From Herbidospora sakaeratensis (GTDB lineage Bacteria > Actinomycetota > Actinomycetes > Streptosporangiales > Streptosporangiaceae), in assembly GCF_001570525.1 (NCBI RefSeq), contig NZ_BBXC01000007.1, forward strand, positions 671,364 to 735,363: DNA of 64,000 bases, in the 5' to 3' direction. Position numbers and translations under genes: made by a program. Numbering within the stretch: position 1 is the first letter of the stretch; each line of letters opens with the position of its first letter. Under the pieces are notes generated by a model. It was given only the letters and a program-made list of their open reading frames with translations. It was not told the DNA's origin and made no database searches. Shown here piece after piece: positions 1 through 64,000 of the stretch.

Positions 1-413
1 TGGAGCCGTTCGACGGCGAGCAGCCGGCGCACGTCGCGCCACCCGCCGACGGGGCCGTCGCCGCCACAGGTGAGGGAGGTCTGGATGACCGGGTCGGCGT
101 AGACGCCGACCACCCCGCCCCGGCCGGGCAGCAGGGCCAGCCGGGTCGACACCTCGTCGTCGGCGATCTCGCCCCGGACCAGCACCGAGGCGTCGCGGGG
201 CGCCATCGAGAAGATCAGCGGCTGGTTCAGCGACAGCGGGTCGCCGCCCGCGCGGGCGGGCAGCGGCCGGGGCACCGCGACGGGGGTGAACGTGGGGTCG
301 AGCAGCACGCCGGGCAGCCCGTTGACGACGTCGGCCGCGGTGGCCGTCACCGCGGGATCGGCGACCGCGGCGACCACGTCGGGGGCAGGGCGAAGCTGGA
401 CGAGCACGCGCAT
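1..413 (-). CDS. N-terminal part of a possible S8 (subtilisin-like) serine peptidase, cut by the window edge
   Basis: An open frame starts at ATG 413 and runs off the left edge, giving 137 residues that begin MRVLVQLRPAPDVVAAVADP. There is no signal peptide at the start. The pattern (a short beta-strand opening, a middle piece DPLSLNQPLIFSMAP, then VVGVYADPVIQTS and a DVRRLL-like stretch) resembles the N-terminal propeptide region of actinobacterial S8 peptidases, just before the catalytic domain. The Asp/His/Ser triad would lie beyond the window, so the catalytic identity cannot be confirmed. Codon use is strongly GC3-rich like its neighbours, which supports real coding. It could equally be another secreted or cytoplasmic protein with a similar N-terminus. 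Confidence 0.45.
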   Translation of the reverse strand, partial: MRVLVQLRPAPDVVAAVADPAVTATAADVVNGLPGVLLDPTFTPVAVPRPLPARAGGDPLSLNQPLIFSMAPRDASVLVRGEIADDEVSTRLALLPGRGGVVGVYADPVIQTSLTCGGDGPVGGWRDVRRLLAVERL

Positions 414-541
414 GGGGGGTTCCATCCGGTCAGCGGGACGCGACGCCCACCAATCTCGCGTACGCCCGTCACCCGGTCCACCGGACGAACTACGGCCAAT
501 CCACTCCGTACCCGCCGATACCTCCGCAGTGGTACGACGAT

Positions 542-2044
542 CTAACTTCCCGGCTTGTGCAGCACGACGAAGCCGTCGCGCTCGAACACCACCATGTAGC
601 CTGCCGCCCGGCGCTCCTCGACCGACTTCTTCGCGTCGTCGACCGACCCCCACGGCCACGCCCACTGCCCGAGGTCGGCCAGCACCCACGGGGCGCCGCG
701 CGGGGTCGGCTCCCAGACCAGCACGGTCGTCCGGTGGGTCAGCATCGGGCCCATGTGGTTGGGCGCCTCGACCACCACGCCGTCGGGGATCACGGCCATC
801 GCCTGGTACGCCGCCGCCGCGCGGTCATGGGGCTGGTAGAAGCCGGGGTCGGCGAGCTGGTCGAAGGCGAACCGGGGGACCTGCGTCAGCCCGGCGACGG
901 CCACCGAGGCCGCCCACGCGATCACCGCGATCCGCTTGGCCTCCTCGCCGGTCACGCGTCTGCGCAGCCGGGTCGCGCCGTCGACCCCGGCGCAGAAGAC
1001 GATCGCCACGACGAAGGCGTTGTAGTGGTAGTCGGTCGACCACCACAGGCTGTTCTCGGAGACGAGCCGCTCCAGCACCATCGGCGCGGCCGCCAGCACC
1101 AGCGGCGAGAACAGGCACAGGAACAGGGTCAGCCAGCAGAGCAGCACCAGGGTGTCGATCTTGCCGGCGTCGCCGAACACCAGATGGAGGGTGTTGAGGG
1201 GGTCGCTGACCAGCTTCCCCACCGCCGCCGGGAGCGAGTCGCCGAGGTGGGTGTAGCGCCAGTGGTTGTCGTTGGAGCCCCCCGCCCACGGGATCAGCAC
1301 CCCCCGGATCAGCGCCAGCGCGCCGAGGCCCATCACGGCCACGATCGCGCCGTCGAGCCGCCGCCGGGTCAGCGCGAGCGCCGCGCCGAAGCCGATCAGC
1401 ATCAGCCCCATGTCCTCCTTGACCAGCAGCAGCCCGAACGCCGCCAGGTAGGCGGGCAACCGCCGGCCCCGGTCGAAGCGCTCGATCATGATCGCGCTCA
1501 GCACCGGGACGAACATGACCTCGTGGACGTCGAAGTTGACCGCCTGCGCCACCGGGAACGACACCGCGTACGCCCCCGACACCAGGTAGGCCGCCACGAC
1601 CCCCAGCCGCCTGCGGGCGTACAACCACAGGAACGGGATCGCCGCGGCGAACAGGGCCGCCTGGCAGATGATCAGGGTGCGCGGGCTGTCGTGGATCGCG
1701 TAGAAGGGCGCGAGCAGCGCGTAGACGGGGGAGAAGTGGTCGGCCAGCTGGAGGAAGTCGAGCCCGTAGCCCTTCTGCACGCCGACCGAGGGGGCGTGGG
1801 GCAGCCCGAACGAGGCGTAGCCGCGCACCGCCTGGTCGACGATCACGAGGTCGAAAATGGTGGCCCGGAACGTCCCTAATCTCACCAGGCCGAGCACCGC
1901 GTAGGTCACCGCCGACACCCAGGCCAGTGACCAGACGCCGATGCGATGAGGGGTCAGATGGCGGGTGAGCGGGAGGAACACCCTCACATCGTCCCAGAAC
2001 CCGGGAAAGGAAAAGCCCGTCCGCCTGGCCTCCGGGTGGCACAT
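542..2044 (-). CDS. DUF2079 family polytopic membrane protein
   Basis: This 500-residue integral membrane protein has about ten hydrophobic segments. The first is at roughly residues 36-58 and the rest are spread through residues 130-370. The stretch around residues 60-125, with VDQAVRGYASFG, QLADHFSPVYALLAPFY and a following helix, is the diagnostic DUF2079 signature. The family is widespread in actinobacteria and cyanobacteria and its reaction is unknown; its fold resembles membrane glycosyltransferases. The C-terminal 100 residues are soluble and probably extracytoplasmic. The first 25 residues are charged, so a start further in (a GTG near residue 20) is possible. It lies 76 bp beyond the end of the ROK regulator gene on the same strand. 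Confidence 0.85.
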   Translation of the reverse strand: MCHPEARRTGFSFPGFWDDVRVFLPLTRHLTPHRIGVWSLAWVSAVTYAVLGLVRLGTFRATIFDLVIVDQAVRGYASFGLPHAPSVGVQKGYGLDFLQLADHFSPVYALLAPFYAIHDSPRTLIICQAALFAAAIPFLWLYARRRLGVVAAYLVSGAYAVSFPVAQAVNFDVHEVMFVPVLSAIMIERFDRGRRLPAYLAAFGLLLVKEDMGLMLIGFGAALALTRRRLDGAIVAVMGLGALALIRGVLIPWAGGSNDNHWRYTHLGDSLPAAVGKLVSDPLNTLHLVFGDAGKIDTLVLLCWLTLFLCLFSPLVLAAAPMVLERLVSENSLWWSTDYHYNAFVVAIVFCAGVDGATRLRRRVTGEEAKRIAVIAWAASVAVAGLTQVPRFAFDQLADPGFYQPHDRAAAAYQAMAVIPDGVVVEAPNHMGPMLTHRTTVLVWEPTPRGAPWVLADLGQWAWPWGSVDDAKKSVEERRAAGYMVVFERDGFVVLHKPGS

Positions 2045-2120
2045 CCCCGTGGCGCCGAGGTCGGCGAGGTCGGCGCCACGAAGAACCGGAAAGCCAGGCG
2101 AACGGGAGTCTGGGGTCGCG

Positions 2121-3404
2121 TCAGGCCAGGGTGCTCAGAGTGGTGGGCGGTATCTCCACAGTGGTCGGATTGGCCAGGACGCGGTCGACCACGACCCCGG
2201 CCGCGCCGCGCGAGGCGGCGCCGAAGCCCAGGTCGGAGGCGACGAAGGTGCAGCGGGCGACGGAGCCGGTGACCCCCAGGCGGGCGAGTTCCGCCTGGGC
2301 GCGCGGGAGGATGTGCCCTTCCAGCCGCGCGAAGAAGCCGCCGACGACGATGACCCGGGGGTTGAAGAGCCGGACGAGGGTGGCGGAGCCGCGGCCCAGC
2401 CAGCGGCCGACCTCCGCCAGGGCGTGGTCGACCTGGGGATCGCCCGCCGCCAGGCGGCGCTCGATCTCGCTCAGGCGTTCCTCGGGGTCGCGGACGATGC
2501 CGTCGCGCACCCCGTAGGCGTGGTCGGGGGTGACCATGCGGACCAGCGCGGCCAGCCCGACCTTGGTCTCCCAGCAGCCGATGCGGCCGCAGCCGCAGCG
2601 CTCGCCGGAGGAGTCGACCATGACGTGGCCCACTTCGCCGGCGAAGCCGTCGGCGCCGCCGAGGAGGCGTCCGCCGGCGATGATGCCGCCGCCGACGCCG
2701 ACCTCACCGGTCAGGTAGACCATGTCGGCCGATCCGGCGGCCACGCCGTTGGTGAACTCGGCCAGCGCCGCCAGGTTGGCGTCGTTGGCGACGGTGACGG
2801 GGACGCCGGGGGCGACCTCCCAGAGGCGCTCGGCGACGGGGACGCCGTACCAGCCGAGGTTCGGGGCGACGTGGACGACCCCGTTGGTGCCATCTATGAG
2901 GCCGGGCACGGCGACCGTTATCCCGGCCACCCGCACGCCCAGCATGTGGAGCTCGGCTATCGCGTCGCGGGCCACCCGGGCCAGTTCGTCGAGCGACTGC
3001 TCGGGCTCGCAGCCCATCGCGTCGAACCCGACGCGGCGGTCGACCAGGACGCGGCCCGCCAGGTCGGTGGCGAAGGCGGCGATGTAGTCGACGTTGATCT
3101 CGAGGCCCAGGGCGCCGACGCCCGCGCCGTCGAGGGCCAGGGCGAGGCCGGGACGGCCGACGGAGCCGGCGTGCTGCGGGCCGATCTCGCGGATCAGGCC
3201 ACGGGCTCGTAACTCCCCGACGAGGCTGGTGACGGTCGCCTTGTTCAGCCCGGTCTCGGCGGCGACCGCCGAGCGCGAGCGGGGGCCGTGCTCCTGGAGG
3301 TGACGCAGGACGAGCGACAGGTTGGACCGGCGGATCATGGTCTGATCGACGGGCACGCCCGTGGAGCCGTTCCTGCCCAGCGCGGGCCCTGAGGTTAGTC
3401 GCAC
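2121..3404 (-). CDS. ROK family transcriptional regulator (NagC/XylR type)
   Basis: The 427-residue protein has an N-terminal winged helix-turn-helix (about residues 25-85, SRSAVAAETGLNKATVTSLV) followed by a ROK sugar-kinase-like domain. The phosphate-binding loops TVANDANLAAL and EVGVGGGIIAGG and the zinc site GHV...CGCGRIGCWE are intact. ROK repressors sense a sugar or sugar phosphate and release DNA. The gene diverges from the secreted sugar dehydrogenase gene starting at 3780, and the 375-bp gap holds AT-rich inverted repeats of ROK-operator shape. Control of the neighbouring sugar locus and of itself is therefore plausible, but this is inferred. No kinase function is expected because an HTH is fused. 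Confidence 0.9.
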   Translation of the reverse strand: MRLTSGPALGRNGSTGVPVDQTMIRRSNLSLVLRHLQEHGPRSRSAVAAETGLNKATVTSLVGELRARGLIREIGPQHAGSVGRPGLALALDGAGVGALGLEINVDYIAAFATDLAGRVLVDRRVGFDAMGCEPEQSLDELARVARDAIAELHMLGVRVAGITVAVPGLIDGTNGVVHVAPNLGWYGVPVAERLWEVAPGVPVTVANDANLAALAEFTNGVAAGSADMVYLTGEVGVGGGIIAGGRLLGGADGFAGEVGHVMVDSSGERCGCGRIGCWETKVGLAALVRMVTPDHAYGVRDGIVRDPEERLSEIERRLAAGDPQVDHALAEVGRWLGRGSATLVRLFNPRVIVVGGFFARLEGHILPRAQAELARLGVTGSVARCTFVASDLGFGAASRGAAGVVVDRVLANPTTVEIPPTTLSTLA

Positions 3405-3446
3405 GTCTTGCTTCCCGTCGGTCTGCTTGCGGCCGTTCGTCTCGAA

Positions 3447-3472
3447 TTAATTTGCATGCCTCGCCGAATTAA
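3447..3472. promoter_or_regulatory. AT-rich inverted repeat, candidate ROK operator
   Basis: The arms TTAATT (3447-3452) and AATTAA (3467-3472) are separated by 14 bp. They sit 43-68 bp upstream of the ROK start. ROK regulators such as NagC and Mlc bind A/T-rich arms around a variable centre, so the shape fits. The assignment to this regulator is inferred from position. Confidence 0.4.
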
Positions 3473-3534
3473 ATGTCCTGGACGCATGTGCCACAAGTGT
3501 CGAACCGCTTCGCCTTGCATTACAGTTTCGTAAC

Positions 3535-3556
3535 ACGGAACTCTGGCCCGTTCCGT
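3535..3556. promoter_or_regulatory. Inverted repeat ACGGAAC-N8-GTTCCGT
   Basis: Perfect 7-bp arms at 3535-3541 and 3550-3556 around TCTGGCCC. The site lies about 225 bp upstream of the dehydrogenase start and 131 bp from the ROK start. It could be a second operator or a transcript hairpin. The binding protein is unknown. Confidence 0.35.
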
Positions 3557-3719
3557 AGACTCCCGGGTCTGTACACGGGGATGACAGGTGTGTTAGAAAT
3601 CGGTAAATTCCGCCAGCTGTTACGCAAAAGTTAGACGGAATGACGCATGGCGATGACGTGGCACCGTCATCGATTTGCATCAGCATGACCCCGATTTACC
3701 TGTTGTACCCCGGGCACAA

Positions 3720-3768
3720 GCGCGGCGGCGCGCGCCTTGCCTGACTGAATCCCCAGGTCAGGAAAGGA
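3720..3768 (+). promoter_or_regulatory. Conserved leader hairpin and ribosome binding site (copy 1)
   Basis: The block 3720-3745 is identical over 26 nt to 48678-48703 upstream of the fused paralogue. It contains the 10-bp palindrome GGCGCGCGCC and ends in CCTGAC. CCTGAC (3740-3745) pairs with GTCAGG (3757-3762) across an 11-nt loop, and the 3' arm runs straight into the Shine-Dalgarno AGGAAAGGA (3760-3768), 11 nt before ATG 3780. Pairing of this stem would partly hide the ribosome binding site. Confidence 0.6.
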
Positions 3769-3779
3769 TCACCCCCTAC

Positions 3780-6700
3780 ATGTCTCGACCTCACCGGTTA
3801 CGGGCGTTAGCCGCCCTGACCACGCTCCTGGTGACGATGGGCGTCGTCGTGGCGCCTCCCAGTGCCCACGCGGCGGACATCCCGGCCTCGGACTATCAGC
3901 AAGTCGCGCTCGCCACCGGACCTGGCGAGCTCGGTGAGGCGATGTCCCTGGCGGTGCTGCCGAACCGTTCCGTGCTGCACACCGCGCGCGGCGGCCAGGT
4001 CAGGATCACCGACGTCAACGGCAACACCTCTCTGGCGGGCACGCTCAACGTGTACACGCACGACGAGGAGGGCCTGCAGGGCGTGGCGGTCGACCCGAAC
4101 TTCGCCACCAACCGGCACGTCTGGCTCTACTACTCGCCCCGGCTGAGCACCCCCAACGGCGACGCGCCGACGACGGGCACCCAGACCGACTGGAACACCT
4201 GGAAGGGGCAGTTCTACCTGTCCCGGTTCACGCTGACCACGGGCAACACCCTCGACATGGCCAGCGAAGTGATCGTGCTGCGGGTCGACAACGACCGCGG
4301 CCAGTGTTGCCACGCCGGCGGTGACATCGACTTCGACGCGCAGGGGAACCTCTACCTGACCACGGGCGACGACACCAACCCGTTCGAGTCGAACAGCTAC
4401 ACCCCGATCGACGAGCGCACCAACCGCAACCCGCAGTTCGACGCGCAGCGCTCCTCGGGCAACACCAACGACCTGCGCGGCAAGGTGCTCCGCATCAAGC
4501 CGCAGACGAACGGGACGTACACGATCCCGACGGGCAACCTGTTCGCGCCGGGCACGGCCGGCACCCGTCCCGAGATCTACGCGATGGGCCTGCGCAACCC
4601 GTTCAGGATGAGCGTCGACAAGGCCACCGGCATCGTCTACCTGGGCGACTACGGCCCCGACGCCGGCGGCGCCGACGCCAACCGCGGCCCCGGCGGCCAG
4701 GTCGAGTTCAACCGCATCACCTCGGCGGGCAACTACGGCTGGCCCTACTGCACCGGCAACAACACCACGGCCGAGACCTACAACGAGTACACGTTCCCGA
4801 GCGGCCCGTCGCAGGCCAAGTACAACTGCGCGGGGCAGCCGACCAACAACTCCTTCCGCAACACCGGCCTGCAGACCCTCCCGCAGCCGCGCCCGGCCTG
4901 GATCCGCTACGGCGGCGAGGCCGGCAGCCCGCCGGAGTTCGGCGGCGGCTCGGAGTCGCCGATGGGCGGCCCGGTCTACCGGTACGACCCGAACAACACC
5001 TCCCCGGTCAAGTTCCCGCAGTCGCTCGACGGCCGCTTCTTCGCCGGCGAGTACGGCCGCCGCTGGATCAAGGCCATCGCGGTGACCTCCTCGGGCGGCG
5101 TGGGCGAGATCAGCGGCTTCCCGTGGACCGGCACCCAGGTCATGGACATGGCCTTCGGCCCCGACGGCGCCCTGTACGTGCTCGACTACGGCACCGGCTC
5201 GGGCAACCAGGCCCTCTACCGCATCGAGTACATCGGCGGCGCGAACCGCAACCCGATCGCCAAGGCCGCGGCCACCCCGACCTCCGGCGTCGCCCCGCTC
5301 GCGGTGACCTTCTCCTCGGCGGGCTCGTCCGACCCCGAGGGCTCGGCGCTCACCTACGCGTGGAACTTCGGCGACGGCACCACCTCCACGGCCGCCAACC
5401 CGTCGAAGACCTACACCGCCAACGGCACCTACAACGTGACCCTGACGGTCCGCGACAGCGGCGGCCTGACCGGCTCGGCGAACGTGACGATCACGGTCGG
5501 CAACACCGCCCCGACGGTCAACCTGCAGACCCCGCTGAGCGGCGCGTTGTTCAACTTCGGCGACACGATCCCGTACACGATCTCGGTCAGCGACCCGCAG
5601 GACGGCACGATCAACTGCGCCCGGGTGAAGTTCACCTACTTCCTCGGCCACGACAGCCACTCGCACCAGATCACCTCCAAGGACGGCTGCTCCGGCACCA
5701 TCACCGTGCCGACCGACGGTGAGCACGACGCCGCGGCCAACATCTACGGCGTCTTCACCGCCGAGTACACCGACAACGGCGGCCTGACCACCACGGTCAC
5801 CCGCACCCTGCAGCCCCGGCACCGCCAGGGCGAGCACTGGGGCGCCCAGAACGGCGTCCAGGTCGCCACGCACGCCGCCGCCGAAGGCGGCACCACGGTC
5901 GGGTTCGTCGACAACAACGACTGGGTCTCCTTCACCCCGTACAACCTGACGGGCGCCACCTCGTTCGTCGCCCGGGTCTCCTCCGGCGGCGTCGGCGGCA
6001 CCCTGGAAGTGCGCGCGGGCTCGGCGACCGGCACCCTGCTGGGCACCGCCACGGTGGCCAACACCGGCAGCTGGGACACCTTCACCAACGTCACGGCCAA
6101 CCTGTCGAACGTGCCGACCGCGACGACCACGCTGTTCCTGGTCTTCAAGGGCGTCACCGGCCAGGGCAACCTGTTCGACCTCGACGCGTTCACCGTCAAC
6201 GGCGGCACGGGCAACCCGCCCGCCGGGACCATCGAGGGCGAGGCGTTCACGTCGAACTCCGGCGTCCAGACCGCGGCCCACGCCGCCGCCTCCGGCGGCC
6301 TGACCGTCGGCTACATCGACAACGGCGACTGGGCCGGCTACTCGAACGTCAGCACCTCGGGCAAGACCTCGTTCACCGCCCGGGTCTCCTCCGGCGGCCC
6401 CGGCGGCACCATCACGATCCGCTCGGGCAGCCAGACCGGCGCGGTCCTCGGCACCGTCGCGGTGCCGAACACCGGCAGCTTCGACACCTTCCAGAACGTC
6501 TCCACGACGCTCAACGGGAACGGCACCGGCGCGCTGTTCCTCACCTTCACCGGCGGCTCGGGCGCGCTGTTCGACATCGACACCTTCTCGCTCGGCAGCA
6601 CCCCGCCGCCGACCACGACGGTGGAGGGCGAGGCGTTCACGTCCACCTCGGGCGTGCAGGTCGCCACCCACACCCCGGCGAGCGGCGGCCTGACCGCCGG

Positions 6701-6995
6701 GCACATCGAGAACGGCGACTGGGCCGCCTACAACCAGGTCACCGTGAACGGCGCCACCCGCATCACGGTCCGCTACTCCTCGGCCGGTCCCGGCGGGACC
6801 ATCGAGGTGCGGGCCGGGTCGGCGACCGGCACGGTGCTCGGCACCCTCGCGATCCCGAACACCGGCGGCTGGGAGACCTTCGCGTCGGCGTCGGCGAACC
6901 TGACGGCCGGCTCGGCGACGGGCCAGGTCGTGCTCCGGTTCACCGGCGGCTCGGGCGCCCTCTTCGACGTCGACACCTTCACCATCCAGAAGTGA
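3780..6995 (+). CDS. Secreted PQQ-type sugar (glucose/sorbosone) dehydrogenase with PKD and three CBM6 modules
   Basis: The 1071-residue exported protein has a signal peptide (about residues 1-31, ending PPSAHA). A glucose/sorbosone dehydrogenase beta-propeller follows at about residues 38-485, with CCHAGGDIDFDAQGNLYLTT, LRGKVLRI, LRNPFRMSVD and GGPVYRYD. Then come a PKD domain (490-575, YAWNFGDGTTS), a linker Ig-like region (575-680) and three CBM6-like modules (about 682-806, 816-938, 947-1071), each with a DNGDW-type ligand loop. Such enzymes oxidise sugars outside the cell; electron acceptor and cofactor cannot be read here. ATG 3780 is chosen because it has the Shine-Dalgarno and gives a clean signal peptide; an in-frame start at 3675 would precede it. 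The ThuA-DUF1080 gene begins 8 bp downstream, so the two are almost certainly one operon. Confidence 0.9.
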   Translation: MSRPHRLRALAALTTLLVTMGVVVAPPSAHAADIPASDYQQVALATGPGELGEAMSLAVLPNRSVLHTARGGQVRITDVNGNTSLAGTLNVYTHDEEGLQGVAVDPNFATNRHVWLYYSPRLSTPNGDAPTTGTQTDWNTWKGQFYLSRFTLTTGNTLDMASEVIVLRVDNDRGQCCHAGGDIDFDAQGNLYLTTGDDTNPFESNSYTPIDERTNRNPQFDAQRSSGNTNDLRGKVLRIKPQTNGTYTIPTGNLFAPGTAGTRPEIYAMGLRNPFRMSVDKATGIVYLGDYGPDAGGADANRGPGGQVEFNRITSAGNYGWPYCTGNNTTAETYNEYTFPSGPSQAKYNCAGQPTNNSFRNTGLQTLPQPRPAWIRYGGEAGSPPEFGGGSESPMGGPVYRYDPNNTSPVKFPQSLDGRFFAGEYGRRWIKAIAVTSSGGVGEISGFPWTGTQVMDMAFGPDGALYVLDYGTGSGNQALYRIEYIGGANRNPIAKAAATPTSGVAPLAVTFSSAGSSDPEGSALTYAWNFGDGTTSTAANPSKTYTANGTYNVTLTVRDSGGLTGSANVTITVGNTAPTVNLQTPLSGALFNFGDTIPYTISVSDPQDGTINCARVKFTYFLGHDSHSHQITSKDGCSGTITVPTDGEHDAAANIYGVFTAEYTDNGGLTTTVTRTLQPRHRQGEHWGAQNGVQVATHAAAEGGTTVGFVDNNDWVSFTPYNLTGATSFVARVSSGGVGGTLEVRAGSATGTLLGTATVANTGSWDTFTNVTANLSNVPTATTTLFLVFKGVTGQGNLFDLDAFTVNGGTGNPPAGTIEGEAFTSNSGVQTAAHAAASGGLTVGYIDNGDWAGYSNVSTSGKTSFTARVSSGGPGGTITIRSGSQTGAVLGTVAVPNTGSFDTFQNVSTTLNGNGTGALFLTFTGGSGALFDIDTFSLGSTPPPTTTVEGEAFTSTSGVQVATHTPASGGLTAGHIENGDWAAYNQVTVNGATRITVRYSSAGPGGTIEVRAGSATGTVLGTLAIPNTGGWETFASASANLTAGSATGQVVLRFTGGSGALFDVDTFTIQK
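5827..6992 (+). repeat. Three tandem CBM6 coding units
   Basis: Units at about 5827-6198, 6228-6594 and 6621-6992 encode related beta-sandwich modules. Shared phrases include VSSGG.GGT, a SGSQTG/AGSATG turn, PNTGSFDTF-like strands and a GALFD.DTF ending. The second and third are closer to the two copies in the next gene than to the first, which suggests duplication between the genes. Confidence 0.75.
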
Positions 6996-7003
6996 GGCGG
7001 GAC

Positions 7004-9094
7004 ATGAAGCGCACCATCCTCGGCGCGATCGCCGCGGCGGCCGTCGCCGCGACGACGCTGACGCCGACGGCGGCGCACGCCGCCGACCCGGCCTACCAGG
7101 TGCTCGTCTTCTCCAAGACGGCGGGCTTCCGGCACGACTCGATCCCGCAGGGCATCGCGGCGATCCAGGCCATCGGCTCGGCCAACAACTTCACCGTGAC
7201 CGCGACGGAGGACGCCGCCGCGTTCACCGCCGGCAACCTGGCCAACTACAAGGCCGTCGTCTTCCTGAGCACCACGGGCGACGTGCTGAACGCCAGCCAG
7301 CAGACCGCGTTCGAGAACTACATAAACGGCGGCGGCGGCTACGTGGGCGTGCACGCCGCGGCCGACACCGAGTACGACTGGGCCTACTACGGCAACCTGG
7401 TCGGCGCCTGGTTCCAGAGCCACCCGGCCATCCAGACGGCCACCATCCGCACCGAGGACCGCGCCCACGCGGCCACCGCCCACCTGGGCGGCACCTGGTC
7501 GCGGTCTGACGAATGGTATTCGTACCGCACGAACCCGAGAAACAGCGCGAAGATCCTGCAAAATCTCGACGAATCGAGTTACTCGGGTGGCGGGATGGGC
7601 GACCATCCGATCACCTGGTGCAAGAACGTGAACAACGGCCGGAGCTTCTACACCGGCCTCGGTCACACGCAGGCAACATACGGCGAGGCGAACTTCCGCA
7701 CGCTGCTGCTCGGCGGCATCCGGTACGCGGCCGGCTGGGCCAAGCAGGACTGCCGCGTCGAGACCGGCTACACGCCGATCTACAACGGCTCCACCACCGG
7801 CTGGTCGCAGGCCGGACCGGGCAGCTTCACCAACTCCGACGCCACGCTCAAGTCGGTCGGCGGCATGGGCCTGCTGTGGTACTCCGCCAAGGAGTACGGC
7901 TCGTACTCGCTGAAGCTCGACTGGAAGATGGACGGCGACGACAACTCCGGCATCTTCGTCGGCTTCCCGAGCTCGACCGACGTGAACTCGGCCGTCAACA
8001 ACGGCTACGAGATCCAGATCGACGCCACCGACACCGCCGACAAGACGACGGGCTCGATCTACGGCTTCAAGTCGGCCGACGTCGCCGCCCGCGACGCCGC
8101 CCTCAACCCCCCGGGCGAGTGGAACGGCTACGAGATCCTCGTCGAGGGCGAGCGGCTGCGCGTCTACCTGAACGGCCGCCTGATCAACGACTTCACCAAC
8201 ACCGTGGCCAACCGGTCGCTCGCCCAGGGCTACATCGGCATCCAGAACCACGGCACCGGTGACGACGTGTCGTTCCGCAACATCCGCATCAAGGAGCTGA
8301 ACGGCAACCCGCCGCAGCAGCCGGCCACGATCGAGGCCGAGTCGTACACCTCGAACTCCGGGGTGCAGCCCGCCGGGCACGCCACCGCCAGCGGCGGCAC
8401 CACCGTCGGCTACATCGACAACGGCGACTGGGTCGGCTACGCCAACTTCTCCACCGCGGGCAAGAACAGCTTCTCCGCGCGGGTCTCCTCGGGCGGCCCC
8501 GGCGGCACCATCACGATCCGGGCGGGCTCCCAGACCGGCACGGTGCTGGGCACGGTCAACGTGCCGAACACCGGCAGCTGGGACACCTTCCAGACCGTCA
8601 CCACGTCGCTGAACAGCAACGCCTCCGGCCCGCTGTTCCTCACCTTCAGCGGCGGCTCCGGCGCCCTGCTCGACGTCGACACCATCACCCTGACCACCGG
8701 CACCACGCCGACGCAGACCACGGTCCAGGGCGAGGCGGCCACGTCGCAGTCGGGCACCCAGATCGCCGCCCACGGCCCCGCCGTCGGCGGCCAGACCCTC
8801 GGCCACATCGACAACGGCGACTGGGCCGGCTACAACCAGGTCACCGCCAACGGGGCGACCCGCATCACGGTGCGCTACTCCTCGGCCGGACCGGGCGGCC
8901 AGATCCAGGTCCGCGCGGGCTCGGCGACCGGCACCCAGATCGGGACGGTGACGATCCCGAACACCGGCAGCTGGGACACCTTCCAGTCCGTGTCGGCGAA
9001 CCTGACGAGCTCGGCCTCCGGGGCGATCTTCCTGAGGTTCACGGGCGGCTCGGGCTCCCTGTTCGACGTCGACCAGTTCGTCCTGGAGAAGTAG
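7004..9094 (+). CDS. Secreted ThuA - DUF1080 (3-keto-disaccharide hydrolase-like) protein with two CBM6 modules
   Basis: The protein has 696 residues. A signal peptide (1-26, ending TAAHA) is followed by a ThuA domain (about 30-245; VLVFSKTAGFRHDSI, GGYVGVHAAADTEYDW, DHPITWCKN), then a DUF1080 concanavalin-like domain (about 250-435; YNGSTTGWSQ, NSGIFVGFPSS, NGYEIQIDA, GEWNGYEILVEG), then two CBM6-like modules (about 443-562 and 574-696). ThuA is named for trehalose utilisation and DUF1080 members act on 3-keto-glycosides. The gene follows the dehydrogenase by 8 bp, so a joint pathway of oxidation followed by cleavage of the keto product is likely but inferred. An upstream GTG at 6992 overlaps the previous stop; ATG 7004 gives the better signal peptide and has GAGGCGGG before it. 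Confidence 0.9.
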   Translation: MKRTILGAIAAAAVAATTLTPTAAHAADPAYQVLVFSKTAGFRHDSIPQGIAAIQAIGSANNFTVTATEDAAAFTAGNLANYKAVVFLSTTGDVLNASQQTAFENYINGGGGYVGVHAAADTEYDWAYYGNLVGAWFQSHPAIQTATIRTEDRAHAATAHLGGTWSRSDEWYSYRTNPRNSAKILQNLDESSYSGGGMGDHPITWCKNVNNGRSFYTGLGHTQATYGEANFRTLLLGGIRYAAGWAKQDCRVETGYTPIYNGSTTGWSQAGPGSFTNSDATLKSVGGMGLLWYSAKEYGSYSLKLDWKMDGDDNSGIFVGFPSSTDVNSAVNNGYEIQIDATDTADKTTGSIYGFKSADVAARDAALNPPGEWNGYEILVEGERLRVYLNGRLINDFTNTVANRSLAQGYIGIQNHGTGDDVSFRNIRIKELNGNPPQQPATIEAESYTSNSGVQPAGHATASGGTTVGYIDNGDWVGYANFSTAGKNSFSARVSSGGPGGTITIRAGSQTGTVLGTVNVPNTGSWDTFQTVTTSLNSNASGPLFLTFSGGSGALLDVDTITLTTGTTPTQTTVQGEAATSQSGTQIAAHGPAVGGQTLGHIDNGDWAGYNQVTANGATRITVRYSSAGPGGQIQVRAGSATGTQIGTVTIPNTGSWDTFQSVSANLTSSASGAIFLRFTGGSGSLFDVDQFVLEK
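8330..9091 (+). repeat. Two tandem CBM6 coding units
   Basis: Units at about 8330-8691 and 8723-9091 repeat the same module. The last unit is very similar at nucleotide level to the last unit of the upstream gene (6621-6992), for example around 6760-6830 versus 8860-8930, where most codons are identical. Confidence 0.75.
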
Positions 9095-9110
9095 TCCAGG
9101 AGGGTTCGGG

Positions 9111-9150
9111 AAGCCCCGGCGCCGCTGTGCGGCACCGGGGCTTTCCCTTT
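9111..9150 (+). terminator. Rho-independent terminator of the sugar dehydrogenase / ThuA operon
   Basis: AAGCCCCGG (9111-9119) pairs with CCGGGGCTT (9135-9143). Inside this, GCCGC (9121-9125) pairs with GCGGC (9129-9133) around TGT. The stem is followed by TCCCTTTTCC. It starts 16 bp after the stop codon and closes the operon. Confidence 0.85.
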
Positions 9151-9216
9151 TCCGGTATCGCTCCGCTTGGCCCATTTGGGTGGCTATCCGGCAAAGAAGG
9201 CGTCAGGGGATTATCT

Positions 9217-9288
9217 GTCCACAATTGGACATATCTGACAATTGACCCATTAGATGGCAAATCTTAAGATCAACCCTGACTTGATCTT
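9217..9288. promoter_or_regulatory. Cluster of palindromes upstream of the toxin-like gene
   Basis: Within 72 bp lie GTCCA-CAAT-TGGAC (9217-9230), the 10-bp palindrome ATCTTAAGAT (9261-9270), and a perfect inverted repeat AAGATCAA-CCCTGAC-TTGATCTT (9266-9288) overlapping it. The last ends 35 bp before the TTG start at 9324. The region is much AT-richer than its surroundings. Operator or 5'-UTR hairpin roles are both possible. Confidence 0.45.
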
Positions 9289-9323
9289 CCCCTCCCCCAT
9301 GAAGGTGCCCTTGAGCAGGGATT

Positions 9324-9770
9324 TTGGTCGTCGTATCTACCCCTACAGCTCTCATACTGGTTGCGGCTCTCCTGCCCGCTCCGGTGTTCGCCGAGCCGGA
9401 CCCCGCCCCCGCGATCACGTCCGCCAACTCTCCCGCCTCGCCGCCCGATCCGATGGCGGAGGCGAAACGGCGCAATACCCGTGTCGAGGTCGAGAATCTG
9501 AGAACAGAGGCGTCCACCACGTACGCCAACCCTGATGGCAAGACCATGCGTACCGAGTTGCACGCGAAGCCCATCCGCGTCAAGCGAGACGGCGCCTGGC
9601 AGCCGATCGACACCACGCTGGTCGTGGACGGTGACGCCGTTCGCCCCCGAGCGACGGCATCCAAGCTGAAGCTTTCCAATGGGCGGAACAACCGTCTCCT
9701 CGGCCCTGAGGGGGCAGCGGCCGCCCACCAGACAGGAGCCGTCTCGAACTGCCGGACGGCTTTGCGCTGA
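9324..9770 (+). CDS. N-terminal secretion fragment of the NucA/NucB toxin-like protein (frame broken)
   Basis: These 148 residues open with a probable signal peptide (TTG start, preceded by GCAGGGA; residues 1-23, ending APVFA). They continue with the typical beginning of actinobacterial DNRLRE proteins: MAEAKRRNTRVEVENLRTE, KTMRTELHAKPIRVKRDGAW and QPIDTTLVVDGDAVRPRA. The frame then ends at 9770 in unrelated residues. The rest of the protein lies in the next frame and is open from 9710, with no ATG or GTG start. Loss of one base anywhere in 9710-9769 would join the two into one frame from 9324 to 13996, so this is best read as the 5' part of one gene. Compared with relatives, about 100 residues after the VRPRA stretch also seem to be missing. 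Confidence 0.6.
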   Translation: MVVVSTPTALILVAALLPAPVFAEPDPAPAITSANSPASPPDPMAEAKRRNTRVEVENLRTEASTTYANPDGKTMRTELHAKPIRVKRDGAWQPIDTTLVVDGDAVRPRATASKLKLSNGRNNRLLGPEGAAAAHQTGAVSNCRTALR

Positions 9771-9793
9771 CCGCCGGGACCCGGTCCGGCACC

Positions 9794-12700
9794 TTGTCTC
9801 TGACGGCGAAGGACGGAACGCGGATCCCAATCCCGCAGGCGTTGATGGAAGACGCCAGGACCGCTGTTTCCGATCTCGGTAGGACCGGAAGCGCGGCCTT
9901 ATCCGTGAGACAGGCGGACGGCCGGACCGTGCTGACGCTCCAGCCGGACCCGGGGTTCTTGGCCGACCCTTCCGTTGCCTTTCCGGTGACCGTCAACGCG
10001 CTGGCCACGGACTGGTGGGAGGCCGCGCATGTCACCGACACCTTCGTGAACAACGCTGACTACACCGAAAGCTGGAATAATTTCAATCTCGACCGCATCT
10101 TGGTCGGCAAGTCGAACAGCGGCTCGGTCACGTGGCGGAGCTTCATCCGCTTCGAAAACATCCCCAGTGACTCGCCGCTCAGAGGCGGGCGCGTCCAGAA
10201 CGCCGACCTCACGCTGTGGAATCACCTGTCCAGCGGGTGCGGGGACTCCGTGGGCTCGGGCGTCACCGTCCGCCGGATCACTTCAGAGTGGGATGAACTC
10301 ACCCTGCGCTGGGCCGCGCAGCCGTCAGTGACGAGCACAGGCGCGATCACCGAGTATCCCGGTTACAGTCCCGACTGCACCGGTGGTGCGTCCAGTTGGG
10401 CCGGCAAGGAGTGGGACCTCGCCTACTCGGTCAATGCGATCGTCCAGGCGTGGGCGAGCGGTGAGTCGAACTATGGTTTCCAGCTCACTTCGGGAAACGA
10501 GAGCGACAGCAAGAACTGGCGCCGCTTCCGCACCCGCGAGTACTGGGGATGCGCACCGCCGCCCGCGCAGAGCTGTCTGGGCACCCCCCACGAACCGCTG
10601 CTCACCGTCGACTACGAGCCCTCCAAAACGGAGGAAATAGAGATCGCCTACGAGCGTGACGGATTTCCCGACGATCAACTTCCCACCTACGAGGAACTCC
10701 TGGCCAACCAGATCCCGCAGAACGCGACGCTTCCGGTGGAAGACCCGATCTCGCTGGAGGAGGCCGCCGACATCCAGGAGAACTCTCCGCAGACGGAAGA
10801 GATCGGCCCCGACATGCTGCCGGTCGAGGACCTACCGCCGGACGAGCCACCCGGCGAACCCGACACGACCGGTCCCTCTGTGATCGCCACGGTGCCCACT
10901 GACGCGGCGACGATGGTCAGGACCTCAACCGCCATCGCCGCCTTCTTCACGGAGAAGATAAGCGGCCCGCAGATTGTCATGCGGGACGCAGACGGTACGT
11001 CCGTGTCAGGAGAGGTGAGTGTCAGCCCGTCGGGAGAGCGCGTCGACTTCATCCTTTCCGCGCCGTTGGAGGCGGACACCACTTACGTGGTCGAGCTCAG
11101 TGGCGCGCAGGACGTGGCGGGACTCCCGATGGAACCGACGTCGTGGTCGTTCACGACCGCGCCACCGGACACGACACCGCCCACGGTCACGGAGGTGACC
11201 CCTGCCGACGCCGCCATCGGTGTCGCGCCGGCGACAGAGGTGACGGCGACCTTCAGCGAGAGCGTGTCCGACGCTCAGATTGCCGTCACCGGTTCGGGAC
11301 AGACGCAGGTGGTGGGCACGGTTGCCATGGACGAGGCCGGGACGGTCCTGACGTTCGCTCCCGGGCAGCCGCTGCTGCCGGACACCATGTATTCCGTCGT
11401 GGTGAGCGGGGCCAAAGACGCCGCCGGCAACGTCATGGCTGAGCCGCGCACATGGTCGTTCCGCACTCTGGCCAACGACGGCGACCTTTCCGCAGTGGCT
11501 CACTGGCGGTTCGACGAGAACACCGGCACGGTCGCAAGAGATGTGTCCGGACATGGTGCCGACGCCACGGTCGCGCCCGGTGCCTCGTGGACCTCGGGTC
11601 AGTTGGGCTCCGCCCTGACCAGGAGCGGAAACGGCAGCCTCGCCACGGTGTCGCGGCCGCTGCTCCGGACCGACGAGAGCTACACGGTCTCCGGCTGGGT
11701 GAAGCTGAGCGACACCAACGCCTGGCATCAGGTCGGCGGCCAGCAAGGGACCAACCGGTCGCCCTTCTATCTCGGTATCGATCCCGACACCGACGATCTG
11801 ATCTTCGTCGTGTACACCGCCGACTCAACCGTCTGGAACGGCATCGGCGCCTACTCCGGGGTGGACGCTCCCGTCGGACAGTGGATCCATCTCGCAGGTG
11901 TGTACAACAAGGCCGCAGGTTCGATCGCGCTCTACCTCAACGGCAACCTGATCAAGACGACGACGGGCGTTCCCCCACTGTGGCACGCACCGAGCAACAC
12001 GACCTTGGGCCCGCTCAGCGGTGGTCTCGACGACGTGCGCATGTACCAGCGGGCCCTGTCGGCCACACAGATTCGCAGCGTTTACAGCCTGCGCGGCCAC
12101 TGGACGTTCGACGAAGCGGCCGGAACCTCGCTGGCCGACGCTTCTGGTCTTCGGAACACCGGCACTCTGAACGCCGACGGAGTGACCAGGACGACCGGCA
12201 AATTCGGCGGCGGAGCCCGCAGAATCGGCGGAGGCACGATCGGGTCCACTGCCGGGCCGGTGGTGCGCACCGACCAGAGCTTCACGATGACGGCCTGGGT
12301 CAAGCTTGAGGAACCGGCCGGTCACTGGAGCTTCGGTAAACAGAACGGAGTGAACAGAGCGGCCTTCGCCCTGGGCATGAGCCAGACCTCGCGCGACCTC
12401 ATCTTCACCGTCTACAGCGCCGACTCGGTCGAATGGAGCGGCATCCAGGCTTACAACGGCACCGACGCGCCGACCGGGCAGTGGTTCCACGCCGCGGGTG
12501 TGTACGACAGGGCGGCAGGGTCGATATCGCTCTATCTCAACGGGACGTTGCTCAGGCGAGTCACCGGTGTGCCTGCCCTGTGGAACGCGAACGGTGCGAT
12601 GATCATCGGTGACAGTATGAACGGGACCCTCGATGAGGTCCGCCTGTATCAAGCGGCGCTCCCGGCGGCCGACATCGCGGCCCTGGCCACGGCGACGACC

Positions 12701-13996
12701 TCGGCGAAGACCGCGCCTGCGCAATCGTCCGGCGAGCGATCGGCGTTGTCAGAGGGGGCCGCGGTCGCAGCAGCTCGAACCGGTCCCTGGCCGACGTGGC
12801 CCACCAAACGGATCGAGCTCTCCAAGTGCTGGGACAACAACATGGCCAACTCTCGTGGCTCCTATCCGCACGGATGGATCCGCGACTCCTACAACTGGTG
12901 TTCTGTTCGCACGGTTGGTAAGTCGAGAGCCAGAAAGGTCGAGTACTGGTGCGGTTGCCTCTTCAACGGTGAATGGGGGTGGACGACGAAGGTCGAGGTC
13001 ACAGCGAAACTGGAGTTCCTGTTCAGCGTCGCCGGGCACACCTTCGCGGGCGGGCAGAGGGGTGGCGCGAGCGCCGGATTGGATCCGAACAACGGGAACA
13101 TCAACAGCCGGACCATCAAGATGTGGGCCCGGGTCGACCAGATCAAGACAAAGGGGCCGATGGCTTCGGTGTACTTCTCGGACGCCACCGATCTGACGGT
13201 CAATATCGGAGCCGGAGCGCCGGCCGGGATGAACTGTTCGTCATCGAATGGGGGTGCGCGGAAGTCCACCCTCGGCGAATGGCGAACCAACCCTCAGCAG
13301 TACTTCGAGTGGGTTTCGCACGCCTCGCAGAGCATGGGACCACAAAAACTGAGCATCTGTACATTCACGCCGACGCTGGCACTGGGTATACAGGCGGGCG
13401 CGGCCAATCCGTACATCTCAACGAAGATGCTCGATACACCGATCAGGTGCGACACGTCGGACACGATCACCGTCTACTATGGAGGATGCGTTTTCGCTGA
13501 GTTCACGCCGACGCACAAGCCGCATCTGATCTGGGACATAGACGGTGACGGAGACACCGAGATGAATGAGTCGGCCGATCTGATCAGAAGGGCGCTGGAA
13601 GAGCCTGACGAAACGTTTCCGCGGAAGGACGGGAAGAAGATAATCCCGGGTGAGCGTGGGGTCGGTCCTCTCCATCGCTCCTTCAGCACCTCGCGGGAAC
13701 AGAGTAATCGCGCTAAGTCCGTGCAGTACTGCGCCGGCATTCTGGAGCATTTCGGTGGAATTCCGTCACCTAAGGGACGAGACTGCGACGAATATCCGTT
13801 CGCGTCCACGCATGAGGGCTCCAAGGACTCCGGGGCGAACATGAATGTCGCCGTCGACTTCATCCTCGCTGGCCACAACCGGAGCGTGGGGTCCAACCTG
13901 AAAACCTTCTGGTATGCCTATCGCGTCCTAGGTCAAGATCCGTGGGGTAATGACGAACCCCACGCGTTCACCCGGTTCTACCTCAAAGCCCCCTGA
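9794..13996 (+). CDS. Secreted multidomain DNRLRE / SbsA-Ig / LamG protein with C-terminal NucA/NucB deoxyribonuclease domain
   Basis: The main body (about 1400 residues) of the gene beginning at 9324. It holds a DNRLRE domain (about residues 75-285; VTDTFVNNADYTESWNN, WRSFIRFENIP, YGFQLTSGNE), an acidic linker, two SbsA-type Ig domains (about 355-455 and 458-560, both starting P.V....P.DAA), and two LamG-like sandwiches (565-760 and 767-965; WRFDENTG, WTFDEAAG, LDEVRLYQ). A Cys-rich region follows, then a C-terminal NucA/NucB domain (about 1280-1400) with the hallmark DCDEYPFASTHEG. NucA/NucB domains are metal-dependent DNases, also used as toxin tips. The only in-frame start is a TTG inside the domain, so translation as an independent gene is doubtful. 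Codon use is less GC-biased than in most neighbours, hinting at transfer. Confidence 0.8.
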   Translation: MSLTAKDGTRIPIPQALMEDARTAVSDLGRTGSAALSVRQADGRTVLTLQPDPGFLADPSVAFPVTVNALATDWWEAAHVTDTFVNNADYTESWNNFNLDRILVGKSNSGSVTWRSFIRFENIPSDSPLRGGRVQNADLTLWNHLSSGCGDSVGSGVTVRRITSEWDELTLRWAAQPSVTSTGAITEYPGYSPDCTGGASSWAGKEWDLAYSVNAIVQAWASGESNYGFQLTSGNESDSKNWRRFRTREYWGCAPPPAQSCLGTPHEPLLTVDYEPSKTEEIEIAYERDGFPDDQLPTYEELLANQIPQNATLPVEDPISLEEAADIQENSPQTEEIGPDMLPVEDLPPDEPPGEPDTTGPSVIATVPTDAATMVRTSTAIAAFFTEKISGPQIVMRDADGTSVSGEVSVSPSGERVDFILSAPLEADTTYVVELSGAQDVAGLPMEPTSWSFTTAPPDTTPPTVTEVTPADAAIGVAPATEVTATFSESVSDAQIAVTGSGQTQVVGTVAMDEAGTVLTFAPGQPLLPDTMYSVVVSGAKDAAGNVMAEPRTWSFRTLANDGDLSAVAHWRFDENTGTVARDVSGHGADATVAPGASWTSGQLGSALTRSGNGSLATVSRPLLRTDESYTVSGWVKLSDTNAWHQVGGQQGTNRSPFYLGIDPDTDDLIFVVYTADSTVWNGIGAYSGVDAPVGQWIHLAGVYNKAAGSIALYLNGNLIKTTTGVPPLWHAPSNTTLGPLSGGLDDVRMYQRALSATQIRSVYSLRGHWTFDEAAGTSLADASGLRNTGTLNADGVTRTTGKFGGGARRIGGGTIGSTAGPVVRTDQSFTMTAWVKLEEPAGHWSFGKQNGVNRAAFALGMSQTSRDLIFTVYSADSVEWSGIQAYNGTDAPTGQWFHAAGVYDRAAGSISLYLNGTLLRRVTGVPALWNANGAMIIGDSMNGTLDEVRLYQAALPAADIAALATATTSAKTAPAQSSGERSALSEGAAVAAARTGPWPTWPTKRIELSKCWDNNMANSRGSYPHGWIRDSYNWCSVRTVGKSRARKVEYWCGCLFNGEWGWTTKVEVTAKLEFLFSVAGHTFAGGQRGGASAGLDPNNGNINSRTIKMWARVDQIKTKGPMASVYFSDATDLTVNIGAGAPAGMNCSSSNGGARKSTLGEWRTNPQQYFEWVSHASQSMGPQKLSICTFTPTLALGIQAGAANPYISTKMLDTPIRCDTSDTITVYYGGCVFAEFTPTHKPHLIWDIDGDGDTEMNESADLIRRALEEPDETFPRKDGKKIIPGERGVGPLHRSFSTSREQSNRAKSVQYCAGILEHFGGIPSPKGRDCDEYPFASTHEGSKDSGANMNVAVDFILAGHNRSVGSNLKTFWYAYRVLGQDPWGNDEPHAFTRFYLKAP

Positions 13997-14013
13997 AAAA
14001 GTAGGGAATTACC

Positions 14014-14607
14014 GTGACGGCAGATCTCGAAGAGCATTATCGGAGCGTAGTCAAAAGCCTCGATCCGTCATTGGCTGACGGCACCATCACCTGGTGCCGG
14101 TTCGCAAGCCTGGCGGACCTGGTGGCCGCGCTTCCTGTCGACCCGGCCAACACTGTGCCGCAGACACTTTCCGAAGCCTTCGGTCAATCCCTCAACCGGG
14201 TGTCGACGACCGGGCGGGGAGGGATCCTGCTCATCGGCGAGCTGGACGGATGGTTTCTGCTGATGGAACCCAACGACTGGAACTCGGCCGACCGTATCGC
14301 CGAACTGTCACGTGACGCGGAGGCTGTTTCGCTGGTCATCGGGGACACACTGGGGCATTACAACCTCTACTACGCCCGCGACGGTGAGGAGGTGTGCCGG
14401 TTCCGATGGGGCGGTCCTCCTGAAGGGGAACCGCCGTCCCTCGCGGAGGGTCTCTCCCTGGAGACACCGCTCGACTTCGACGTGTGGAAGGCGCGCGCCT
14501 TCGTACTGGCGGAGCGTGTCACCGGAGTCAGGTTGACCACCGAGTGGCTGGCCGCAGAACACACCGCTCATCGGTCGGGCAGACGATTCTCTGGCGGAAA
14601 CCGCTAG
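14014..14607 (+). CDS. Probable immunity protein for the NucA/NucB toxin (DUF6461-like)
   Basis: A 197-residue cytoplasmic protein with no signal peptide or membrane segment. GTG 14014 has TAGGGAA just upstream and lies 17 bp after the nuclease gene stop. The central part (about residues 70-135; GELDGWFLLMEPNDWNSADR, LSRDAEAVSLVIGD, YNLYYARDGEEVCRF) resembles DUF6461, a family frequent near actinobacterial toxins, but the match is by eye only. Position directly behind a toxin-type C-terminal nuclease, shared strand and similar less GC-biased codon use suggest it neutralises that nuclease in the producer. Alternatively it is an unrelated small cytoplasmic protein. Confidence 0.6.
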   Translation: MTADLEEHYRSVVKSLDPSLADGTITWCRFASLADLVAALPVDPANTVPQTLSEAFGQSLNRVSTTGRGGILLIGELDGWFLLMEPNDWNSADRIAELSRDAEAVSLVIGDTLGHYNLYYARDGEEVCRFRWGGPPEGEPPSLAEGLSLETPLDFDVWKARAFVLAERVTGVRLTTEWLAAEHTAHRSGRRFSGGNR

Positions 14608-14609
14608 CC

Positions 14610-14646
14610 GAAGGTCCCCCGGGGGAGAGACTCCCGGGGGGCCTTC
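14610..14646. terminator. Bidirectional hairpin between the immunity gene and the LCP gene
   Basis: The 14-bp arms 14610-14623 and 14633-14646 (GAAGGTCCCCCGGG against CCCGGGGGGCCTTC, one G-T pair) enclose GGAGAGACT. It sits between two convergent genes and can serve both. There is no U-tract, as is common in actinobacteria. Confidence 0.75.
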
Positions 14647-14654
14647 GCGTCACG

Positions 14655-16544
14655 CTAGAAGCCGCAGAGTTCGGCCAGCGACTGGTCCTCCGTCGCCTGG
14701 GAGTTCGGCGTCGGCGTCAGGGTCGGCTTGGCCGCCGTCGGGGTCGGGCTCGGGTCGGGGGCCGAGGCGGCCGGGTTGGGGCCGCTCGGGGAGGCCGTCA
14801 CGCCCGCCTGGACGGGGGCCGCCACGCCGTTGGACTTGCGGATGGCCGTGGCGACCATCTTCTTGATCTTCTCCCAGTCGGCGCTGCCCGGCCAGATCTG
14901 CGGGGGCACGAACTGGGTGCTGGTGATCTTGGCGTCCTTCACCTTCATGCCGAGCGTCACCAGGTGCTCCAGCAGGGGGCGCGGGATGTCGGTGCGGAAC
15001 AGCCGCTTCGCCGCCTGGACGATCTTCGTGAAGTTGGCCAGCACGACCGGGGGCGACGCCTGCTGGGCCAGCGCGCCGATGACGCAGCGCTGGCGGCCCA
15101 TGCGGGAGAAGTCGTCGCTGCCGACGCGGGAGCGGCCGTACCAGAGCACCTGCTCGCCGTTCAGGACGCGTTTGCCCGCCTTGATGGTGCCCGCCGTGCC
15201 GTAGACGCCGCCGTACTTGATGTCGCTCTGTACGTTGATCTCCAGGCCGCCGATGGCGTCCACGAGGGCGGCGAAGCCGTACATGTCGACCATGGCGTAG
15301 TAGTCGACGTGGAGGCCCAGCGTGGTGCTGATGGCGTCCTTCAGGGCGGCCGGGCCGCGCACGCCCAGGTTGGGGTAGTCCTCGGCGTACTGCCAGACCT
15401 CGTTCAGCAGGCCGCCGTTGGGCAGTTCGGCGCGGAAGCCGCTCGGGAACTGCCTGTTGAGCGGGCTGTTCTTGCTGAAGTGCACGTGCTGGAGGTTGCG
15501 CGGCAGCGCGAACAGGATCGTGTTGCCGGTCTGCACGTTGACGCTGGCCACCTGCATCGAGTCGGTGCGCACGCCCTGCCGGTTGCCGGCCGCGTCGCCG
15601 CCGATGAGCAGGAAGTTCACCCGCTTCTTGCCGTTCCACGGATCGGCGGCCTTGATGGGCACCGCCTGCGGGTCGCCCGCGTCGTGGTCGGAGGGGAAGT
15701 TCTCCAGCAGGTCCTGCGCCGCGTTCACCGTCGTCGCGGCGAACGCGAACGGCGCCATGACGGCCACGCACAACGCCCCGACCACGACGCCCGACACGAT
15801 CTGGCCCCGTTGCGGCAGCCGGTCGGGCTGCAGCGAGACGTAGGACATCAGCACCAGCCCGAACCACGCCAGCGCGAGCACCGCCGAGCCGACCAGGACG
15901 GTCGTCAGCGTGCTCTCGCGGACGGCCGAGCCGACGTCGCCGAGGATGCCGATGCCGAACACGACGGCCGCCACGAGGACGACGCCGAACGTGCCGAGGA
16001 AGGCGTAGCCCGCCTTGCGGCGTCCGCTGCGCAGGTGCGCCGCGCCGGGCACGATCGCCGACAGGGCGGTCCAGCCGATGACGCCGCCGGTGGTCAGCGG
16101 GCGGCCGAACTTCGGCGCCCGCCCGCCCTTCGCGGGGCCGCGCGGCGGCAGGGGAGCGGGTTTGCGGGGCGGACCCGGCCGGGTCACCTCGTCGTCGGCG
16201 ATCCGCTGCTCGGCGGGCGGGCCCTGCACGGCGGGGGGCGGCGTGAACTGCGGCCCCCCGGACTTCGGCGGGGCGCCCGAGTGCACCATCGTGTCGGGCC
16301 GGACGGAGGCCGCCGGTCCGGCGTTCTTGGGGACCGGGTCGGGCTGCGGCCCGGCGGTCTTGGGGATGGCGGCGAAGGATCCGGTCTGCGGTGGTTCCGA
16401 CGGGCCAGAGGGCTCTGCGGGCATTTGCTGTTCTTCGTAGGTTTCGTCGGCTACTCCGCCGGGGAAGTCCTCGGACGACTTCTGGGGGCGCTTACGGGTG
16501 CGTCTCTGACGTGACTCGTCATTCGCGGCTCCCCCACGACCCAT
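14655..16544 (-). CDS. LytR-CpsA-Psr (LCP) family cell-wall glycopolymer transferase
   Basis: The 629-residue protein has a long Pro/Gly/Lys-rich cytoplasmic N-terminus (1-150), about four membrane helices (155-290) and an extracytoplasmic LCP domain (about 315-530). The domain shows the conserved core VNFLLIGGDAAG...RTDSMQVASVN, ILFALPRNL, VDMYGFAALVDAIGGLEINV and YGRSRVGSDDFSRMGRQ, which carries the Arg and Asp residues that bind polyprenyl pyrophosphate. LCP enzymes move lipid-linked glycopolymers onto peptidoglycan. The extra helices before the single usual one are an actinobacterial variant. The C-terminal 80 residues are Pro/Thr-rich wall-spanning sequence. Confidence 0.9.
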   Translation of the reverse strand: MGRGGAANDESRQRRTRKRPQKSSEDFPGGVADETYEEQQMPAEPSGPSEPPQTGSFAAIPKTAGPQPDPVPKNAGPAASVRPDTMVHSGAPPKSGGPQFTPPPAVQGPPAEQRIADDEVTRPGPPRKPAPLPPRGPAKGGRAPKFGRPLTTGGVIGWTALSAIVPGAAHLRSGRRKAGYAFLGTFGVVLVAAVVFGIGILGDVGSAVRESTLTTVLVGSAVLALAWFGLVLMSYVSLQPDRLPQRGQIVSGVVVGALCVAVMAPFAFAATTVNAAQDLLENFPSDHDAGDPQAVPIKAADPWNGKKRVNFLLIGGDAAGNRQGVRTDSMQVASVNVQTGNTILFALPRNLQHVHFSKNSPLNRQFPSGFRAELPNGGLLNEVWQYAEDYPNLGVRGPAALKDAISTTLGLHVDYYAMVDMYGFAALVDAIGGLEINVQSDIKYGGVYGTAGTIKAGKRVLNGEQVLWYGRSRVGSDDFSRMGRQRCVIGALAQQASPPVVLANFTKIVQAAKRLFRTDIPRPLLEHLVTLGMKVKDAKITSTQFVPPQIWPGSADWEKIKKMVATAIRKSNGVAAPVQAGVTASPSGPNPAASAPDPSPTPTAAKPTLTPTPNSQATEDQSLAELCGF

Positions 16545-16643
16545 GGTCGACCGCTCCTCTGCTCGTTGTTGCCCGTGCGATGCCCAGGGATTCTAGCCCT
16601 CAAATCTGGACAACACTGAACACATCCGGAAAGAAGGCCTTGT

Positions 16644-17837
16644 CTAGGAGACGGCCTTCGCGGGCATCGCCCACGTGTTGCACTGGTACGCCTGCTGCTT
16701 CTGCCACCCCTGCCGGAACCACACGCCGTTGTTCGGCGGGGAACCGTGGTCGCGCGGCCATCCCGGGTGGTCGCCGAGGCTGCCCCAGAATGCGAACAGG
16801 TCGTCGCGCCGCGCCGCCGGAACCGGATAGCTCGCCGCGACGGCGCGCATGAACATGCCGGCGAAACAGTTCGCCTGGAGTTCGAGCCGGCGGCTCAGCG
16901 CCAGCCGCCGGCTCTCCGACCCGGAGGCCAGGCTGCGCTCCCAGCGGGCCTGCGACAGGCCGGTGAGCTGCTGGACGTGGTGGCCGTACTCGTGGCCCAT
17001 CATCGCCGTGAAGGCGCCGTGCCACGACGACATCCGCGCGTAGCCGACCGACTCGCCGTTGCCGTTCGCCATGGCCTTGGTCGAGGCGTACACCGACATG
17101 GTGCGCGGGCAGTAGTAGGGCGCCGCGCTGTTCGCCTGCGGGAAGTCGCCGCACGGCCCCCGGCCCTTGCCCGACGCGACGACCCACTTGGGCGGCTCGA
17201 ACGGGATGCCGACCTTCTCCAGCGTGGTCCGCCAGGCCCGGTCCATGCACTTGGCCGTCTTGAGGATGTGCGCCTTGATCTGCCGGTGGTCGAACACGTT
17301 CGCCCGCCCGCCCGGACAGCGGGTGCGCGGCAGCGCGCCGGCCGTGTAGACCGTGTTCTCCTTCAGCGACGTGTTGAGCGGCGCCCGCTGCTCCTTTACG
17401 GGCCGGCGCTCGCCCCGCTGCGGTTCGCGCACCGTCCGGCTCCCGTCGCCCGACGACGTGACGACCGCGTCCTCGGCGCCCGACCGGTCGGCGGCCGCCG
17501 CGCCGAGCACGACCACCACGAACCCCACGGCGGCCAGCCCGAGGACGCCCCCGATGATCGGCCCCGCGCTCGACTTCCGCCGGGGCTGCCAGTGGACCGG
17601 CATCTGCCGGGGCGGCCCGTAGGGCCCGGCGGGCGCCGGGCGCATCCCGGGTGGAAAGTGCGGCTGAGGCCCCGGATGCCCTGTACCGGCCTGCGGCATC
17701 GGGGGCGCCATCGGGGGCGCCATCGGGGGCGAAGGCGGGGCCGGGGCAGGGGGCGCAGGGTACCCCGGTAACGGCTGCCGTGGGCCGCCTGGACCGTATG
17801 GGTGACGCCCGGGAGCCGGCGGATACGGCTGCCCCAT
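16644..17837 (-). CDS. Membrane-anchored neutral zinc metallopeptidase (YpfJ-like)
   Basis: The protein has 397 residues. A Pro/Gly-rich cytoplasmic tail (1-88) leads into one transmembrane helix (about 92-116, SAGPIIGGVLGLAAVGFVVV) and then an external domain typical of the YpfJ/neutral zinc metallopeptidase family. The zinc-binding HExxH is at residues 282-286 (HEYGH), preceded by a conserved SWHGAFTAMMG segment and followed by an ELQANCFAG stretch that supplies the third ligand. Four Cys residues outside the membrane may form disulfides. The substrate is unknown. It lies 99 bp from the LCP start on the same strand and could share a wall-maintenance role. Confidence 0.85.
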   Translation of the reverse strand: MGQPYPPAPGRHPYGPGGPRQPLPGYPAPPAPAPPSPPMAPPMAPPMPQAGTGHPGPQPHFPPGMRPAPAGPYGPPRQMPVHWQPRRKSSAGPIIGGVLGLAAVGFVVVVLGAAAADRSGAEDAVVTSSGDGSRTVREPQRGERRPVKEQRAPLNTSLKENTVYTAGALPRTRCPGGRANVFDHRQIKAHILKTAKCMDRAWRTTLEKVGIPFEPPKWVVASGKGRGPCGDFPQANSAAPYYCPRTMSVYASTKAMANGNGESVGYARMSSWHGAFTAMMGHEYGHHVQQLTGLSQARWERSLASGSESRRLALSRRLELQANCFAGMFMRAVAASYPVPAARRDDLFAFWGSLGDHPGWPRDHGSPPNNGVWFRQGWQKQQAYQCNTWAMPAKAVS

Positions 17838-17990
17838 CTCTTCGACCCCCTTGGTTGGAGATTGGGCAGAACAATACTGATTTCACACTCGTCACGGATG
17901 TAGCACCGATCGCGCACGGCGGGTAATCATCCGAGGTGATCTCTGCGATGTTCCGGATTCGGACGGCTCGTCTGCCCTAGCGTCTTTGGC

Positions 17991-18860
17991 ATGAATCTGC
18001 AACAGCTCCGCTATGTGGTAGCCACCGCAGAGCACCGCACCATGACCGACGCCGCACGGTCCCTCTACATCGCGCAGCCCGCGTTATCCCGCGCGATCCG
18101 GGACCTCGAACGGGAACTCGGCATGACCCTCTTCGCGCGTTCCGGGCGGGGAGTGGTCGTGACCGCGCAGGGGCGGCGGGTCGTCAAGCTCGCCCGGGAG
18201 GCGCTCGACGCCGTCCGGGAGATCGAGGCGCTGGCGACCCAGTCGCACACGGCGGGAGCCGAACTGCGCATCGCGTCGACGCCGAGCCTCGAACCGGGGC
18301 TCGCGGGTCGCCTGCTGCCCGCCTACGTGGCGGAGCATCCGGGCATCCGCGTGCACATCGTCCGCTGCGACGGGCGGGACAGCGTCGTCACCGCCGTCCG
18401 CGAGCAGCGGGCCGACCTCGGGCTGACCGACCTGCCGGTGCCCACCGACCTGGTCAGCCATCCGCTGGAGCGGCAGGAGATCGTGCTGATCTCGCCGCCC
18501 GGTCTCGACCTGCCCGATCCGGTGCCGATGAGCAGGCTCAACGGCATGCGGCTGGTGCTGCCCGGCCAGGGCAGCCCGCGCCGCCGGGAGTTCGACCAGA
18601 TCTTCGCCTCGTACGGCGTCCGACCCATCCCCGCGCTGGAGTCGGACGAACGGGCCAAGTGGCTGCCCGCCGTACGCGAGGGTCAGGCCTCGCTCCTGTG
18701 GTATCGCGGCATGGCCGAGCAGGCGGCCCGCGCCGGCCTGGTCGTGCGGTCGCTCGACCCCGCCCCCAGGAAGATCATCGCGATCGTGCACGCCCGCAAA
18801 CGGCTGCCCGCGACCGCGCAGGACTTCGTGACCCTGGCAGAAGGAGGATCCGCCGCTTAA
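17991..18860 (+). CDS. LysR family transcriptional regulator
   Basis: A 289-residue LTTR. The N-terminal winged HTH spans residues 1-60 (MNLQQLRYVVATAEHRTMTD, SLYIAQPALSRAIRDLE). It is followed by a linker helix and a periplasmic-binding-protein-like effector domain (about 90-289; ELRIASTPSLEPGLAGRLLP, LGLTDLPVP). It diverges from the zinc metallopeptidase gene across a 153-bp gap and is followed 133 bp later by the FolP2-like gene. The usual LTTR arrangement would make the divergent gene at 17837 a candidate target. The effector is unknown. Confidence 0.9.
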   Translation: MNLQQLRYVVATAEHRTMTDAARSLYIAQPALSRAIRDLERELGMTLFARSGRGVVVTAQGRRVVKLAREALDAVREIEALATQSHTAGAELRIASTPSLEPGLAGRLLPAYVAEHPGIRVHIVRCDGRDSVVTAVREQRADLGLTDLPVPTDLVSHPLERQEIVLISPPGLDLPDPVPMSRLNGMRLVLPGQGSPRRREFDQIFASYGVRPIPALESDERAKWLPAVREGQASLLWYRGMAEQAARAGLVVRSLDPAPRKIIAIVHARKRLPATAQDFVTLAEGGSAA

Positions 18861-18993
18861 ACGCTTGGACCGTTCCAAATCCGACTTGTCGGATTCGGGG
18901 CCGGATCTGTGGGGGCACTTCTGGATCGGCCATTTCCCGAAGCGTTCCCTCGTCCGGCGGTCGCGCGGAGGGCGCGGAGTAGGCTCGCTGACG

Positions 18994-19836
18994 ATGTCTA
19001 CTCTGCGCCTTCGTGGCCGTACGTTCGGGCCCGGCGACCACGCGATCATGGCCGTGGTCAACCGCACGCCCGACTCCTTCTACGACCGGGGCGCGACCTA
19101 CGGCTTCGCCGCCGCCCTCGACGCCGCCAGCCGCCAGATCGAGGCGGGGGCCGACATCGTCGACATCGGCGGCGTGAAGGCCGGGCCGGGCGACGACGTC
19201 GGCGTGGCGGAGGAGATCCGCCGGGTCGCCGACCTCGTGGCGGCGGTCCGCGACCGGCACCCCTCGGTGATCATCAGCGTCGACACCTGGCGCGCCGAGG
19301 TCGGCGAGGTCGTCGCCGCCGCCGGCGCCGACCTGCTCAACGACACGTGGGGCGGCGTCGACCCCCGGCTGGCCGACGTGGCCGCCGAGCACGGCATCGG
19401 CCTGGTCTGCGCGCACGCCGGACGCGTCGAGCCGCGCACCCGCCCCCATCGGATCGCCTACGACGACGTGGTGGGCGACGTGGTGGCGTACACGACCGAC
19501 CTCGCCGAGAAGGCGCTCGCCGCGGGGGTGTCGCGGGACCGCATCCTGATCGACCCCGCCCACGACTTCGGCAAGAACACCTACCACTCCCTGGAGCTCA
19601 GCCGCCGCCTCGACGAGATGGTCGCGACCGGCTGGCCGGTGCTGGTGGCCGTCTCGAACAAGGACTTTGTTGGCGAGACCCTCGGCGGCCTGCCCGTCGA
19701 CCGGCGGCACGCGGGCACCCTCGCGACCCTGGCCATCTCGGCCGCCCAGGGCGCCCGGGTCTTCCGCGTCCACGACGCCGCCTCGGCCCGCACGGTCCTC
19801 GACGTGGTCAGCCGTAGATCACCGACAGGAACCTGA
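18994..19836 (+). CDS. folP2: Dihydropteroate synthase-related protein, FolP2 type
   Basis: A 280-residue TIM-barrel of the DHPS family. MAVVNRTPDSFYDRGATY near the start and SVDTWRAEV, LLNDTWGGVDP and DPAHDFGKNTYH are present. In place of the ESTRPG loop of true DHPS it has DIGGVKAGPG (residues 57-66), exactly as in mycobacterial FolP2 (Rv1207), which is regarded as lacking normal DHPS activity. ATG 18994 gives the homologous start; an in-frame start at 18865 would add 43 poorly conserved residues. It converges with the PLP-decarboxylase gene, sharing 29 bp at the 3' ends. Role unknown. Confidence 0.85.
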   Translation: MSTLRLRGRTFGPGDHAIMAVVNRTPDSFYDRGATYGFAAALDAASRQIEAGADIVDIGGVKAGPGDDVGVAEEIRRVADLVAAVRDRHPSVIISVDTWRAEVGEVVAAAGADLLNDTWGGVDPRLADVAAEHGIGLVCAHAGRVEPRTRPHRIAYDDVVGDVVAYTTDLAEKALAAGVSRDRILIDPAHDFGKNTYHSLELSRRLDEMVATGWPVLVAVSNKDFVGETLGGLPVDRRHAGTLATLAISAAQGARVFRVHDAASARTVLDVVSRRSPTGT

Positions 19837-21247
19837 CCAGGATCGCCTCGCGGGTCTTCGCGGGCAGCGCGTCGAGGACCGCGTTGACGGCGGCCATCTC
19901 CGGCTGGTCGCGGGAGGTCAGGTCGATGCCGACCGAGGCGGCCAGCTCCACGAAGGTCGGGTCGTCGAGTTCGTCGAGGTTCAGCGAGGCGATCAGCTCC
20001 GGCAGGCCCTCCGGAACCACCGCCGGGCCGCGCTCGCGGGCGGCCTGGGCCGACTCGGCGATGACGGCGAGCATCGCGTCGACCCGCTCCAGGGTCACGC
20101 CGGTGACGGTGATGTGGAGGTTCGCCGGGATGCCGGCGTAGGAGAGCTGCGGCTGGAGGAACCAGCCGCGCCTGCGGGCCTCGTCGGCCAGCACGAACAC
20201 GTCGACCTCGGGGGAGCCCGCGATGGCCACCAGGGCGGCCTGCGGGTCGCCCAGCACGCGCAGGCCGGGGATCTTCGCCGCGCCCTCGGCGATCCGGCGG
20301 GTGGCCTCCAGGGTGGTGCGGCCCAGTTCGAGGTAGCCCTCGCGGCCCAGCGCGTGCAGGGTGCCCCACGCGCCGCCGAGCGGGCCGGCCGACCGGGAGC
20401 TCTGCACGGTCGCGTTGATGATCGTGTAGCCGGGCCAGGCGGCCGAGGCGAAGTAGGCGGCGCGGCGCAGCGCGGCGTCCTTGAACAGCAGCACGGAGGC
20501 GCCCTTGGGGGCGTACCCGAACTTGTGCAGGTCGCAGGAGATCGAGGTGACGCCCGGCACCGACAGGTCGAACGGCGGCACCTCGGCCCCGGCCTCCCGC
20601 AACCACGGCAGCAGCCAGCCCCCGACGCAGGCGTCGACGTGGCAGGGCACGCCCCGCGCGGCGGCCAGCGCCGCGACCTCGGCGACCGGGTCGATCACGC
20701 CCTGCGGGTAGGAGGGGGCCGAGACCACCACGAGCACGGTCCGCTCGGTCATGGCCGCCTCGACGCCCGCCGGGTCGACGGTGAACGTGGCGAGGTCGAC
20801 GGGCACGGCGACCACCTCGACGCCGAGGTAGTGCCCGGCCTTGTGGAACGCCGGATGCGCGGTGACCGGCACGACCATCTGCGGCCGGTCGATCTTCGCG
20901 GCGTCGCGGGCCGCCTTCACCGCCAGCATGATCGACTCGGTGCCGCCGCTGGTGAAGATGCCCGGCGCGCCGGGTTGCCCCAGTTCGGCGGCGACGGCGC
21001 CGACGACGTCCTTCTCCAGGGCGACCATGCTCGGGAACGCGGTCGGGTCGAGCATGTTGACCTCGAGCATGCCCGCGTACGCCGCCGCGCCCGCCTCGTG
21101 CACCTCGGGGCGGCCGGTGTCGTACACGTAGGCGGTGACCGTGCCGCCGCGCACCGGGAGATCGGACCCCTGCGCCTCGGCCAGGCGGGCGAGCAGTTCC
21201 TCGGCGGTCACGCCGTGGTGGGGGAGCACCGTGACATCTCCTGACAT
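19808..21247 (-). CDS. PLP-dependent decarboxylase / sphingosine-1-phosphate lyase-like protein
   Basis: A 479-residue fold-type I PLP enzyme of the group II decarboxylase / sphinganine-1-phosphate aldolase branch. SGGTESIMLAVKAARD (99-114) contacts the phosphate, HVDACVGG carries the pyridine-N aspartate (Asp205), and the Schiff-base lysine lies in SISCDLHKFGYAPKG (Lys242). The DLHKFGY wording is typical of the S1P-lyase group rather than glutamate decarboxylase. The substrate could be a phosphorylated amino alcohol or an amino acid. No obvious partner gene is next to it. Confidence 0.8.
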   Translation of the reverse strand: MSGDVTVLPHHGVTAEELLARLAEAQGSDLPVRGGTVTAYVYDTGRPEVHEAGAAAYAGMLEVNMLDPTAFPSMVALEKDVVGAVAAELGQPGAPGIFTSGGTESIMLAVKAARDAAKIDRPQMVVPVTAHPAFHKAGHYLGVEVVAVPVDLATFTVDPAGVEAAMTERTVLVVVSAPSYPQGVIDPVAEVAALAAARGVPCHVDACVGGWLLPWLREAGAEVPPFDLSVPGVTSISCDLHKFGYAPKGASVLLFKDAALRRAAYFASAAWPGYTIINATVQSSRSAGPLGGAWGTLHALGREGYLELGRTTLEATRRIAEGAAKIPGLRVLGDPQAALVAIAGSPEVDVFVLADEARRRGWFLQPQLSYAGIPANLHITVTGVTLERVDAMLAVIAESAQAARERGPAVVPEGLPELIASLNLDELDDPTFVELAASVGIDLTSRDQPEMAAVNAVLDALPAKTREAILVRFLSVIYG

Positions 21248-21307
21248 ACGTTGACGACTCCGATCACTTTACGGAAACCTCACACGATGACAGATGGGAT
21301 CTTTTCC

Positions 21308-22216
21308 ATGCGTGTTGCCGCTTTCGTCGCCGGACTCTTAGCCGTACTGGTCGCCGCTCCGCCGGCCGTCGCCTCGGCGGCCCCGAAATACCCGGCCTCG
21401 TTCCCGCTGCCCGCCGGTTTCCAGCCCGAGGGCGTCGCCGTCGACGAGGGCCGCTCGGCCTACTTCGGCTCCCGCGCCTCCGGCGCGATCTACAAGGTCG
21501 ACCTGCGCAGCGGTCAGGGCCGCGTCATCAACGAGGGGCCCGGCACCCCCTCCCTCGGCCTGAAGGTCAAGCGCAACCGCCTGTTCGTCGCGGGCGGCAC
21601 CGCCGGGACCGCCCGGGTGCTCGACGCCCGGACCGGCGCGGTGCTCAAGAGCTACACCCTGGCCACCGGCGCGTCGTTCGTGAACGACGTCGTGCTCACC
21701 CGGGACGCCGCCTACTTCACCGACTCCACCAACCCCGTCCTCTACAAGCTCGACCTGCGCCGGTGGGGCCGCCTGCCCGCCGAGGCCCAGAAGATCCCGC
21801 TGACCGGCGACATCGTGTACACGACCGGCATCAACGCCAACGGCATCGCCCAGACGCCCGACGGCAGGGCGCTGCTGCTGGTCCAGTCGAACACCGGCAA
21901 GTTGTTCCGGGTCGACAAGAAGAGCGGCGCGACCACGCAGGTGGACCTCGGGACCGACCTGCTCGCCAACGGCGACGGGCTGCTGCTGGAGGGACGCCGG
22001 CTGGTCGTCGTCCAGAACCGCCTCAACACCGTGACCTGGGTCAAGCTCGACCGGCGCGGGACGAAGGGCACGATCGACCGGAAGGTCACCGACCCCCGGT
22101 TCGACGTGCCGACCACCGTCGCGGCCTTCAAGGACCGCCTCTACCTGCCGAACGCCCGTTTCACCACCACCCCGACCCCGACGACCCCCTACGACGTCGT
22201 GGCCATCGACCGCTGA
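21308..22216 (+). CDS. Secreted SMP-30/gluconolactonase-like beta-propeller protein
   Basis: About 302 residues, with a signal peptide (MRVAAFVAGLLAVLVAAPP, cleaved after ASAAP) and then a six-bladed propeller of NHL/SMP-30 type. Repeating blades include FQPEGVAVDEGRSAYFGSR, IYKVDLRSG, NGIAQTPDGRALLLVQS and LFRVDKKSG. SMP-30-type acids are partly preserved (the first-blade Glu and an Asn-Asp pair, FVNDVVLT and NGDGLLLE), so a lactonase is possible but not proven. ATG 21308 is chosen for the clean signal peptide; in-frame ATG 21287 would add seven residues. The gene diverges from the decarboxylase with only 60 bp between starts. Confidence 0.75.
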   Translation: MRVAAFVAGLLAVLVAAPPAVASAAPKYPASFPLPAGFQPEGVAVDEGRSAYFGSRASGAIYKVDLRSGQGRVINEGPGTPSLGLKVKRNRLFVAGGTAGTARVLDARTGAVLKSYTLATGASFVNDVVLTRDAAYFTDSTNPVLYKLDLRRWGRLPAEAQKIPLTGDIVYTTGINANGIAQTPDGRALLLVQSNTGKLFRVDKKSGATTQVDLGTDLLANGDGLLLEGRRLVVVQNRLNTVTWVKLDRRGTKGTIDRKVTDPRFDVPTTVAAFKDRLYLPNARFTTTPTPTTPYDVVAIDR

Positions 22217-22235
22217 CACGGAGCACGATGGGGGC

Positions 22236-23402
22236 ATGGCGACTGATGTAGCCGCGGCCGTCTGCGACTGGGAGGACGACCTCTGCCGCGCGGGCCGCGC
22301 CGCCCCCGCCGAGCTCTCGGTGATGTTCCGCGTGGGCGCGCCGGCGCTCGCCCTGGCCTTCACGGCCGGGGCGGTGCCGGCCGCCGCGCTCGCCGCCCGG
22401 CCGTCGATCGCGGGCATCGTGCTGATCCTCGTCTCGGCGATCCCGTGGGGGCGGTGGATCCTCAAGGGCGACGACGGGCCGTCGTGGTGGTTCGCGCTGG
22501 CGGTGCTCGGGCCGCTCGGGGCCGCCGTCCTGACCGGGCTGGGCAGCCCGGTGGCGTCCGTGCTGGCGCTGGCGGTCGGCCTGCTGCTGGTGGCGCTGAA
22601 CGTCGGGTTCGCGCCCGTCCCGCTGGCGGCGGGCGTCACCGCGCTGACCTACCTGCTGGCCGTCGCCGCCGCGCTGGGCTCTCCTCCGGTGGTGTGGGTC
22701 GCCCTGCACCTCGGGTTCGCCCTCACGCTGGCTGCCGCCTACGCGGTGCGGGTCAGCCACGAATCCAGCCGCCTGGTCGCCCAGGCGCTGGAGGCGCTGG
22801 CCCTCCAGCGGGCCGCCGACCAGCGGCGGATCATGGCGCAGGACGTCCACGACGTCGTCGGGCACACCCTCGCGGTGACCATGCTGCACCTCACCGCCGC
22901 GCGCATGGCGATCAGGCGCGAGGCCGCCGCCGAGGCGCTGGAGGCCCTGGAGGAGGCCGAGCGGCACGGCCGGGCCAGCCTGGCCGACCTGCGGCGGCTG
23001 GTGAAGGTGCTGCGCTCCGGGGAGGAGTCGCCGACCGGGCCGCAACCCGGCCTCGCCGACGTCGAGGCGCTGGTGGAGGGCTTCCGCGGCGCCGTCGAGC
23101 TCACCTTCTCCGTGGACGGGCTCGCGGTGGTGAACCCGGGGGCGGAGCTGGCGGCGTACCGGATCGTTCAGGAGGCCCTGGCCAACGCGGTCCGGCACGG
23201 AACCGGGACGGCCCGGGTGGCGCTGACCCTGGCGAACGGCGAACTGGCCGTGGAGGTCGCCAACCCCGTCGGCGCCCCGTCGGACGACGGGCCGGGCAGC
23301 GGCCTGCTGGGCATGCGCGAACGCGCCACCGCCGCCGGGGGCCACCTCACCGCCGGAACACGCGGCGGGCAGTGGCTCGTGTCGGCGAGGATTCCGGTGT
23401 GA
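22236..23402 (+). CDS. NarL-type membrane sensor histidine kinase
   Basis: The 388-residue protein has five or six membrane helices (about residues 32-172). A HisKA_3 dimerisation domain follows with phospho-accepting His205 (DQRRIMAQDVHDVVGHTLAV), then an HATPase_c domain (about 285-385; RIVQEALANAVRHG, SGLLGMRERATAAGG). There is no large sensor domain, so the signal is probably sensed in or at the membrane. The stop overlaps the response regulator start by 4 bp (GTGA), so the two are co-translated. It begins 19 bp after the beta-propeller stop. Confidence 0.9.
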   Translation: MATDVAAAVCDWEDDLCRAGRAAPAELSVMFRVGAPALALAFTAGAVPAAALAARPSIAGIVLILVSAIPWGRWILKGDDGPSWWFALAVLGPLGAAVLTGLGSPVASVLALAVGLLLVALNVGFAPVPLAAGVTALTYLLAVAAALGSPPVVWVALHLGFALTLAAAYAVRVSHESSRLVAQALEALALQRAADQRRIMAQDVHDVVGHTLAVTMLHLTAARMAIRREAAAEALEALEEAERHGRASLADLRRLVKVLRSGEESPTGPQPGLADVEALVEGFRGAVELTFSVDGLAVVNPGAELAAYRIVQEALANAVRHGTGTARVALTLANGELAVEVANPVGAPSDDGPGSGLLGMRERATAAGGHLTAGTRGGQWLVSARIPV

Positions 23403-24034
23403 TCACCGTCCTGCTGGTGGACGACCAGCCGCTCGTCCGCGCCGGCCTGCGCCGCATCCTGGAACCCGAGGGGACCTTCACGGTCGTCGGGGAGTGCGAC
23501 GACGGCGACCAGGTCGCCGCCGCCGTCGCCCGCTGGAGCCCCGACGTGGTCGTGATGGACGTCCGGATGCGCCGGGTCGACGGCGCCGAGGCGACCCGCC
23601 GCCTGGCGGGAGCCGTGCCGGTGCTGATCCTGACGACCTTCGACGACGACGACACCGTGGCGGCGGCCCTGGGCGCGGGCGCGGCCGGGTTCATCCTGAA
23701 GGACGCGCCCGGGGAGGACATCGTCCGGGCCGTCACGATGGTGGCCGAGGGCGGTTCGTGGCTCGACCCGCAGGTGGCCGGGCCGGTGCTGACGGCCTTC
23801 CGGCGGGTCGCTCTGAAGGAGAGCAGAGGGCGCGCGGCGGCGGCCCAGCTCACCCAGCGGGAACACGACGTGCTGGCCCAGATCGCGCGCGGGGCCACCA
23901 ACGCCGAGACGGCCGCCGCGCTGCACGTGTCGGAGGCCACGGTGAAGACCCACCTGGGCAACATCCTGACGAAGCTCGACCTCAGAGACCGGCCCGCCGC
24001 CATCGTGTACGCCCACGACCACGGCCTGGCCTGA
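23399..24034 (+). CDS. NarL/LuxR-type response regulator, partner of the upstream kinase
   Basis: A 211-residue protein from GTG 23399. The receiver domain (1-120; VLLVDDQPLVRAGLRRIL) has phosphorylation site Asp54 (VVVMDVRMR), a Thr in LILTTFDDDD and Lys in FILKDAPG. A C-terminal LuxR HTH follows (about 145-205; LTQREHDVLAQIARGATNAE, VSEATVKTHLGNIL). It is translationally coupled to the kinase. Its stop codon directly abuts the stop of the convergent sensor kinase at 24035. Targets are unknown; the propeller gene upstream and the ABC operon at 26163 are the nearest candidates. Confidence 0.92.
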   Translation: MITVLLVDDQPLVRAGLRRILEPEGTFTVVGECDDGDQVAAAVARWSPDVVVMDVRMRRVDGAEATRRLAGAVPVLILTTFDDDDTVAAALGAGAAGFILKDAPGEDIVRAVTMVAEGGSWLDPQVAGPVLTAFRRVALKESRGRAAAAQLTQREHDVLAQIARGATNAETAAALHVSEATVKTHLGNILTKLDLRDRPAAIVYAHDHGLA

Positions 24035-25378
24035 TCACACCGGCAGCCGGACCGTCGCCACCAGCCCCGGACCCGCGTCGTCGAGCGTGATCGACCCGCC
24101 GTGCGCCTCGGCCACCTCCCGCGCGATGGCCAGCCCCAGCCCGGTGCCGCCGTCGTCGCGCGACCGCGACGTGTCGAGCCGGGTGAACCGGTCGAAGACC
24201 CGCTCGCGGTCCTCCGCCGGGATGCCCGGCCCGTCGTCGGTGACGGTGACGAGCGCCCACGGGCCCGACTTCCACAGCCCCACCCGCACCTTGTCGTGGG
24301 CGTGCCGGACGGCGTTGTCGATCAGGTTGACGAGCACCCGGCCCAGGTCCATCTCCGCGCCGATCACCACCACGGCCTCGGCCGGGATGTCGGCGTCGAG
24401 GCCGTAGCGGGCGGCGGTCCGGGTCACCAGGCGGCCGAGTTCGACCGGCTCGTGGCGCAGCGTCCGGCCCTCGTCGAGCCGGGCCAGCGCCAGCAGGTCC
24501 TCGGCCAGCTTCGACAACCGCAGGGTGTCCTCCAGGACGCCTTCCGCGGTCTCGCGCCAGTCCTGGCCGTCGGGGTGGCTGAGCGCGACCTCCAGCTGAA
24601 GGCGCATGCTGGCCAGCGGGCTGCGCAGTTCGTGGGCGGCGTCGCTGACCAGGGCGCGCTGCCGCGAGCCGGCCTCCTCAAGGCGGGCCAGCATGTCGTT
24701 CAGGGTCATCGCCAGCGAGTGGACCTCGTCGTTGGCCTCCGGGACCGGCAGCCGCCGCGACGGCGACGAGCCGGTGATCTCGGTCGCGCCCCGGCGCAGC
24801 GCGCCGATGGGGCTCAGGGTCCGGCCGATGATCAGCCACGACGCCCCGGCCAGCACGACCAGCAGCAGCGGGGTGCCGAGCAGCAGGACGTGGCCGGTCG
24901 TGCGCAGCGCGCGTTCGATCTCGCTGAACGACCGCGCCGCCAGGACCGTCACCCCGTTGTCGGCGCTCATCACCGTGATGCGCAGCACGGCCGGGATGCC
25001 GTAGGGGCGGCCGTCGAGGAACTGCGGCCGGCCCGAGTGGGCGGCGGTCCTCCGCGCGGCCTCGGGGAGCAGCGGGACCAGGCGGTCGGTCGACGGGGTC
25101 GCCGCGGTGATCAGCCCGTTCCGGTCGATGACCTGCACGATCGTCGCCTTCGTCGGCACGATCTCGCCGTCGAGCCGGCCGGCGTCCGACAGGGCCACGA
25201 TCTCCCGGGCCCGCGAGGTCACCTCGTCGTCGATGGTGGCGATCAGCGAGCGGCCCAGGACGTTCACGAACACCCACGCCGCCACCGCCAGGCCGACGCC
25301 GAGCACGGCCGTGGCGACCACGGTCAGCCGGACCCGCAGGCTGCGCCGCCGCCACCACAGGAACGGGTTACCCGCCAT
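24035..25378 (-). CDS. OmpR-partner sensor histidine kinase with HAMP domain
   Basis: The protein has 447 residues. Transmembrane helix 1 is at about 17-42, an external sensor loop at about 43-158 (includes VTSRAREIVALSDAGRL) and helix 2 at about 160-185. A HAMP domain (186-238) is followed by HisKA with His249 (SDAAHELRSPLASMRLQLE) and HATPase_c (about 335-445; NLIDNAVRHAHDKV, DDGPGIPAEDRERVFDRFTR, GTGLGLAI). All catalytic boxes are intact. Its start overlaps the end of the response regulator gene by 11 bp, so the regulator and kinase form one operon. The pair diverges from the LolA-like/ABC operon starting at 26163, its likely target. Confidence 0.93.
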   Translation of the reverse strand: MAGNPFLWWRRRSLRVRLTVVATAVLGVGLAVAAWVFVNVLGRSLIATIDDEVTSRAREIVALSDAGRLDGEIVPTKATIVQVIDRNGLITAATPSTDRLVPLLPEAARRTAAHSGRPQFLDGRPYGIPAVLRITVMSADNGVTVLAARSFSEIERALRTTGHVLLLGTPLLLVVLAGASWLIIGRTLSPIGALRRGATEITGSSPSRRLPVPEANDEVHSLAMTLNDMLARLEEAGSRQRALVSDAAHELRSPLASMRLQLEVALSHPDGQDWRETAEGVLEDTLRLSKLAEDLLALARLDEGRTLRHEPVELGRLVTRTAARYGLDADIPAEAVVVIGAEMDLGRVLVNLIDNAVRHAHDKVRVGLWKSGPWALVTVTDDGPGIPAEDRERVFDRFTRLDTSRSRDDGGTGLGLAIAREVAEAHGGSITLDDAGPGLVATVRLPV

Positions 25379-26042
25379 CGCTGGCCAGCCGGTATCCCGC
25401 CCCCCGCACCGTCTGCACGGCGCCCCGGCCGAACGGCGCGTCGATCTTGCGGCGGAGGTAGCCGACGTACACCTCGACCACGTTGGGGTCGGTGTCGTAG
25501 GTGTCCCAGACGTGCTCCAGGATCTCCGCCTTCGAGACGACCTCGTCCGGATGGCGCATCAGGAACTCCAGCAGCGCGAACTCGCGGGGCGTCAGGTCGA
25601 CCGTCTTCTCCGCGCGCCGCACCAGCCGCCGCGCCGGGTCGAGGGTCAGGTCGCCGGCCCGCAGCACCGACGGACGGCGTCCGCCGCCGCGCCGCAACAG
25701 GGCGCGCAGCCGGGCGACCAGGACCACATAGGAGAAGGGCTTGGTCAGGTAGTCATCGGCGCCCAGGTCGAGGCCGTCGGCCATGTCGTACTCGCCGTCC
25801 TTGGCCGAGAGCATCAGGACCGGCACCCAGTTCTCCGCCTCGCGCAGGCGTTTGCACACGTTGTAGCCCGACAGGCGGGGCAGCATGATGTCGAGCACCA
25901 CGATGTCGTACTCGCCGGTCGAGGCCAGGTGGAGGCCCTCCTCGCCGTCGTGGGCCAAATCCACGGCGAAGCCCTCGGCGCGCAGGCCCCGTTGCAGGGC
26001 CGCGGCCATCCGTCGTTCGTCCTCCACCACCAGCACGCGCAT
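25368..26042 (-). CDS. OmpR/PhoB-type response regulator
   Basis: A 224-residue protein starting at ATG 26042 (MRVLVVEDERRMAAALQRGL), where the receiver domain begins; longer readings upstream are in unrelated sequence. Phosphorylation site Asp51 lies in YDIVVLDIMLPRLSGY and Lys in DDYLTKPFSY. The C-terminal winged helix (about 130-222) shows LTLDPARRLVRR, LTPREFALLEFLMRHP, VVSKAEILEHVW and VEVYVGYLRRKID. It is the first gene of the regulator-kinase operon and diverges from the LolA-like gene across a 120-bp promoter region. Confidence 0.93.
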   Translation of the reverse strand: MRVLVVEDERRMAAALQRGLRAEGFAVDLAHDGEEGLHLASTGEYDIVVLDIMLPRLSGYNVCKRLREAENWVPVLMLSAKDGEYDMADGLDLGADDYLTKPFSYVVLVARLRALLRRGGGRRPSVLRAGDLTLDPARRLVRRAEKTVDLTPREFALLEFLMRHPDEVVSKAEILEHVWDTYDTDPNVVEVYVGYLRRKIDAPFGRGAVQTVRGAGYRLASDGG

Positions 26043-26162
26043 TTCCCCATTTTGGGGGTTGTGTGCTGTGACCCGGCTGAGAGGAGTCTCAGCACGTCTC
26101 AGCCTCGCCACAGGGCCGGGCGCGCATGGTGTGGGCACGTCCATCAGATTGGAGTGCATGAG

Positions 26163-27206
26163 ATGTCCACGAGAGCACGCGCCGTGAGGTGGGGGGTCCC
26201 GGCCGCCGCCGTCCTGGTGGTGGCGGGCGCCATCGGAGCGGGCCCCGTCATCGCGGCGGTCCAGGGGGACCCGCAGCTGCCCGAGCTGACCGCAGAGCAG
26301 CTGATCACCCAGGTCAGCGCCAAATGGAGCGGGACGGGGACGATGCCGCCGATGTCGGGCACGATCGTCGAGACCGCCTCGCTCGGCATTCCCGGCCTCC
26401 CGGCCGCGCCGGTCGGCACCAGCCCGCTCGCGCTGCTGTCGGGGTCCCACGAGCTCAAGGTCTGGTACGGCTCCGCCGACCGGTTCCGCATCGCGATCCC
26501 CGGCGCCATGAGCGAGCAGAACGTGATCTACAACAACGGCCAGACGTGGTGGTGGGACAGCGCCGCCAACACCGCCACGAAGATCAAGCTGCCCGCCGAC
26601 GGCCCGGCCCCCGCGCCCCCGCCCGCCGCCGTGACCCCGCCCGACGCCGCCCGCCAGGCGCTGGCGATGGCCGAGTCCGACACGGCGATCAGCGTGGGCA
26701 ACGACGCGACGGTCGCCGGGAGGGCGGCGTACGAGCTGGTGCTCGCGCCGAAGGCGGCCGAGTCGCTGGTCCGGGACGTGCGCCTGGCGATCGACGGCGA
26801 GACGCTGGTGCCGCTGCGGGTCCAGGTCTTCGCCGAGGGCGCCGCAGAACCGGCCTTCGAGGTCGGCTTCGACTCGATCACCTTCGCCGAGCCCGCCCCC
26901 GAGAACTTCACCTTCACCCCGCCGCCCGGCGCGAAGGTGACCGAGGGCGACCTGCCGGCGTTCACCCGGACGCAGCCCCAGATGCCCGCGGGAGACGTCG
27001 CGGTCACCGGCAGCGGCTGGACCTCGGTCGTGACGCTGCCCTTCGACGCCGCCGCGCTGAAGGACAACCCGATCCTGGCCGCGGCCAGGCCCGTCGAGGG
27101 CGGCAGGGTGATCACCACCAAGCTGGTCTCGGCCCTGCTGACCGACGACGGCCGCCTGCTGGCCGGCGCGGTGACCCCCGAGACCCTGGAGAAGGCCGCC
27201 GGATGA
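26163..27206 (+). CDS. Secreted LolA-like (lipoprotein-carrier fold) protein
   Basis: The 347-residue protein has an N-terminal membrane/signal segment (about 10-35, GVPAAAVLVVAGAIGAGPVIA). An external domain of LolA/LppX-like fold follows (about 45-275): ELTAEQLITQVSAKW, HELKVWYGSADRFRIAI, YNNGQTWWWDSAANTATKI, GRAAYELVLAPK. A PENFTFTPPPGAKV strand closes it. This group is found in monoderm actinobacteria, which have no outer membrane, so the LolA name describes fold rather than function. ATG 26163 has GGAG 8 bp upstream. Its TGA overlaps the ATG of the ABC ATPase, indicating translational coupling and a shared role with that transporter. Confidence 0.8.
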   Translation: MSTRARAVRWGVPAAAVLVVAGAIGAGPVIAAVQGDPQLPELTAEQLITQVSAKWSGTGTMPPMSGTIVETASLGIPGLPAAPVGTSPLALLSGSHELKVWYGSADRFRIAIPGAMSEQNVIYNNGQTWWWDSAANTATKIKLPADGPAPAPPPAAVTPPDAARQALAMAESDTAISVGNDATVAGRAAYELVLAPKAAESLVRDVRLAIDGETLVPLRVQVFAEGAAEPAFEVGFDSITFAEPAPENFTFTPPPGAKVTEGDLPAFTRTQPQMPAGDVAVTGSGWTSVVTLPFDAAALKDNPILAAARPVEGGRVITTKLVSALLTDDGRLLAGAVTPETLEKAAG

Positions 27207-28126
27207 ACGCTCCCGCGATCGCCACGCGGGGCCTGACGAAGCGCTTCCCGGGAGGTCAGGTCGCCGTCGACGGCGTCGACCTGGCCGTCCCGGGCGGTTC
27301 CGTGTACGGCTTCCTGGGCCCCAACGGATCGGGCAAGACCACCACGATCCGCATGCTGCTCGGCCTGATCACCCCCACCGCCGGCACCAGCACCCTGTTC
27401 GGCGACCCCGCCCGCGCGGCCCTGACGAGGGTGGGCGCGCTGGTCGAGGGCCCCGCCTTCTACCCGTGGTTGTCCGGGACCGCCAACCTGCTGCGCCTGG
27501 ACGCCGCCAACCCCGCCGCCGACGCCGCCACGGCCCGGCGGCGCACGGCCGAGGCGCTCGACCGCGTCGGCCTCACGGCGGCGGCCGGGAAACGCTACAA
27601 GGCGTACTCGCTGGGCATGCGCCAGCGCCTGGCCATCGCCGGCACCCTGCTCAGCCGCCGCGACCTGCTGGTCCTCGACGAGCCCACCAACGGCCTCGAC
27701 CCCCAGGGCACCCGCGAGGTCCGCGCCCTGATCAAGGACGTCGCCGCCGACGGCACCACCGTCTTCGTCTCCTCCCACCTGCTGGCCGAGGTCGAGCAGA
27801 TGTGCACCCACATCGGCGTCATGCGCACCGGCCGCCTGGTCGCCCAGAGTTCCCTCGGCGACCTGCGCTCGGCCGCGACCGCCCGGGTCGAGGTCGACAC
27901 CCCCGACGTGACGGCCGCGGCGAGGGTCCTGACCGACCTCGGCCTCCGTGACGTGACCCGGGCCGCGGGCCGGGCCGGCGCCGAGATCGGCACGACGGCC
28001 CCCGAGCACGTCAGCGACCTGCTGTTCCGGGCGGGCGTGTCCATCCGTGGTTTCCAGGTGGTCCGGCCCAGCCTGGAGGACGTCTTCGTGGGGCTGACGG
28101 GGGAGGGCTTCGATGTCGACTCATGA
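27203..28126 (+). CDS. ABC transporter ATP-binding protein (ABC-2 exporter type)
   Basis: A 307-residue ATPase. It has Walker A GPNGSGKTTT, signature YSLGMRQRLAIAG, Walker B LLVLDEPTNGLDP and the switch His in VSSHLLAEVEQM. The C-terminal 80 residues form the extra domain seen in CcmA/DrrA-like exporters. It overlaps the LolA-like gene by 4 bp and the permease gene by 14 bp, so the three are one operon. With the divergent two-component system at 24035-26042, this looks like a stress-responsive export or envelope module. The substrate is unknown. Confidence 0.93.
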   Translation: MNAPAIATRGLTKRFPGGQVAVDGVDLAVPGGSVYGFLGPNGSGKTTTIRMLLGLITPTAGTSTLFGDPARAALTRVGALVEGPAFYPWLSGTANLLRLDAANPAADAATARRRTAEALDRVGLTAAAGKRYKAYSLGMRQRLAIAGTLLSRRDLLVLDEPTNGLDPQGTREVRALIKDVAADGTTVFVSSHLLAEVEQMCTHIGVMRTGRLVAQSSLGDLRSAATARVEVDTPDVTAAARVLTDLGLRDVTRAAGRAGAEIGTTAPEHVSDLLFRAGVSIRGFQVVRPSLEDVFVGLTGEGFDVDS

Positions 28127-29060
28127 CCGCACGGCGACACCGGGTGCCGGTCTCGCTTCTGATGTGGCTCTTGGTGCGAGTGCCGGTGTTCGCGTGCCGG
28201 GCGATGGGCGCGGGGGCGGTCCGCCGTTCGTGGCGGGGCCCCGGCAGGCGACGTCGCGGTCGGCGCTGCGGTTGTTCCGGTCGGAGACCGGGCTGATCTT
28301 CCGGCGGCCGCGGACCGTGGCGATGCTCGCCGTCGTCGCGGTCGTGCCGGTGATCTGCGGGGCCGCCATCAGGGTCTTCGGGGCCGACGGCGAGGCGATC
28401 CTGGTGCAGGTGGCGGGGAACGGGCTCGCGCTCGGGTTCGTCGCGTTCTCGTTCATGGTGCCGCTGATCCTGCCGCTGGTCGTGGCCGTCGTGGCCGGCG
28501 ACGCCGTCGCGGGGGAGGCGGGGCTCGGGACGCTGCGGCAGCTGCTCACCGCCCCGGCCGGGCGGACCCGGCTGCTGGGTGTGAAGTTCGCCGGGATGGC
28601 CGTGTTCGCGCTGGTCACCAGCCTGGTCATCCTGGTGGCGGCGCTGCTCACCGGGCTGGTGCTGTTCCCGGTCGGGCCGGTCACGCTGCTGTCGGGCACG
28701 ACCGTGCCGCTCGTCGAGGGGCTGCTCCGGATCGGGCTGGTCGCGCTCTACGTCACGCTCGGCATGATCGCGCTGGGCACGCTCGCGCTGGCCGTGTCGG
28801 TGTTCACCGACACCTCGATCGGGGCGGTCGTCACCACGGTCGTGCTGGTGCTGGTCAGCCAGATCATCACGGTCATCCCGCAACTGGACGCCGTCACGCC
28901 CTACCTGCTCACCTCGTGGTTCCAGCGGTTCGACGGGGCGCTCCGCGAACCGCTGGCCACGGGTGACATGGGTCAGGGCGTGCTGGCGTTCGCCGCGTAC
29001 ATCGCGATCTTCGGGTCGCTCGCGTGGGCGCGGTTCACGTCCAGGGACGTGACGTCCTAG
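28113..29060 (+). CDS. ABC-2 type transporter permease
   Basis: The 315-residue protein has a Gly/Arg-rich cytoplasmic N-terminus (1-60) and six hydrophobic helices (about 70-310) with ABC-2 permease features: FRSETGLIFRRPRTVAML at the start, then GEAGLGTLRQLLTAPAGR in the cytoplasmic loop. The latter is the usual coupling region with the ATPase. ATG 28113 lies inside the ATPase gene and has a GGGGGAGG ribosome site just upstream. The 3' end overlaps the convergent ycnI-like gene by 4 bp. Confidence 0.88.
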   Translation: MSTHDRTATPGAGLASDVALGASAGVRVPGDGRGGGPPFVAGPRQATSRSALRLFRSETGLIFRRPRTVAMLAVVAVVPVICGAAIRVFGADGEAILVQVAGNGLALGFVAFSFMVPLILPLVVAVVAGDAVAGEAGLGTLRQLLTAPAGRTRLLGVKFAGMAVFALVTSLVILVAALLTGLVLFPVGPVTLLSGTTVPLVEGLLRIGLVALYVTLGMIALGTLALAVSVFTDTSIGAVVTTVVLVLVSQIITVIPQLDAVTPYLLTSWFQRFDGALREPLATGDMGQGVLAFAAYIAIFGSLAWARFTSRDVTS

Positions 29061-29800
29061 GCGGTCGGCCTGCGGCGCAGGGCCGCGATGGCGACGCCCA
29101 CGCCGGCGATGCCGACGACGATCCCGATGCCGCCGATGAGGCGGGCGGTGCCGTCGGCGGAGCCCGAGTCGTGGGCGTCGGCGGCGACCGGGGAGGCGGC
29201 CACGGCCGGGGCGGCGCTGGGGGCGGCGCTGGGGGCGGCCGAGGCGGCGGCGCCGTGGTGGTCGTCACCGGTGGGCGGGGTGAGCTTCAGGGTCGGGACG
29301 GGGCGCTCGGCCTCGCCGCCGTCGGCCTTCGGCTCGTCCTTCCAGTCGACGACCTCGCCGCTGCTGTAGGTCTGCTTGGTCGGGAAGTAGAGGTGGTCGG
29401 TCTCGGTGGGCAGGCCGCCGAGGGAGACCTCGAACTCCTGGAACTCGCCCGGCTTCACCTCGCCGCCCGACCAGGTGATCTTGGTGACGGCTTCGGTGAT
29501 CTCGCCGTACTGCGACTGGACCGGGGTGGCCAGCTTGCCCTCGGTGACCTCGGCCTTCCAGCCGGGGACCGGCTTGACCGACACGAAGGGCAGCGGGTGG
29601 TCGACGGGGAAGGTGACCTCGATCTTGGTGGTCGAGGCGTCGTCGCGCTCGTTGGGGACGCGGAAGGCGACCTTGCTGAAGCTGCCCTGCTCGACCGAGC
29701 CGGGCTGGACGGTGACGTGGGCCAGCGCGGGGAAGGCGAAGCCGAGGGTGAGGGCGGTGGCGGTCGCGGTGATGGTCAGGGCGCGGCGGATGACGGACAT
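29057..29800 (-). CDS. ycnI: YcnI-family copper-binding membrane protein (DUF1775)
   Basis: The protein has 247 residues. A signal peptide (1-27, ending FAFPALA) is followed by the DUF1775 domain (about 28-180; AHVTVQPGSVEQGSFSKVAF, RVPNERDDASTTKIEV, ITWSGGEVKPGEFQEFEVS). After an Ala/Pro linker comes one C-terminal membrane helix (about 218-240) with an RRRP tail. The residue after signal cleavage is His28, matching the monohistidine brace that binds Cu(II) in Bacillus subtilis YcnI. The conserved Trp in the KITWSGG segment is also present. The protein is anchored outside the cell and is thought to handle copper. The next gene on the strand is a membrane protein often seen beside ycnI. Confidence 0.88.
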   Translation of the reverse strand: MSVIRRALTITATATALTLGFAFPALAHVTVQPGSVEQGSFSKVAFRVPNERDDASTTKIEVTFPVDHPLPFVSVKPVPGWKAEVTEGKLATPVQSQYGEITEAVTKITWSGGEVKPGEFQEFEVSLGGLPTETDHLYFPTKQTYSSGEVVDWKDEPKADGGEAERPVPTLKLTPPTGDDHHGAAASAAPSAAPSAAPAVAASPVAADAHDSGSADGTARLIGGIGIVVGIAGVGVAIAALRRRPTA

Positions 29801-29843
29801 GGCGAAGACTCCACTGGTCGTGCGGAAGGGAAGAGGGGACGGG

Positions 29844-30611
29844 TCAGCACCCGGCCAGTGGAGGACCTCTTCTGACGACGGCGTGCCGGAGGGGCCGGAG
29901 CGGGCCCGGCCGGACGGCCGCGGCGCGCACCCGCGCCGGACGCGGCAGCGCCGGGACCGGCGGCGCCTTGAGCACCCGCCAGGCGCCGGCCCCGATCCGC
30001 CGCAGCACCGACCACAGGGCGGCCTCGCCCCGGGCCAGCCACCAGGCGGTGATCAGCGAGGCGGTCAGGTGGGCCACGACCATGCCGAGCGACACCCCGA
30101 GCCCGCCGTGGGCGTGGTCGGGATCGGTCAGCACCCGGGCGGTCTGCCCCTCGGTGAACAACTCGTGGAGGAGGACCTGGGCCGCGACCTGCACCGCGGC
30201 GATGACGCCGGGCGAGCGCTCACGTCCCGCGAACACGAACGCCGCCCCGAAGGCCCCGGACATCCCGACGGCCAGCGCCGCGAGCGTCGGCCCGTCACCC
30301 CCGGCGGCCTGGTGGCCGACGGCGGCGAGCACCACGCAGACGGCGGCGAACGAGACCGACCGGGCGAATCTCAGCGCGGGCCCGGCCGAGCCGCCGAAGG
30401 TCTGCGCATCGCTCGCGGGGACTCGATCGCCCAGAGTGGGCACGCGCCGGGCACCAGCGGAGCCGTTCACCGAGCGTCGATTGCCGGGGCTCGGGAGTGC
30501 GTTCAGGGCGGCGGCGGGGAAGTTCCGGGCTCGTTGCGACCGGGCCAGGGCGACCCCGTGCGACAGTGTCGCGTCTGGTGGGGTCGGGTGGCTCTTCGGC
30601 ATGGCGGGCAC
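29844..30611 (-). CDS. Polytopic membrane protein of the ycnI locus, function unknown
   Basis: Up to 255 residues. The first 75 are charged and poorly organised, so the true start may be further in. The core (about 82-220) has four or five membrane helices: ARSVSFAAVCVVLAAVGHQA, LAALAVGMSGAFGAAFVF, GVIAAVQVAAQVLLHELF and LGMVVAHLTASLITAWWLA. Several His residues in or near the helices (GHQA, LLHELF, DPDHAHGG, VVAHL) could bind metal. The C-terminus is Arg/Pro-rich and ends near RRGPP. It lies 43 bp upstream of ycnI in the same direction, and the arrangement suggests copper or metal trafficking. I recognise no named family. Confidence 0.65.
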   Translation of the reverse strand: MPAMPKSHPTPPDATLSHGVALARSQRARNFPAAALNALPSPGNRRSVNGSAGARRVPTLGDRVPASDAQTFGGSAGPALRFARSVSFAAVCVVLAAVGHQAAGGDGPTLAALAVGMSGAFGAAFVFAGRERSPGVIAAVQVAAQVLLHELFTEGQTARVLTDPDHAHGGLGVSLGMVVAHLTASLITAWWLARGEAALWSVLRRIGAGAWRVLKAPPVPALPRPARVRAAAVRPGPLRPLRHAVVRRGPPLAGC

Positions 30612-30736
30612 ATCTTCTCACGCTTCGGCGGGATGTCACCCCCGCGTCAAAGCCATCCCGTCAGGAGCAGTGCGATATTTCGGTTTTTGTCGCTAATGTG
30701 GCCGCGCGGACCAAGAACGTTTTCGAGGTGGGTGAC

Positions 30737-31210
30737 ATGCGGCACTTCATCGGGCTGCTCGTCGGGATCGTCGTCGCCGCCGCTCTGCTGTTCGGAGGGG
30801 GCTGGGCCTCACGCGAGTCGTTGCGGGGATCCGTCGGCGACATCGACCCCGTCCGCGACCCCCGGATGCTCATCGCGCTGGGGATCATGGCCGTCGTCGG
30901 CCTCCTCCTCGGCCTGGTGATCGCGGGGCGGATCTCGCCGGTCGCCACGTTCGTGCCCTCGATGGTGCTGCTGGCCTGGACGGTCGTGTACGCCATCGAC
31001 GTCTCCCGCGCCACGAGCCTGGCCCCCGTCGGCGCCACCCTCCAGAAGGAGATCGCCGAGGCCGGCCAGGGCATGCTCGCGCTGCTGTCGTCGGGCGTCT
31101 ACGGCCTGGTGGGCATCGCCCTGTTCGTGCCGGTGCTCATGCCGTCACGGTGGGCGGGTCCGCATCGGGAGTACGACGAGGAGTACGAGGAGCAGCCGGA
31201 GTACTACTGA
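30737..31210 (+). CDS. Small four-helix membrane protein, function unknown
   Basis: A 157-residue protein from ATG 30737, preceded by GAGGTGGG. It has four hydrophobic helices (about 4-24, 46-66, 71-90, 116-137) and a strongly acidic C-terminal tail of Glu, Asp and Tyr residues (HREYDEEYEEQPEYY). A conserved-looking soluble loop (about 92-115) links helices 3 and 4. I recognise no domain. Its last 74 bp are antisense to the end of the ABC ATPase gene at 31137-31940. Confidence 0.65.
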   Translation: MRHFIGLLVGIVVAAALLFGGGWASRESLRGSVGDIDPVRDPRMLIALGIMAVVGLLLGLVIAGRISPVATFVPSMVLLAWTVVYAIDVSRATSLAPVGATLQKEIAEAGQGMLALLSSGVYGLVGIALFVPVLMPSRWAGPHREYDEEYEEQPEYY

Positions 31211-31940
31211 GGTAGAGGTGCGCGACCACGTCCTCGATCGACTCCTGGCCCGGCACGAGCGCCCGCAGCTCCGGCACGCTCCCGTCGAAGGCCAGCCGCC
31301 CGTGGTCGATCAGCAGCACCCGCCGGCAGAGCCGCTCGACGTCGCCCAGGTCGTGGGTGGTCAGCAGCACGGTGGTGCCCCGGTCGGCGTTCAGCCGGGC
31401 CAGGAACGACCGGACCTCGGCCTTGGCCACCACGTCGAGCCCGATCGTCGGCTCGTCGAGCACCAGCACCTCGGGGTCGTGCAGCAGCGCGGCGGTGATG
31501 TCGCCCCGCATGCGCTGGCCCAGGCTGAGCTGCCGGACGGGCGTCCGGAGGAACGGGCCCAGGTCGAGCACCTCGGTGAGCTCGGCCAGCCGGGCCGTGA
31601 ACCGGCTTCGATCTACTTTGTAAAGGAGCCGGACCAGTTCGAAGCTGTCGCGCAGCGGCAGGTCCCACCACAACGTCGTCCGCTGCCCGAAGACCACCCC
31701 GATCCGCCGCGCCAGCGTCTTGCGCTGCCGTGCCGGGTCGAGCCCGGCCACCGAGGCGCGCCCGCGTGTGGGGGTCAGGATCCCGGTCAGCATCTTGATC
31801 GTCGTGGACTTCCCGGCGCCGTTGGGGCCCAGGCAGCCGACGAACTCGCCGGCCTCCACCCGGAAGGTCAGGTCGTGGACGGCCGCGACGACCGCCCCGC
31901 GCACCTTGAAGTCGCGGCCCAGTGACATGGTCTCGATCAT
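31137..31940 (-). CDS. ABC-2 exporter ATP-binding protein (COG4586 type)
   Basis: A 267-residue ATPase starting MIETMSLGRDFKVRG. It has Walker A GPNGAGKSTT, signature LSLGQRMRGDI, Walker B VLVLDEPTIGLD and switch His LLTTHDLGDVERL. Together with two dissimilar permeases immediately upstream it forms the COG4587-COG3694-COG4586 exporter type, whose members have been linked to viologen or daunorubicin-like export. The start codon abuts the stop of the preceding permease. The C-terminal 20 residues are a low-complexity tail in the zone shared with the convergent gene. Confidence 0.92.
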   Translation of the reverse strand: MIETMSLGRDFKVRGAVVAAVHDLTFRVEAGEFVGCLGPNGAGKSTTIKMLTGILTPTRGRASVAGLDPARQRKTLARRIGVVFGQRTTLWWDLPLRDSFELVRLLYKVDRSRFTARLAELTEVLDLGPFLRTPVRQLSLGQRMRGDITAALLHDPEVLVLDEPTIGLDVVAKAEVRSFLARLNADRGTTVLLTTHDLGDVERLCRRVLLIDHGRLAFDGSVPELRALVPGQESIEDVVAHLYLSSTPAAPRTPRRTPDADPPTVTA

Positions 31941-32720
31941 CTAGCTCCCCGTCGATCGGTAGCGGCGCAGGCCCGCCCGCCAGGCGAGGGCGGCCGCGCC
32001 GGCCAGCAGCAGGGCGGCCAAGGGCGCGGCGAAGCGGAGCCAGCCGGGCAGCCCGAGGGGATCGGGCCGCCCGAGCACGTAGAGGGCCGGCTGCCAGTTC
32101 ACGAACGCCAGCGGCACGATGTAGGTCACCCCGCGCACGAGCTGTTCGCCGTAGACCGACAGCGGATACTGCGTCAGCGTGACCCCGCCGTAGGTGAAGG
32201 CGTTGGCGAGCTCGGGGGCGTCGACCAGGACGAACTGGAGCGCCGCCCCGAGCGTGAACACGGCCGTGAAGATCACGATGCCGCAGAGGATCATGACGGG
32301 CACCATCCAGGCCCGCGACCACGGCACGACCGGCAGCGCCAGGCCGAGCACGATCGCCGCCTGGGCCAGCCGCCCGATCCGGTGGGCGCCGAAGCCGTCG
32401 GCGGCCATCTGGACGAAGGGCGAGACCGGCCGGATCAGCATCGTGTCGAAGGTGCCGGCCCTGATGTGCTGGCTGAGCCGTTCGATGTTGCCGAAGAGCA
32501 GGTCGGCGAGGGCGAAGGAGACGCCGCCGGTGCCGTACAGGAACATGACCTCGCGGAGCGAGAACCCGCCCAGGGTGGTGACGTGGGTGAACACGATGCC
32601 GATCGCGATGACGTCGAGGGCGTTGATCGCGAACGAGCTGACGATCGAGACGACGAAGGAGGTGCGGTACTGGGCGGAGGCGCGGGCCCACGTCCAGGCC
32701 AGCAGGAGGTAGTCACCCAC
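31941..32720 (-). CDS. ABC-2 transporter permease (COG3694 type)
   Basis: The 259-residue protein has six membrane helices. Conserved features include SAQYRTSFVVSIVSSFAINAL near the start, SFALADLLFGNIERLSQHI (the segment facing the ATPase) and the FDTMLIRPVSPFVQ motif diagnostic of this family. It is the second gene of the exporter operon, overlapping the first permease by 8 bp. The substrate cannot be read from sequence. Confidence 0.9.
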   Translation of the reverse strand: MGDYLLLAWTWARASAQYRTSFVVSIVSSFAINALDVIAIGIVFTHVTTLGGFSLREVMFLYGTGGVSFALADLLFGNIERLSQHIRAGTFDTMLIRPVSPFVQMAADGFGAHRIGRLAQAAIVLGLALPVVPWSRAWMVPVMILCGIVIFTAVFTLGAALQFVLVDAPELANAFTYGGVTLTQYPLSVYGEQLVRGVTYIVPLAFVNWQPALYVLGRPDPLGLPGWLRFAAPLAALLLAGAAALAWRAGLRRYRSTGS

Positions 32721-33495
32721 CCTGGACCACCACCTTGCGCCGGGCCGCCACGGTCAGCAGCGCGCCGAGGCCGAGCAGGGTGACCGCCCAGAAAAGCTGG
32801 AATCCCAGGCCGCTCCACGTAGGGGTGGCGCCGAGCCACATGTCGGCCGGGACCTGCACCATCGCCGCGAACGGCGAGGCCTCCGCGACCGTGCGCAACC
32901 AGCCGGGGAACAGCCCGAGCGGGAGCACCATCCCGCTGAAGAAGAAGGTCAGCAGGGACGAGAGGGTGTGCATGCCCCGGTCGTCGGTGGTCCAGCACGC
33001 CGCGAGCGTGACGAGGTAGCGCCAGCCGAAGCTGACCACGATCCCCAGCACGAACGACGCGACGAACCAGGGCGAGACCGGCGCGACCATGGTGAACATG
33101 GCCGCCCCGGCGATCGAGGGCGGCAGGCTGCGGGCGATGGTGAGGTAGGCGGCCCGGCCGAGGTCCTCCGCCAGGCTCCAGAGCAGCAGGGGAGCGGGCC
33201 TGACCAGGTCGAACGCGATGTCGCCCGACCTGATGCGGTCGCCGAACGACAGGCCGCGGCCGAAGACCTGCATGGGCCCGATGAAGCCCTGGGTGAGGAA
33301 GCAGAAGGTGACGGCCTCGGCGAGGGTGTATCCGGCGAGGCCGGGGCGGGCCTCCCATAAGGCGATCAGGACATAGGCCCGCAAAACGCCGAAAACCGTG
33401 TTGGTGAAGGCCCCGGCGAGCGCTGCGGCGAGGTAGGTGCTGTGCCGGCGGAAGCCGTACTGGAACAGGCGCAGGTAGAGGACGAAGTCGGCCAC
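32713..33495 (-). CDS. ABC-2 transporter permease (COG4587 type)
   Basis: The 260-residue protein has six membrane helices and is related to but distinct from the second permease. It shows YGFRRHSTYLAAALAGAFTN, IRSGDIAFDLVRPAPLLLWSL (the equivalent of the RPV/RPA motif) and FFFSGMVLPLGLFPGWLRTV, a typical helix break before the last pair of helices. It is the first gene of the exporter operon. The 117-bp gap to the divergent esterase gene carries GTAACCC repeats. Confidence 0.9.
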   Translation of the reverse strand: MADFVLYLRLFQYGFRRHSTYLAAALAGAFTNTVFGVLRAYVLIALWEARPGLAGYTLAEAVTFCFLTQGFIGPMQVFGRGLSFGDRIRSGDIAFDLVRPAPLLLWSLAEDLGRAAYLTIARSLPPSIAGAAMFTMVAPVSPWFVASFVLGIVVSFGWRYLVTLAACWTTDDRGMHTLSSLLTFFFSGMVLPLGLFPGWLRTVAEASPFAAMVQVPADMWLGATPTWSGLGFQLFWAVTLLGLGALLTVAARRKVVVQGG

Positions 33496-33510
33496 CTCCC
33501 GCCGAGGATC

Positions 33511-33569
33511 GTAACCCGGTATTTCACCCCTGCCGATCTGCGTAACCCCTGTGTAACATCCTGGGTTAC
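33511..33569. promoter_or_regulatory. GTAACCC repeats in the divergent exporter/esterase promoter region
   Basis: GTAACCC occurs at 33511-33517 and 33542-33548 (31 bp apart). An inverted GGGTTAC at 33563-33569 faces the second copy across 14 bp. The related GTTACCCC occurs twice (34623 and 34655, 32 bp apart) between the esterase and the kinase. Spacing near three helical turns suggests binding of one protein to one DNA face, but none is known. Confidence 0.35.
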
Positions 33570-33612
33570 CTAACTAGGCATAAGGGAACGAATCGGACAA
33601 GGAGGGATCCGC

Positions 33613-34617
33613 ATGAACGCTGACATCGACGTGGACGTTCGCCCGGAGCACCCTTTGAGCTGGCAGGCCATAGCGGCCAACGGGCTGTTGCGCGGGACCA
33701 TGAAGCCCATATCGGCCGTCCTTCTCCGTACGACCGCCAGCCTGGTCGTCGCCAACCGGATCATCGAGCTGGGCGGGCGGCTGCCCGGACTGGTCCCGGC
33801 GACCGTCTCGATCGAACAGGAGTCGTTCGGCGCCTGCTCGGGGGAGTGGGTACGCGGGTCCGGTGAGCCCGACTCCGATCTCGAAGAGCTCGATGAGAGC
33901 AAGGTCGTCCTCTATCTCCACGGGGGCGGCTATTTCATCTGTTCTCCAGTGACGCACCGGCCGATCACGTGGCGGTTGTCCGCCGTGACGCAGCGGCCGG
34001 TGCTGGCCCTCGACTACCGGCAGGGGCCCCAGCACAAGCTGGCCGAGTCGCTCGCCGACGCCCTGGACGCCTACCGCGCCCTGCTCGACCGCGGTTTCGC
34101 CCCCGAGGGCATCGTGCTGGCAGGTGATTCAGCCGGCGGACATCTGGCCCTGGCGATGCTGCTCTCCCTGCGTGACAACGGGCTGCCGCTCCCCGCGGCG
34201 GCCATTTGCCTGTCTCCCTGGGCCGACCTGAGCGACGAGCGCAAGACCGCCAACCGCTGGGCCGACCCCCTGCTCCCCGCCGGCCGGGTCGAGTGGATGG
34301 CCCGCCGCTGGACCGAGGGCCTGGACAACCGCGACCCCCTCGTCTCCCCGGTCTTCGGCGACTACACCGGCCTGCCGCCCCTGATGATCGTCACCAGCAC
34401 CACCGAGGTGCTCCGCGAGGAGGCCCACCGGGTCGCCGAACGGGCGCGTGCGGATGGCGTTCCGGTGCGGTATGAAGAATGGCGGAAGATGCCCCACGTC
34501 TTCGCGCTCATGGCCGACATACTGCCCGAGGCCCGGCTGGTCTTCCCCCACATGGGCCAGTTCGTCGAGGCGGTCGAGGCCGCGGCGAAGGCCGAGGGCG
34601 GCGAGGTCGCGGCTTAA
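33613..34617 (+). CDS. Alpha/beta hydrolase, hormone-sensitive-lipase family esterase
   Basis: A 334-residue esterase. It has an oxyanion motif HGGG at residues 103-106 (YLHGGGYFI), the nucleophile Ser173 in AGDSAGGHLAL, the catalytic Asp probably in the LREEAHR-preceding segment (PPLMIVTSTTEVL carries the position in a slightly altered form) and His in KMPHVFAL. The N-terminal 60 residues form the cap. The lack of a signal peptide indicates a cytoplasmic enzyme. It has an AAGGAGG-type ribosome site just before ATG 33613. Substrates are likely acyl esters. It is followed after 160 bp by the Ser/Thr kinase gene. Confidence 0.88.
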   Translation: MNADIDVDVRPEHPLSWQAIAANGLLRGTMKPISAVLLRTTASLVVANRIIELGGRLPGLVPATVSIEQESFGACSGEWVRGSGEPDSDLEELDESKVVLYLHGGGYFICSPVTHRPITWRLSAVTQRPVLALDYRQGPQHKLAESLADALDAYRALLDRGFAPEGIVLAGDSAGGHLALAMLLSLRDNGLPLPAAAICLSPWADLSDERKTANRWADPLLPAGRVEWMARRWTEGLDNRDPLVSPVFGDYTGLPPLMIVTSTTEVLREEAHRVAERARADGVPVRYEEWRKMPHVFALMADILPEARLVFPHMGQFVEAVEAAAKAEGGEVAA

Positions 34618-34777
34618 GGGCTGTTACCCCTGATACCGCTGTGACCAGGCGTTTGTTACCCCGAGGTCGTAGTGACCTAACCCGTTATGCCGCTTCTGCC
34701 TAGTTGGAGGCGCGGACCGTTCCATCCGGCCACAGTGTGCCTTGCGTACTTCTTTGGATCGGAGAGGTAACTTCCGG

Positions 34778-36325
<1,548 letters not shown>

Positions 36326-36328
36326 TCG

Positions 36329-37051
36329 TCAGTCGCACTGCCGGGTCGACACGGCGGCGGCGGCCTTCAGGCCCTTCGCGGCGGGGCGGGCGATCTCTCC
36401 GGTGCTGATCACCCAGCCGCTCACGGAGTCGTCGAGGTTACTGGCGAAGACCATGCCGATGACGTCGCCGTCCGGCCCGAACAGCGGCGCGCCCGACATG
36501 GCCGGGTCGACGGCGGCGTGGACGAGGAAGACCTGGCGCGCCACGATGTCCTCGTCGTAGATGTCGTTGCCGACGGCGGTCTGCGGCGCGCCCGCCCTGC
36601 CCGATCGCACGGTGAACTCCCCGTCCTTCGAGTAGGCCGCGAACGTGGCCCGTTCGCCGGGGTCGACCGAGTCGAAGTGCAGGACATCGGCGTCCAGACC
36701 CGCTACCCGCAGCACGGCGACGTCCCGTTTCGGGTCGAAGACGACGACGTCGCCCTGATGGCGGCTGCCGTCGGCGCCGGTCACCGTGATCGGGCCCTCG
36801 GCGCCCGCCACGACGTGCGCGGTGGTGAGCACCCGGTCGGGAGCGTAGGCGAACCCGGTGCCCTGCGCCGTGTCCTTGGCGCAGGAGGGGGTGGCCACGG
36901 TCACCCTGACCACGTTCTGCCGATGCGGCGCCACCTCGGGCGGCACCGACACGGGCATCGGCACCGGCGTCGCCTGCGTGGTCGGCCGGGCCGCTTGGCC
37001 GCAGCCCGCCACCGCGACGAGCACGACGAGAGCGAGTAACTTCTCGATCAC
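36329..37051 (-). CDS. Trypsin-like serine protease lipoprotein
   Basis: A 240-residue exported lipoprotein with lipobox VAGC (Cys17), then a chymotrypsin-fold domain. The triad is visible: His79 in VLTTAHVV, Asp110 in DPKRDVAVLRV and Ser186 in VDPAMSGAPLF, where the usual GNSGGP is relaxed to MSGAP. The layout is like the MarP/S1 family of actinobacterial envelope proteases that act in acid or oxidative stress. Two Cys (57 and 239) could close a disulfide. It would sit on the outer face of the membrane, close to the external tail of the convergently encoded kinase. Confidence 0.87.
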   Translation of the reverse strand: MIEKLLALVVLVAVAGCGQAARPTTQATPVPMPVSVPPEVAPHRQNVVRVTVATPSCAKDTAQGTGFAYAPDRVLTTAHVVAGAEGPITVTGADGSRHQGDVVVFDPKRDVAVLRVAGLDADVLHFDSVDPGERATFAAYSKDGEFTVRSGRAGAPQTAVGNDIYDEDIVARQVFLVHAAVDPAMSGAPLFGPDGDVIGMVFASNLDDSVSGWVISTGEIARPAAKGLKAAAAVSTRQCD

Positions 37052-37080
37052 CCGCCGGATGCTAGTTCGTGGGGTTGAGA

Positions 37081-37116
37081 CCCCGCCGCCGCTTATGCGC
37101 CGGAACGGCGGCGGGG
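37081..37116 (-). terminator. Hairpin after isocitrate lyase
   Basis: CCCCGCCGCCG (37081-37091) pairs perfectly with CGGCGGCGGGG (37106-37116), an 11-bp stem with a 14-nt loop. It begins 8 bp past the isocitrate lyase stop on the minus strand and separates it from the protease gene downstream. It lacks a real U-tract. Confidence 0.65.
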
Positions 37117-37124
37117 CCCGGCCT

Positions 37125-38411
37125 CTAGTGGAACTGGTCCTCCTCGGTGGAGCCCCGGTAGGCGGTCGTCGAGGAGTCGGGTGAGATGGCGGTGCTGACC
37201 AAATCGAAGTAGCCGGTGCCGACCTCGCGCTGGTGCCTGGTCGCGGTGTAGCCGCGCTTCTCGGCCGCGAACTCCGCCTCCTGGAGCCCCACGTAGGCCG
37301 TCATGCCCTCTTCGGCGTAGCCCCGGGCCAGGTCGAACATCGAGTAGTTCAGCGAGTGGAACCCGGCCAGGGTGATGAACTGGAACTTGTATCCCATGTG
37401 GCCGAGCTCGCGCTGGAACTTGGCGATCGAGGAGTCGTCCAGGTGCTTGCGCCAGTTGAACGACGGCGAGCAGTTGTAGGCGAGCATCTGGTCGGGGTGG
37501 CGGTCCTTGATCGCCTCGGCGAAACGGCGGGCCACGTCGAGGTCGGGCGTGCCGGTCTCCATCCACAGCAGGTCGCTGTACGGCGCGTAGGCCAGCCCGC
37601 GCGCGATGCACGGCTCGATCCCGTTGCGGACCCGGTAGAAGCCCTCCGCGGACCGTTCCCCGGTGCAGAACCGCTGGTCCAGAGGGTCGACGTCGCTGGT
37701 CAGCAGGGTCGCGGCCTGGGCGTCGGTCCGCGCGATGACCAGAGTGGAGACGCCGCAGACGTCGGCCGCGAGGCGGGCCGCGTTGAGGGTCTTGACGTGC
37801 TGGGAGGTCGGGATCAGGACCTTCCCGCCGAGGTGGCCGCACTTCTTCTCGGACGCGAGCTGGTCCTCCCAGTGCACGCCCGCCGCGCCGGCCGCGATCA
37901 TGCCCTTCATCAGCTCGAAGGCGTTGAGCACGCCGCCGAATCCGGCTTCGGCGTCGGCGATGATCGGCGCCAGCCAGTGGGGCGCGTCCTCGACGCCCTC
38001 GGCCCAGGTGATCTGGTCGGCCCGCAGCAGCGCGTTGTTGACGCGCCGGACCACGGCGGGCACCGAGTTGGCGGGGTAGAGGCTCTGGTCGGGGTAGGTG
38101 TGGCCGCCGAGGTTGGCGTCGGCGGCGACCTGCCAGCCCGACAGGTAGATGGCCTTGAGCCCGGCCCTCACCTGCTGGACGGCCTGGTTGCCGGTGAGGG
38201 CGCCCAGGGCGTTGACGTAGTCCTCGGTGTGCAGGAGGTCCCACAGCCGCTTGGCGCCGAGGCGGGCCAGGGTGTACTGCTCCTGGACGGACCCGCGCAG
38301 CCTGATCACGTCTTCCGGAGTGTAGGTGCGCTCGATGCTGGACCACCGGGGATTGGTGTCCCAGTCGTGACGCAGCTCGGCGGCGGCTGACCTGAGGCGT
38401 TCCGACATCAT
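37125..38411 (-). CDS. aceA: Isocitrate lyase
   Basis: A glyoxylate-shunt enzyme cleaving isocitrate to succinate and glyoxylate. The catalytic loop [13 protein letters not shown] with its nucleophilic Cys is intact, as are [42 protein letters not shown] and the active-site lid [16 protein letters not shown] 38411 gives 428 residues and places WDTNPRW at the same residue (17) as in Mycobacterium tuberculosis Icl1; it has AAGGGAG 11 bp upstream. A GTG at 38447 would add 12 residues. The C-terminus STEEDQFH also matches. The gene diverges from a RamB-like regulator, the classical controller of acetate and glyoxylate genes. Confidence 0.96.
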
Positions 38412-38656
38412 CTTCTCGGTCACTCCCTTGTTGCGTTGGGTCGTCACCTGGGGTGCTTGGTTCGAGTTTGTGTTGATGTCAAGAGACCGAACAAGCCGAT
38501 ATGTCTAGAAATATGGCCAAATCTTCGCGGAGCGGAAATTCGTTCCCGTGTTGTGCGGAGAAGAAACCTCGAATTTTCTATAAGGACTAGACCAATCGAT
38601 GTGAGGTGCGTCACCCGGTCTGGAAGATGTCACGAAATTTCGCCTATCCTGAGGAG
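38412..38656. promoter_or_regulatory. Divergent aceA / ramB-like promoter region
   Basis: A markedly AT-rich 245-bp gap between divergent genes. It holds the perfect 10-bp palindrome CGAAATTTCG (38633-38642), 14 bp before the regulator ATG, and a half-similar GGAAATTCG near 38536. These are candidate sites for autoregulation and aceA control by the adjacent RamB-like protein. No gene is seen in the gap. Confidence 0.5.
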
Positions 38657-40126
38657 ATGCCCTCCGTGCTCGGCGAAGAACCGCTGTCTTTGACGCAGGA
38701 GATCGACCTGCTCGCCTTCGGCCAGCGCCTCAAACACCTCCGCCGGCAGCGTGGTCTCACCCTCTCCGACCTGGGCGAGCGCGTCGGCCGTGCGCCCAGC
38801 CAGCTGTCCCTGCTGGAGAACGGCAAGCGCGAGCCCAAGTTGTCGCTGCTCAAGGCGCTCGCCGCCGCGCTCGGCGTGCCGGTCGAGGAGCTGCTGCGCC
38901 GCCAGGCCCCCAACCGCCGCGCCCAGCTGGAGATCGCCCTGGAGGAGGCCCAGCGCGACCCCCTCTACACCTCGCTCGGCCTGGGGAGGCTGAAGGTCTC
39001 CGCGCGGGTCCCCAACGACGTGCTGGAACACCTTCTGGGTCTGTACGACGAACTGAAGGCCCGCCAGGCCAAGGGCACCGCCACCCCCGAGGAGGCCCGC
39101 GCCGCCAACGCCGAGCTGCGGCAGAAGCAGAAGGAGGCCGGCAACTACTTCCAGGAGATCGAGAGCGCCGCCGCCGAGGCCCTGCTGTCGGTCGGCTACC
39201 GCACCGGCGCGTTGTCCCAGAGCATGATCCAGGCCCTGGTCGCCCACTACGGCTTCACCGTGCACACCGCCCCCGACCTGCCCCGGTCGGCGCGTTCGGT
39301 GACCGACCTGCGCAACCACCGCATCTACCTCAAGCGCGAGCAGCTCGGCATGCACACCCCGCGCACGATCCTGCTCCAGACCATCGGCCACATCGCCCTG
39401 GGCCACCACAAGCCCCGCGACTTCGCCGACTTCCTGCGCCAGCGGGTCGAGGCCAACTACTTCGCCGCCGCGGTGCTGGTCCCCGAGGCCGCCGCCGCGC
39501 CCTACCTGCTGGAGGCCAAACGCGACCGGGCACTGTCGGTCGAGGACCTCCGCGACGTGTTCGCCGTCTCCTACGAGATGGCCGCCCACCGTTTCACCAA
39601 CCTGGCCACCCACCACCTCGACCTGGTCTGCCACTTCGTGCGCAACGACGCCGGGGGCATCATCTACAAGGCGTACGAGAACGACGGCATCATCTTCCCG
39701 GCCGACGAACAGGGCGCGATCGAGGGCCAGCGGCTCTGCCAGCAGTGGTCGGGCCGTCAGGTGTTCCGCTCGCCCGACCGCTACTCGGTCTACCACCAGT
39801 ACAGCGACGGCCCCACCGGCACCCACTTCTGCGTCGCCCACGTCGACCCGTCCCATGAGAAGGACTTCGCGATCACCCTGGGCGTGCCGTTCCGGGAGTC
39901 GCGCTGGTTCCGGGGCCGCGAGACCACCCGGCGGACCAAGTCGAACTGCCCCAACGGCGACTGCTGCCGCCGGCCGCCGGCCGAGCTGGCCCAGCGCTGG
40001 GAGGGGTACGCCTTCCCCTCGGCCCGCGCCAACTCCCACGTGCTGGCCGCGCTGCCGCCCGGTTCGTTCCCCGGCGTCGACGAGGCCGACGTGTACGCGT
40101 TCCTCGAACGCCACGCCGCCGATTAG
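38657..40126 (+). CDS. ramB: RamB-like regulator of acetate/glyoxylate metabolism (XRE + IrrE-like + short-chain fatty acyl domain)
   Basis: About 489 residues. An XRE HTH (about 18-75; GQRLKHLRRQRGLTLSDLGE, APSQLSLLENGKREPK) is followed by a helical linker. An ImmA/IrrE-like region (about 175-290) has the degenerate metal motif TIGHIALGHH in place of HExxH. The C-terminal ScfR domain (about 300-480) carries the Cys-rich stretch CPNGDCCRRPP. This order matches RamB of Corynebacterium and Mycobacterium, which represses or activates isocitrate lyase and acetate genes according to carbon source. The ribosome site GAGGAG abuts ATG 38657 but is well spaced (9 bp) for GTG 38666, so the start may be three residues later. 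Confidence 0.88.
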   Translation: MPSVLGEEPLSLTQEIDLLAFGQRLKHLRRQRGLTLSDLGERVGRAPSQLSLLENGKREPKLSLLKALAAALGVPVEELLRRQAPNRRAQLEIALEEAQRDPLYTSLGLGRLKVSARVPNDVLEHLLGLYDELKARQAKGTATPEEARAANAELRQKQKEAGNYFQEIESAAAEALLSVGYRTGALSQSMIQALVAHYGFTVHTAPDLPRSARSVTDLRNHRIYLKREQLGMHTPRTILLQTIGHIALGHHKPRDFADFLRQRVEANYFAAAVLVPEAAAAPYLLEAKRDRALSVEDLRDVFAVSYEMAAHRFTNLATHHLDLVCHFVRNDAGGIIYKAYENDGIIFPADEQGAIEGQRLCQQWSGRQVFRSPDRYSVYHQYSDGPTGTHFCVAHVDPSHEKDFAITLGVPFRESRWFRGRETTRRTKSNCPNGDCCRRPPAELAQRWEGYAFPSARANSHVLAALPPGSFPGVDEADVYAFLERHAAD

Positions 40127-40130
40127 AACG

Positions 40131-40161
40131 GTCACGACACCCCATAAGGTGTGTGCGTGAC
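40131..40161 (+). other. Imperfect hairpin between ramB and gpgS
   Basis: GTCACGACACC (40131-40141) pairs with GGTGT-(GTG)-CGTGAC (40148-40161), 11 bp with a 3-nt bulge and a 6-nt loop. It starts 4 bp after the ramB stop and ends 20 bp before the gpgS start. It could attenuate read-through or be a leader element. No U-tract. Confidence 0.35.
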
Positions 40162-40181
40162 GTTCAGGGGGGAGTGGGGGC

Positions 40182-41096
40182 GTGCTGCCTGAGGTGCTGG
40201 CGTGGTCGGGCAGGCGATCGTCGTCGGCGTCCGACTGGCCCCTCCCGGCGCTGCTCGACGCCAAGGGCGCCACGACGATCAGCGTGGTGCTCCCGGCCCG
40301 GAACGAGCGTGAGACCGTCGGCGAGATCGTCACGGCGATCCGGCGCGACCTCTCCGGCCTGGTCGACGAACTGGTGGTGATCGACTCCCGGTCGACCGAC
40401 GACACCGCGGCCGTGGCCGCGAAGGCGGGCGCCACCGTGATCGCCCAGGACGAGATCCTGCCCGACCTCAAGCCGCTCGACGGCAAGGGCGAGGCCCTCT
40501 GGAAGTCCCTCGCCGTGACCGGCGGCGATCTGCTCGTCTTCATCGACTCCGACCTGCGCGAGTTCGAGACCTCGTTCGTCACGGGGCTGCTCGGGCCGCT
40601 GCTGGCCGACCCCACGGTGGCGTACGTGAAGGGCTGTTACGACCGCCCGTTCGGCGCCGAGCAGACCGGCGGCGGCCGGGTGACCGAGCTGGTCGCCCGC
40701 CCGTTGATCAATCTGCACTGGCCCGAGCTGGCCGGGTTCGTCCAGCCGCTCTCCGGCGAGTACGCCGGCCGCCGGACCGCCCTGGAACGGGTGCCGTTCG
40801 TGACCGGCTACGGCGTGGAGATCGGCCTGCTGATCGACCTGCTCGACCTGTGCGGCCTCGACGCGCTGGCGCAGGTCGACCTCGGCCGCCGCGTGCACTC
40901 CCACCAGTCGACCGAGGCCCTCGGCGGCATGGCCGCCCAGATCATGCAGACCGCCTGGTCGCGGCTGACCGGGGTGCCGCTGGGGAACGGCCAGATGCGG
41001 CTGACCCAGTTCCGGCGTGGCCCGGACAAGCACGAGGCGGTCGAACACGATGTCTCCGTCGCCCAGAGACCTCCGATGGTGAGCGTTCTATCCTGA
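40182..41096 (+). CDS. gpgS: Glucosyl-3-phosphoglycerate synthase
   Basis: A 304-residue GT81/GT2-like retaining glycosyltransferase. It joins glucose from a nucleotide sugar to 3-phosphoglycerate, the first step to glucosylglycerate and, in mycobacteria, methylglucose lipopolysaccharide. Visible features are SVVLPARNERETVGEIV (nucleotide binding), DSRSTDDT, the metal-binding DSD at 122-124 (FIDSDLREF), VKGCYDRPFG, the acceptor region QPLSGEYAGRR and FVTGYGVEIGLLID, and QVDLGRRVHSHQS. The GTG start has a G-rich ribosome site upstream. The Uma2 gene begins 4 bp after its stop. In M. tuberculosis gpgS is adjacent to folP2; here they are 20 kb apart. Confidence 0.93.
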   Translation: MLPEVLAWSGRRSSSASDWPLPALLDAKGATTISVVLPARNERETVGEIVTAIRRDLSGLVDELVVIDSRSTDDTAAVAAKAGATVIAQDEILPDLKPLDGKGEALWKSLAVTGGDLLVFIDSDLREFETSFVTGLLGPLLADPTVAYVKGCYDRPFGAEQTGGGRVTELVARPLINLHWPELAGFVQPLSGEYAGRRTALERVPFVTGYGVEIGLLIDLLDLCGLDALAQVDLGRRVHSHQSTEALGGMAAQIMQTAWSRLTGVPLGNGQMRLTQFRRGPDKHEAVEHDVSVAQRPPMVSVLS

Positions 41097-41100
41097 GACC

Positions 41101-41700
41101 GTGCCAGACGACTGGTTCCGCACGCTCAGTTCCCAGCCCCACCCGCTGACGGTGGAGGAGTACACGCTGCTGCCCGACGACCTGCTGATCGAGGTCGTCG
41201 ACGGTTACGTGGTGCACCGCCCGGCCGACGGCCGCAGGCACCAGATCGTCGGCCGACGGCTCGCCGATCTGCTGGAGAAGCACGCCCGCGAGGCGATGAC
41301 CCGGGGCTACGGCTGCCTGACCGTCGCCAACGCCGTCGACGTCCGCCTCCGCGACGTGCCGCTGCACGTCCGGCGGCCCGACGTGGTGCTCTTCCGGTGC
41401 CTCGACGACGGTCACGTGCTGCGGCCCGACGACGTGGTGCTGGCCGTGGAGATCGTCGAGGCCGGCACCGAGACCACCGACACCTGCGGCAAACCCAGTG
41501 AATACGGGCGGGCCGGGATCCTCTACTACTGGATCGTCCGGCTCGACCGGACGGGCGTCTGCGCCGTCGAGCGGTACCACCTCGACCAGGCGAGCATGAC
41601 GTACAAGCACATCGGCACCCTCATGCGCGACGAGGGCGGCGCGCCCGAGGTCGGCACCCCGATCCCGATGATCATCGACTGGCCGGAACTCCAAGACTGA
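41101..41700 (+). CDS. Uma2 family (PD-(D/E)XK-like) putative endonuclease
   Basis: A 199-residue protein of the Uma2/DUF820 family. It has LTVEEYTLLPDDLLIEVVDG at the start, a conserved HQIVGRRLADLL helix, and the nuclease-like core RRPDVVLF...LAVEIVEAG...CGKPSEYGRAGILYYWIV, giving Asp, Glu and Lys in the expected order. Uma2 genes are numerous in actinobacteria and cyanobacteria; their biological targets are unknown. It follows gpgS by 4 bp and so is probably co-transcribed, likely without functional link. The 3' end overlaps the K+ channel gene by 29 bp. Confidence 0.85.
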   Translation: MPDDWFRTLSSQPHPLTVEEYTLLPDDLLIEVVDGYVVHRPADGRRHQIVGRRLADLLEKHAREAMTRGYGCLTVANAVDVRLRDVPLHVRRPDVVLFRCLDDGHVLRPDDVVLAVEIVEAGTETTDTCGKPSEYGRAGILYYWIVRLDRTGVCAVERYHLDQASMTYKHIGTLMRDEGGAPEVGTPIPMIIDWPELQD

Positions 41701-42769
41701 CGGCGAGCCGGGCGGCGTCGAGCCGGTCCGAGCCCATGTAGTAAAGGACCGTTCCCGCGTTCAGTTCGGTCTGCCACGGCGGGTTGACCAGCAGCGTCGC
41801 GCCGTCGCGGGCGGCCAGCAGGGTCGCGCCGTGGTGGCGGCCCAGCACCGTCTGGCAGTGCTCGACCGTCACCGGCCCGGCCGTGAGCGCGACGGAGTAG
41901 GTGTCGGCGCCGCCGTGGGTCATGAGCTGGGCGTAGATCTCGCTGATCCCGGGGTCCTTCAGCTCCTCGGTGATCATGTGCGGGCTGTGCCACTGCACGC
42001 AGCGGATCTTCTCGCCGACGTACCGGACCTGCCTGACCCGCGCGAGATCGCGCAGCGCCACCACCAGATGCGCGGTGGTGATCACGTGGTCGGCGGTCAG
42101 CGCGACGGCCAGGGCCTCGTTGTCGTCGCGGGCGTCGACCAGCACGCTGTGCGCCCTGTCGACGCCTGCCCTGACCAGCGTCTTCGCGTCGGCCAGGTCG
42201 CCCCGGACGAACTCGACGTCCTTCTCGGGCATGGGATGGCTCTGGACCTCGTCCCAGGCGCAGACGACCACCTTCGTGCCGTCGGCGCCCAGTTCGTCCA
42301 CCATCGTCTCGGTGCGCCCCGGGCTGTAGCCCAGCAGCACGATGTGCCCGGACAGGCGCACAGTGATCGAGCCGTGCATGCGGCGTCCCCTCGTCCGTTC
42401 GATCCGGGTGGCGAGGCGGGTGAACAGCGTCGTCAGCGCGGCGATGCCGCCGACGATCACGTAGACCCCGACGACGTGGCCCAGCGGCGATCTGGGGAAC
42501 AGGTCGCCGTAGCCCACGGTCGAGGTCGTCACCACGAACCACCACCAGAAGTTGCCCGGCGAGGTGATGTCGGCGCCCGGTTCGGCCAGCGTCATCAGGG
42601 GCCAGCTCGTCACGAACACCACGGCCAGCACGAGCACGGGAGTCCACCAGGTGCTGATCCGGGCCAGCAACCGCGCGAGGAAGATCGGCATCTTAATCCC
42701 CATTCCGGTGCGGGTCACCTTATAGGCGACAAGCCGGAATAGGTCATTACAAGTTGGACTCATGCCCAC
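41672..42769 (-). CDS. Potassium channel with cytoplasmic TrkA-N (RCK) domain
   Basis: A 365-residue two-helix K+ channel. Helix 1 spans about 44-62. A pore region with selectivity filter TVGYGD (84-89) is followed by helix 2 (about 97-115). The RCK/TrkA-N domain (about 130-250) begins GHIVLLGYSPGRTETMVDEL, with the last acids of the NAD-type fold in VVVCAWDE and FVRGDLADAKTL. The C-terminal part (about 255-365) resembles a second RCK-like lobe. Such channels are gated by ligands or nucleotides. The first 24 residues are poorly organised, so the start could be an internal ATG (MGIKMPIFLARL, at residue 23). Confidence 0.88.
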   Translation of the reverse strand: MGMSPTCNDLFRLVAYKVTRTGMGIKMPIFLARLLARISTWWTPVLVLAVVFVTSWPLMTLAEPGADITSPGNFWWWFVVTTSTVGYGDLFPRSPLGHVVGVYVIVGGIAALTTLFTRLATRIERTRGRRMHGSITVRLSGHIVLLGYSPGRTETMVDELGADGTKVVVCAWDEVQSHPMPEKDVEFVRGDLADAKTLVRAGVDRAHSVLVDARDDNEALAVALTADHVITTAHLVVALRDLARVRQVRYVGEKIRCVQWHSPHMITEELKDPGISEIYAQLMTHGGADTYSVALTAGPVTVEHCQTVLGRHHGATLLAARDGATLLVNPPWQTELNAGTVLYYMGSDRLDAARLAVSLGVPASR

Positions 42770-42827
42770 ATGGAGGAGCCGTGAGCCTCCCGGCGGCGCC
42801 CGGGAGACCCACGGCCCAGCTTTCTGG

Positions 42828-45404
42828 TTACGGGTAGGAGACCACCTTGGCGGGGATGGTCGCCGTGCCCTGGGCGGGTCCGCCCGTGGTGTTGATCACG
42901 TGGTTGATGATGCCGTTGCCGCCGAGCGAGACCGCCAGCAGGCTGTGGAACTTCACCGTGGGCCTGATCGGCACCTCGAAGACCCGGTCGACCTGAATGG
43001 TCGGGTCGACGTTGAAGTAGCAGTACGCGCCCATGCCCCAGCCCTCGTGGACCTGGACGTTGTCGCCCACCTTGTAGGCGGCCCAGCCCTTGACCGAGCC
43101 GTTCATGTAGGCGGCCTGGTTCGGCGGGTCGTACGCCTTCTCGTTCTGGAAGAAGATCGTCCGGCCGCGCTCGCCGTACCACTCGACGTCGTACTTGCGG
43201 TAGTGCTCGACGAACAGGCCGGTGGCCAGCACGTCGTCACCGTTCACGATCAGTCCGGTCTCGGCCGTGTTGACGTTCCAGCCGATGCCCTCGCCGTGGT
43301 CGCCGCGCCAGAGCCAGGTGTGGTCGATGATCACGTCGTCGCTGTTGACGATGACGCTGACCTCGGCGTTGCCGGCGAAGGCGCCGCCGATGCGGACGAA
43401 CACGTCCGACAGGGTGGTGGGGTTGGCGGCGTGGTCGGCCGAGGAGCCGGGCGGGCCGACCTCGATGAGCACCGGCGACTTCTGCGGTCCGGCGTCGATC
43501 AGGAAGCCCGCGAGGCGGACGCCGTCGACGTCGGCGACCTTCATGGCCACCGCCGCGTTCTCGGGGATGATCGTCGCCAGGCCGAGGCCCAGGACGACGG
43601 TGTTGGCCCGGTTGACGTTGATCGGCGCGCTGGTGCGGTAGATGCCCGGGGTCAGCAGCAGGTGCAGGCCCTGGGCGAGCGCCGCGTTGATGCGGGCGGC
43701 CGAGTCGCCGGGCTTGGCGACGTAGAACTGCGACAGCGGGAGCGAGGTGCCCGGGGTGGGGCCGTTCGCCCAGCTCTGGCCGCGCGCGTTGGTGCGGAGC
43801 GAGGGCACGAAGACGCGGTAGGCGCCGGTGCCGTCGACGTACAGGTAGGGCTTCTCCCGCGACAGCGGGGTGTTCTGCAGCGTGGTGTAGACGGGCTCGG
43901 GGAAGCCGGTCGCCGGGGCGCCGTTGACGCCCGAGAAGACCATGTTCCACACGCCGTTCAGCCAGCCGCCGATCGTGGAGTCACGGGTGTACCACTGCTG
44001 CTGCGAGTAGGGGCCGACGGTCCCGTCGACGCGCGAGTCGGCGATGTAGCCGCCGGACGCCCAGCCGTAGCCGGTCGGCGCGAGGTTCAGGTTGCCCTTG
44101 ATCCACATGCGGCGGAACGGCGCGGCCTGCGAGACGGCCCACTGGTTGGTGCCGCCGGTCGGCTGCACCGACAGGTTCTCGGTGGAGCGCCAGAAGTTCT
44201 GCGTGGCGTTGCCGTTGAACCAGCCGGCGTCGACGGTGATGCCGCCGTTGATGGTGACGTCGCCGGGGTTCTGGCCGAGGCCGTAAATCGAGGTGTAGAA
44301 CCCGACCTTCGCGTTGACGTTGTAGGTGCCCGGCTTGAACATGAACGCGTGGCGTCCGGTGCCGAACTGCGCCGACTCCTGCTGCGTGAAGACCGAGTCG
44401 AGCTGGCTCTGGATGGTCGCGGCCGGGGTCGAGGGGTCGTAGACGTGGACGTTGGGTCCGAGGTCGCCGCCGCCCGTGATCGGGCCGCCCGGGTCGCCCG
44501 GGTCGACGGGCCCGCTGCCGGTGTAAACCGCGACCTCCCAGAGTGAGTAGCCGTAGCCGGTGCCCCGGGCCGTGCCGTTCACCCTGATGTAGCGGCCGTT
44601 GCCGGTCACCGTGTGGGACTGCACGCCGCCGGTCGCGCCGGTCACCGACTTGAGTGTCGTCCAGGTGGTGCCGTTCGTCGACGACTGGAGCTGGAAGCTG
44701 GACGCGTACGCGGCCTCCCAGCGCAGGTCGATCTTGCAGACGTCCACGGCGGAGCCGAGGTCGACCTGCACCCACTGCGGGTCGGCGGCCAGGCTCGACC
44801 AGCGGGTGCCGGTGTTGCCGTCGAACGCGGCCGAGGCCGGGAACCCGGCGCCCTGGAGCGAGGAGGCGGTGGCGGGCTTGTTCAGCGCCGCGTTGGTGGT
44901 CCCGCAGGTGCCGCCGCCGGTGCCGTCCGGCCCGAAGACCTGGAACTCCCACAGCGAGTAGCCCCACCCGGTCGCCCGGGTCACGCCCTGCATCCGGACA
45001 TACCGATAGGTACCGCTCACGGTCAGGGTGTCGGTGCCTCCGTCACCTCCGGTGACGTTCTGCAGATCCGTCCAGGAGGTGCCGTTGGCCGAACCCTGGA
45101 TCTTGTACGCGCTCCCGTAGGCTCCCTCCCAGAGGAGGGTCACCTTGTTGATCGCCTGCGCCGACCCGAGGTCGACCTGCAGCCACTGGTCGTTGGTGTA
45201 GAGGCTCGACCAGCGGGTGCCGGTGTTGCCGTCGACGGCCGCCGAGGCGGGCGTGCCGGCGCCCTCGACGGAGGATGACGTCGCCGTCTTGCCCTGCGAC
45301 AGCAGGACGTCGGCGAAGGCGGGAGCTGCCGGTAAGGCGATCAGCGCGGCGGCTACGACCGCCGACGCGGTGCCCAAGGCGGCGAGCCTGGACAGACCTC
45401 TCAT
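42828..45404 (-). CDS. Secreted protein with two F5/8-type (discoidin) domains and a right-handed beta-helix
   Basis: The protein has 858 residues. A signal peptide (1-31, ending AAPAFA) is followed by two F5/8 type C/CBM32-like domains (about 35-160 and 165-292), each with a TRWSSL core and a YSLWEFQVF/YSLWEVAVY end. A right-handed beta-helix/GH55-like region fills about 305-858 (GRHAFMFKPGTYNV, WRSTENLSVQPTGG, LLLTPGIYRTSAPI, DHTWLWRGDHGEG). The GH55-like class contains exo-beta-1,3-glucanases, and many actinobacterial relatives carry no activity assignment. Carbohydrate-binding domains in front suggest a secreted polysaccharide enzyme. The start has GGAGAA upstream on its strand, and the gene diverges from the acyl-CoA dehydrogenase gene across about 100 bp. 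Confidence 0.85.
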   Translation of the reverse strand: MRGLSRLAALGTASAVVAAALIALPAAPAFADVLLSQGKTATSSSVEGAGTPASAAVDGNTGTRWSSLYTNDQWLQVDLGSAQAINKVTLLWEGAYGSAYKIQGSANGTSWTDLQNVTGGDGGTDTLTVSGTYRYVRMQGVTRATGWGYSLWEFQVFGPDGTGGGTCGTTNAALNKPATASSLQGAGFPASAAFDGNTGTRWSSLAADPQWVQVDLGSAVDVCKIDLRWEAAYASSFQLQSSTNGTTWTTLKSVTGATGGVQSHTVTGNGRYIRVNGTARGTGYGYSLWEVAVYTGSGPVDPGDPGGPITGGGDLGPNVHVYDPSTPAATIQSQLDSVFTQQESAQFGTGRHAFMFKPGTYNVNAKVGFYTSIYGLGQNPGDVTINGGITVDAGWFNGNATQNFWRSTENLSVQPTGGTNQWAVSQAAPFRRMWIKGNLNLAPTGYGWASGGYIADSRVDGTVGPYSQQQWYTRDSTIGGWLNGVWNMVFSGVNGAPATGFPEPVYTTLQNTPLSREKPYLYVDGTGAYRVFVPSLRTNARGQSWANGPTPGTSLPLSQFYVAKPGDSAARINAALAQGLHLLLTPGIYRTSAPINVNRANTVVLGLGLATIIPENAAVAMKVADVDGVRLAGFLIDAGPQKSPVLIEVGPPGSSADHAANPTTLSDVFVRIGGAFAGNAEVSVIVNSDDVIIDHTWLWRGDHGEGIGWNVNTAETGLIVNGDDVLATGLFVEHYRKYDVEWYGERGRTIFFQNEKAYDPPNQAAYMNGSVKGWAAYKVGDNVQVHEGWGMGAYCYFNVDPTIQVDRVFEVPIRPTVKFHSLLAVSLGGNGIINHVINTTGGPAQGTATIPAKVVSYP

Positions 45405-45506
45405 GCGTGTTCTCCACAGTGAAGGGGGGTGTGAAGGGTCTTTCTCAATGCCTTATTTCGATCCTTGATTTAACTTAACGGGAACATGAACGTCAAGGGG
45501 TAGCCT

Positions 45507-46724
45507 GTGGCGGTGACGAGCTTCAACCCTGAATTGCCCGACGACGTCCGCGAGGTCCGCGCGTGGGTGCACGCCTTCGCCCGCGACGTCGTCCGCCCAG
45601 CTGGCAGCCTGTGGGACGACCGTGAGGAGACCCCGTGGCCGGTGCTCCAGGAGGCGGCCAAGATCGGCCTCTATTCGATGGATTTCTTCGCGACGCAGTG
45701 GTTCGAGGACAGCGGCCTCGGCCTGCCGGTGGCCTTCGAGGAGCTGTTCTGGGGCGACGCCGGAATCGGCCTCTCCCTGACGGCGACGGGCCTGGCCGCC
45801 GCCGCGTTGTCGGCCAACGGCACCGACGAACAGGTCGGGACGTGGTTGCCGGTCATGTTCGGCACGCCTGACGACGTGGCGGTGGGAGCGTTCTGCGCCT
45901 CGGAACCGGACGCGGGTTCCGACGTGGGGGCGATCCGGACGTCGGCCGTCCGCCTGCCCTCCGGCGACTTCCGGTTGAACGGGACCAAGACGTGGGTGTC
46001 GAACGGGGGCATCGCGGCCGTCCACATCGTGGTCGCGACCGTCGACCCGTCACTGGGCGCGCGGGGCCAGGTGACCTTCGTCGTGCCGCCCGGGACACCC
46101 GGCTTCTCCCAGGGCCAGAAGTTCCGCAAGCACGGCATCAGGGCCTCCCACACCGCCGAGGTGGTCCTGGACGATGTGGTGCTGCCCGCCTCGTGCCTGC
46201 TGGGCGGGGTCGACAAGATGGAGGAACGCCTGGCCCGGGCCCGGTCGGGCCAGCGGTCGGGCGGCCAGGCGGCGTTGCGGACCTTCGAGTCGACCCGTCC
46301 CGTGGTGGCCGCCATGGCGGTCGGCATCGCGCGGGCCGCGTTCGAGTACGCGCGGGACTACGCGGGAGAACGGCGGCAGTTCGGGCGGGCGATCGGGGAG
46401 AACCAGGCCATCGCCTTCCTGCTGGCCGACATGGCGACCCGGATCGAGTTGGCCCGGCTGCTGACGTGGAAAGCGGCCTGGATGGGCCGGCGGGGCGGCG
46501 GGTTCGCCCAGGCCGAGGGGTCGATGTCGAAACTGGTGGCGGGGGAGACGGCGGTCTGGGTGACCGAACAGGCGATCCAGGTGCTGGGCGGGGCGGGCTA
46601 CACCCGCGACCACCCGGTGGAGCGCTTCCACCGCGACGCGAAGATCTTCACCATCTTCGAGGGCACGTCGGAGATCCAGCGCCTGATCATCTCCCGGGCG
46701 GTCACCGGTCTCCAGGTCCGATGA
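45507..46724 (+). CDS. Acyl-CoA dehydrogenase family protein
   Basis: A 405-residue flavoprotein with the standard order: N-terminal helical domain, FAD beta domain ([44 protein letters not shown]) and C-terminal helical domain ([40 protein letters not shown]). The catalytic Glu of the short-chain/medium-chain class lies in [15 protein letters not shown]. It oxidises an acyl-CoA to the trans-2-enoyl-CoA with FAD. GTG 45507 opens a normal-length protein. There are no beta-oxidation genes next to it. Confidence 0.92.
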
Positions 46725-46741
46725 ACGACGTGACACGTCGT
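46725..46741 (+). terminator. Short hairpin after the acyl-CoA dehydrogenase stop
   Basis: ACGACGT (46725-46731) pairs with ACGTCGT (46735-46741) around GAC, starting at the first base after the stop codon. It is short and has no U-tract, so termination is uncertain. Confidence 0.3.
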
Positions 46742-46820
46742 CGCGGGCAGGGGCTGGTTCATGTGGAGTGCGGCCTAAACCAGTCGAAACCCGGCACCCC
46801 GAGCTGCGACCATCCCAGGT

Positions 46821-48077
46821 GTGATCAGCGTGTACGACCTGTTCGACGACGTCGTCCCGGAGAGCCGGCTCTGGGAGCTCACCGCCGGGATGTGGATCGA
46901 CCTGGACGCGTCGATCCGCTCCGGCCACTACCTCCAGGCGCCGCGTGACGTCACGCTGATGCGACGTCCCGGCCACGTCCTGCTGATGGCGTGCAGCAGC
47001 CGGGGCGAGTTCCGGGAGCGGGCGATCCCGCAGCTCGCGCGGCATCCGGTCCTGTGGCCACTGCTCGTGGTCCGGGCTCTCGACTGGGCCGGGCCGGTGC
47101 GCGACTACGCCCGGCACATCCTCGTCAACGTCGCGACGCGGCCCGAGGCGGCGCGGCGCGTGATCCCGACCGCTGTGCGGCTGCGCGGCAGGCGGGGCGG
47201 GGCCGACCTGCTCGACCTGCTCCGCCCGGTGATCCCGCTCGACGGGCACGCCGACTTCGACGGGCCGACGATGCGTCTGGTTGTCGAGGAGCTGATCCGG
47301 CGGGGCGACGACGAGGCCGTGCGCGGACTGCATGAGCGGATGACCGCGCCCGGCGCGCTGCTGCGCGCGGCGGCGTACCTGATCGAGCGGAGCGATCCGG
47401 AGCCGTTCCTCGGGTCGCCGTTCGCCCCGATCAGGGTGCGGGCGCTGGTGCTGGCGCCGCATCAGGGCGGCGAGTTCCTGAACGACCGGTCGAAGATCGT
47501 CCGGCTGACGGCCCAGGGGCTCGTCAGGCGGGCGGGGGGCGATCCCGCGCCCTGGTATCGCGCCCGGCTGGGGAGTGCGGTCTCGATCCTGGGGCTGGGG
47601 GAGAGCGGCGGGCCCGCCGACGCGGAGCTGGTCGTGCCGTTCCTGGGGGATGCGCGGGCGCGGGTGCGGGCTGCCGCGGTCGCCGCCCTGCGGGTGTGGG
47701 GACGGCACGACGACGTGGCCCCGCTGGTGCGCGACCCGTCGGCCCGGGTGGTCCGGCAAGTGGTGAAGAGCCTGCGGGCGGCCACGGCCGCGCCGGACTT
47801 CTCGCTGCTCGACCGGGTCAACCCGCCGCACGTGCGGCGGGCCGGGCATCGCCTGCTGGCCGCCGCCGATCCGTGGACGCGGCTGAAGGCCGACCTGCTG
47901 CTGCTGGACGACCCCGACCTGGCGGCCGTCGCGTCGGCGGACCTGCGGGTGTGGTGCGACCGGGTGCTGGTCGCGCTCTACCGGCCGTGCCCCGAGGCGT
48001 TGCGGGAGGAACTGGCCGGGCTCCTCCCGAAGGCGCCGGAGGAACTGCGGGCGCGGGCGGAATGGGTGCTCAGGTAG
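46821..48077 (+). CDS. HEAT-repeat protein, function unknown
   Basis: A 418-residue alpha-helical protein made almost entirely of HEAT-like units. Examples are ERAIPQLARHPVLWPLLVVRA, PIRVRALVLAP, SKIVRLTAQGLVRRA, ARVRAAAVAALRVWGRHDDV and ARVVRQVVKSLRAA. No signal peptide, membrane helix or catalytic motif is visible. Many such proteins serve as scaffolds. GTG 46821 is the first good start, with a weak ribosome site. Its last 8 bp overlap the end of the convergent HTH gene. Confidence 0.75.
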   Translation: MISVYDLFDDVVPESRLWELTAGMWIDLDASIRSGHYLQAPRDVTLMRRPGHVLLMACSSRGEFRERAIPQLARHPVLWPLLVVRALDWAGPVRDYARHILVNVATRPEAARRVIPTAVRLRGRRGGADLLDLLRPVIPLDGHADFDGPTMRLVVEELIRRGDDEAVRGLHERMTAPGALLRAAAYLIERSDPEPFLGSPFAPIRVRALVLAPHQGGEFLNDRSKIVRLTAQGLVRRAGGDPAPWYRARLGSAVSILGLGESGGPADAELVVPFLGDARARVRAAAVAALRVWGRHDDVAPLVRDPSARVVRQVVKSLRAATAAPDFSLLDRVNPPHVRRAGHRLLAAADPWTRLKADLLLLDDPDLAAVASADLRVWCDRVLVALYRPCPEALREELAGLLPKAPEELRARAEWVLR

Positions 48078-48438
48078 CGACGCGGCCGGCCAGTCGTTCG
48101 TAACGTTGTTTGGCCGCCTGGGGCGAGCCCAGCCCCAGCGCGTTGGCGATCTCCTGCCACGTCAGCCCGCGCCCCCGCGCGATCAGCAGCAGGCTCGCCT
48201 CCAGTTGGTCCATCTCTCCTCTGACGAGAGGCATCAACGTCAGCGCCGCCGTCAGGTCGGAGGTGTCGACCTCCGGTTCGCCGGTGTCGGGGGCAGCGGA
48301 GCCGGCCGCCAGCATGGTCACGAGGCGGACCGCCTCGTGCGGTCCGAGGACCGTCGGGTGGACCTGGCGGGCGCGCTGGGCTTCGGTTGTGGCGTGGCGG
48401 GTGGCGATGTGGGTGAGGGACGCGTACACGTCCGCCAT
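48070..48438 (-). CDS. Small helix-turn-helix DNA-binding protein
   Basis: About 122 residues. The C-terminal half has a long helix (ASLLLIARGRGLTWQEIANA) leading into a clear HTH, LTWQEIANALGLGSPQAAKQ, as in sigma-like or AsnC-like small regulators common in streptomycetes. The N-terminal half is Ala-rich without a known domain. Two ATGs lie in tandem (48441 and 48438); GAAGGAG at 48444-48450 is correctly spaced for the second. The ribosome site lies beside two tandem palindromes (48449-48477), so the protein may repress itself. Confidence 0.7.
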   Translation of the reverse strand: MADVYASLTHIATRHATTEAQRARQVHPTVLGPHEAVRLVTMLAAGSAAPDTGEPEVDTSDLTAALTLMPLVRGEMDQLEASLLLIARGRGLTWQEIANALGLGSPQAAKQRYERLAGRVAT

Positions 48439-48448
48439 CATGGCTCCT

Positions 48449-48477
48449 TCAACGAAACGTTGTCAACAGAATGTTGA
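48449..48477. promoter_or_regulatory. Tandem TCAAC-N5-GTTG palindromes upstream of the HTH gene
   Basis: TCAAC-GAAAC-GTTG (48449-48462) is followed directly by TCAAC-AGAAT-GTTGA (48463-48477). The same half-sites are repeated with a 14-bp period. The left edge overlaps the Shine-Dalgarno of the minus-strand HTH gene. This is a strong operator shape; the local HTH protein is the obvious candidate ligand. Confidence 0.55.
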
Positions 48478-48677
48478 AACATCGGATCGTTATCCGGCCG
48501 AGGGGTGCATGATCCACTACGGCCGTGTTACAAAATCCTCGATCGCTTCCGCGGACAACTGTCCGGGCGGCCGACACGGGTGGCACCCCGTCTGGTCGTC
48601 CGGTCGTGCCGTGGCCGAGAGCACCGGGTTCCGCGACCGCGGGGCCTCATCGGACGTGATCCCTGACACGGCAACAT

Positions 48678-48730
48678 GCGCGGCGGCGCGCGCCTTGCCT
48701 GACGAGACCCCTCACTCGTTCAGGAAAGGA
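48678..48730 (+). promoter_or_regulatory. Conserved leader hairpin and ribosome binding site (copy 2)
   Basis: The block 48678-48703 is identical over 26 nt to 3720-3745. CCTGA (48698-48702) pairs with TCAGG (48720-48724), and CGAG (48703-48706) pairs with CTCG (48715-48718) past one bulged T. The inner pairs differ from copy 1 yet remain paired. AGGAAAGGA (48722-48730) is the ribosome site for ATG 48735. The rest of the 297-bp gap to the HTH gene holds no gene. Confidence 0.6.
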
Positions 48731-48734
48731 CCCC

Positions 48735-51700
48735 ATGTCCCCACGTCTCCGGCGCTGGGCCACGCTCCTCTCGACGATGGCGCTGACGGTCACGGGCACC
48801 GTGGTCGCCGCCGCCCCGGCCCGAGCCGTCGACATCCCCGCGGCCGACTACCAGCAGGTTCCGCTGGCCGTCGGCAGCGCGAAGCTCGGCGAGGCCATGT
48901 CCCTGGCCGTCCTCCCGAACAGGAACGTCGTGCACACCGCGCGGGACGGCTGGGTGCGGGTCACCACCCCGGCCGGCATCACCAAGAACGCGGGCAAGCT
49001 GAACGTCTACACCCACGACGAGGAAGGGCTCCAGGGGGTGGCGGCCGACCCGGACTTCGCCGCCAACCGGTGGATCTACCTCTTCTACTCGCCCCGGCTC
49101 GACACTCCCAATGGCGACGCGCCCAAGGAGGGCACCGCCGAGCAGTTCGAGGCGTGGAAGGGGCACCTGAACCTGTCGCGGTTCACCCTGAACGCCGACG
49201 ACACCCTCGACCTGGCCAGCGAGAAGGTGATCCTCGAGGTCCCGAACGACCGGGGGCAGTGCTGCCACGTCGGCGGCGACATCGACTTCGACGCCCAGGG
49301 CAACCTCTACCTGACCACGGGCGACGACACCAACCCGTTCGAGTCGGACGCGTACACGCCCATCGACGAGCGCACCACCCGCAACCCGCAGTTCGACGCG
49401 CAGCGCTCCTCGGGCAACACCAACGACCTGCGCGGCAAGGTGCTGCGCATCACGCCGCAGGACGACGGGACGTACACCATCCCCGAAGGGAACATGTTCG
49501 CCCCGGGCACCGCGGGCACCCGGCCCGAGATCTACGCCATGGGCTTCCGCAACCCCTTCCGGATGAGCGTCGACAAGGCGACCGGCATCGTCTACCTGGG
49601 CGACTACGGCCCGGACGCCGGCGGCCCGAGCGCCAGCCGGGGGCCCGCCGGGCAGGTCGAGTTCAACCGGGTGACCGGGCCCGGCAACTACGGCTGGCCC
49701 TACTGCACCGGCACCAACACGAGCAACGAGGTGTACAACGAGTACACCTTCCCGACCGGGCCCTCGGGCGCGAAGTACGACTGCGCGAACGGCCCGGCGA
49801 ACAACTCCTTCCGCAACACCGGCCTGCCGACCCTGCCCCCGGCCGTGCCCGCGTGGATCAAGTACGGCTTCGAGGGCTCCCCGGCCGAGTTCGGCGGCGG
49901 CTCCGAGTCGCCGATGGGCGGCCCGGTCTACCGCTACGACGCCGGCCTGGAGTCGAACGTCAAGTTCCCGCAGTCGCTCGACGGGCGGTTCTTCGCCGGT
50001 GAGCTCGGCCGCAAGTGGATCAAGGCGATCGAGGTGAAGGCCGACGGCACGCGCGGCGAGATCGCGCCCTTCCCGTGGACCGGCCAGCAGGTCATGGACC
50101 TGGCGTTCGGCCCCGACGGCGCCCTGTACGTGCTCGACTACGGCAGCGGCGGCGGCGACCAGGCCCTCTACCGCATCGACTACCTGGCCAACAGCAACCG
50201 CAGCCCGGTCGCCCGCATCGTCACCGACCGCATCTCCGGCGTCGACCCGCTGACCGTGAAGTTCACCGGCGACACCTCCTCCGACCCCGAGAGCGGCGCG
50301 CTTACCTACGCCTGGGACTTCGGCGACGGGGAGACGTCCACCGAGGCCAATCCCACGCACACCTTCGAGGACGAGGGCGTCTTCGACGTCGTGCTGACCG
50401 TGACCGACCCCGACGGCGCGACCGGCAGCACCAACATCTCGATCCACTCCGGCAACACCCTGCCGGTCGTCACCCTCAAGTCGCCCATCGCGGGCGCCCT
50501 GTTCGACTTCGGCGACACCATCCCCTTCGAGATCGAGGTCACCGACCCCGAAGACGGCGACGTCGACTGCGACCGCGTCGAACTCGACTACTCGCTCGGC
50601 CACGACCAGCACGCCCACCTGATCACCTCGCGGACCGGCTGCACCGGCACGATCGTGGTGCCCAAGGACGGCGAGCACGACGCGGCGGCCAACCTTTACG
50701 GCGTCTTCACCGCCCGCTACGTCGACGAGGGCGGCCTGGAGAACACCCAGACCGTCACCCTCCAGCCCAAGCACCGCCAGGCCGAGCACGCCCACACCCT
50801 GCAGGGCGTGCAGGTCACCACGCCGGGCGGATCGGAAGGCGGCCGGGCCATCGGCCACACCGACAACAACGACTGGATCTCCTTCGAGCCGTACGCCCTC
50901 GGCAACGCCACCAAGATCACCGTGCGGACCGCCTCCGGCGGCGTCGGCGGCACGATCGAGGTGCGCGCGGGCTCCCCGACGGGCGCCCTGCTCGGCACGG
51001 TGGCCGCGCCCAAGACCGCCGGATGGGGCGACTTCGTCGTCAACACCGGCGACCTGACCAACCCGCCGGCCGGCACGACCAAGCTCTACCTGGTCTTCAA
51101 GGGCCCGGCCGGGGCGCTGTTCGACCTCGACTGGTTCGACTTCACCACCACCGGCGAACTCGACGCCACCACGGTCGAGGGCGAGGCGTTCACCTCGACG
51201 TTCGGCGTCCAGGACGCGCCGCACGGCAACGCCAGCGGCGGCAAGGCGGCCGGCTACACCGACCCGGGCGACTGGGCCGGTTACGCGCCGATCACCCTGA
51301 CCGGCGCGACCACCTTCACCGCCCGGATCGCCTCCGGCGGCCCCGGCGGCACCCTGTCGATCCGGCACGGTTCCCAGACGGGCCCGCTCCTCGGCACGAT
51401 CACGGTCGCCAACACCGGCGGCTGGGAGAACTACGTCGACCTGTCGACGCGGCTCACCAACGTGCCGGCCGGGACCGGGCAGCTCTTCCTGGTCTTCGAC
51501 GGGCCGTCCGGGCGCGGCGCGCTGTTCGACGTCGACTACTGGACGCTCGTCAGGGAGCCGCTCCCCGACGACAAGGTGCTGGTGTTCTCCAAGACGGCCG
51601 GGTTCCGGCACGGCTCGATCGGCCCCGGCGTCCAGGCGCTCACCCAGATCGGCCAGGCCAACGGCTTCGAGGTCGTCAACTCCGAGGACGGCGGCGACTT

Positions 51701-53594
51701 CACCGCCGAGACCCTGTCGCAGTTCAAGGCCGTGGTCTTCCTCAGCACCACCGGCGACGTGCTGACCGACGCCCAGCAGGCGGCCTTCGAGGACTACGTC
51801 GACAACGGCGGCGGCTACATGGGAATCCACGCGGCGGCCGACACCGAGTACGGCTGGTCCTACTACGGCGGCCTGGTCGGCGCCTACTTCAAGGGCCACC
51901 CGGCGACCCAGCCCGCCACGGTCGTCACCGAGGACCACGACCACCCGGCGACCGCGCACCTGCCGGACGAGTGGACGCGTACCGACGAGTGGTACAACTA
52001 CCGCACCAACCCGCGCGGCTCCGTGCACGTCCTGCAGACGCTCGACGAGAGCAGCTACCAGGGCGGCGACATGGGCGCCGACCACCCCATCACCTGGTGC
52101 AAGACCCAGGGCGAGGGCCGCTCGTTCTACACCGGCCTCGGCCACACCGACCAGTCCTACGCCGAACCGGCCTTCCGCCAGCTGCTGCTCGGCGGGCTCG
52201 AGTACGCCATGGGCCGCGAGGAGGCCGACTGCGCCGCCGACGCGACCGGCCCGACGGTCTCGGCGGTCACCGCTCCCGCCGCCCCCGACGGCGCGAACGG
52301 CTGGTTCGTCTCCGGCGTGACCGTGACGATCACCGCCGAAGACCCTTCCGGCGTGGAGAAGACGGAGTACCGCCTCGACGGCGGCGCGTGGACGACGTAC
52401 ACCGGCCCCGTCGGCATCGCCGCCGACGGCCCGCACACCCTCGACTACCGCGCCACCGACGGCTCGGGCAACACCTCGACCGGGTCGATCGAGGTCAGGA
52501 AGGACGCCGCCGCGCCCCTCACGGCCGCCCAGTTCGCCCCGGCGAACGACGACGGCTGGCACAACGGCGGCGTTCCCGTCACCCTGTCGGCGGCCGACCC
52601 CGCGTCGGGCGTCGCCACGACCGAGTACTCCCTCGACGGGGGCGCGTGGACCGCGTACACCGAACCGGTGAACGTCACCGGCGAGGGCACGCACGACCTG
52701 ACCTACCGGTCGACGGACAAGGCCGGGAACGTCGAGACCGTCAAGGCCGCGGTCGTCCGCATCGACGGCAGCCGCCCGACGATCCTGATCTCCGGCATCG
52801 CCGACGGCCAGATCTACGGCGACAGCCAGGACCTGCGCATGACCTGGCAGGCCGTGGACGCCACCTCCGGCGTCAAGACCCTGGTCGGTGAACTCGACGG
52901 CACGGCGATCCAGCCGGGCCAGTTGCGTCCCCTGTACGAACTCGCGCTGCGCACCCACACGCTGAAGGTCACCGCGACCGACAAGGCGGGCAACCAGTCC
53001 GTCGAGACCGTCGTCTTCGGGGTCACCACCTCGACCCGCGACCTCGCCAACCTGATCGACCGCTTCACCGCCACCGGCCGCCTCACCCAGAGCCAGGCCG
53101 GCGCGCTGCACCGGGAGCTCACCAGGGCGCGGAAGGCCGAGGCCGACGCCGACGACGCCAAGACGATCAGGGCGCTGACCGACTTCACGGAGGAGGTCGC
53201 CGACACCGACACCGAGACGGAGATCCGCGACGTGCTCACCCGCGACGCCGACGCCGTCATCGCCCGCCTCGGCGGCGGCCAGCCGGCGGAGGCCGCGTGC
53301 ACCGCCACCTACCGCGTCACCCAGTCGTGGAACGGCGGCTTCGGCGGCGAGGTCGCGGTGAAGAACACCGGCGGCACGAAGCTGACCGGCTGGACCGTGA
53401 CCTGGACCTGGCCCGACGGCCAGACCGTCACCAAACTCTGGAACGGCACCCACACCCAGACGGGCAGCGCCGTGACCGTGGGCAACGCCGCCTACAACGG
53501 CACCCTGGCCGTCAACGCGCAGACGACCTTCGGGTTCAACGCGTCGTACCAGACCCGCAACACCGCCCCCGAGCCGACCTGCACGGCGGCCTGA
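48735..53594 (+). CDS. Secreted fusion of sugar dehydrogenase, PKD, CBM6, ThuA, Ig-like, FIMAH-like and CBM2 modules
   Basis: A 1619-residue exported protein. It has a signal peptide (about 1-33), glucose/sorbosone dehydrogenase propeller (36-485; CCHVGGDIDFDAQGNLYLTT, FRNPFRMSVD), PKD (487-570) and two CBM6-like modules (683-800, 811-935). A ThuA domain follows (945-1165; VLVFSKTAGFRHGSI, GGYMGIHAAADTEYGW, DHPITWCK). Then come three Ig-like repeats (1168-1255, 1258-1342, 1343-1432; EYRLDGGAWT and EYSLDGGAWT), a two-helix FIMAH-like segment (1434-1516) and a cellulose-binding CBM2 (1521-1619; WNGGFGGEVAVKN, GWTVTWTWPDGQ). It joins in one chain what the 3780-9094 locus encodes in two, but lacks DUF1080. 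It probably oxidises and processes sugars while bound to plant polysaccharide; this role is inferred. Confidence 0.9.
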   Translation: MSPRLRRWATLLSTMALTVTGTVVAAAPARAVDIPAADYQQVPLAVGSAKLGEAMSLAVLPNRNVVHTARDGWVRVTTPAGITKNAGKLNVYTHDEEGLQGVAADPDFAANRWIYLFYSPRLDTPNGDAPKEGTAEQFEAWKGHLNLSRFTLNADDTLDLASEKVILEVPNDRGQCCHVGGDIDFDAQGNLYLTTGDDTNPFESDAYTPIDERTTRNPQFDAQRSSGNTNDLRGKVLRITPQDDGTYTIPEGNMFAPGTAGTRPEIYAMGFRNPFRMSVDKATGIVYLGDYGPDAGGPSASRGPAGQVEFNRVTGPGNYGWPYCTGTNTSNEVYNEYTFPTGPSGAKYDCANGPANNSFRNTGLPTLPPAVPAWIKYGFEGSPAEFGGGSESPMGGPVYRYDAGLESNVKFPQSLDGRFFAGELGRKWIKAIEVKADGTRGEIAPFPWTGQQVMDLAFGPDGALYVLDYGSGGGDQALYRIDYLANSNRSPVARIVTDRISGVDPLTVKFTGDTSSDPESGALTYAWDFGDGETSTEANPTHTFEDEGVFDVVLTVTDPDGATGSTNISIHSGNTLPVVTLKSPIAGALFDFGDTIPFEIEVTDPEDGDVDCDRVELDYSLGHDQHAHLITSRTGCTGTIVVPKDGEHDAAANLYGVFTARYVDEGGLENTQTVTLQPKHRQAEHAHTLQGVQVTTPGGSEGGRAIGHTDNNDWISFEPYALGNATKITVRTASGGVGGTIEVRAGSPTGALLGTVAAPKTAGWGDFVVNTGDLTNPPAGTTKLYLVFKGPAGALFDLDWFDFTTTGELDATTVEGEAFTSTFGVQDAPHGNASGGKAAGYTDPGDWAGYAPITLTGATTFTARIASGGPGGTLSIRHGSQTGPLLGTITVANTGGWENYVDLSTRLTNVPAGTGQLFLVFDGPSGRGALFDVDYWTLVREPLPDDKVLVFSKTAGFRHGSIGPGVQALTQIGQANGFEVVNSEDGGDFTAETLSQFKAVVFLSTTGDVLTDAQQAAFEDYVDNGGGYMGIHAAADTEYGWSYYGGLVGAYFKGHPATQPATVVTEDHDHPATAHLPDEWTRTDEWYNYRTNPRGSVHVLQTLDESSYQGGDMGADHPITWCKTQGEGRSFYTGLGHTDQSYAEPAFRQLLLGGLEYAMGREEADCAADATGPTVSAVTAPAAPDGANGWFVSGVTVTITAEDPSGVEKTEYRLDGGAWTTYTGPVGIAADGPHTLDYRATDGSGNTSTGSIEVRKDAAAPLTAAQFAPANDDGWHNGGVPVTLSAADPASGVATTEYSLDGGAWTAYTEPVNVTGEGTHDLTYRSTDKAGNVETVKAAVVRIDGSRPTILISGIADGQIYGDSQDLRMTWQAVDATSGVKTLVGELDGTAIQPGQLRPLYELALRTHTLKVTATDKAGNQSVETVVFGVTTSTRDLANLIDRFTATGRLTQSQAGALHRELTRARKAEADADDAKTIRALTDFTEEVADTDTETEIRDVLTRDADAVIARLGGGQPAEAACTATYRVTQSWNGGFGGEVAVKNTGGTKLTGWTVTWTWPDGQTVTKLWNGTHTQTGSAVTVGNAAYNGTLAVNAQTTFGFNASYQTRNTAPEPTCTAA

Positions 53595-53605
53595 CCCCCT
53601 GACCG

Positions 53606-53681
53606 CCCGGCCTCCTCTTGACCCCCCGCGGGGAGGCCGGGCCACCGATCCCCGGGCGTCGGCCGGCGGCGCCCGGGGATC
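53606..53681 (+). terminator. Two hairpins after the fusion gene
   Basis: CCCGGCCTCC (53606-53615) pairs with GGAGGCCGGG (53632-53641). A second stem pairs GATCCCCGGGCG (53647-53658) with CGCCCGGGGATC (53670-53681). Both are perfect (10 and 12 bp) and lie 12 and 53 bp after the stop. No U-tract, as usual in this GC range. Confidence 0.7.
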
Positions 53682-53718
53682 CGCGTGTACGACCCGGCCT
53701 GCCGGGCACGGGTTACTT

Positions 53719-53904
53719 ATGGTGGAAAACCGTGGCATAGACGGCGAGAGCGAGATCGTCGCCCAACGATCGGGCGCCGACACCGAGACCCCCGACCACC
53801 CGATCCTCCGCGACCCGGAACCGCTGGAGGAACCCGACGAGGGCCCCGACGCGCCGGACTCCGACATGCCCGAACCCGAACCCGAGGTCGGCCCCACGTC
53901 CTGA
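53719..53904 (+). CDS. Small acidic hypothetical protein
   Basis: A 61-residue open frame, ATG 53719 to 53904, that is very rich in Glu, Asp and Pro (EPLEEPDEGPDAPDSDMPEP). No ribosome site is obvious and no family is recognised. The codon pattern is compatible with coding, but the composition could also arise by chance in GC-rich DNA. It would be the only gene between the fusion gene and the convergent MDMPI-fold gene, whose stop is 9 bp away. Confidence 0.35.
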   Translation: MVENRGIDGESEIVAQRSGADTETPDHPILRDPEPLEEPDEGPDAPDSDMPEPEPEVGPTS

Positions 53905-53913
53905 CCGCGGGGT

Positions 53914-54729
53914 TCAGGCCACCACGGCCAGCAGCGTCGTCGCCGCCTCGACCAGCTCGGGGTCGCCGCCGACGACCGCCCTCCGGCGGGCCTCCTCGAC
54001 GGTGATCCCCCTGCTGGCCAGCCGCCAGAACGTGTCCTGGTCCATGGTCACCCCGGCGGCCGGATCCCCGGCGCCCATGCGCCAGCGGCCCGCCCGCCAC
54101 ACGGCCGGCCACTCCCGCCCGCCGACCGTCAGCACGACGGACGTGCCCTCGGCCCGCACCAGCCCGCGCAGCGCGAAGGGCAGCGCCCGCGCGAACGTGT
54201 CCATGACCGGACCGGCGAGCTCCTCGCCGAGCGCCCCCGGACGGGACACCGCGTCGCGGATCTGCTGCTGGTGCACCCAGAACTCGGTGTACTCGCGCGC
54301 CACGTCGAGCCACGCGGGGCTCGGCAGGTCGGTGGCCGCCCACGAGACGTCCAGGTCGGCGGGGCCGTCGAGGTCCTTGCCCGCCCAGTACGCGTCCAGC
54401 TGGACCCCCAGGTGCCGGATCTGGTCGATCAGGACGGCGGGGGAGAAGGCCCGCGCCGCCCGCACGAACTCGTCGTTGACCCGGGCGAGGAAGACGGGCA
54501 GCGTCTCGCCCGGAAGGAAGCCGCCGCCCCGATGGCCGTCGCGGCTGCCGGACAACCGCCGGGCGTAGTCGTGCAGGACGTGGGCGACGACGTCGTGCAC
54601 GTCCCAGCCGGGACAGCCGGTCGGCCGGGTCCAGCCGTCCGGCGACAGACCGTCGAGCAGGTCCAGCAGTGCCCGCCGCTCCACCGGGAAGAGGTGACGC
54701 ACGTCGATCGTGTCCCCGAAGATCGTCAT
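53914..54729 (-). CDS. Maleylpyruvate isomerase N-terminal / DinB-fold protein
   Basis: A 271-residue protein starting at ATG 54729 (MTIFGDTIDVRHLFPVERRA). It has the four-helix mycothiol-dependent fold (about 10-170; WTRPTGCPGWDVHDVVAHVLHD with the metal His pattern H45/H49, and REYTEFWVHQQQIRDAVSRPG with a third His) and a C-terminal SCP2-like domain (about 175-271; LVRAEGTSVVLTVGGREWPAV). Family members use mycothiol or other thiols; the substrate of this one is unknown. Longer readings upstream have no conserved sequence. Confidence 0.82.
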   Translation of the reverse strand: MTIFGDTIDVRHLFPVERRALLDLLDGLSPDGWTRPTGCPGWDVHDVVAHVLHDYARRLSGSRDGHRGGGFLPGETLPVFLARVNDEFVRAARAFSPAVLIDQIRHLGVQLDAYWAGKDLDGPADLDVSWAATDLPSPAWLDVAREYTEFWVHQQQIRDAVSRPGALGEELAGPVMDTFARALPFALRGLVRAEGTSVVLTVGGREWPAVWRAGRWRMGAGDPAAGVTMDQDTFWRLASRGITVEEARRRAVVGGDPELVEAATTLLAVVA

Positions 54730-54777
54730 GGTCGCAGCGTATGGCCATTCGCACCGCTGATCCCCGAAGGACGTGTG

Positions 54778-55323
54778 ATGTCGCATCCGGCTGACCTGCT
54801 GGTGATCGCGGGGGCCGACGTACCCGACGACCTCGCGCCTCTGGACCCGAAAGCGGGATCGCTGGTGCCCGCCCTGCTTCGCCACGCGGGGGCGCTGCCA
54901 CCGGCCGGGCGCGACGCGCTGTCGGCGTTGATAGCCTCCTTGCCGCAGCGACCCCGCGATGCGCCCTATCCGCCGCCGCGAGCATTCGAGCGCTACCCGC
55001 CCGGGCCCGGCGGGCTGCTGATGCGCCTCGTCAGGAACCGGAACCTCGGCTGGGCCGCCACCGCGCAAACCTTTCTGCTGGTCACCGGACGTTACTGGTC
55101 GGCAGCCACCTATGGCGGAGTGGGCCGCGGCACGGTGCCCCTGACACCGGACCTCCAGTCCGATTTCGCCGCCGTCCTCGGCATCCCCGTCGATCGGCTG
55201 GCGGCGACGACCGGGGTCCCGGCGGCTCCGCCGAATCCGGCGCCGGCCTGGATGGCGGAGCTCATCTGGGATGCTCGGCGGCTCTCGGCCGCCCAGCTTC
55301 GGCGTCTCGCACGGGCAGGATGA
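54778..55323 (+). CDS. Conserved hypothetical cytoplasmic protein
   Basis: A 181-residue protein from ATG 54778 with no signal peptide or membrane helix. The middle part (RNRNLGWAATAQTFLLVTGR, YWSAATYGGVGRGTVPLTPD) and the end (LQSDFAAVLGIPVDRLAATT) suggest an XRE-like or phage-repressor-like helical C-terminus, as in actinobacterial proteins that sense a locus from its own operon. No family name can be given. It diverges from the DinB-fold gene with 48 bp between starts, and its last 62 bp overlap the end of the CocE-like gene. Confidence 0.6.
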   Translation: MSHPADLLVIAGADVPDDLAPLDPKAGSLVPALLRHAGALPPAGRDALSALIASLPQRPRDAPYPPPRAFERYPPGPGGLLMRLVRNRNLGWAATAQTFLLVTGRYWSAATYGGVGRGTVPLTPDLQSDFAAVLGIPVDRLAATTGVPAAPPNPAPAWMAELIWDARRLSAAQLRRLARAG

Positions 55324-56842
55324 TCGCCGACGGACGGTCCGGGTCGTGGAAGACCTGCTGGTCGGCCACCCGCAGCGTCGTGGCGGTGGCGCGGGGTTCG
55401 CCGGTGCCGGGGTTGCGGTTGTAGCGGGGGAACGCGCCGCTGGAGACCTGGACGCGGACGCGGTGCCCCCGCCGGAACACGTAGGCGGTCGGCCAGAGGC
55501 GCACCTCGACGGCCGTCACCTGGTCGGCGTCGCCGACGCCGGTCAGGCCGTCGCACACGTTGGTCGAACGGCCGTCCGCGCCGACGTCGCACAACCGGAC
55601 GAACACGTCGGCGTGCGGCAGGCTGGAGCGGAAGAAGATCTCGGCCCGCACCTCGCCGACGACCTCGACGTCCTCGTCCAGCGGCGGTGTGGTGTAGGTC
55701 AGCACGTCGGCCCTCGCTTCGAGGGCGGTGTTGTCGACGGGGCCCGCCGTCACGCCGAAGGCCAGCCGGACGCCCCCCACGGCCGGGGTCGGGTCGGCGG
55801 GGTCGTAGCGGTAACCGTCGGGGGCCGACTCGTCCGGAGGGTCGGCCGCCAGCGTGCCGCCCATGTGAAGGTGGAAGCGCCGGTCGGCGTAGCCCGGCGG
55901 CGGCCACGACGGGAAGTCGCGCCACTTCTCCTCGCCCATGACGTACAGGCGGACCGGGGCGCGTTCCGCCGGGGCCTCGCCCCGGGCGAGGGGGAGGGCG
56001 AACTCCAGGGCCTCGCTGGCCTGGGCCGCCATGACGCCGGGGTCGGCGTGGGTCCAGGGGCCGACCGTGAGGCGGGCGTGTGGCGTCGCCCGGAAGTCGC
56101 GGAGCTGGCCGGGGAGGAAGATGTCGAACCAGCCGCCGACCGTGCTCACCGGCACCCGGATCTCCGCCACCCGGTGCCGGTGGTCGGCCGACCGCCAGAA
56201 CGGGCTCTCGGTGTCGTGCACCAGGATGTCCTGGATGTAGTCGCTGCGGCGGCCCAGCGCGGCGGTGTCGGCGCGGTTCAGGGGGAGGGTGCGCAGCGCC
56301 CGCTGGAGGCGCCGGCCGCCGAGCAGCATCCGCAGCACGAAGAACGGCCGTTCCTGTACGCCCACCATCACGCCCCACCCGAACGGCGTCTCCAGCGAGA
56401 AGCCGTCGGACCGCAGGAACTCCAGCGTGAGGGCCGACTCCGAGACCCCCGGCACGAGGGCCTTGACCTGCGGTGGCAGCGCGTCGGCCACGGCCCACTG
56501 GGTGAACCCGAGGTAACTCATGCCGTACAGGACCATCGACTCGCCGAACCACGGCTGCTTGACCACCCACTCGACGGTGTCGAGCCCGTCGTCGCGCTCG
56601 CGCCGCAGCGGGTCGAAGTCGCCGCCCGAACCGAACGTCCCGCGGGTGCTCTGCACCACCGCCTGGAAACCGCCCTCGACCAGCGGCCCGACGATCTGCC
56701 GCACGGCCCGGCGCCGCCCGTAGGGGGTGCGCACCAGCACGACCGGCAGGCCGTCGCCGTTGGGGGGCGCCCAGCGGTCGGCCAGCAGGACGGTCCCGTC
56801 GCGCATCGGCACGCGCAGGTCACGCTCGACTCTCGGCTTCAT
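55262..56842 (-). CDS. CocE/NonD family alpha/beta hydrolase
   Basis: A 526-residue protein from ATG 56842. It has an S15-type hydrolase core with nucleophile Ser109 (VLYGMSYLGFTQW), VVQSTRGTFGSGG near the oxyanion hole, and the acid and His in TVGGWFDIFLPGQL and TVGPWTHADP. The C-terminal jelly-roll domain (about 350-520) is typical: DVLTYTTPPLDEDVEVVGEV, ADVFVRLCDVGADGRS, HRVRVQVSSGAFPRYNRN. These enzymes cleave acyl esters, amides or Xaa-Pro peptides. The start overlaps the macro-DUF6508 stop by 4 bp, so the genes are co-translated. Confidence 0.88.
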   Translation of the reverse strand: MKPRVERDLRVPMRDGTVLLADRWAPPNGDGLPVVLVRTPYGRRRAVRQIVGPLVEGGFQAVVQSTRGTFGSGGDFDPLRRERDDGLDTVEWVVKQPWFGESMVLYGMSYLGFTQWAVADALPPQVKALVPGVSESALTLEFLRSDGFSLETPFGWGVMVGVQERPFFVLRMLLGGRRLQRALRTLPLNRADTAALGRRSDYIQDILVHDTESPFWRSADHRHRVAEIRVPVSTVGGWFDIFLPGQLRDFRATPHARLTVGPWTHADPGVMAAQASEALEFALPLARGEAPAERAPVRLYVMGEEKWRDFPSWPPPGYADRRFHLHMGGTLAADPPDESAPDGYRYDPADPTPAVGGVRLAFGVTAGPVDNTALEARADVLTYTTPPLDEDVEVVGEVRAEIFFRSSLPHADVFVRLCDVGADGRSTNVCDGLTGVGDADQVTAVEVRLWPTAYVFRRGHRVRVQVSSGAFPRYNRNPGTGEPRATATTLRVADQQVFHDPDRPSAIILPVRDAEAGRPRAAEHPR

Positions 56843-57750
56843 CGGCCACCCCCGTGTTCTTCGGTGAACCAGCGTCGCAGCCGGTCGAAGATCGCGTCCA
56901 GGGCGCCGTTGCCGAGACCACTCTCCAGGGTGCCGTCGCAGAAGCGTTCGCCCCGGACGTAGGCGGTGGCCAGCCGGGCGGCGTCGGCGACCGGCGCGCC
57001 GGCCAGGCCCCGGCCGCCGGGGTGGAGGGGGCTGTCGTGGCTCCACGCGCCCCAGTCGAACGGCACGACCACGTCGAGCTCCGCCAGCAGCCGAACCACC
57101 CGCCAGAACCGTTCGGTGTAGCGCGGGTAGGGCAACTGGCCCTCCGGGGTCTCCCAGGCGACCGCGCGGTCGGCGGGCGTGAGGCCGTCGACGGCGGCGA
57201 ACAACTCCCGCCACCGTTCGGCCGGGTGCGCGGCCAGCCCCGCGGCGATGTTCTCGTCACCGGTGACGACCTCCGTGAAGGCCGCCCGCGCCTCCGGCGT
57301 GAACGTCACGAAGCAGACCTCGGCCACGCGGGTCGCCGTGGCCCGCACCGCCCGGACCGCGATCCGGGCGGCGTCGTCGAGCGGCCAGCCGCCGGCCCCG
57401 GTGGAGATCGCCGGGAACGCGACGCTCCCGGCCCCCAGGCCGTCGGCGATCCGCAGGCTCTCGCGGTAGCAGGAGGCCAGCAGCGCGGAGCGGTCCTCGC
57501 CGGCCGACCACACCGGCCCCGCGGTGTGGATCACCCACCGCGCGCGCAGCTCGCCGCCGGTGGTGGCGACCGCCCGCCCGAAAGGCAGTCCGTTCTGGTA
57601 CGTGGACGCGCGCAGCGCCCGGCACTCGGCGAGGACGGCGGGCTCGCCGCGCCGGTGGACCGCGCCGCCCAGCAGCGACGGATCGGTCGCGTTGACGATC
57701 GCGTCGGCGTGCCGGGTGGTGAGGTCGCCCTGGGCGACGAGCATGCGCAT
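56839..57750 (-). CDS. Macro domain fused to DUF6508
   Basis: A 303-residue protein. The N-terminal macro domain (about 1-150) starts RMLVAQGDLTTRHADAIVNA and continues VIHTAGPVW, SVAFPAISTGAGGWPLDDAA and VCFVTFTPEARAAF. The loop after NATDPSLLGG is shortened: AVHRRGEPAVLAECRAL follows at once, whereas the usual macro loop has GGGGVDGAIH. The C-terminal DUF6508 (about 165-303; RWRELFAAVDGLTPADRA, VVVPFDWGAWS) is unstudied. Macro domains bind or hydrolyse ADP-ribose derivatives. The gene lies 14 bp after the carboxylesterase stop and overlaps the CocE start by 4 bp, so the three form an operon. Confidence 0.8.
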   Translation of the reverse strand: MRMLVAQGDLTTRHADAIVNATDPSLLGGAVHRRGEPAVLAECRALRASTYQNGLPFGRAVATTGGELRARWVIHTAGPVWSAGEDRSALLASCYRESLRIADGLGAGSVAFPAISTGAGGWPLDDAARIAVRAVRATATRVAEVCFVTFTPEARAAFTEVVTGDENIAAGLAAHPAERWRELFAAVDGLTPADRAVAWETPEGQLPYPRYTERFWRVVRLLAELDVVVPFDWGAWSHDSPLHPGGRGLAGAPVADAARLATAYVRGERFCDGTLESGLGNGALDAIFDRLRRWFTEEHGGGR

Positions 57751-57764
57751 CCCCGCAGTCTGCC

Positions 57765-59243
57765 TCAGCGCAGCGGCAGCGCCGGGAACGTGTGGTCGCG
57801 CCACAACAGGCGCGAGGTCTCCTCCGGATACGGCACGACCGTGGACGTCGTGTCGAAGACCCGGGTGAGCCGCTCGCCGGCCGTGAAGGGGGGCCAGCCC
57901 GGGTCGCCGTGGGCGGCGAAACCCGTCCACGACCCCCGCATCCGCGCCGACAGCGCCACCACCTCCGGCGTCGGCTCCCCGATCAGCATGGACGTCTGCC
58001 CGCTGGCCAGATTGCCGAAGACCAGCGGCACGTCGAGCCCGTGACAGGCCCCGAGCACCCCGCCCAGGCCCGGCGCGCCCCAGGCCAGCTCGAACAGATG
58101 GGCCCGCCCCCCGCCCGCGACCTGCGCCTCGGCCAGCCGCACGCTCGGCATGCGGAACAACCAGTCGGCGTTGACCAGCTCGTACACCTCCTCGTCGGAA
58201 GCCGCCGGGAACGCCTCGCGATAGCGGGCGTGCGGCGCGAGCACCCGCAGCGCCGTGTCGGCCTGCTCCCGGGTGACCTGCCCGAGCACGCCGTCGATCA
58301 GGCTGAACAGCCGGTGCTCGTCCCGGGTGTGCCCGGCGAGCAGCGCGACGTCCCGCCCCGCGCCGCCGGCGAGCGCCTCCCACGGAGTGGAGGGCAGCAC
58401 GTCGCCGTCGACGACCGGCGCGAACGGGATCGGCCGATGCGTGATCACCCCCCACCGCTCCCGCCACCGCCCCATCTTGGCGAACACCGCGTCGCCCACC
58501 TCGATCATCAGATCCGGAGGCACCTCCGCCATCCCGGCCACCGTCGGCGCGACCCCGGCCTCGGCCGCGAAGGCGGCGCCGAGGTCGGCGGCGAGCTCGG
58601 GCGAGAAGAACGTGCCGGGCACGCTCTGCGCGACGGCCCGCCGGAAGAGCCCGGCGGCCCGGGGCATGGCGAGCAACGCGGCGACCGACCCGCCGCCCGC
58701 CGACTCCCCGAAGACCGTGACGTTGCCGGGGTCGCCGCCGAACACCGCGATCTCGTCCCGCACCCACTCCAGGGCGGCGACCTGGTCGAGCAGCCCCCGG
58801 TTGGCCGGAGCCCCCTCGATGTGCGCGAACCCCTCGACGCCGTGGCGATAGTTGATCGTGACGACGACCGTCCCGGCCGAGGCGAGGTGCGCGGCGTCGT
58901 AGTCGGCCAGGCCGGAGTGGCCCATGGCGTAACCCCCGCCGGGGATCCACACCATGACGGGGAGCGCGGCGTCCGGGTCCGGGGTCCAGACGTTGAGCGT
59001 CAGCCAGTCGTCGCCGGTCTCATCGGACGCCCCCAGCACGCCCGACTGCGGGGGCGGCGGCCCGAAAGCGAGGGCGGGACGCACGCCGTCCCAGCTCCGC
59101 ACCGGCCGCGGCGCCCGGAACCGCAAGGCGCCGACGGGCGGCTCGGCGAACCGGACCCCGCGGAAGACCGTGAGGCCCGCTTCGGTGACGCCGCGCAGGA
59201 CACCGGCGGTGGTGCTGATCGTGGACGGTTCGGTGAAGGCCAT
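57765..59243 (-). CDS. Type-B carboxylesterase/lipase
   Basis: A 492-residue esterase from ATG 59243 (GGAGAGGAG upstream). It has nucleophile Ser181 in VFGESAGGGSVA, EDCLTLNV-type segment DWLTLNVWTP, and oxyanion stretch WIPGGGYAMG, where Pro replaces the usual His of HGGG. The acidic residue (RDEHRLF) and the histidine region GACHGLDVPLVFGN are present. No signal peptide is seen, so it is cytoplasmic. It heads the operon with the macro-DUF6508 and CocE genes. The LAL regulator ends 154 bp upstream on the same strand. Confidence 0.9.
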   Translation of the reverse strand: MAFTEPSTISTTAGVLRGVTEAGLTVFRGVRFAEPPVGALRFRAPRPVRSWDGVRPALAFGPPPPQSGVLGASDETGDDWLTLNVWTPDPDAALPVMVWIPGGGYAMGHSGLADYDAAHLASAGTVVVTINYRHGVEGFAHIEGAPANRGLLDQVAALEWVRDEIAVFGGDPGNVTVFGESAGGGSVAALLAMPRAAGLFRRAVAQSVPGTFFSPELAADLGAAFAAEAGVAPTVAGMAEVPPDLMIEVGDAVFAKMGRWRERWGVITHRPIPFAPVVDGDVLPSTPWEALAGGAGRDVALLAGHTRDEHRLFSLIDGVLGQVTREQADTALRVLAPHARYREAFPAASDEEVYELVNADWLFRMPSVRLAEAQVAGGGRAHLFELAWGAPGLGGVLGACHGLDVPLVFGNLASGQTSMLIGEPTPEVVALSARMRGSWTGFAAHGDPGWPPFTAGERLTRVFDTTSTVVPYPEETSRLLWRDHTFPALPLR

Positions 59244-59397
59244 GTGGGGGGTCTCCTCTCCGCGGCCGACCTTTCCAAGCGGCGGGGAACCCGGGCAACG
59301 CATTTAGGGCCACTTCGCCCCCCGGCCCTGATCGACGGACCCGGGCGGCGACCGATCAGAGCTGGATCTGGCGCCTGCCGATGATGAGCACACGTGC

Positions 59398-62091
59398 CTA
59401 CGTGGCCGGTCGCAGTCCCGGCACCTCCCTGAGCTGCCTGCGGGAGGTGATCCCCAGCTTCCGGAAGACGTTGCGCAAGTGGGCGTCGACGGTACGCGGG
59501 CTGATGAACAGCCGGGCGGCGGCCTCCTTCGAGGTGGCGCCCTCGGCGACCAGCCGGGCGATGTGCAGCTCCTGCATGGTGAGCTGGTCGCGGGCGTGGC
59601 CGGAGCGGCCGCGCGCGGTCTCGCCCGTGGCGCGCAACTCGTCGGCGGCGCGGCGGGCGAACGCCTCCAGCCCGGCGGTGGACAGCAGTTCGTGCGCCGT
59701 GCGCAGGTGCGGCCGGCAGTCCTGCCTGCGGCCGGCGCGGCGTAACCATTCGCCGTACAGCAGGTGCGCCCTGGCCCGGTACGGCAGCAGCGGGCTGTTC
59801 GCGAGAAGCTCGACCGCCTCCCGGTAGTCGTCCTCCAGCCCGGTGACCAGACCCCGCGCGTAGGCCGCGATCCCCCGGCCGGTCGGGGTTCCGCTGGCCT
59901 GCGTGCGTTCGGTCAGCAACGCGAGGGCGGTGACGGCGGTCTCGCGTTCACCGCATCGGACGGCTCCCTCCACCAGTTCCGGCAGGGAGAACCCGCCGAG
60001 GAAGAGGTCCCCGCCGGCGGTCGCCAGCCGGGCGGCGGCGAGCGCCCTCGGGTAGTCGGCGAGCCCGTTGTGCAGGACGGCGCTCGCCCAGTGCACGTTG
60101 GCGGCCAGGTGTCCCGAGCTGGACGCCAGCGCGGCGGCGTCGGCGAAGAGGGGGGCCGCCTCCGCACGGCGTCCGCGCATCGCGGCCAGCTGCAACCGGT
60201 GATAGACGGTCGGCGGCCCGCCGGTCGCGTCGGCGATGGCCTCCTCCTCGGCGATGGCGCCCATCGCCCGGTCGAGGTCGCCCGCCAGCACCGAGGCGGC
60301 GGCGGTCTGGCCGAGGCCGAGCCGCAGCACGAGCGGTGTCCCCGACTCCCGGCCGTTCCTCACCAGCCATTCCACCAGCCGCGCGTGCACGTCCGGGTCC
60401 CACAACTCACCGGTGAGCATGACCGCGAGCGCCGGCTGGCGGGTCCACAGCGGACCCGCGGCGCCGTCGAGCACCTCCCGGAGCAGCGGCACGGCCGCCT
60501 GGTGCCCGTCCGACCGCAGCGTGGTCAGCGCGTCGAGCACGTCGGGGGACTTCGGGTCGCGAGGGGGGAAGGACTCCACCTCGGCCAGGACCATCTCCAG
60601 CACCCCGGTCGCGCGGCCGACCAGCAGGCTCATCTCCAGCGCCGCCAGGCAGCACGCACGGGCGCGGACGGGGTCCAGCGGCGCGAGCCGTCGCGCGGCC
60701 CGCAGCATGTGCGCCGGTCCGCTGCCGTCGTCCACCCGGGCGAAGGCCATCCGGCCGCGTAACAGGTCGGCCTCCGCCTGCTGGAACTCGTCGAGGCCCG
60801 CGCGCTCGGACGTCCTGATCAGGTCGACGGCCCGGTCGACGGCGCCCGCCTCGACGTGCGCGCGCGCCGCCGCGAGGGTCCGCGTGATCCGCCGGGCGGG
60901 GTCGAGCGTCAGTTCGGCGGCGCGGTCGAGGAACGCGGCCGCCGCGACGATGCCGCCCCGCCCCTGCGCGCGGGACGCCGACCGGGCCAGTTCGGCGGCG
61001 ACGTCGTCGTCCGGCGCGGCGGCGGCCTGGGCGCGGTGCCAGGCGCGCCGGTCGGGGTCGGCCACCTCGTCGGTGACCTCGGCGAGGACCCGGTGCGCGA
61101 GCAGCCGATCGGCGGGCTCCGCTCCCGTGTACGCCGCGATCCGCGCGAGCGGATGGTGGAAGCGCACCCGGGTGCCGAAGTGGATCAGACCCGTGGCGGC
61201 GGCGGCCGACGCCGCGGCGGCGGAGATGCCGGCCAGGTCCGCGGCGGGCCACAACAACCCGGGGTCGCCGGTCGGGTCGGCGCCCGCGATCGTGAGCAGC
61301 AGCCGCGCCTGCGCCGGCAGGGCGGCCAGCGCGGTGTGGTATCCGTGCTCGATGCGGGACGGCACCGACGTGCTCCCCGGCAGGGCGAACCCGCCGGCCC
61401 TCGGCAGGGCGAGCAGCGCCAGAGGGTTGCCGCGGGCCTCGGCGACGAGCCGGTCACGAACCTGCTCGTCGAGCGTCTCGTGGCTCTGCGCCGCGAGCAG
61501 GGCCCGCGCGTCGGTGTCGCCGAGCCCCTCGACGGTCAGCCCCGGCAGGACGTCGAGCCCGCTCGCCGGGCCCGGCACCCGGACCGCGAGCACCACGGCC
61601 ACCGGTTCGACGGAGACGCGCCGGGCCAGGAACGCCAGGGCCTCCGTCGAGGCCGCGTCCAGCCATTGCGCGTCGTCGACGACGCACAACACCGGGCGTT
61701 CCCTGGCCGCCGCCGTCAGCAGTCCCAGCACCGCCAGCCCGATCCGGAACACATCCGGTGTCCCGGTCGCCATTCCGAACGCGACCCTGACCGCCTGGCC
61801 GTGCTGCGCGGGCAGTTCGGGAAGGTGCCGCAACACGGGCTGGCACAACTGGTGCAGCGCGGCGAACGGCAGCTCGGCCTCGAACTCGACCCCCGACGCG
61901 CGTACGACGTGGAACCCGGTCGCCGCCTCTTCCACGTGCCGCAGCAGGGCGCTCTTGCCGATGCCCGCCTCACCACGCAGGACCAGCGCGCCGCCGTTTC
62001 CTCTCTTCGCCGCGCCGGTCAGATCGTCGAGACGCCGCGTCTCGTGACGCCTGCCGAACAACCGACCGTGAGGGGGAACCCGTGTCCGCAC
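59398..62091 (-). CDS. LuxR family large ATP-binding (LAL) regulator
   Basis: An 897-residue regulator. It has AAA+ Walker A GEAGIGKS (residues 40-47), Walker B VLCVVDDAQWLD, and a central TPR-like helical region of about 450 residues. A C-terminal LuxR HTH (about 835-890) follows: LTMQELHIARLVAEGATSKE, RLFISPRTVDAHLRNVFRKL. LAL proteins are activators, often of catabolic or secondary-metabolite genes, controlled by ligand and ATP. The size and order are canonical. Candidate targets are the esterase/macro/CocE operon just downstream. Confidence 0.93.
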   Translation of the reverse strand: MRTRVPPHGRLFGRRHETRRLDDLTGAAKRGNGGALVLRGEAGIGKSALLRHVEEAATGFHVVRASGVEFEAELPFAALHQLCQPVLRHLPELPAQHGQAVRVAFGMATGTPDVFRIGLAVLGLLTAAARERPVLCVVDDAQWLDAASTEALAFLARRVSVEPVAVVLAVRVPGPASGLDVLPGLTVEGLGDTDARALLAAQSHETLDEQVRDRLVAEARGNPLALLALPRAGGFALPGSTSVPSRIEHGYHTALAALPAQARLLLTIAGADPTGDPGLLWPAADLAGISAAAASAAAATGLIHFGTRVRFHHPLARIAAYTGAEPADRLLAHRVLAEVTDEVADPDRRAWHRAQAAAAPDDDVAAELARSASRAQGRGGIVAAAAFLDRAAELTLDPARRITRTLAAARAHVEAGAVDRAVDLIRTSERAGLDEFQQAEADLLRGRMAFARVDDGSGPAHMLRAARRLAPLDPVRARACCLAALEMSLLVGRATGVLEMVLAEVESFPPRDPKSPDVLDALTTLRSDGHQAAVPLLREVLDGAAGPLWTRQPALAVMLTGELWDPDVHARLVEWLVRNGRESGTPLVLRLGLGQTAAASVLAGDLDRAMGAIAEEEAIADATGGPPTVYHRLQLAAMRGRRAEAAPLFADAAALASSSGHLAANVHWASAVLHNGLADYPRALAAARLATAGGDLFLGGFSLPELVEGAVRCGERETAVTALALLTERTQASGTPTGRGIAAYARGLVTGLEDDYREAVELLANSPLLPYRARAHLLYGEWLRRAGRRQDCRPHLRTAHELLSTAGLEAFARRAADELRATGETARGRSGHARDQLTMQELHIARLVAEGATSKEAAARLFISPRTVDAHLRNVFRKLGITSRRQLREVPGLRPAT

Positions 62092-62137
62092 AGTGGGTAC
62101 CCTAACGAGGCGATTTCACTGCGGATGATTCCTGTTG

Positions 62138-62848
62138 TCAGTTCCCGGCCGCCGAACCCTCGACCTTGGCCTTGAGGTCCTGGAGCCACAGGTCCAGCCC
62201 ACCGCCGAGCATGGCGGCGACGGCGTCGAAGTCGGGCCCCTTCAGCGAGTCGAGGAAGGCGGCCTCCCAGGACTCCTCCGTGTGCACGTGGGTGACGCCG
62301 TCCTTCTCGGTGAACGTCCACAGGTGGACGCCCTTCTCGATGGTGATCGCCTTACCGGTCGCCGGGCCCTGCCAGATCACGCACTCGCCCTCCTCCAGCC
62401 GTTTGACGCTCGACGTGATCGACAGGGTGTCCGCCGGGGAGAACTTCGACTCGGGGACCGGCGTCGTCCACCGGAACCGCGACGTGTCGGAGAGGGGGCC
62501 CGAGTCGAGGCGCTCGATGGTCGCGATCGCCTTCTGCCAGCCCGCCCAGCCCTCCACGTCGACGTGGGTCTCCCAGACCTGCCGCAGAGGCGCGTTGATC
62601 ACGATTTCCGAGGAGCTCGTGACGGGCGCCTCAAGGTCGATGCCCATCCCGTCGCACGTCTCGCCCTTGCCCGGCGCGGCCTTGACCGAAGACCCGGCCG
62701 AGGACTCGGCGGCGGGTGCGGCGGCACTCGACCTGGCCCGCGACTCGTCGCCGTCGCCGGGTCCGCACCCGGTGACGACGGCCGCCAATCCCACGGCCAC
62801 CGCGGCGATCCCCGCGACGGGCCAACGTGCCGAGTTGGAGAGCTGCAT
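62138..62848 (-). CDS. SRPBCC-fold (polyketide cyclase-like) lipoprotein
   Basis: A 236-residue exported lipoprotein. The signal is MQLSNSARWPVAGIAAVAVG, with lipobox TGC (Cys28), then an Ala/Ser-rich linker. A START/SRPBCC domain covers about 80-236 (SSEIVINAPLRQVWETHVDV, GWAGWQKAIATIERL, FRWTTPVPESKFSP, THVHTEESWEAAFL). Most SRPBCC proteins are cytoplasmic, so an anchored version facing outward is notable. ATG 62848 has AAGG six bases upstream; ATG 62854 would sit on the ribosome site itself. It is 46 bp upstream of the LAL gene in the same direction. Confidence 0.85.
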   Translation of the reverse strand: MQLSNSARWPVAGIAAVAVGLAAVVTGCGPGDGDESRARSSAAAPAAESSAGSSVKAAPGKGETCDGMGIDLEAPVTSSSEIVINAPLRQVWETHVDVEGWAGWQKAIATIERLDSGPLSDTSRFRWTTPVPESKFSPADTLSITSSVKRLEEGECVIWQGPATGKAITIEKGVHLWTFTEKDGVTHVHTEESWEAAFLDSLKGPDFDAVAAMLGGGLDLWLQDLKAKVEGSAAGN

Positions 62849-63074
62849 GTCCATCCTTGTTCTCGGTGTGTCACCGCTGGCCGGCCGGCGAGCGGAGTCG
62901 ATCGGCGTCCGGAATCGCACGTCGTGGACGTGGAAGTCGCGCAGGAAGGCGATGTCGTCGACCGGTGCGACGTTCCGTGGCCGACACCATTCCGTCTCGG
63001 CCGGTGTCGTCGCATCGGTGAAAACTGCGTAGATTCGCCGATCCGCGCATGCGGATGGCGCAGGCGGGCGGGTG

Positions 63075-63887
63075 TCAGCGCGCCGGGGCCAGAAGCCGGT
63101 CCAGCTTTTCGCGGGCGTCCGTGCCCGGCCGGGGCGTCAGGACGACGAGCCGGAGGTCGGTGGTCTGGGAGGTCAGGACGGAGGTGTCCAGGGGGATCGC
63201 GCCCACGTCGGGATGGACGGCCGTCTTGTGGGCACTCTCGTGGACGGCCACGTCCCCCAGCGCCCACAGGCGGCGGAAGCGGTCGTTTCCGGCCAGCCGG
63301 GAGATCAGCGCCGCCACGTCGGGGTCATCCGGATAACGGGCGCCGGTGGCGCGCAAGTCGGCCACCAGAGACTGCTCGAAGTACACGCGCTCGGCGTCGG
63401 TCTGCCGGACCCGGGGGTTGCGGGACTCGAACTGGACGATCATCGCGTTGCGGTCGTCGGCGGTCGCGTCGGCGGGATCACCGAAGGTCGCCGCGAACAA
63501 CCGGTTCCAATGCAGCAGCCGCCACGCGGCGTCGTAGACGGCCAGTGGCGTGCCGTCGAGCTGGTCGATGACACGATGCAGACTGCCGGGGATGAGACCG
63601 GGAATCCGGCCCGGGTTCGCGGCCAGGCCGGCCAGGCGCATCAGGTGCGCCTCCTCGTCGTCGGACAGGCGTAACGCGCGGGCCAGGGAGGCGCAGACCT
63701 GCGCGGACGGCGTCGCGGCCCGGCCCTGTTCCAGGCGCGCCACGTACTCGACGGAGATGCCGGCCAGCGTCGCCAGTTCGCCGCGCCGCAGACCGGCCAC
63801 ACGGCGCGGTGAGGCGTCCGCGAGATCGATCGCGGCCGGGTCCATGCGGTCCCGCCACGCCCGGAGAACGGCGCCGAGTTCGTTCAT
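63075..63887 (-). CDS. XRE-type regulator with MmyB-like ligand-binding domain
   Basis: A 270-residue protein. An N-terminal XRE HTH (about 8-80; LGAVLRAWRDRMDPAAID, RRGELATLAGISVEYVARLEQG) is followed by an MmyB-like PAS-type domain (about 100-265; DGTPLAVYDAAWRLLHWNRL, DVAALISRLAGNDRFRRLWA). MmyB domains bind fatty-acid-like ligands and family members usually repress an adjacent oxidoreductase or ester gene. The 113 bp upstream to the window edge probably holds the promoter and a divergent gene's start. The 226-bp gap to the SRPBCC gene shows no gene. Confidence 0.88.
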   Translation of the reverse strand: MNELGAVLRAWRDRMDPAAIDLADASPRRVAGLRRGELATLAGISVEYVARLEQGRAATPSAQVCASLARALRLSDDEEAHLMRLAGLAANPGRIPGLIPGSLHRVIDQLDGTPLAVYDAAWRLLHWNRLFAATFGDPADATADDRNAMIVQFESRNPRVRQTDAERVYFEQSLVADLRATGARYPDDPDVAALISRLAGNDRFRRLWALGDVAVHESAHKTAVHPDVGAIPLDTSVLTSQTTDLRLVVLTPRPGTDAREKLDRLLAPAR

Positions 63888-64000
63888 GGACCAGATGATC
63901 CATCATCGTTCACCGGCGTACCACGGTGTCCTTTCGCCGGTCACCCGAACAGGGTGGTACCCGTGATACGCGGAAAACGTGTGCCTTCCACCCGCGCGGA

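Follow-up and report, generated by a model that had tools for sequence, protein, structure and literature searches.

The window analysed here, a stretch of 64,000 nucleotides from Herbidospora sakaeratensis, contains two genes for exported sugar-acting proteins that are preceded by the same short block of DNA; the locus thus raises the question of what this block does in front of both ribosome sites. Direct comparison of the two stretches confirmed the identity pointed out in the initial annotation, which extends over 26 of 26 nucleotides (3720-3745 and 48678-48703, GCGCGGCGGCGCGCGCCTTGCCTGAC). This is far beyond chance, since only about 3e-5 identical 26-mer pairs would be expected on one strand of a window with 71% GC. 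Besides the block, 125 repeated 26-mers occur, and among those listed 19 of 19 fall within the coding parts of genes A and B. The hairpins described for the two copies could also be traced as claimed, CCTGAC (3740-3745) pairing with GTCAGG (3757-3762) in the first and CCTGA-CGAG (48698-48706) with CTCG-T-TCAGG (48715-48724) in the second; in both, the 3′ arm continues into the same ribosome site, AGGAAAGGA. The answer proposed here, to which a probability of roughly 0.7 is given, is that the block represents the 3′ half of a structured leader that governs translation initiation for secreted enzymes which oxidise sugars or act on carbohydrates. The features of the locus are collected in Table 1.

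Table 1. Features of the two leaders, neighbouring genes and the other element copies of the genome (window positions, unless a contig is named).
Feature	Position	Strand	Description and basis
ROK-family transcriptional regulator	2121..3404	-	Pfam ROK, E 2.4e-47; divergent from gene A; outside the RNA
AT-rich imperfect palindrome AATTAATTTGCATGCCTCGCCGAATTAAAT	3445..3474	.	kept, with some decay, in 7 aligned upstream regions with divergent ROK
Palpha, copy A	3651..3672	+	CGATGACG-TGGCAC-CGTCATCG; in the MFE fold; covariation on 60 copies
GGCA box, copy A	3713..3716	+	can pair with linker TGCC (P0)
P1 hairpin, copy A	3720..3735	+	GCGCG/CGCGC; loop GCGGCG (outer register) or GCGG (inner register)
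Linker CCTTG, copy A	3735..3739	+	complementary to ribosome-site AAGG (P2); pairing in the MFE fold
P3 hairpin, copy A	3740..3762	+	CCTGAC ... GTCAGG
Ribosome site AGGAAAGGA, gene A	3760..3768	+	sequence; precedes ATG 3780
Gene A	3780..6995	+	exported GSDH-PKD-CBM6x3 protein; Pfam; signal-peptide-like start by eye
Gene 3′ of gene A	6992..9094	+	ThuA - 3-keto-disaccharide hydrolase - CBM6; Pfam; frame overlaps the end of gene A
Palpha, copy B	48576..48591	+	ACGGG-TGGCAC-CCCGT; outside the MFE fold of this leader
GGCAA box, copy B	48670..48674	+	sequence
P1 hairpin, copy B	48678..48693	+	sequence
Linker CCTTG, copy B	48693..48697	+	sequence
P3 hairpin, copy B	48698..48724	+	CCTGA-CGAG ... CTCG-T-TCAGG, with inner helix
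Ribosome site AGGAAAGGA, gene B	48722..48730	+	sequence; precedes ATG 48735
Gene B	48735..53594	+	exported GSDH-PKD-CBM6-ThuA-FIMAH-CBM2 protein; Pfam
Element copy outside the window	C10:64137	-	covariance model
Element copy outside the window	C33:19733		covariance model
Element copy outside the window	C10:444295		covariance model
Element copy outside the window	C20:158813		covariance model

The genome, in which 17 GSDH matches are found, contains six copies of the element, two of them in the window; each copy is followed by a GSDH-domain gene, and four of these genes also code for ThuA. The third copy was first found by a pattern search and the rest by covariance model; a first model was built from 12 copies, and the second, built from 85, returned again exactly six (E<=0.01 or 0.001, both models). 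All seven genomes of the genus carry the element, with 4-6 copies each, the downstream genes having been read for some of them. One exact pattern, applied over named genomes, identified 83 loci, and the 80 listed fall in Herbidospora, Microbispora, Nonomuraea, Planotetraspora, Acrocarpospora, Sphaerisporangium, Streptosporangium and Streptomyces. A ROK identity of 98.4-99.5% likewise suggests Herbidospora as the probable source of the window. By tblastn against references drawn from those very loci, 77 of the 83 were classified, with ThuA first in 40, GSDH first in 32 (72 for the two together) and MIPS in 5, and the other 6, with only 77-595 nt of downstream sequence and no hit, were left unclassified. 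In the 85 aligned copies, which are loci picked beforehand as copies and all match the model built from 12 alike, the gene behind the element is GSDH in 62, ThuA in 16, MIPS in 3, GH95 and GH99 in one each, and none in 2.

Matches were obtained in 14 of 199 genomes of a genus taken for Streptomyces (E<=3e-4), all 14 being read as copies, and in family f7 the matching genomes are 34 of 101 at E<=0.001, with 43 matches, 30 of them with loci and 29 read (all except L205). Class-wide, the first model detected 12 of 394 genomes at E<=1e-4, one of which (L277) is false, and the second 17 of 394 at E<=0.001, including four false ones (L162/L132, L291, L292 and L293); the count of 34 of 396 from the first-model scan is an upper bound, comprising unread hits with E from 1.5e-4 to 0.01. 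From that scan the own-genome hits, L159-L161 and L163 were kept on reading, and L162 and L164 were dropped. The weak hits L162, L164, L277/L293, L291 and L292, which fall within coding sequence or ahead of unrelated frames, were taken as false. One genome of the window's own family, L024, has an f7-type gene and was counted as f7 in the letter, ROK and upstream-hairpin tallies. A covariance-model search upstream of homologues had been proposed as the check, with absence from other species as the outcome that would speak against the element; instead, it recurs in many species. The 26-nt block therefore belongs to a recurring mRNA leader of several actinobacterial groups, found on the gene's strand ahead of genes that are related or share a function, across several taxa, as is general for leader RNAs, and the leader predicts, from sequence alone, a regulon across three actinobacterial families.

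From 5′ to 3′, the proximal part consists of a GGCA(A) box, P1, a linker and P3, followed in most copies by AAGG(A/G). The box, scored by script over the 85 copies, is GGCA in 55, GCAA or GCAC in 11, another GGC form in 8 and none in 11, although 6 of these 11 rows have a GCAA touching P1, which was missed by the script's boundary. P1 is formed by GCGCG/CGCGC, or by GGCGCG/CGCGCC in family f7, with a loop of 3 to 7 nt and a gap of 0 to 4 nt from the box (by eye); the linker is CCTTG, mostly CCCTG in family f7, and P3 is CCTGRC/GTCAGG with loops of 5-22 nt. The P3 stem was the one that had been called covarying, and this did not hold: among its six base pairs in 85 copies, none has both partners changed, and shuffling yields the same values as observed, so that P3 as a covarying helix was rejected. 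Its variation consists of an A-U to G-U exchange in 25 of 85 copies and of mismatches at the third (2/85), fifth (2/85) and innermost pair (8/85). P1 and P3 alike are almost constant (98.9% paired), so that a count of pairs either says nothing on them or comes out negative, and their invariant paired bases could also serve DNA or protein recognition. A few single cases speak for structure, namely a double change in the P1 of one paralogue (the copy on C10), where GCGAG/CTCGC replaces GCGCG/CGCGC, shortened P1 forms that still keep a stem (L161, L175, L284 and L289), and, judged by eye, inner helices that adjoin a bulge of P3 (copy B, L184, L192, L204 and L174). The P3 pairs are decaying in L287 and L288.

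As for the claim of a selected RNA structure, what stands is that the element is tied to the ribosome site and recurs before homologues; the stem named is nearly invariant, and covariation was found elsewhere, in a hairpin, Palpha, that is absent from the initial annotation. Palpha lies about 30-90 nt upstream and, in the aligned upstream regions, combines a varying stem with a constant YGGCAY loop. Of the 85 family f1 upstream regions, 75 reached a pairing score of at least 5, whereas 50 shuffles treated with the same automatic rule gave 1.1 on average and 6 at most; before scoring, a filter for [AG]TCAGG and TTGCC dropped the gene-B-type copies (TTCAGG) and most f7 copies. In an alignment of 60 copies the covariation score was 0.361 against 0.200 in shuffled alignments, none of 500 being as high, and at most 0.214 with a slid partner, whereas the pairs changed on both sides were 7 versus 6.3 in shuffles (228/500 shuffles) and so did not exceed them; these 60-copy counts are uncorrected for the choice of rows, which favours pairing. 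Rows entered the alignment according to their pairing around YRGCAY, the frames of L027, L030, L063, L096, L118 and L120 being picked by hand and window copy B being added by hand, and the alignment leaves outside six Streptomyces loci and the copies without a scoring hairpin (in family f1, L031, L104, L111 and L124). Compensatory change is thus found for Palpha in family f1, and by counting it is not for P1 and P3.

All six genome copies possess Palpha, with the stems CGATGACG, ACGGG, CGGAGT, TCCCGAGG (one mismatch), CTGGAGG and GGAG, three of which have GGAG in common; overall the stem types comprise GGAG types, CGATGACG, ACGGG, AGACG and GAAGG, with no single conserved stem sequence. The hairpin is absent upstream of the three element-less GSDH genes checked out of five long ones. 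Ten family f1 regions score below 5, among which L111 has no hairpin and L027, L063, L118 and L120 have it in a shifted register. In the upstream regions from other families (16 Streptomyces and one f7), 5 of 17 score at least 5, each of them on a Streptomyces palindrome, TTGC-CAGCAT-GC, which resembles promoter or operator DNA. In family f7 a different upstream hairpin, with a P1-type loop (e.g. GTAACCG-GCGGCG-CGGTTAC), occurs in 10 of 29 rows at score 6.5, compared with 0-3 rows in 20 shuffles, several of the rows sharing genera. Since these upstream hairpins, with YGGCAY or P1-type loops, add to P1, many leaders present the GGC loop twice. The f7 hairpin, observed in L178, L180, L185, L195, L192 and L194, has the NCGGCG loop of P1 on a different, TAACCG/CGGTTA-like stem. 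The GGCA of the Palpha loop could also pair with TGCC of the linker, but the CAGCAC loops of L021, L045 and L055 are not compensated, and this pairing was discarded.

The ribosome site itself is predicted to be closed in most leaders. The mean unpaired probability of its GG is 0.04, versus 0.20 in shuffled surroundings, in 82 leaders, a count that excludes three ThuA class C leaders without GG after P3 (L003, L011 and L123); the GG is predicted to be paired (<0.25) in 80 of the 82, and the shuffled means are below 0.25 in 61, the contrast being modest because GC-rich DNA closes such sites easily. The ThuA class C leaders have no AAGG that pairs with the linker, and the folding energy of the whole leader is unexceptional (z -1.45 and 0.11). 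Judging by the sequences, a stronger sign that initiation at the element's site matters is given by short ORFs. In two chosen leader types (5 ThuA class C and 7 MIPS leaders), an ORF of 12-17 codons starting from the element's site ends in ATGA on the main start in 12 of 12 leaders, 10 of them distinct sequences, and the encoded peptides differ between leaders; such ORFs seem to be kept only to pass on initiation, and the leader adds a case of this kind. In the MIPS leaders (L047, L053, L081, L090 and L107 of Acrocarpospora, L034 and L042), the element and an ORF of 12-16 codons are placed between a ROK gene and the gene for myo-inositol-1-phosphate synthase, a case of leader capture by an unrelated enzyme. 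In L045, from Nonomuraea pusilla, an 18-codon ORF follows the site and the main frame begins about 300 nt further on; this is either a short leader ORF or a frame break.

The computed features, namely conservation, gene association, covariation of Palpha, a ribosome site predicted to be closed in most leaders, and the short overlapping ORFs, may be brought together in the following mechanism. From 5′ to 3′, the leader would consist of Palpha, whose loop is a constant YGGCAY in Streptosporangiaceae leaders, a spacer with GGCA(A) at its end, the GC-rich P1, whose loop is of the (N)CGGC type, a linker of pyrimidines, and P3, which leads into the Shine-Dalgarno site. At rest, AAGG (or AGGG) of the ribosome site would be paired with CCTT (or CCCT) of the linker in an extension of P3, and the site would consequently be closed; in an alternative fold, the linker and the first bases of P3 would pair with the upstream GGCA(A) box, forming P0, which encloses P1, and thereby free the site. 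A metabolite or a protein acting on the GGC loops would shift the pairing to P0 and P1, opening the site. By sequence, P0 and P2/P3 are both possible in most copies, and the joint loss of linker and box in L196, L200 and L201, probably a single lineage, fits P0 pairing; however, P0 shows no covariation and its A-U pair is broken in some f7 copies, so that the shift between folds is put forward as a hypothesis. We infer that transcription includes the leader, that the RNA alternates between both folds in vivo, and that the choice is made by a metabolite or protein.

Within this mechanism, a tentative further step is that the leader is a riboswitch class for a sugar-derived or redox-cofactor ligand, in which the two GGC-loop hairpins would act as sensor and the linker CCUU(G)CC would be shared between a sensor-side helix (P0 or a contact with the Palpha loop) and the ribosome-site helix. 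If true, such a riboswitch would be portable, as it would have been captured by the inositol-phosphate synthase gene of Acrocarpospora through a short coupled ORF. In any case this is a compact leader present in multiple copies with clear targets, i.e., exported GSDH and ThuA proteins, single cases of GH95 and GH99, and inositol-phosphate synthase; therefore, the signal for these enzymes becomes testable in a reporter.

No Rfam family, including the msiK motif (RF01747), matched at the gathering score in the window and 9 other loci, in agreement with the earlier statement that no named riboswitch fits, and a sensitive scan of positions 3650-3850 gave three unrelated sub-threshold hits only. 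The Guanidine-II riboswitch (mini-ykkC, RF01068) has two short hairpins with the same small loop before the ribosome site; unlike in that RNA, the loop here is YGGCAY or (N)CGGCG, the spacing is much longer and the genes are unlinked to guanidine, and Guanidine-II was not among the three hits of the sensitive scan. As to how it works, the closest known analogue, as far as the consulted portions of PMC2864571 describe it, is the msiK leader, which is likewise an actinobacterial 5′ UTR element before a sugar gene; however, it is a single long hairpin, with a bulge of 11 nt, in front of a gene for an ABC ATPase, instead of tandem hairpins before exported GSDH/ThuA genes, and by Rfam score the present leader is no member. 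A comparative-genomics survey of 50 Streptomyces genomes presents the leader motifs dauA, livJ and pntA, of which dauA includes a putative ribosome site; these precede other genes, and GSDH, ThuA and the present motif are not named in the consulted portions of that article (PMC11109978). In a full-text literature search, with supplements and subscription papers outside its scope, the leader was found undescribed, including in the consulted portions of PMC2864571, PMC11109978 and PMC8079986. The best reading is thus a translational leader RNA outside Rfam, representing a new cis-regulatory candidate.

The same data could be produced by a fixed module for translation or stability, that is by a strong, insulated ribosome site with protective hairpins and no switching. 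The strong invariance of the sequence, its use by unrelated genes (MIPS, GH95 and GH99), the lack of a known ligand and a P0 without covariation would all be in keeping with it; it is nevertheless unlikely, as the ribosome site is predicted to be closed rather than open, and as the conserved loops of Palpha and P1 and the GGCA box would be unnecessary for an insulator.

Quite unlikely, too, is a role of the block as operator or promoter DNA, for instance for a ROK or LacI-type sugar regulator, with an incidental hairpin at the ribosome site. The near-invariance of the 26 nt and the imperfect dyad GGCAA..GCGCG..CGCGC..TTGCC would agree with an operator, as would the ROK gene that adjoins the element in many Streptosporangiaceae loci, a homologue lying upstream, divergent or in the same direction, in 22 of 38 family f1 rows (one query). 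With the same single query, however, it was found in 0 of 47 Streptomyces or f7 rows, some of which span only 200-300 nt upstream; moreover, the spacing of the dyad varies with the P1 loop and the box-to-P1 gap, the block stands on the gene's strand directly before the ribosome site in the copies read, and Palpha has no single conserved stem sequence. The short overlapping ORFs, which keep the site in use where the gene starts further on, also count against an operator, because a DNA operator would not need them. The palindrome GGCGCGCGCC, from which the operator alternative had been derived, is indeed present in the block, but it matches three times in the window against 2.1 expected and is absent from some copies; it was not retained as an unusual signal, and the operator alternative is weakened by the varying loop lengths and by the separate palindrome described below.

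A better candidate for a protein operator lies further upstream, in the intergenic region that separates the GSDH gene from its divergent ROK neighbour, where an AT-rich palindrome separate from the 26-nt block (AATTAATTTGCATG..CGCCGAATTAAAT; regions L111, L055, L021, L079 and L050) is the probable ROK operator, and likelier an operator than the block. A further stretch, TGTGTTAGAAATCGGTAAATT, is alike in 6 of 7 aligned ROK-GSDH regions (positions 3445-3474 and 3589-3609 for the palindrome and this stretch) and may be a promoter. The block as ROK operator was accordingly rejected, and since the AT-rich palindrome and promoter-like sequences lie upstream of it, the element is probably transcribed within a 5′ UTR. 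A stretch similar to the AT-rich palindrome, AAATTAATT...GCATGCAA, is found upstream of several Streptomyces copies. In L171 a short tandem repeat, gcgacgcaccaa, lies directly upstream of a Streptomyces copy.

That the similarity of the leaders was merely inherited through gene duplication is very improbable and, as a full account, refuted: genes A and B are indeed paralogous, sharing GSDH, PKD and CBM6 domains (gene B having ThuA, FIMAH and CBM2 besides, by Pfam), but the block is identical while the flanking non-coding DNA is unlike between the two copies (by eye), it also precedes the unrelated MIPS, GH95 and GH99 genes, and for five further long GSDH genes an unfiltered model search around their starts gave at most 7.9 bits in the stretches searched, so that the element is not simply inherited with the GSDH gene. 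The element-less GSDH gene at C20:166055 (L266) resembles the HTINATDFQQVTLAKG type that bears the element in family f7, and offers a natural control for its loss. In L054 (Herbidospora solisilvae) and L009, the element is intact, yet the gene B relative behind it has no long open frame near the start and may be a decayed copy. Many target genes begin with MSPRxRxW, whose codons form a CCACG...CGTGG inverted repeat just after the start (e.g. L016, L057, L063 and L032); this repeat may reflect a coding constraint or one more hairpin.
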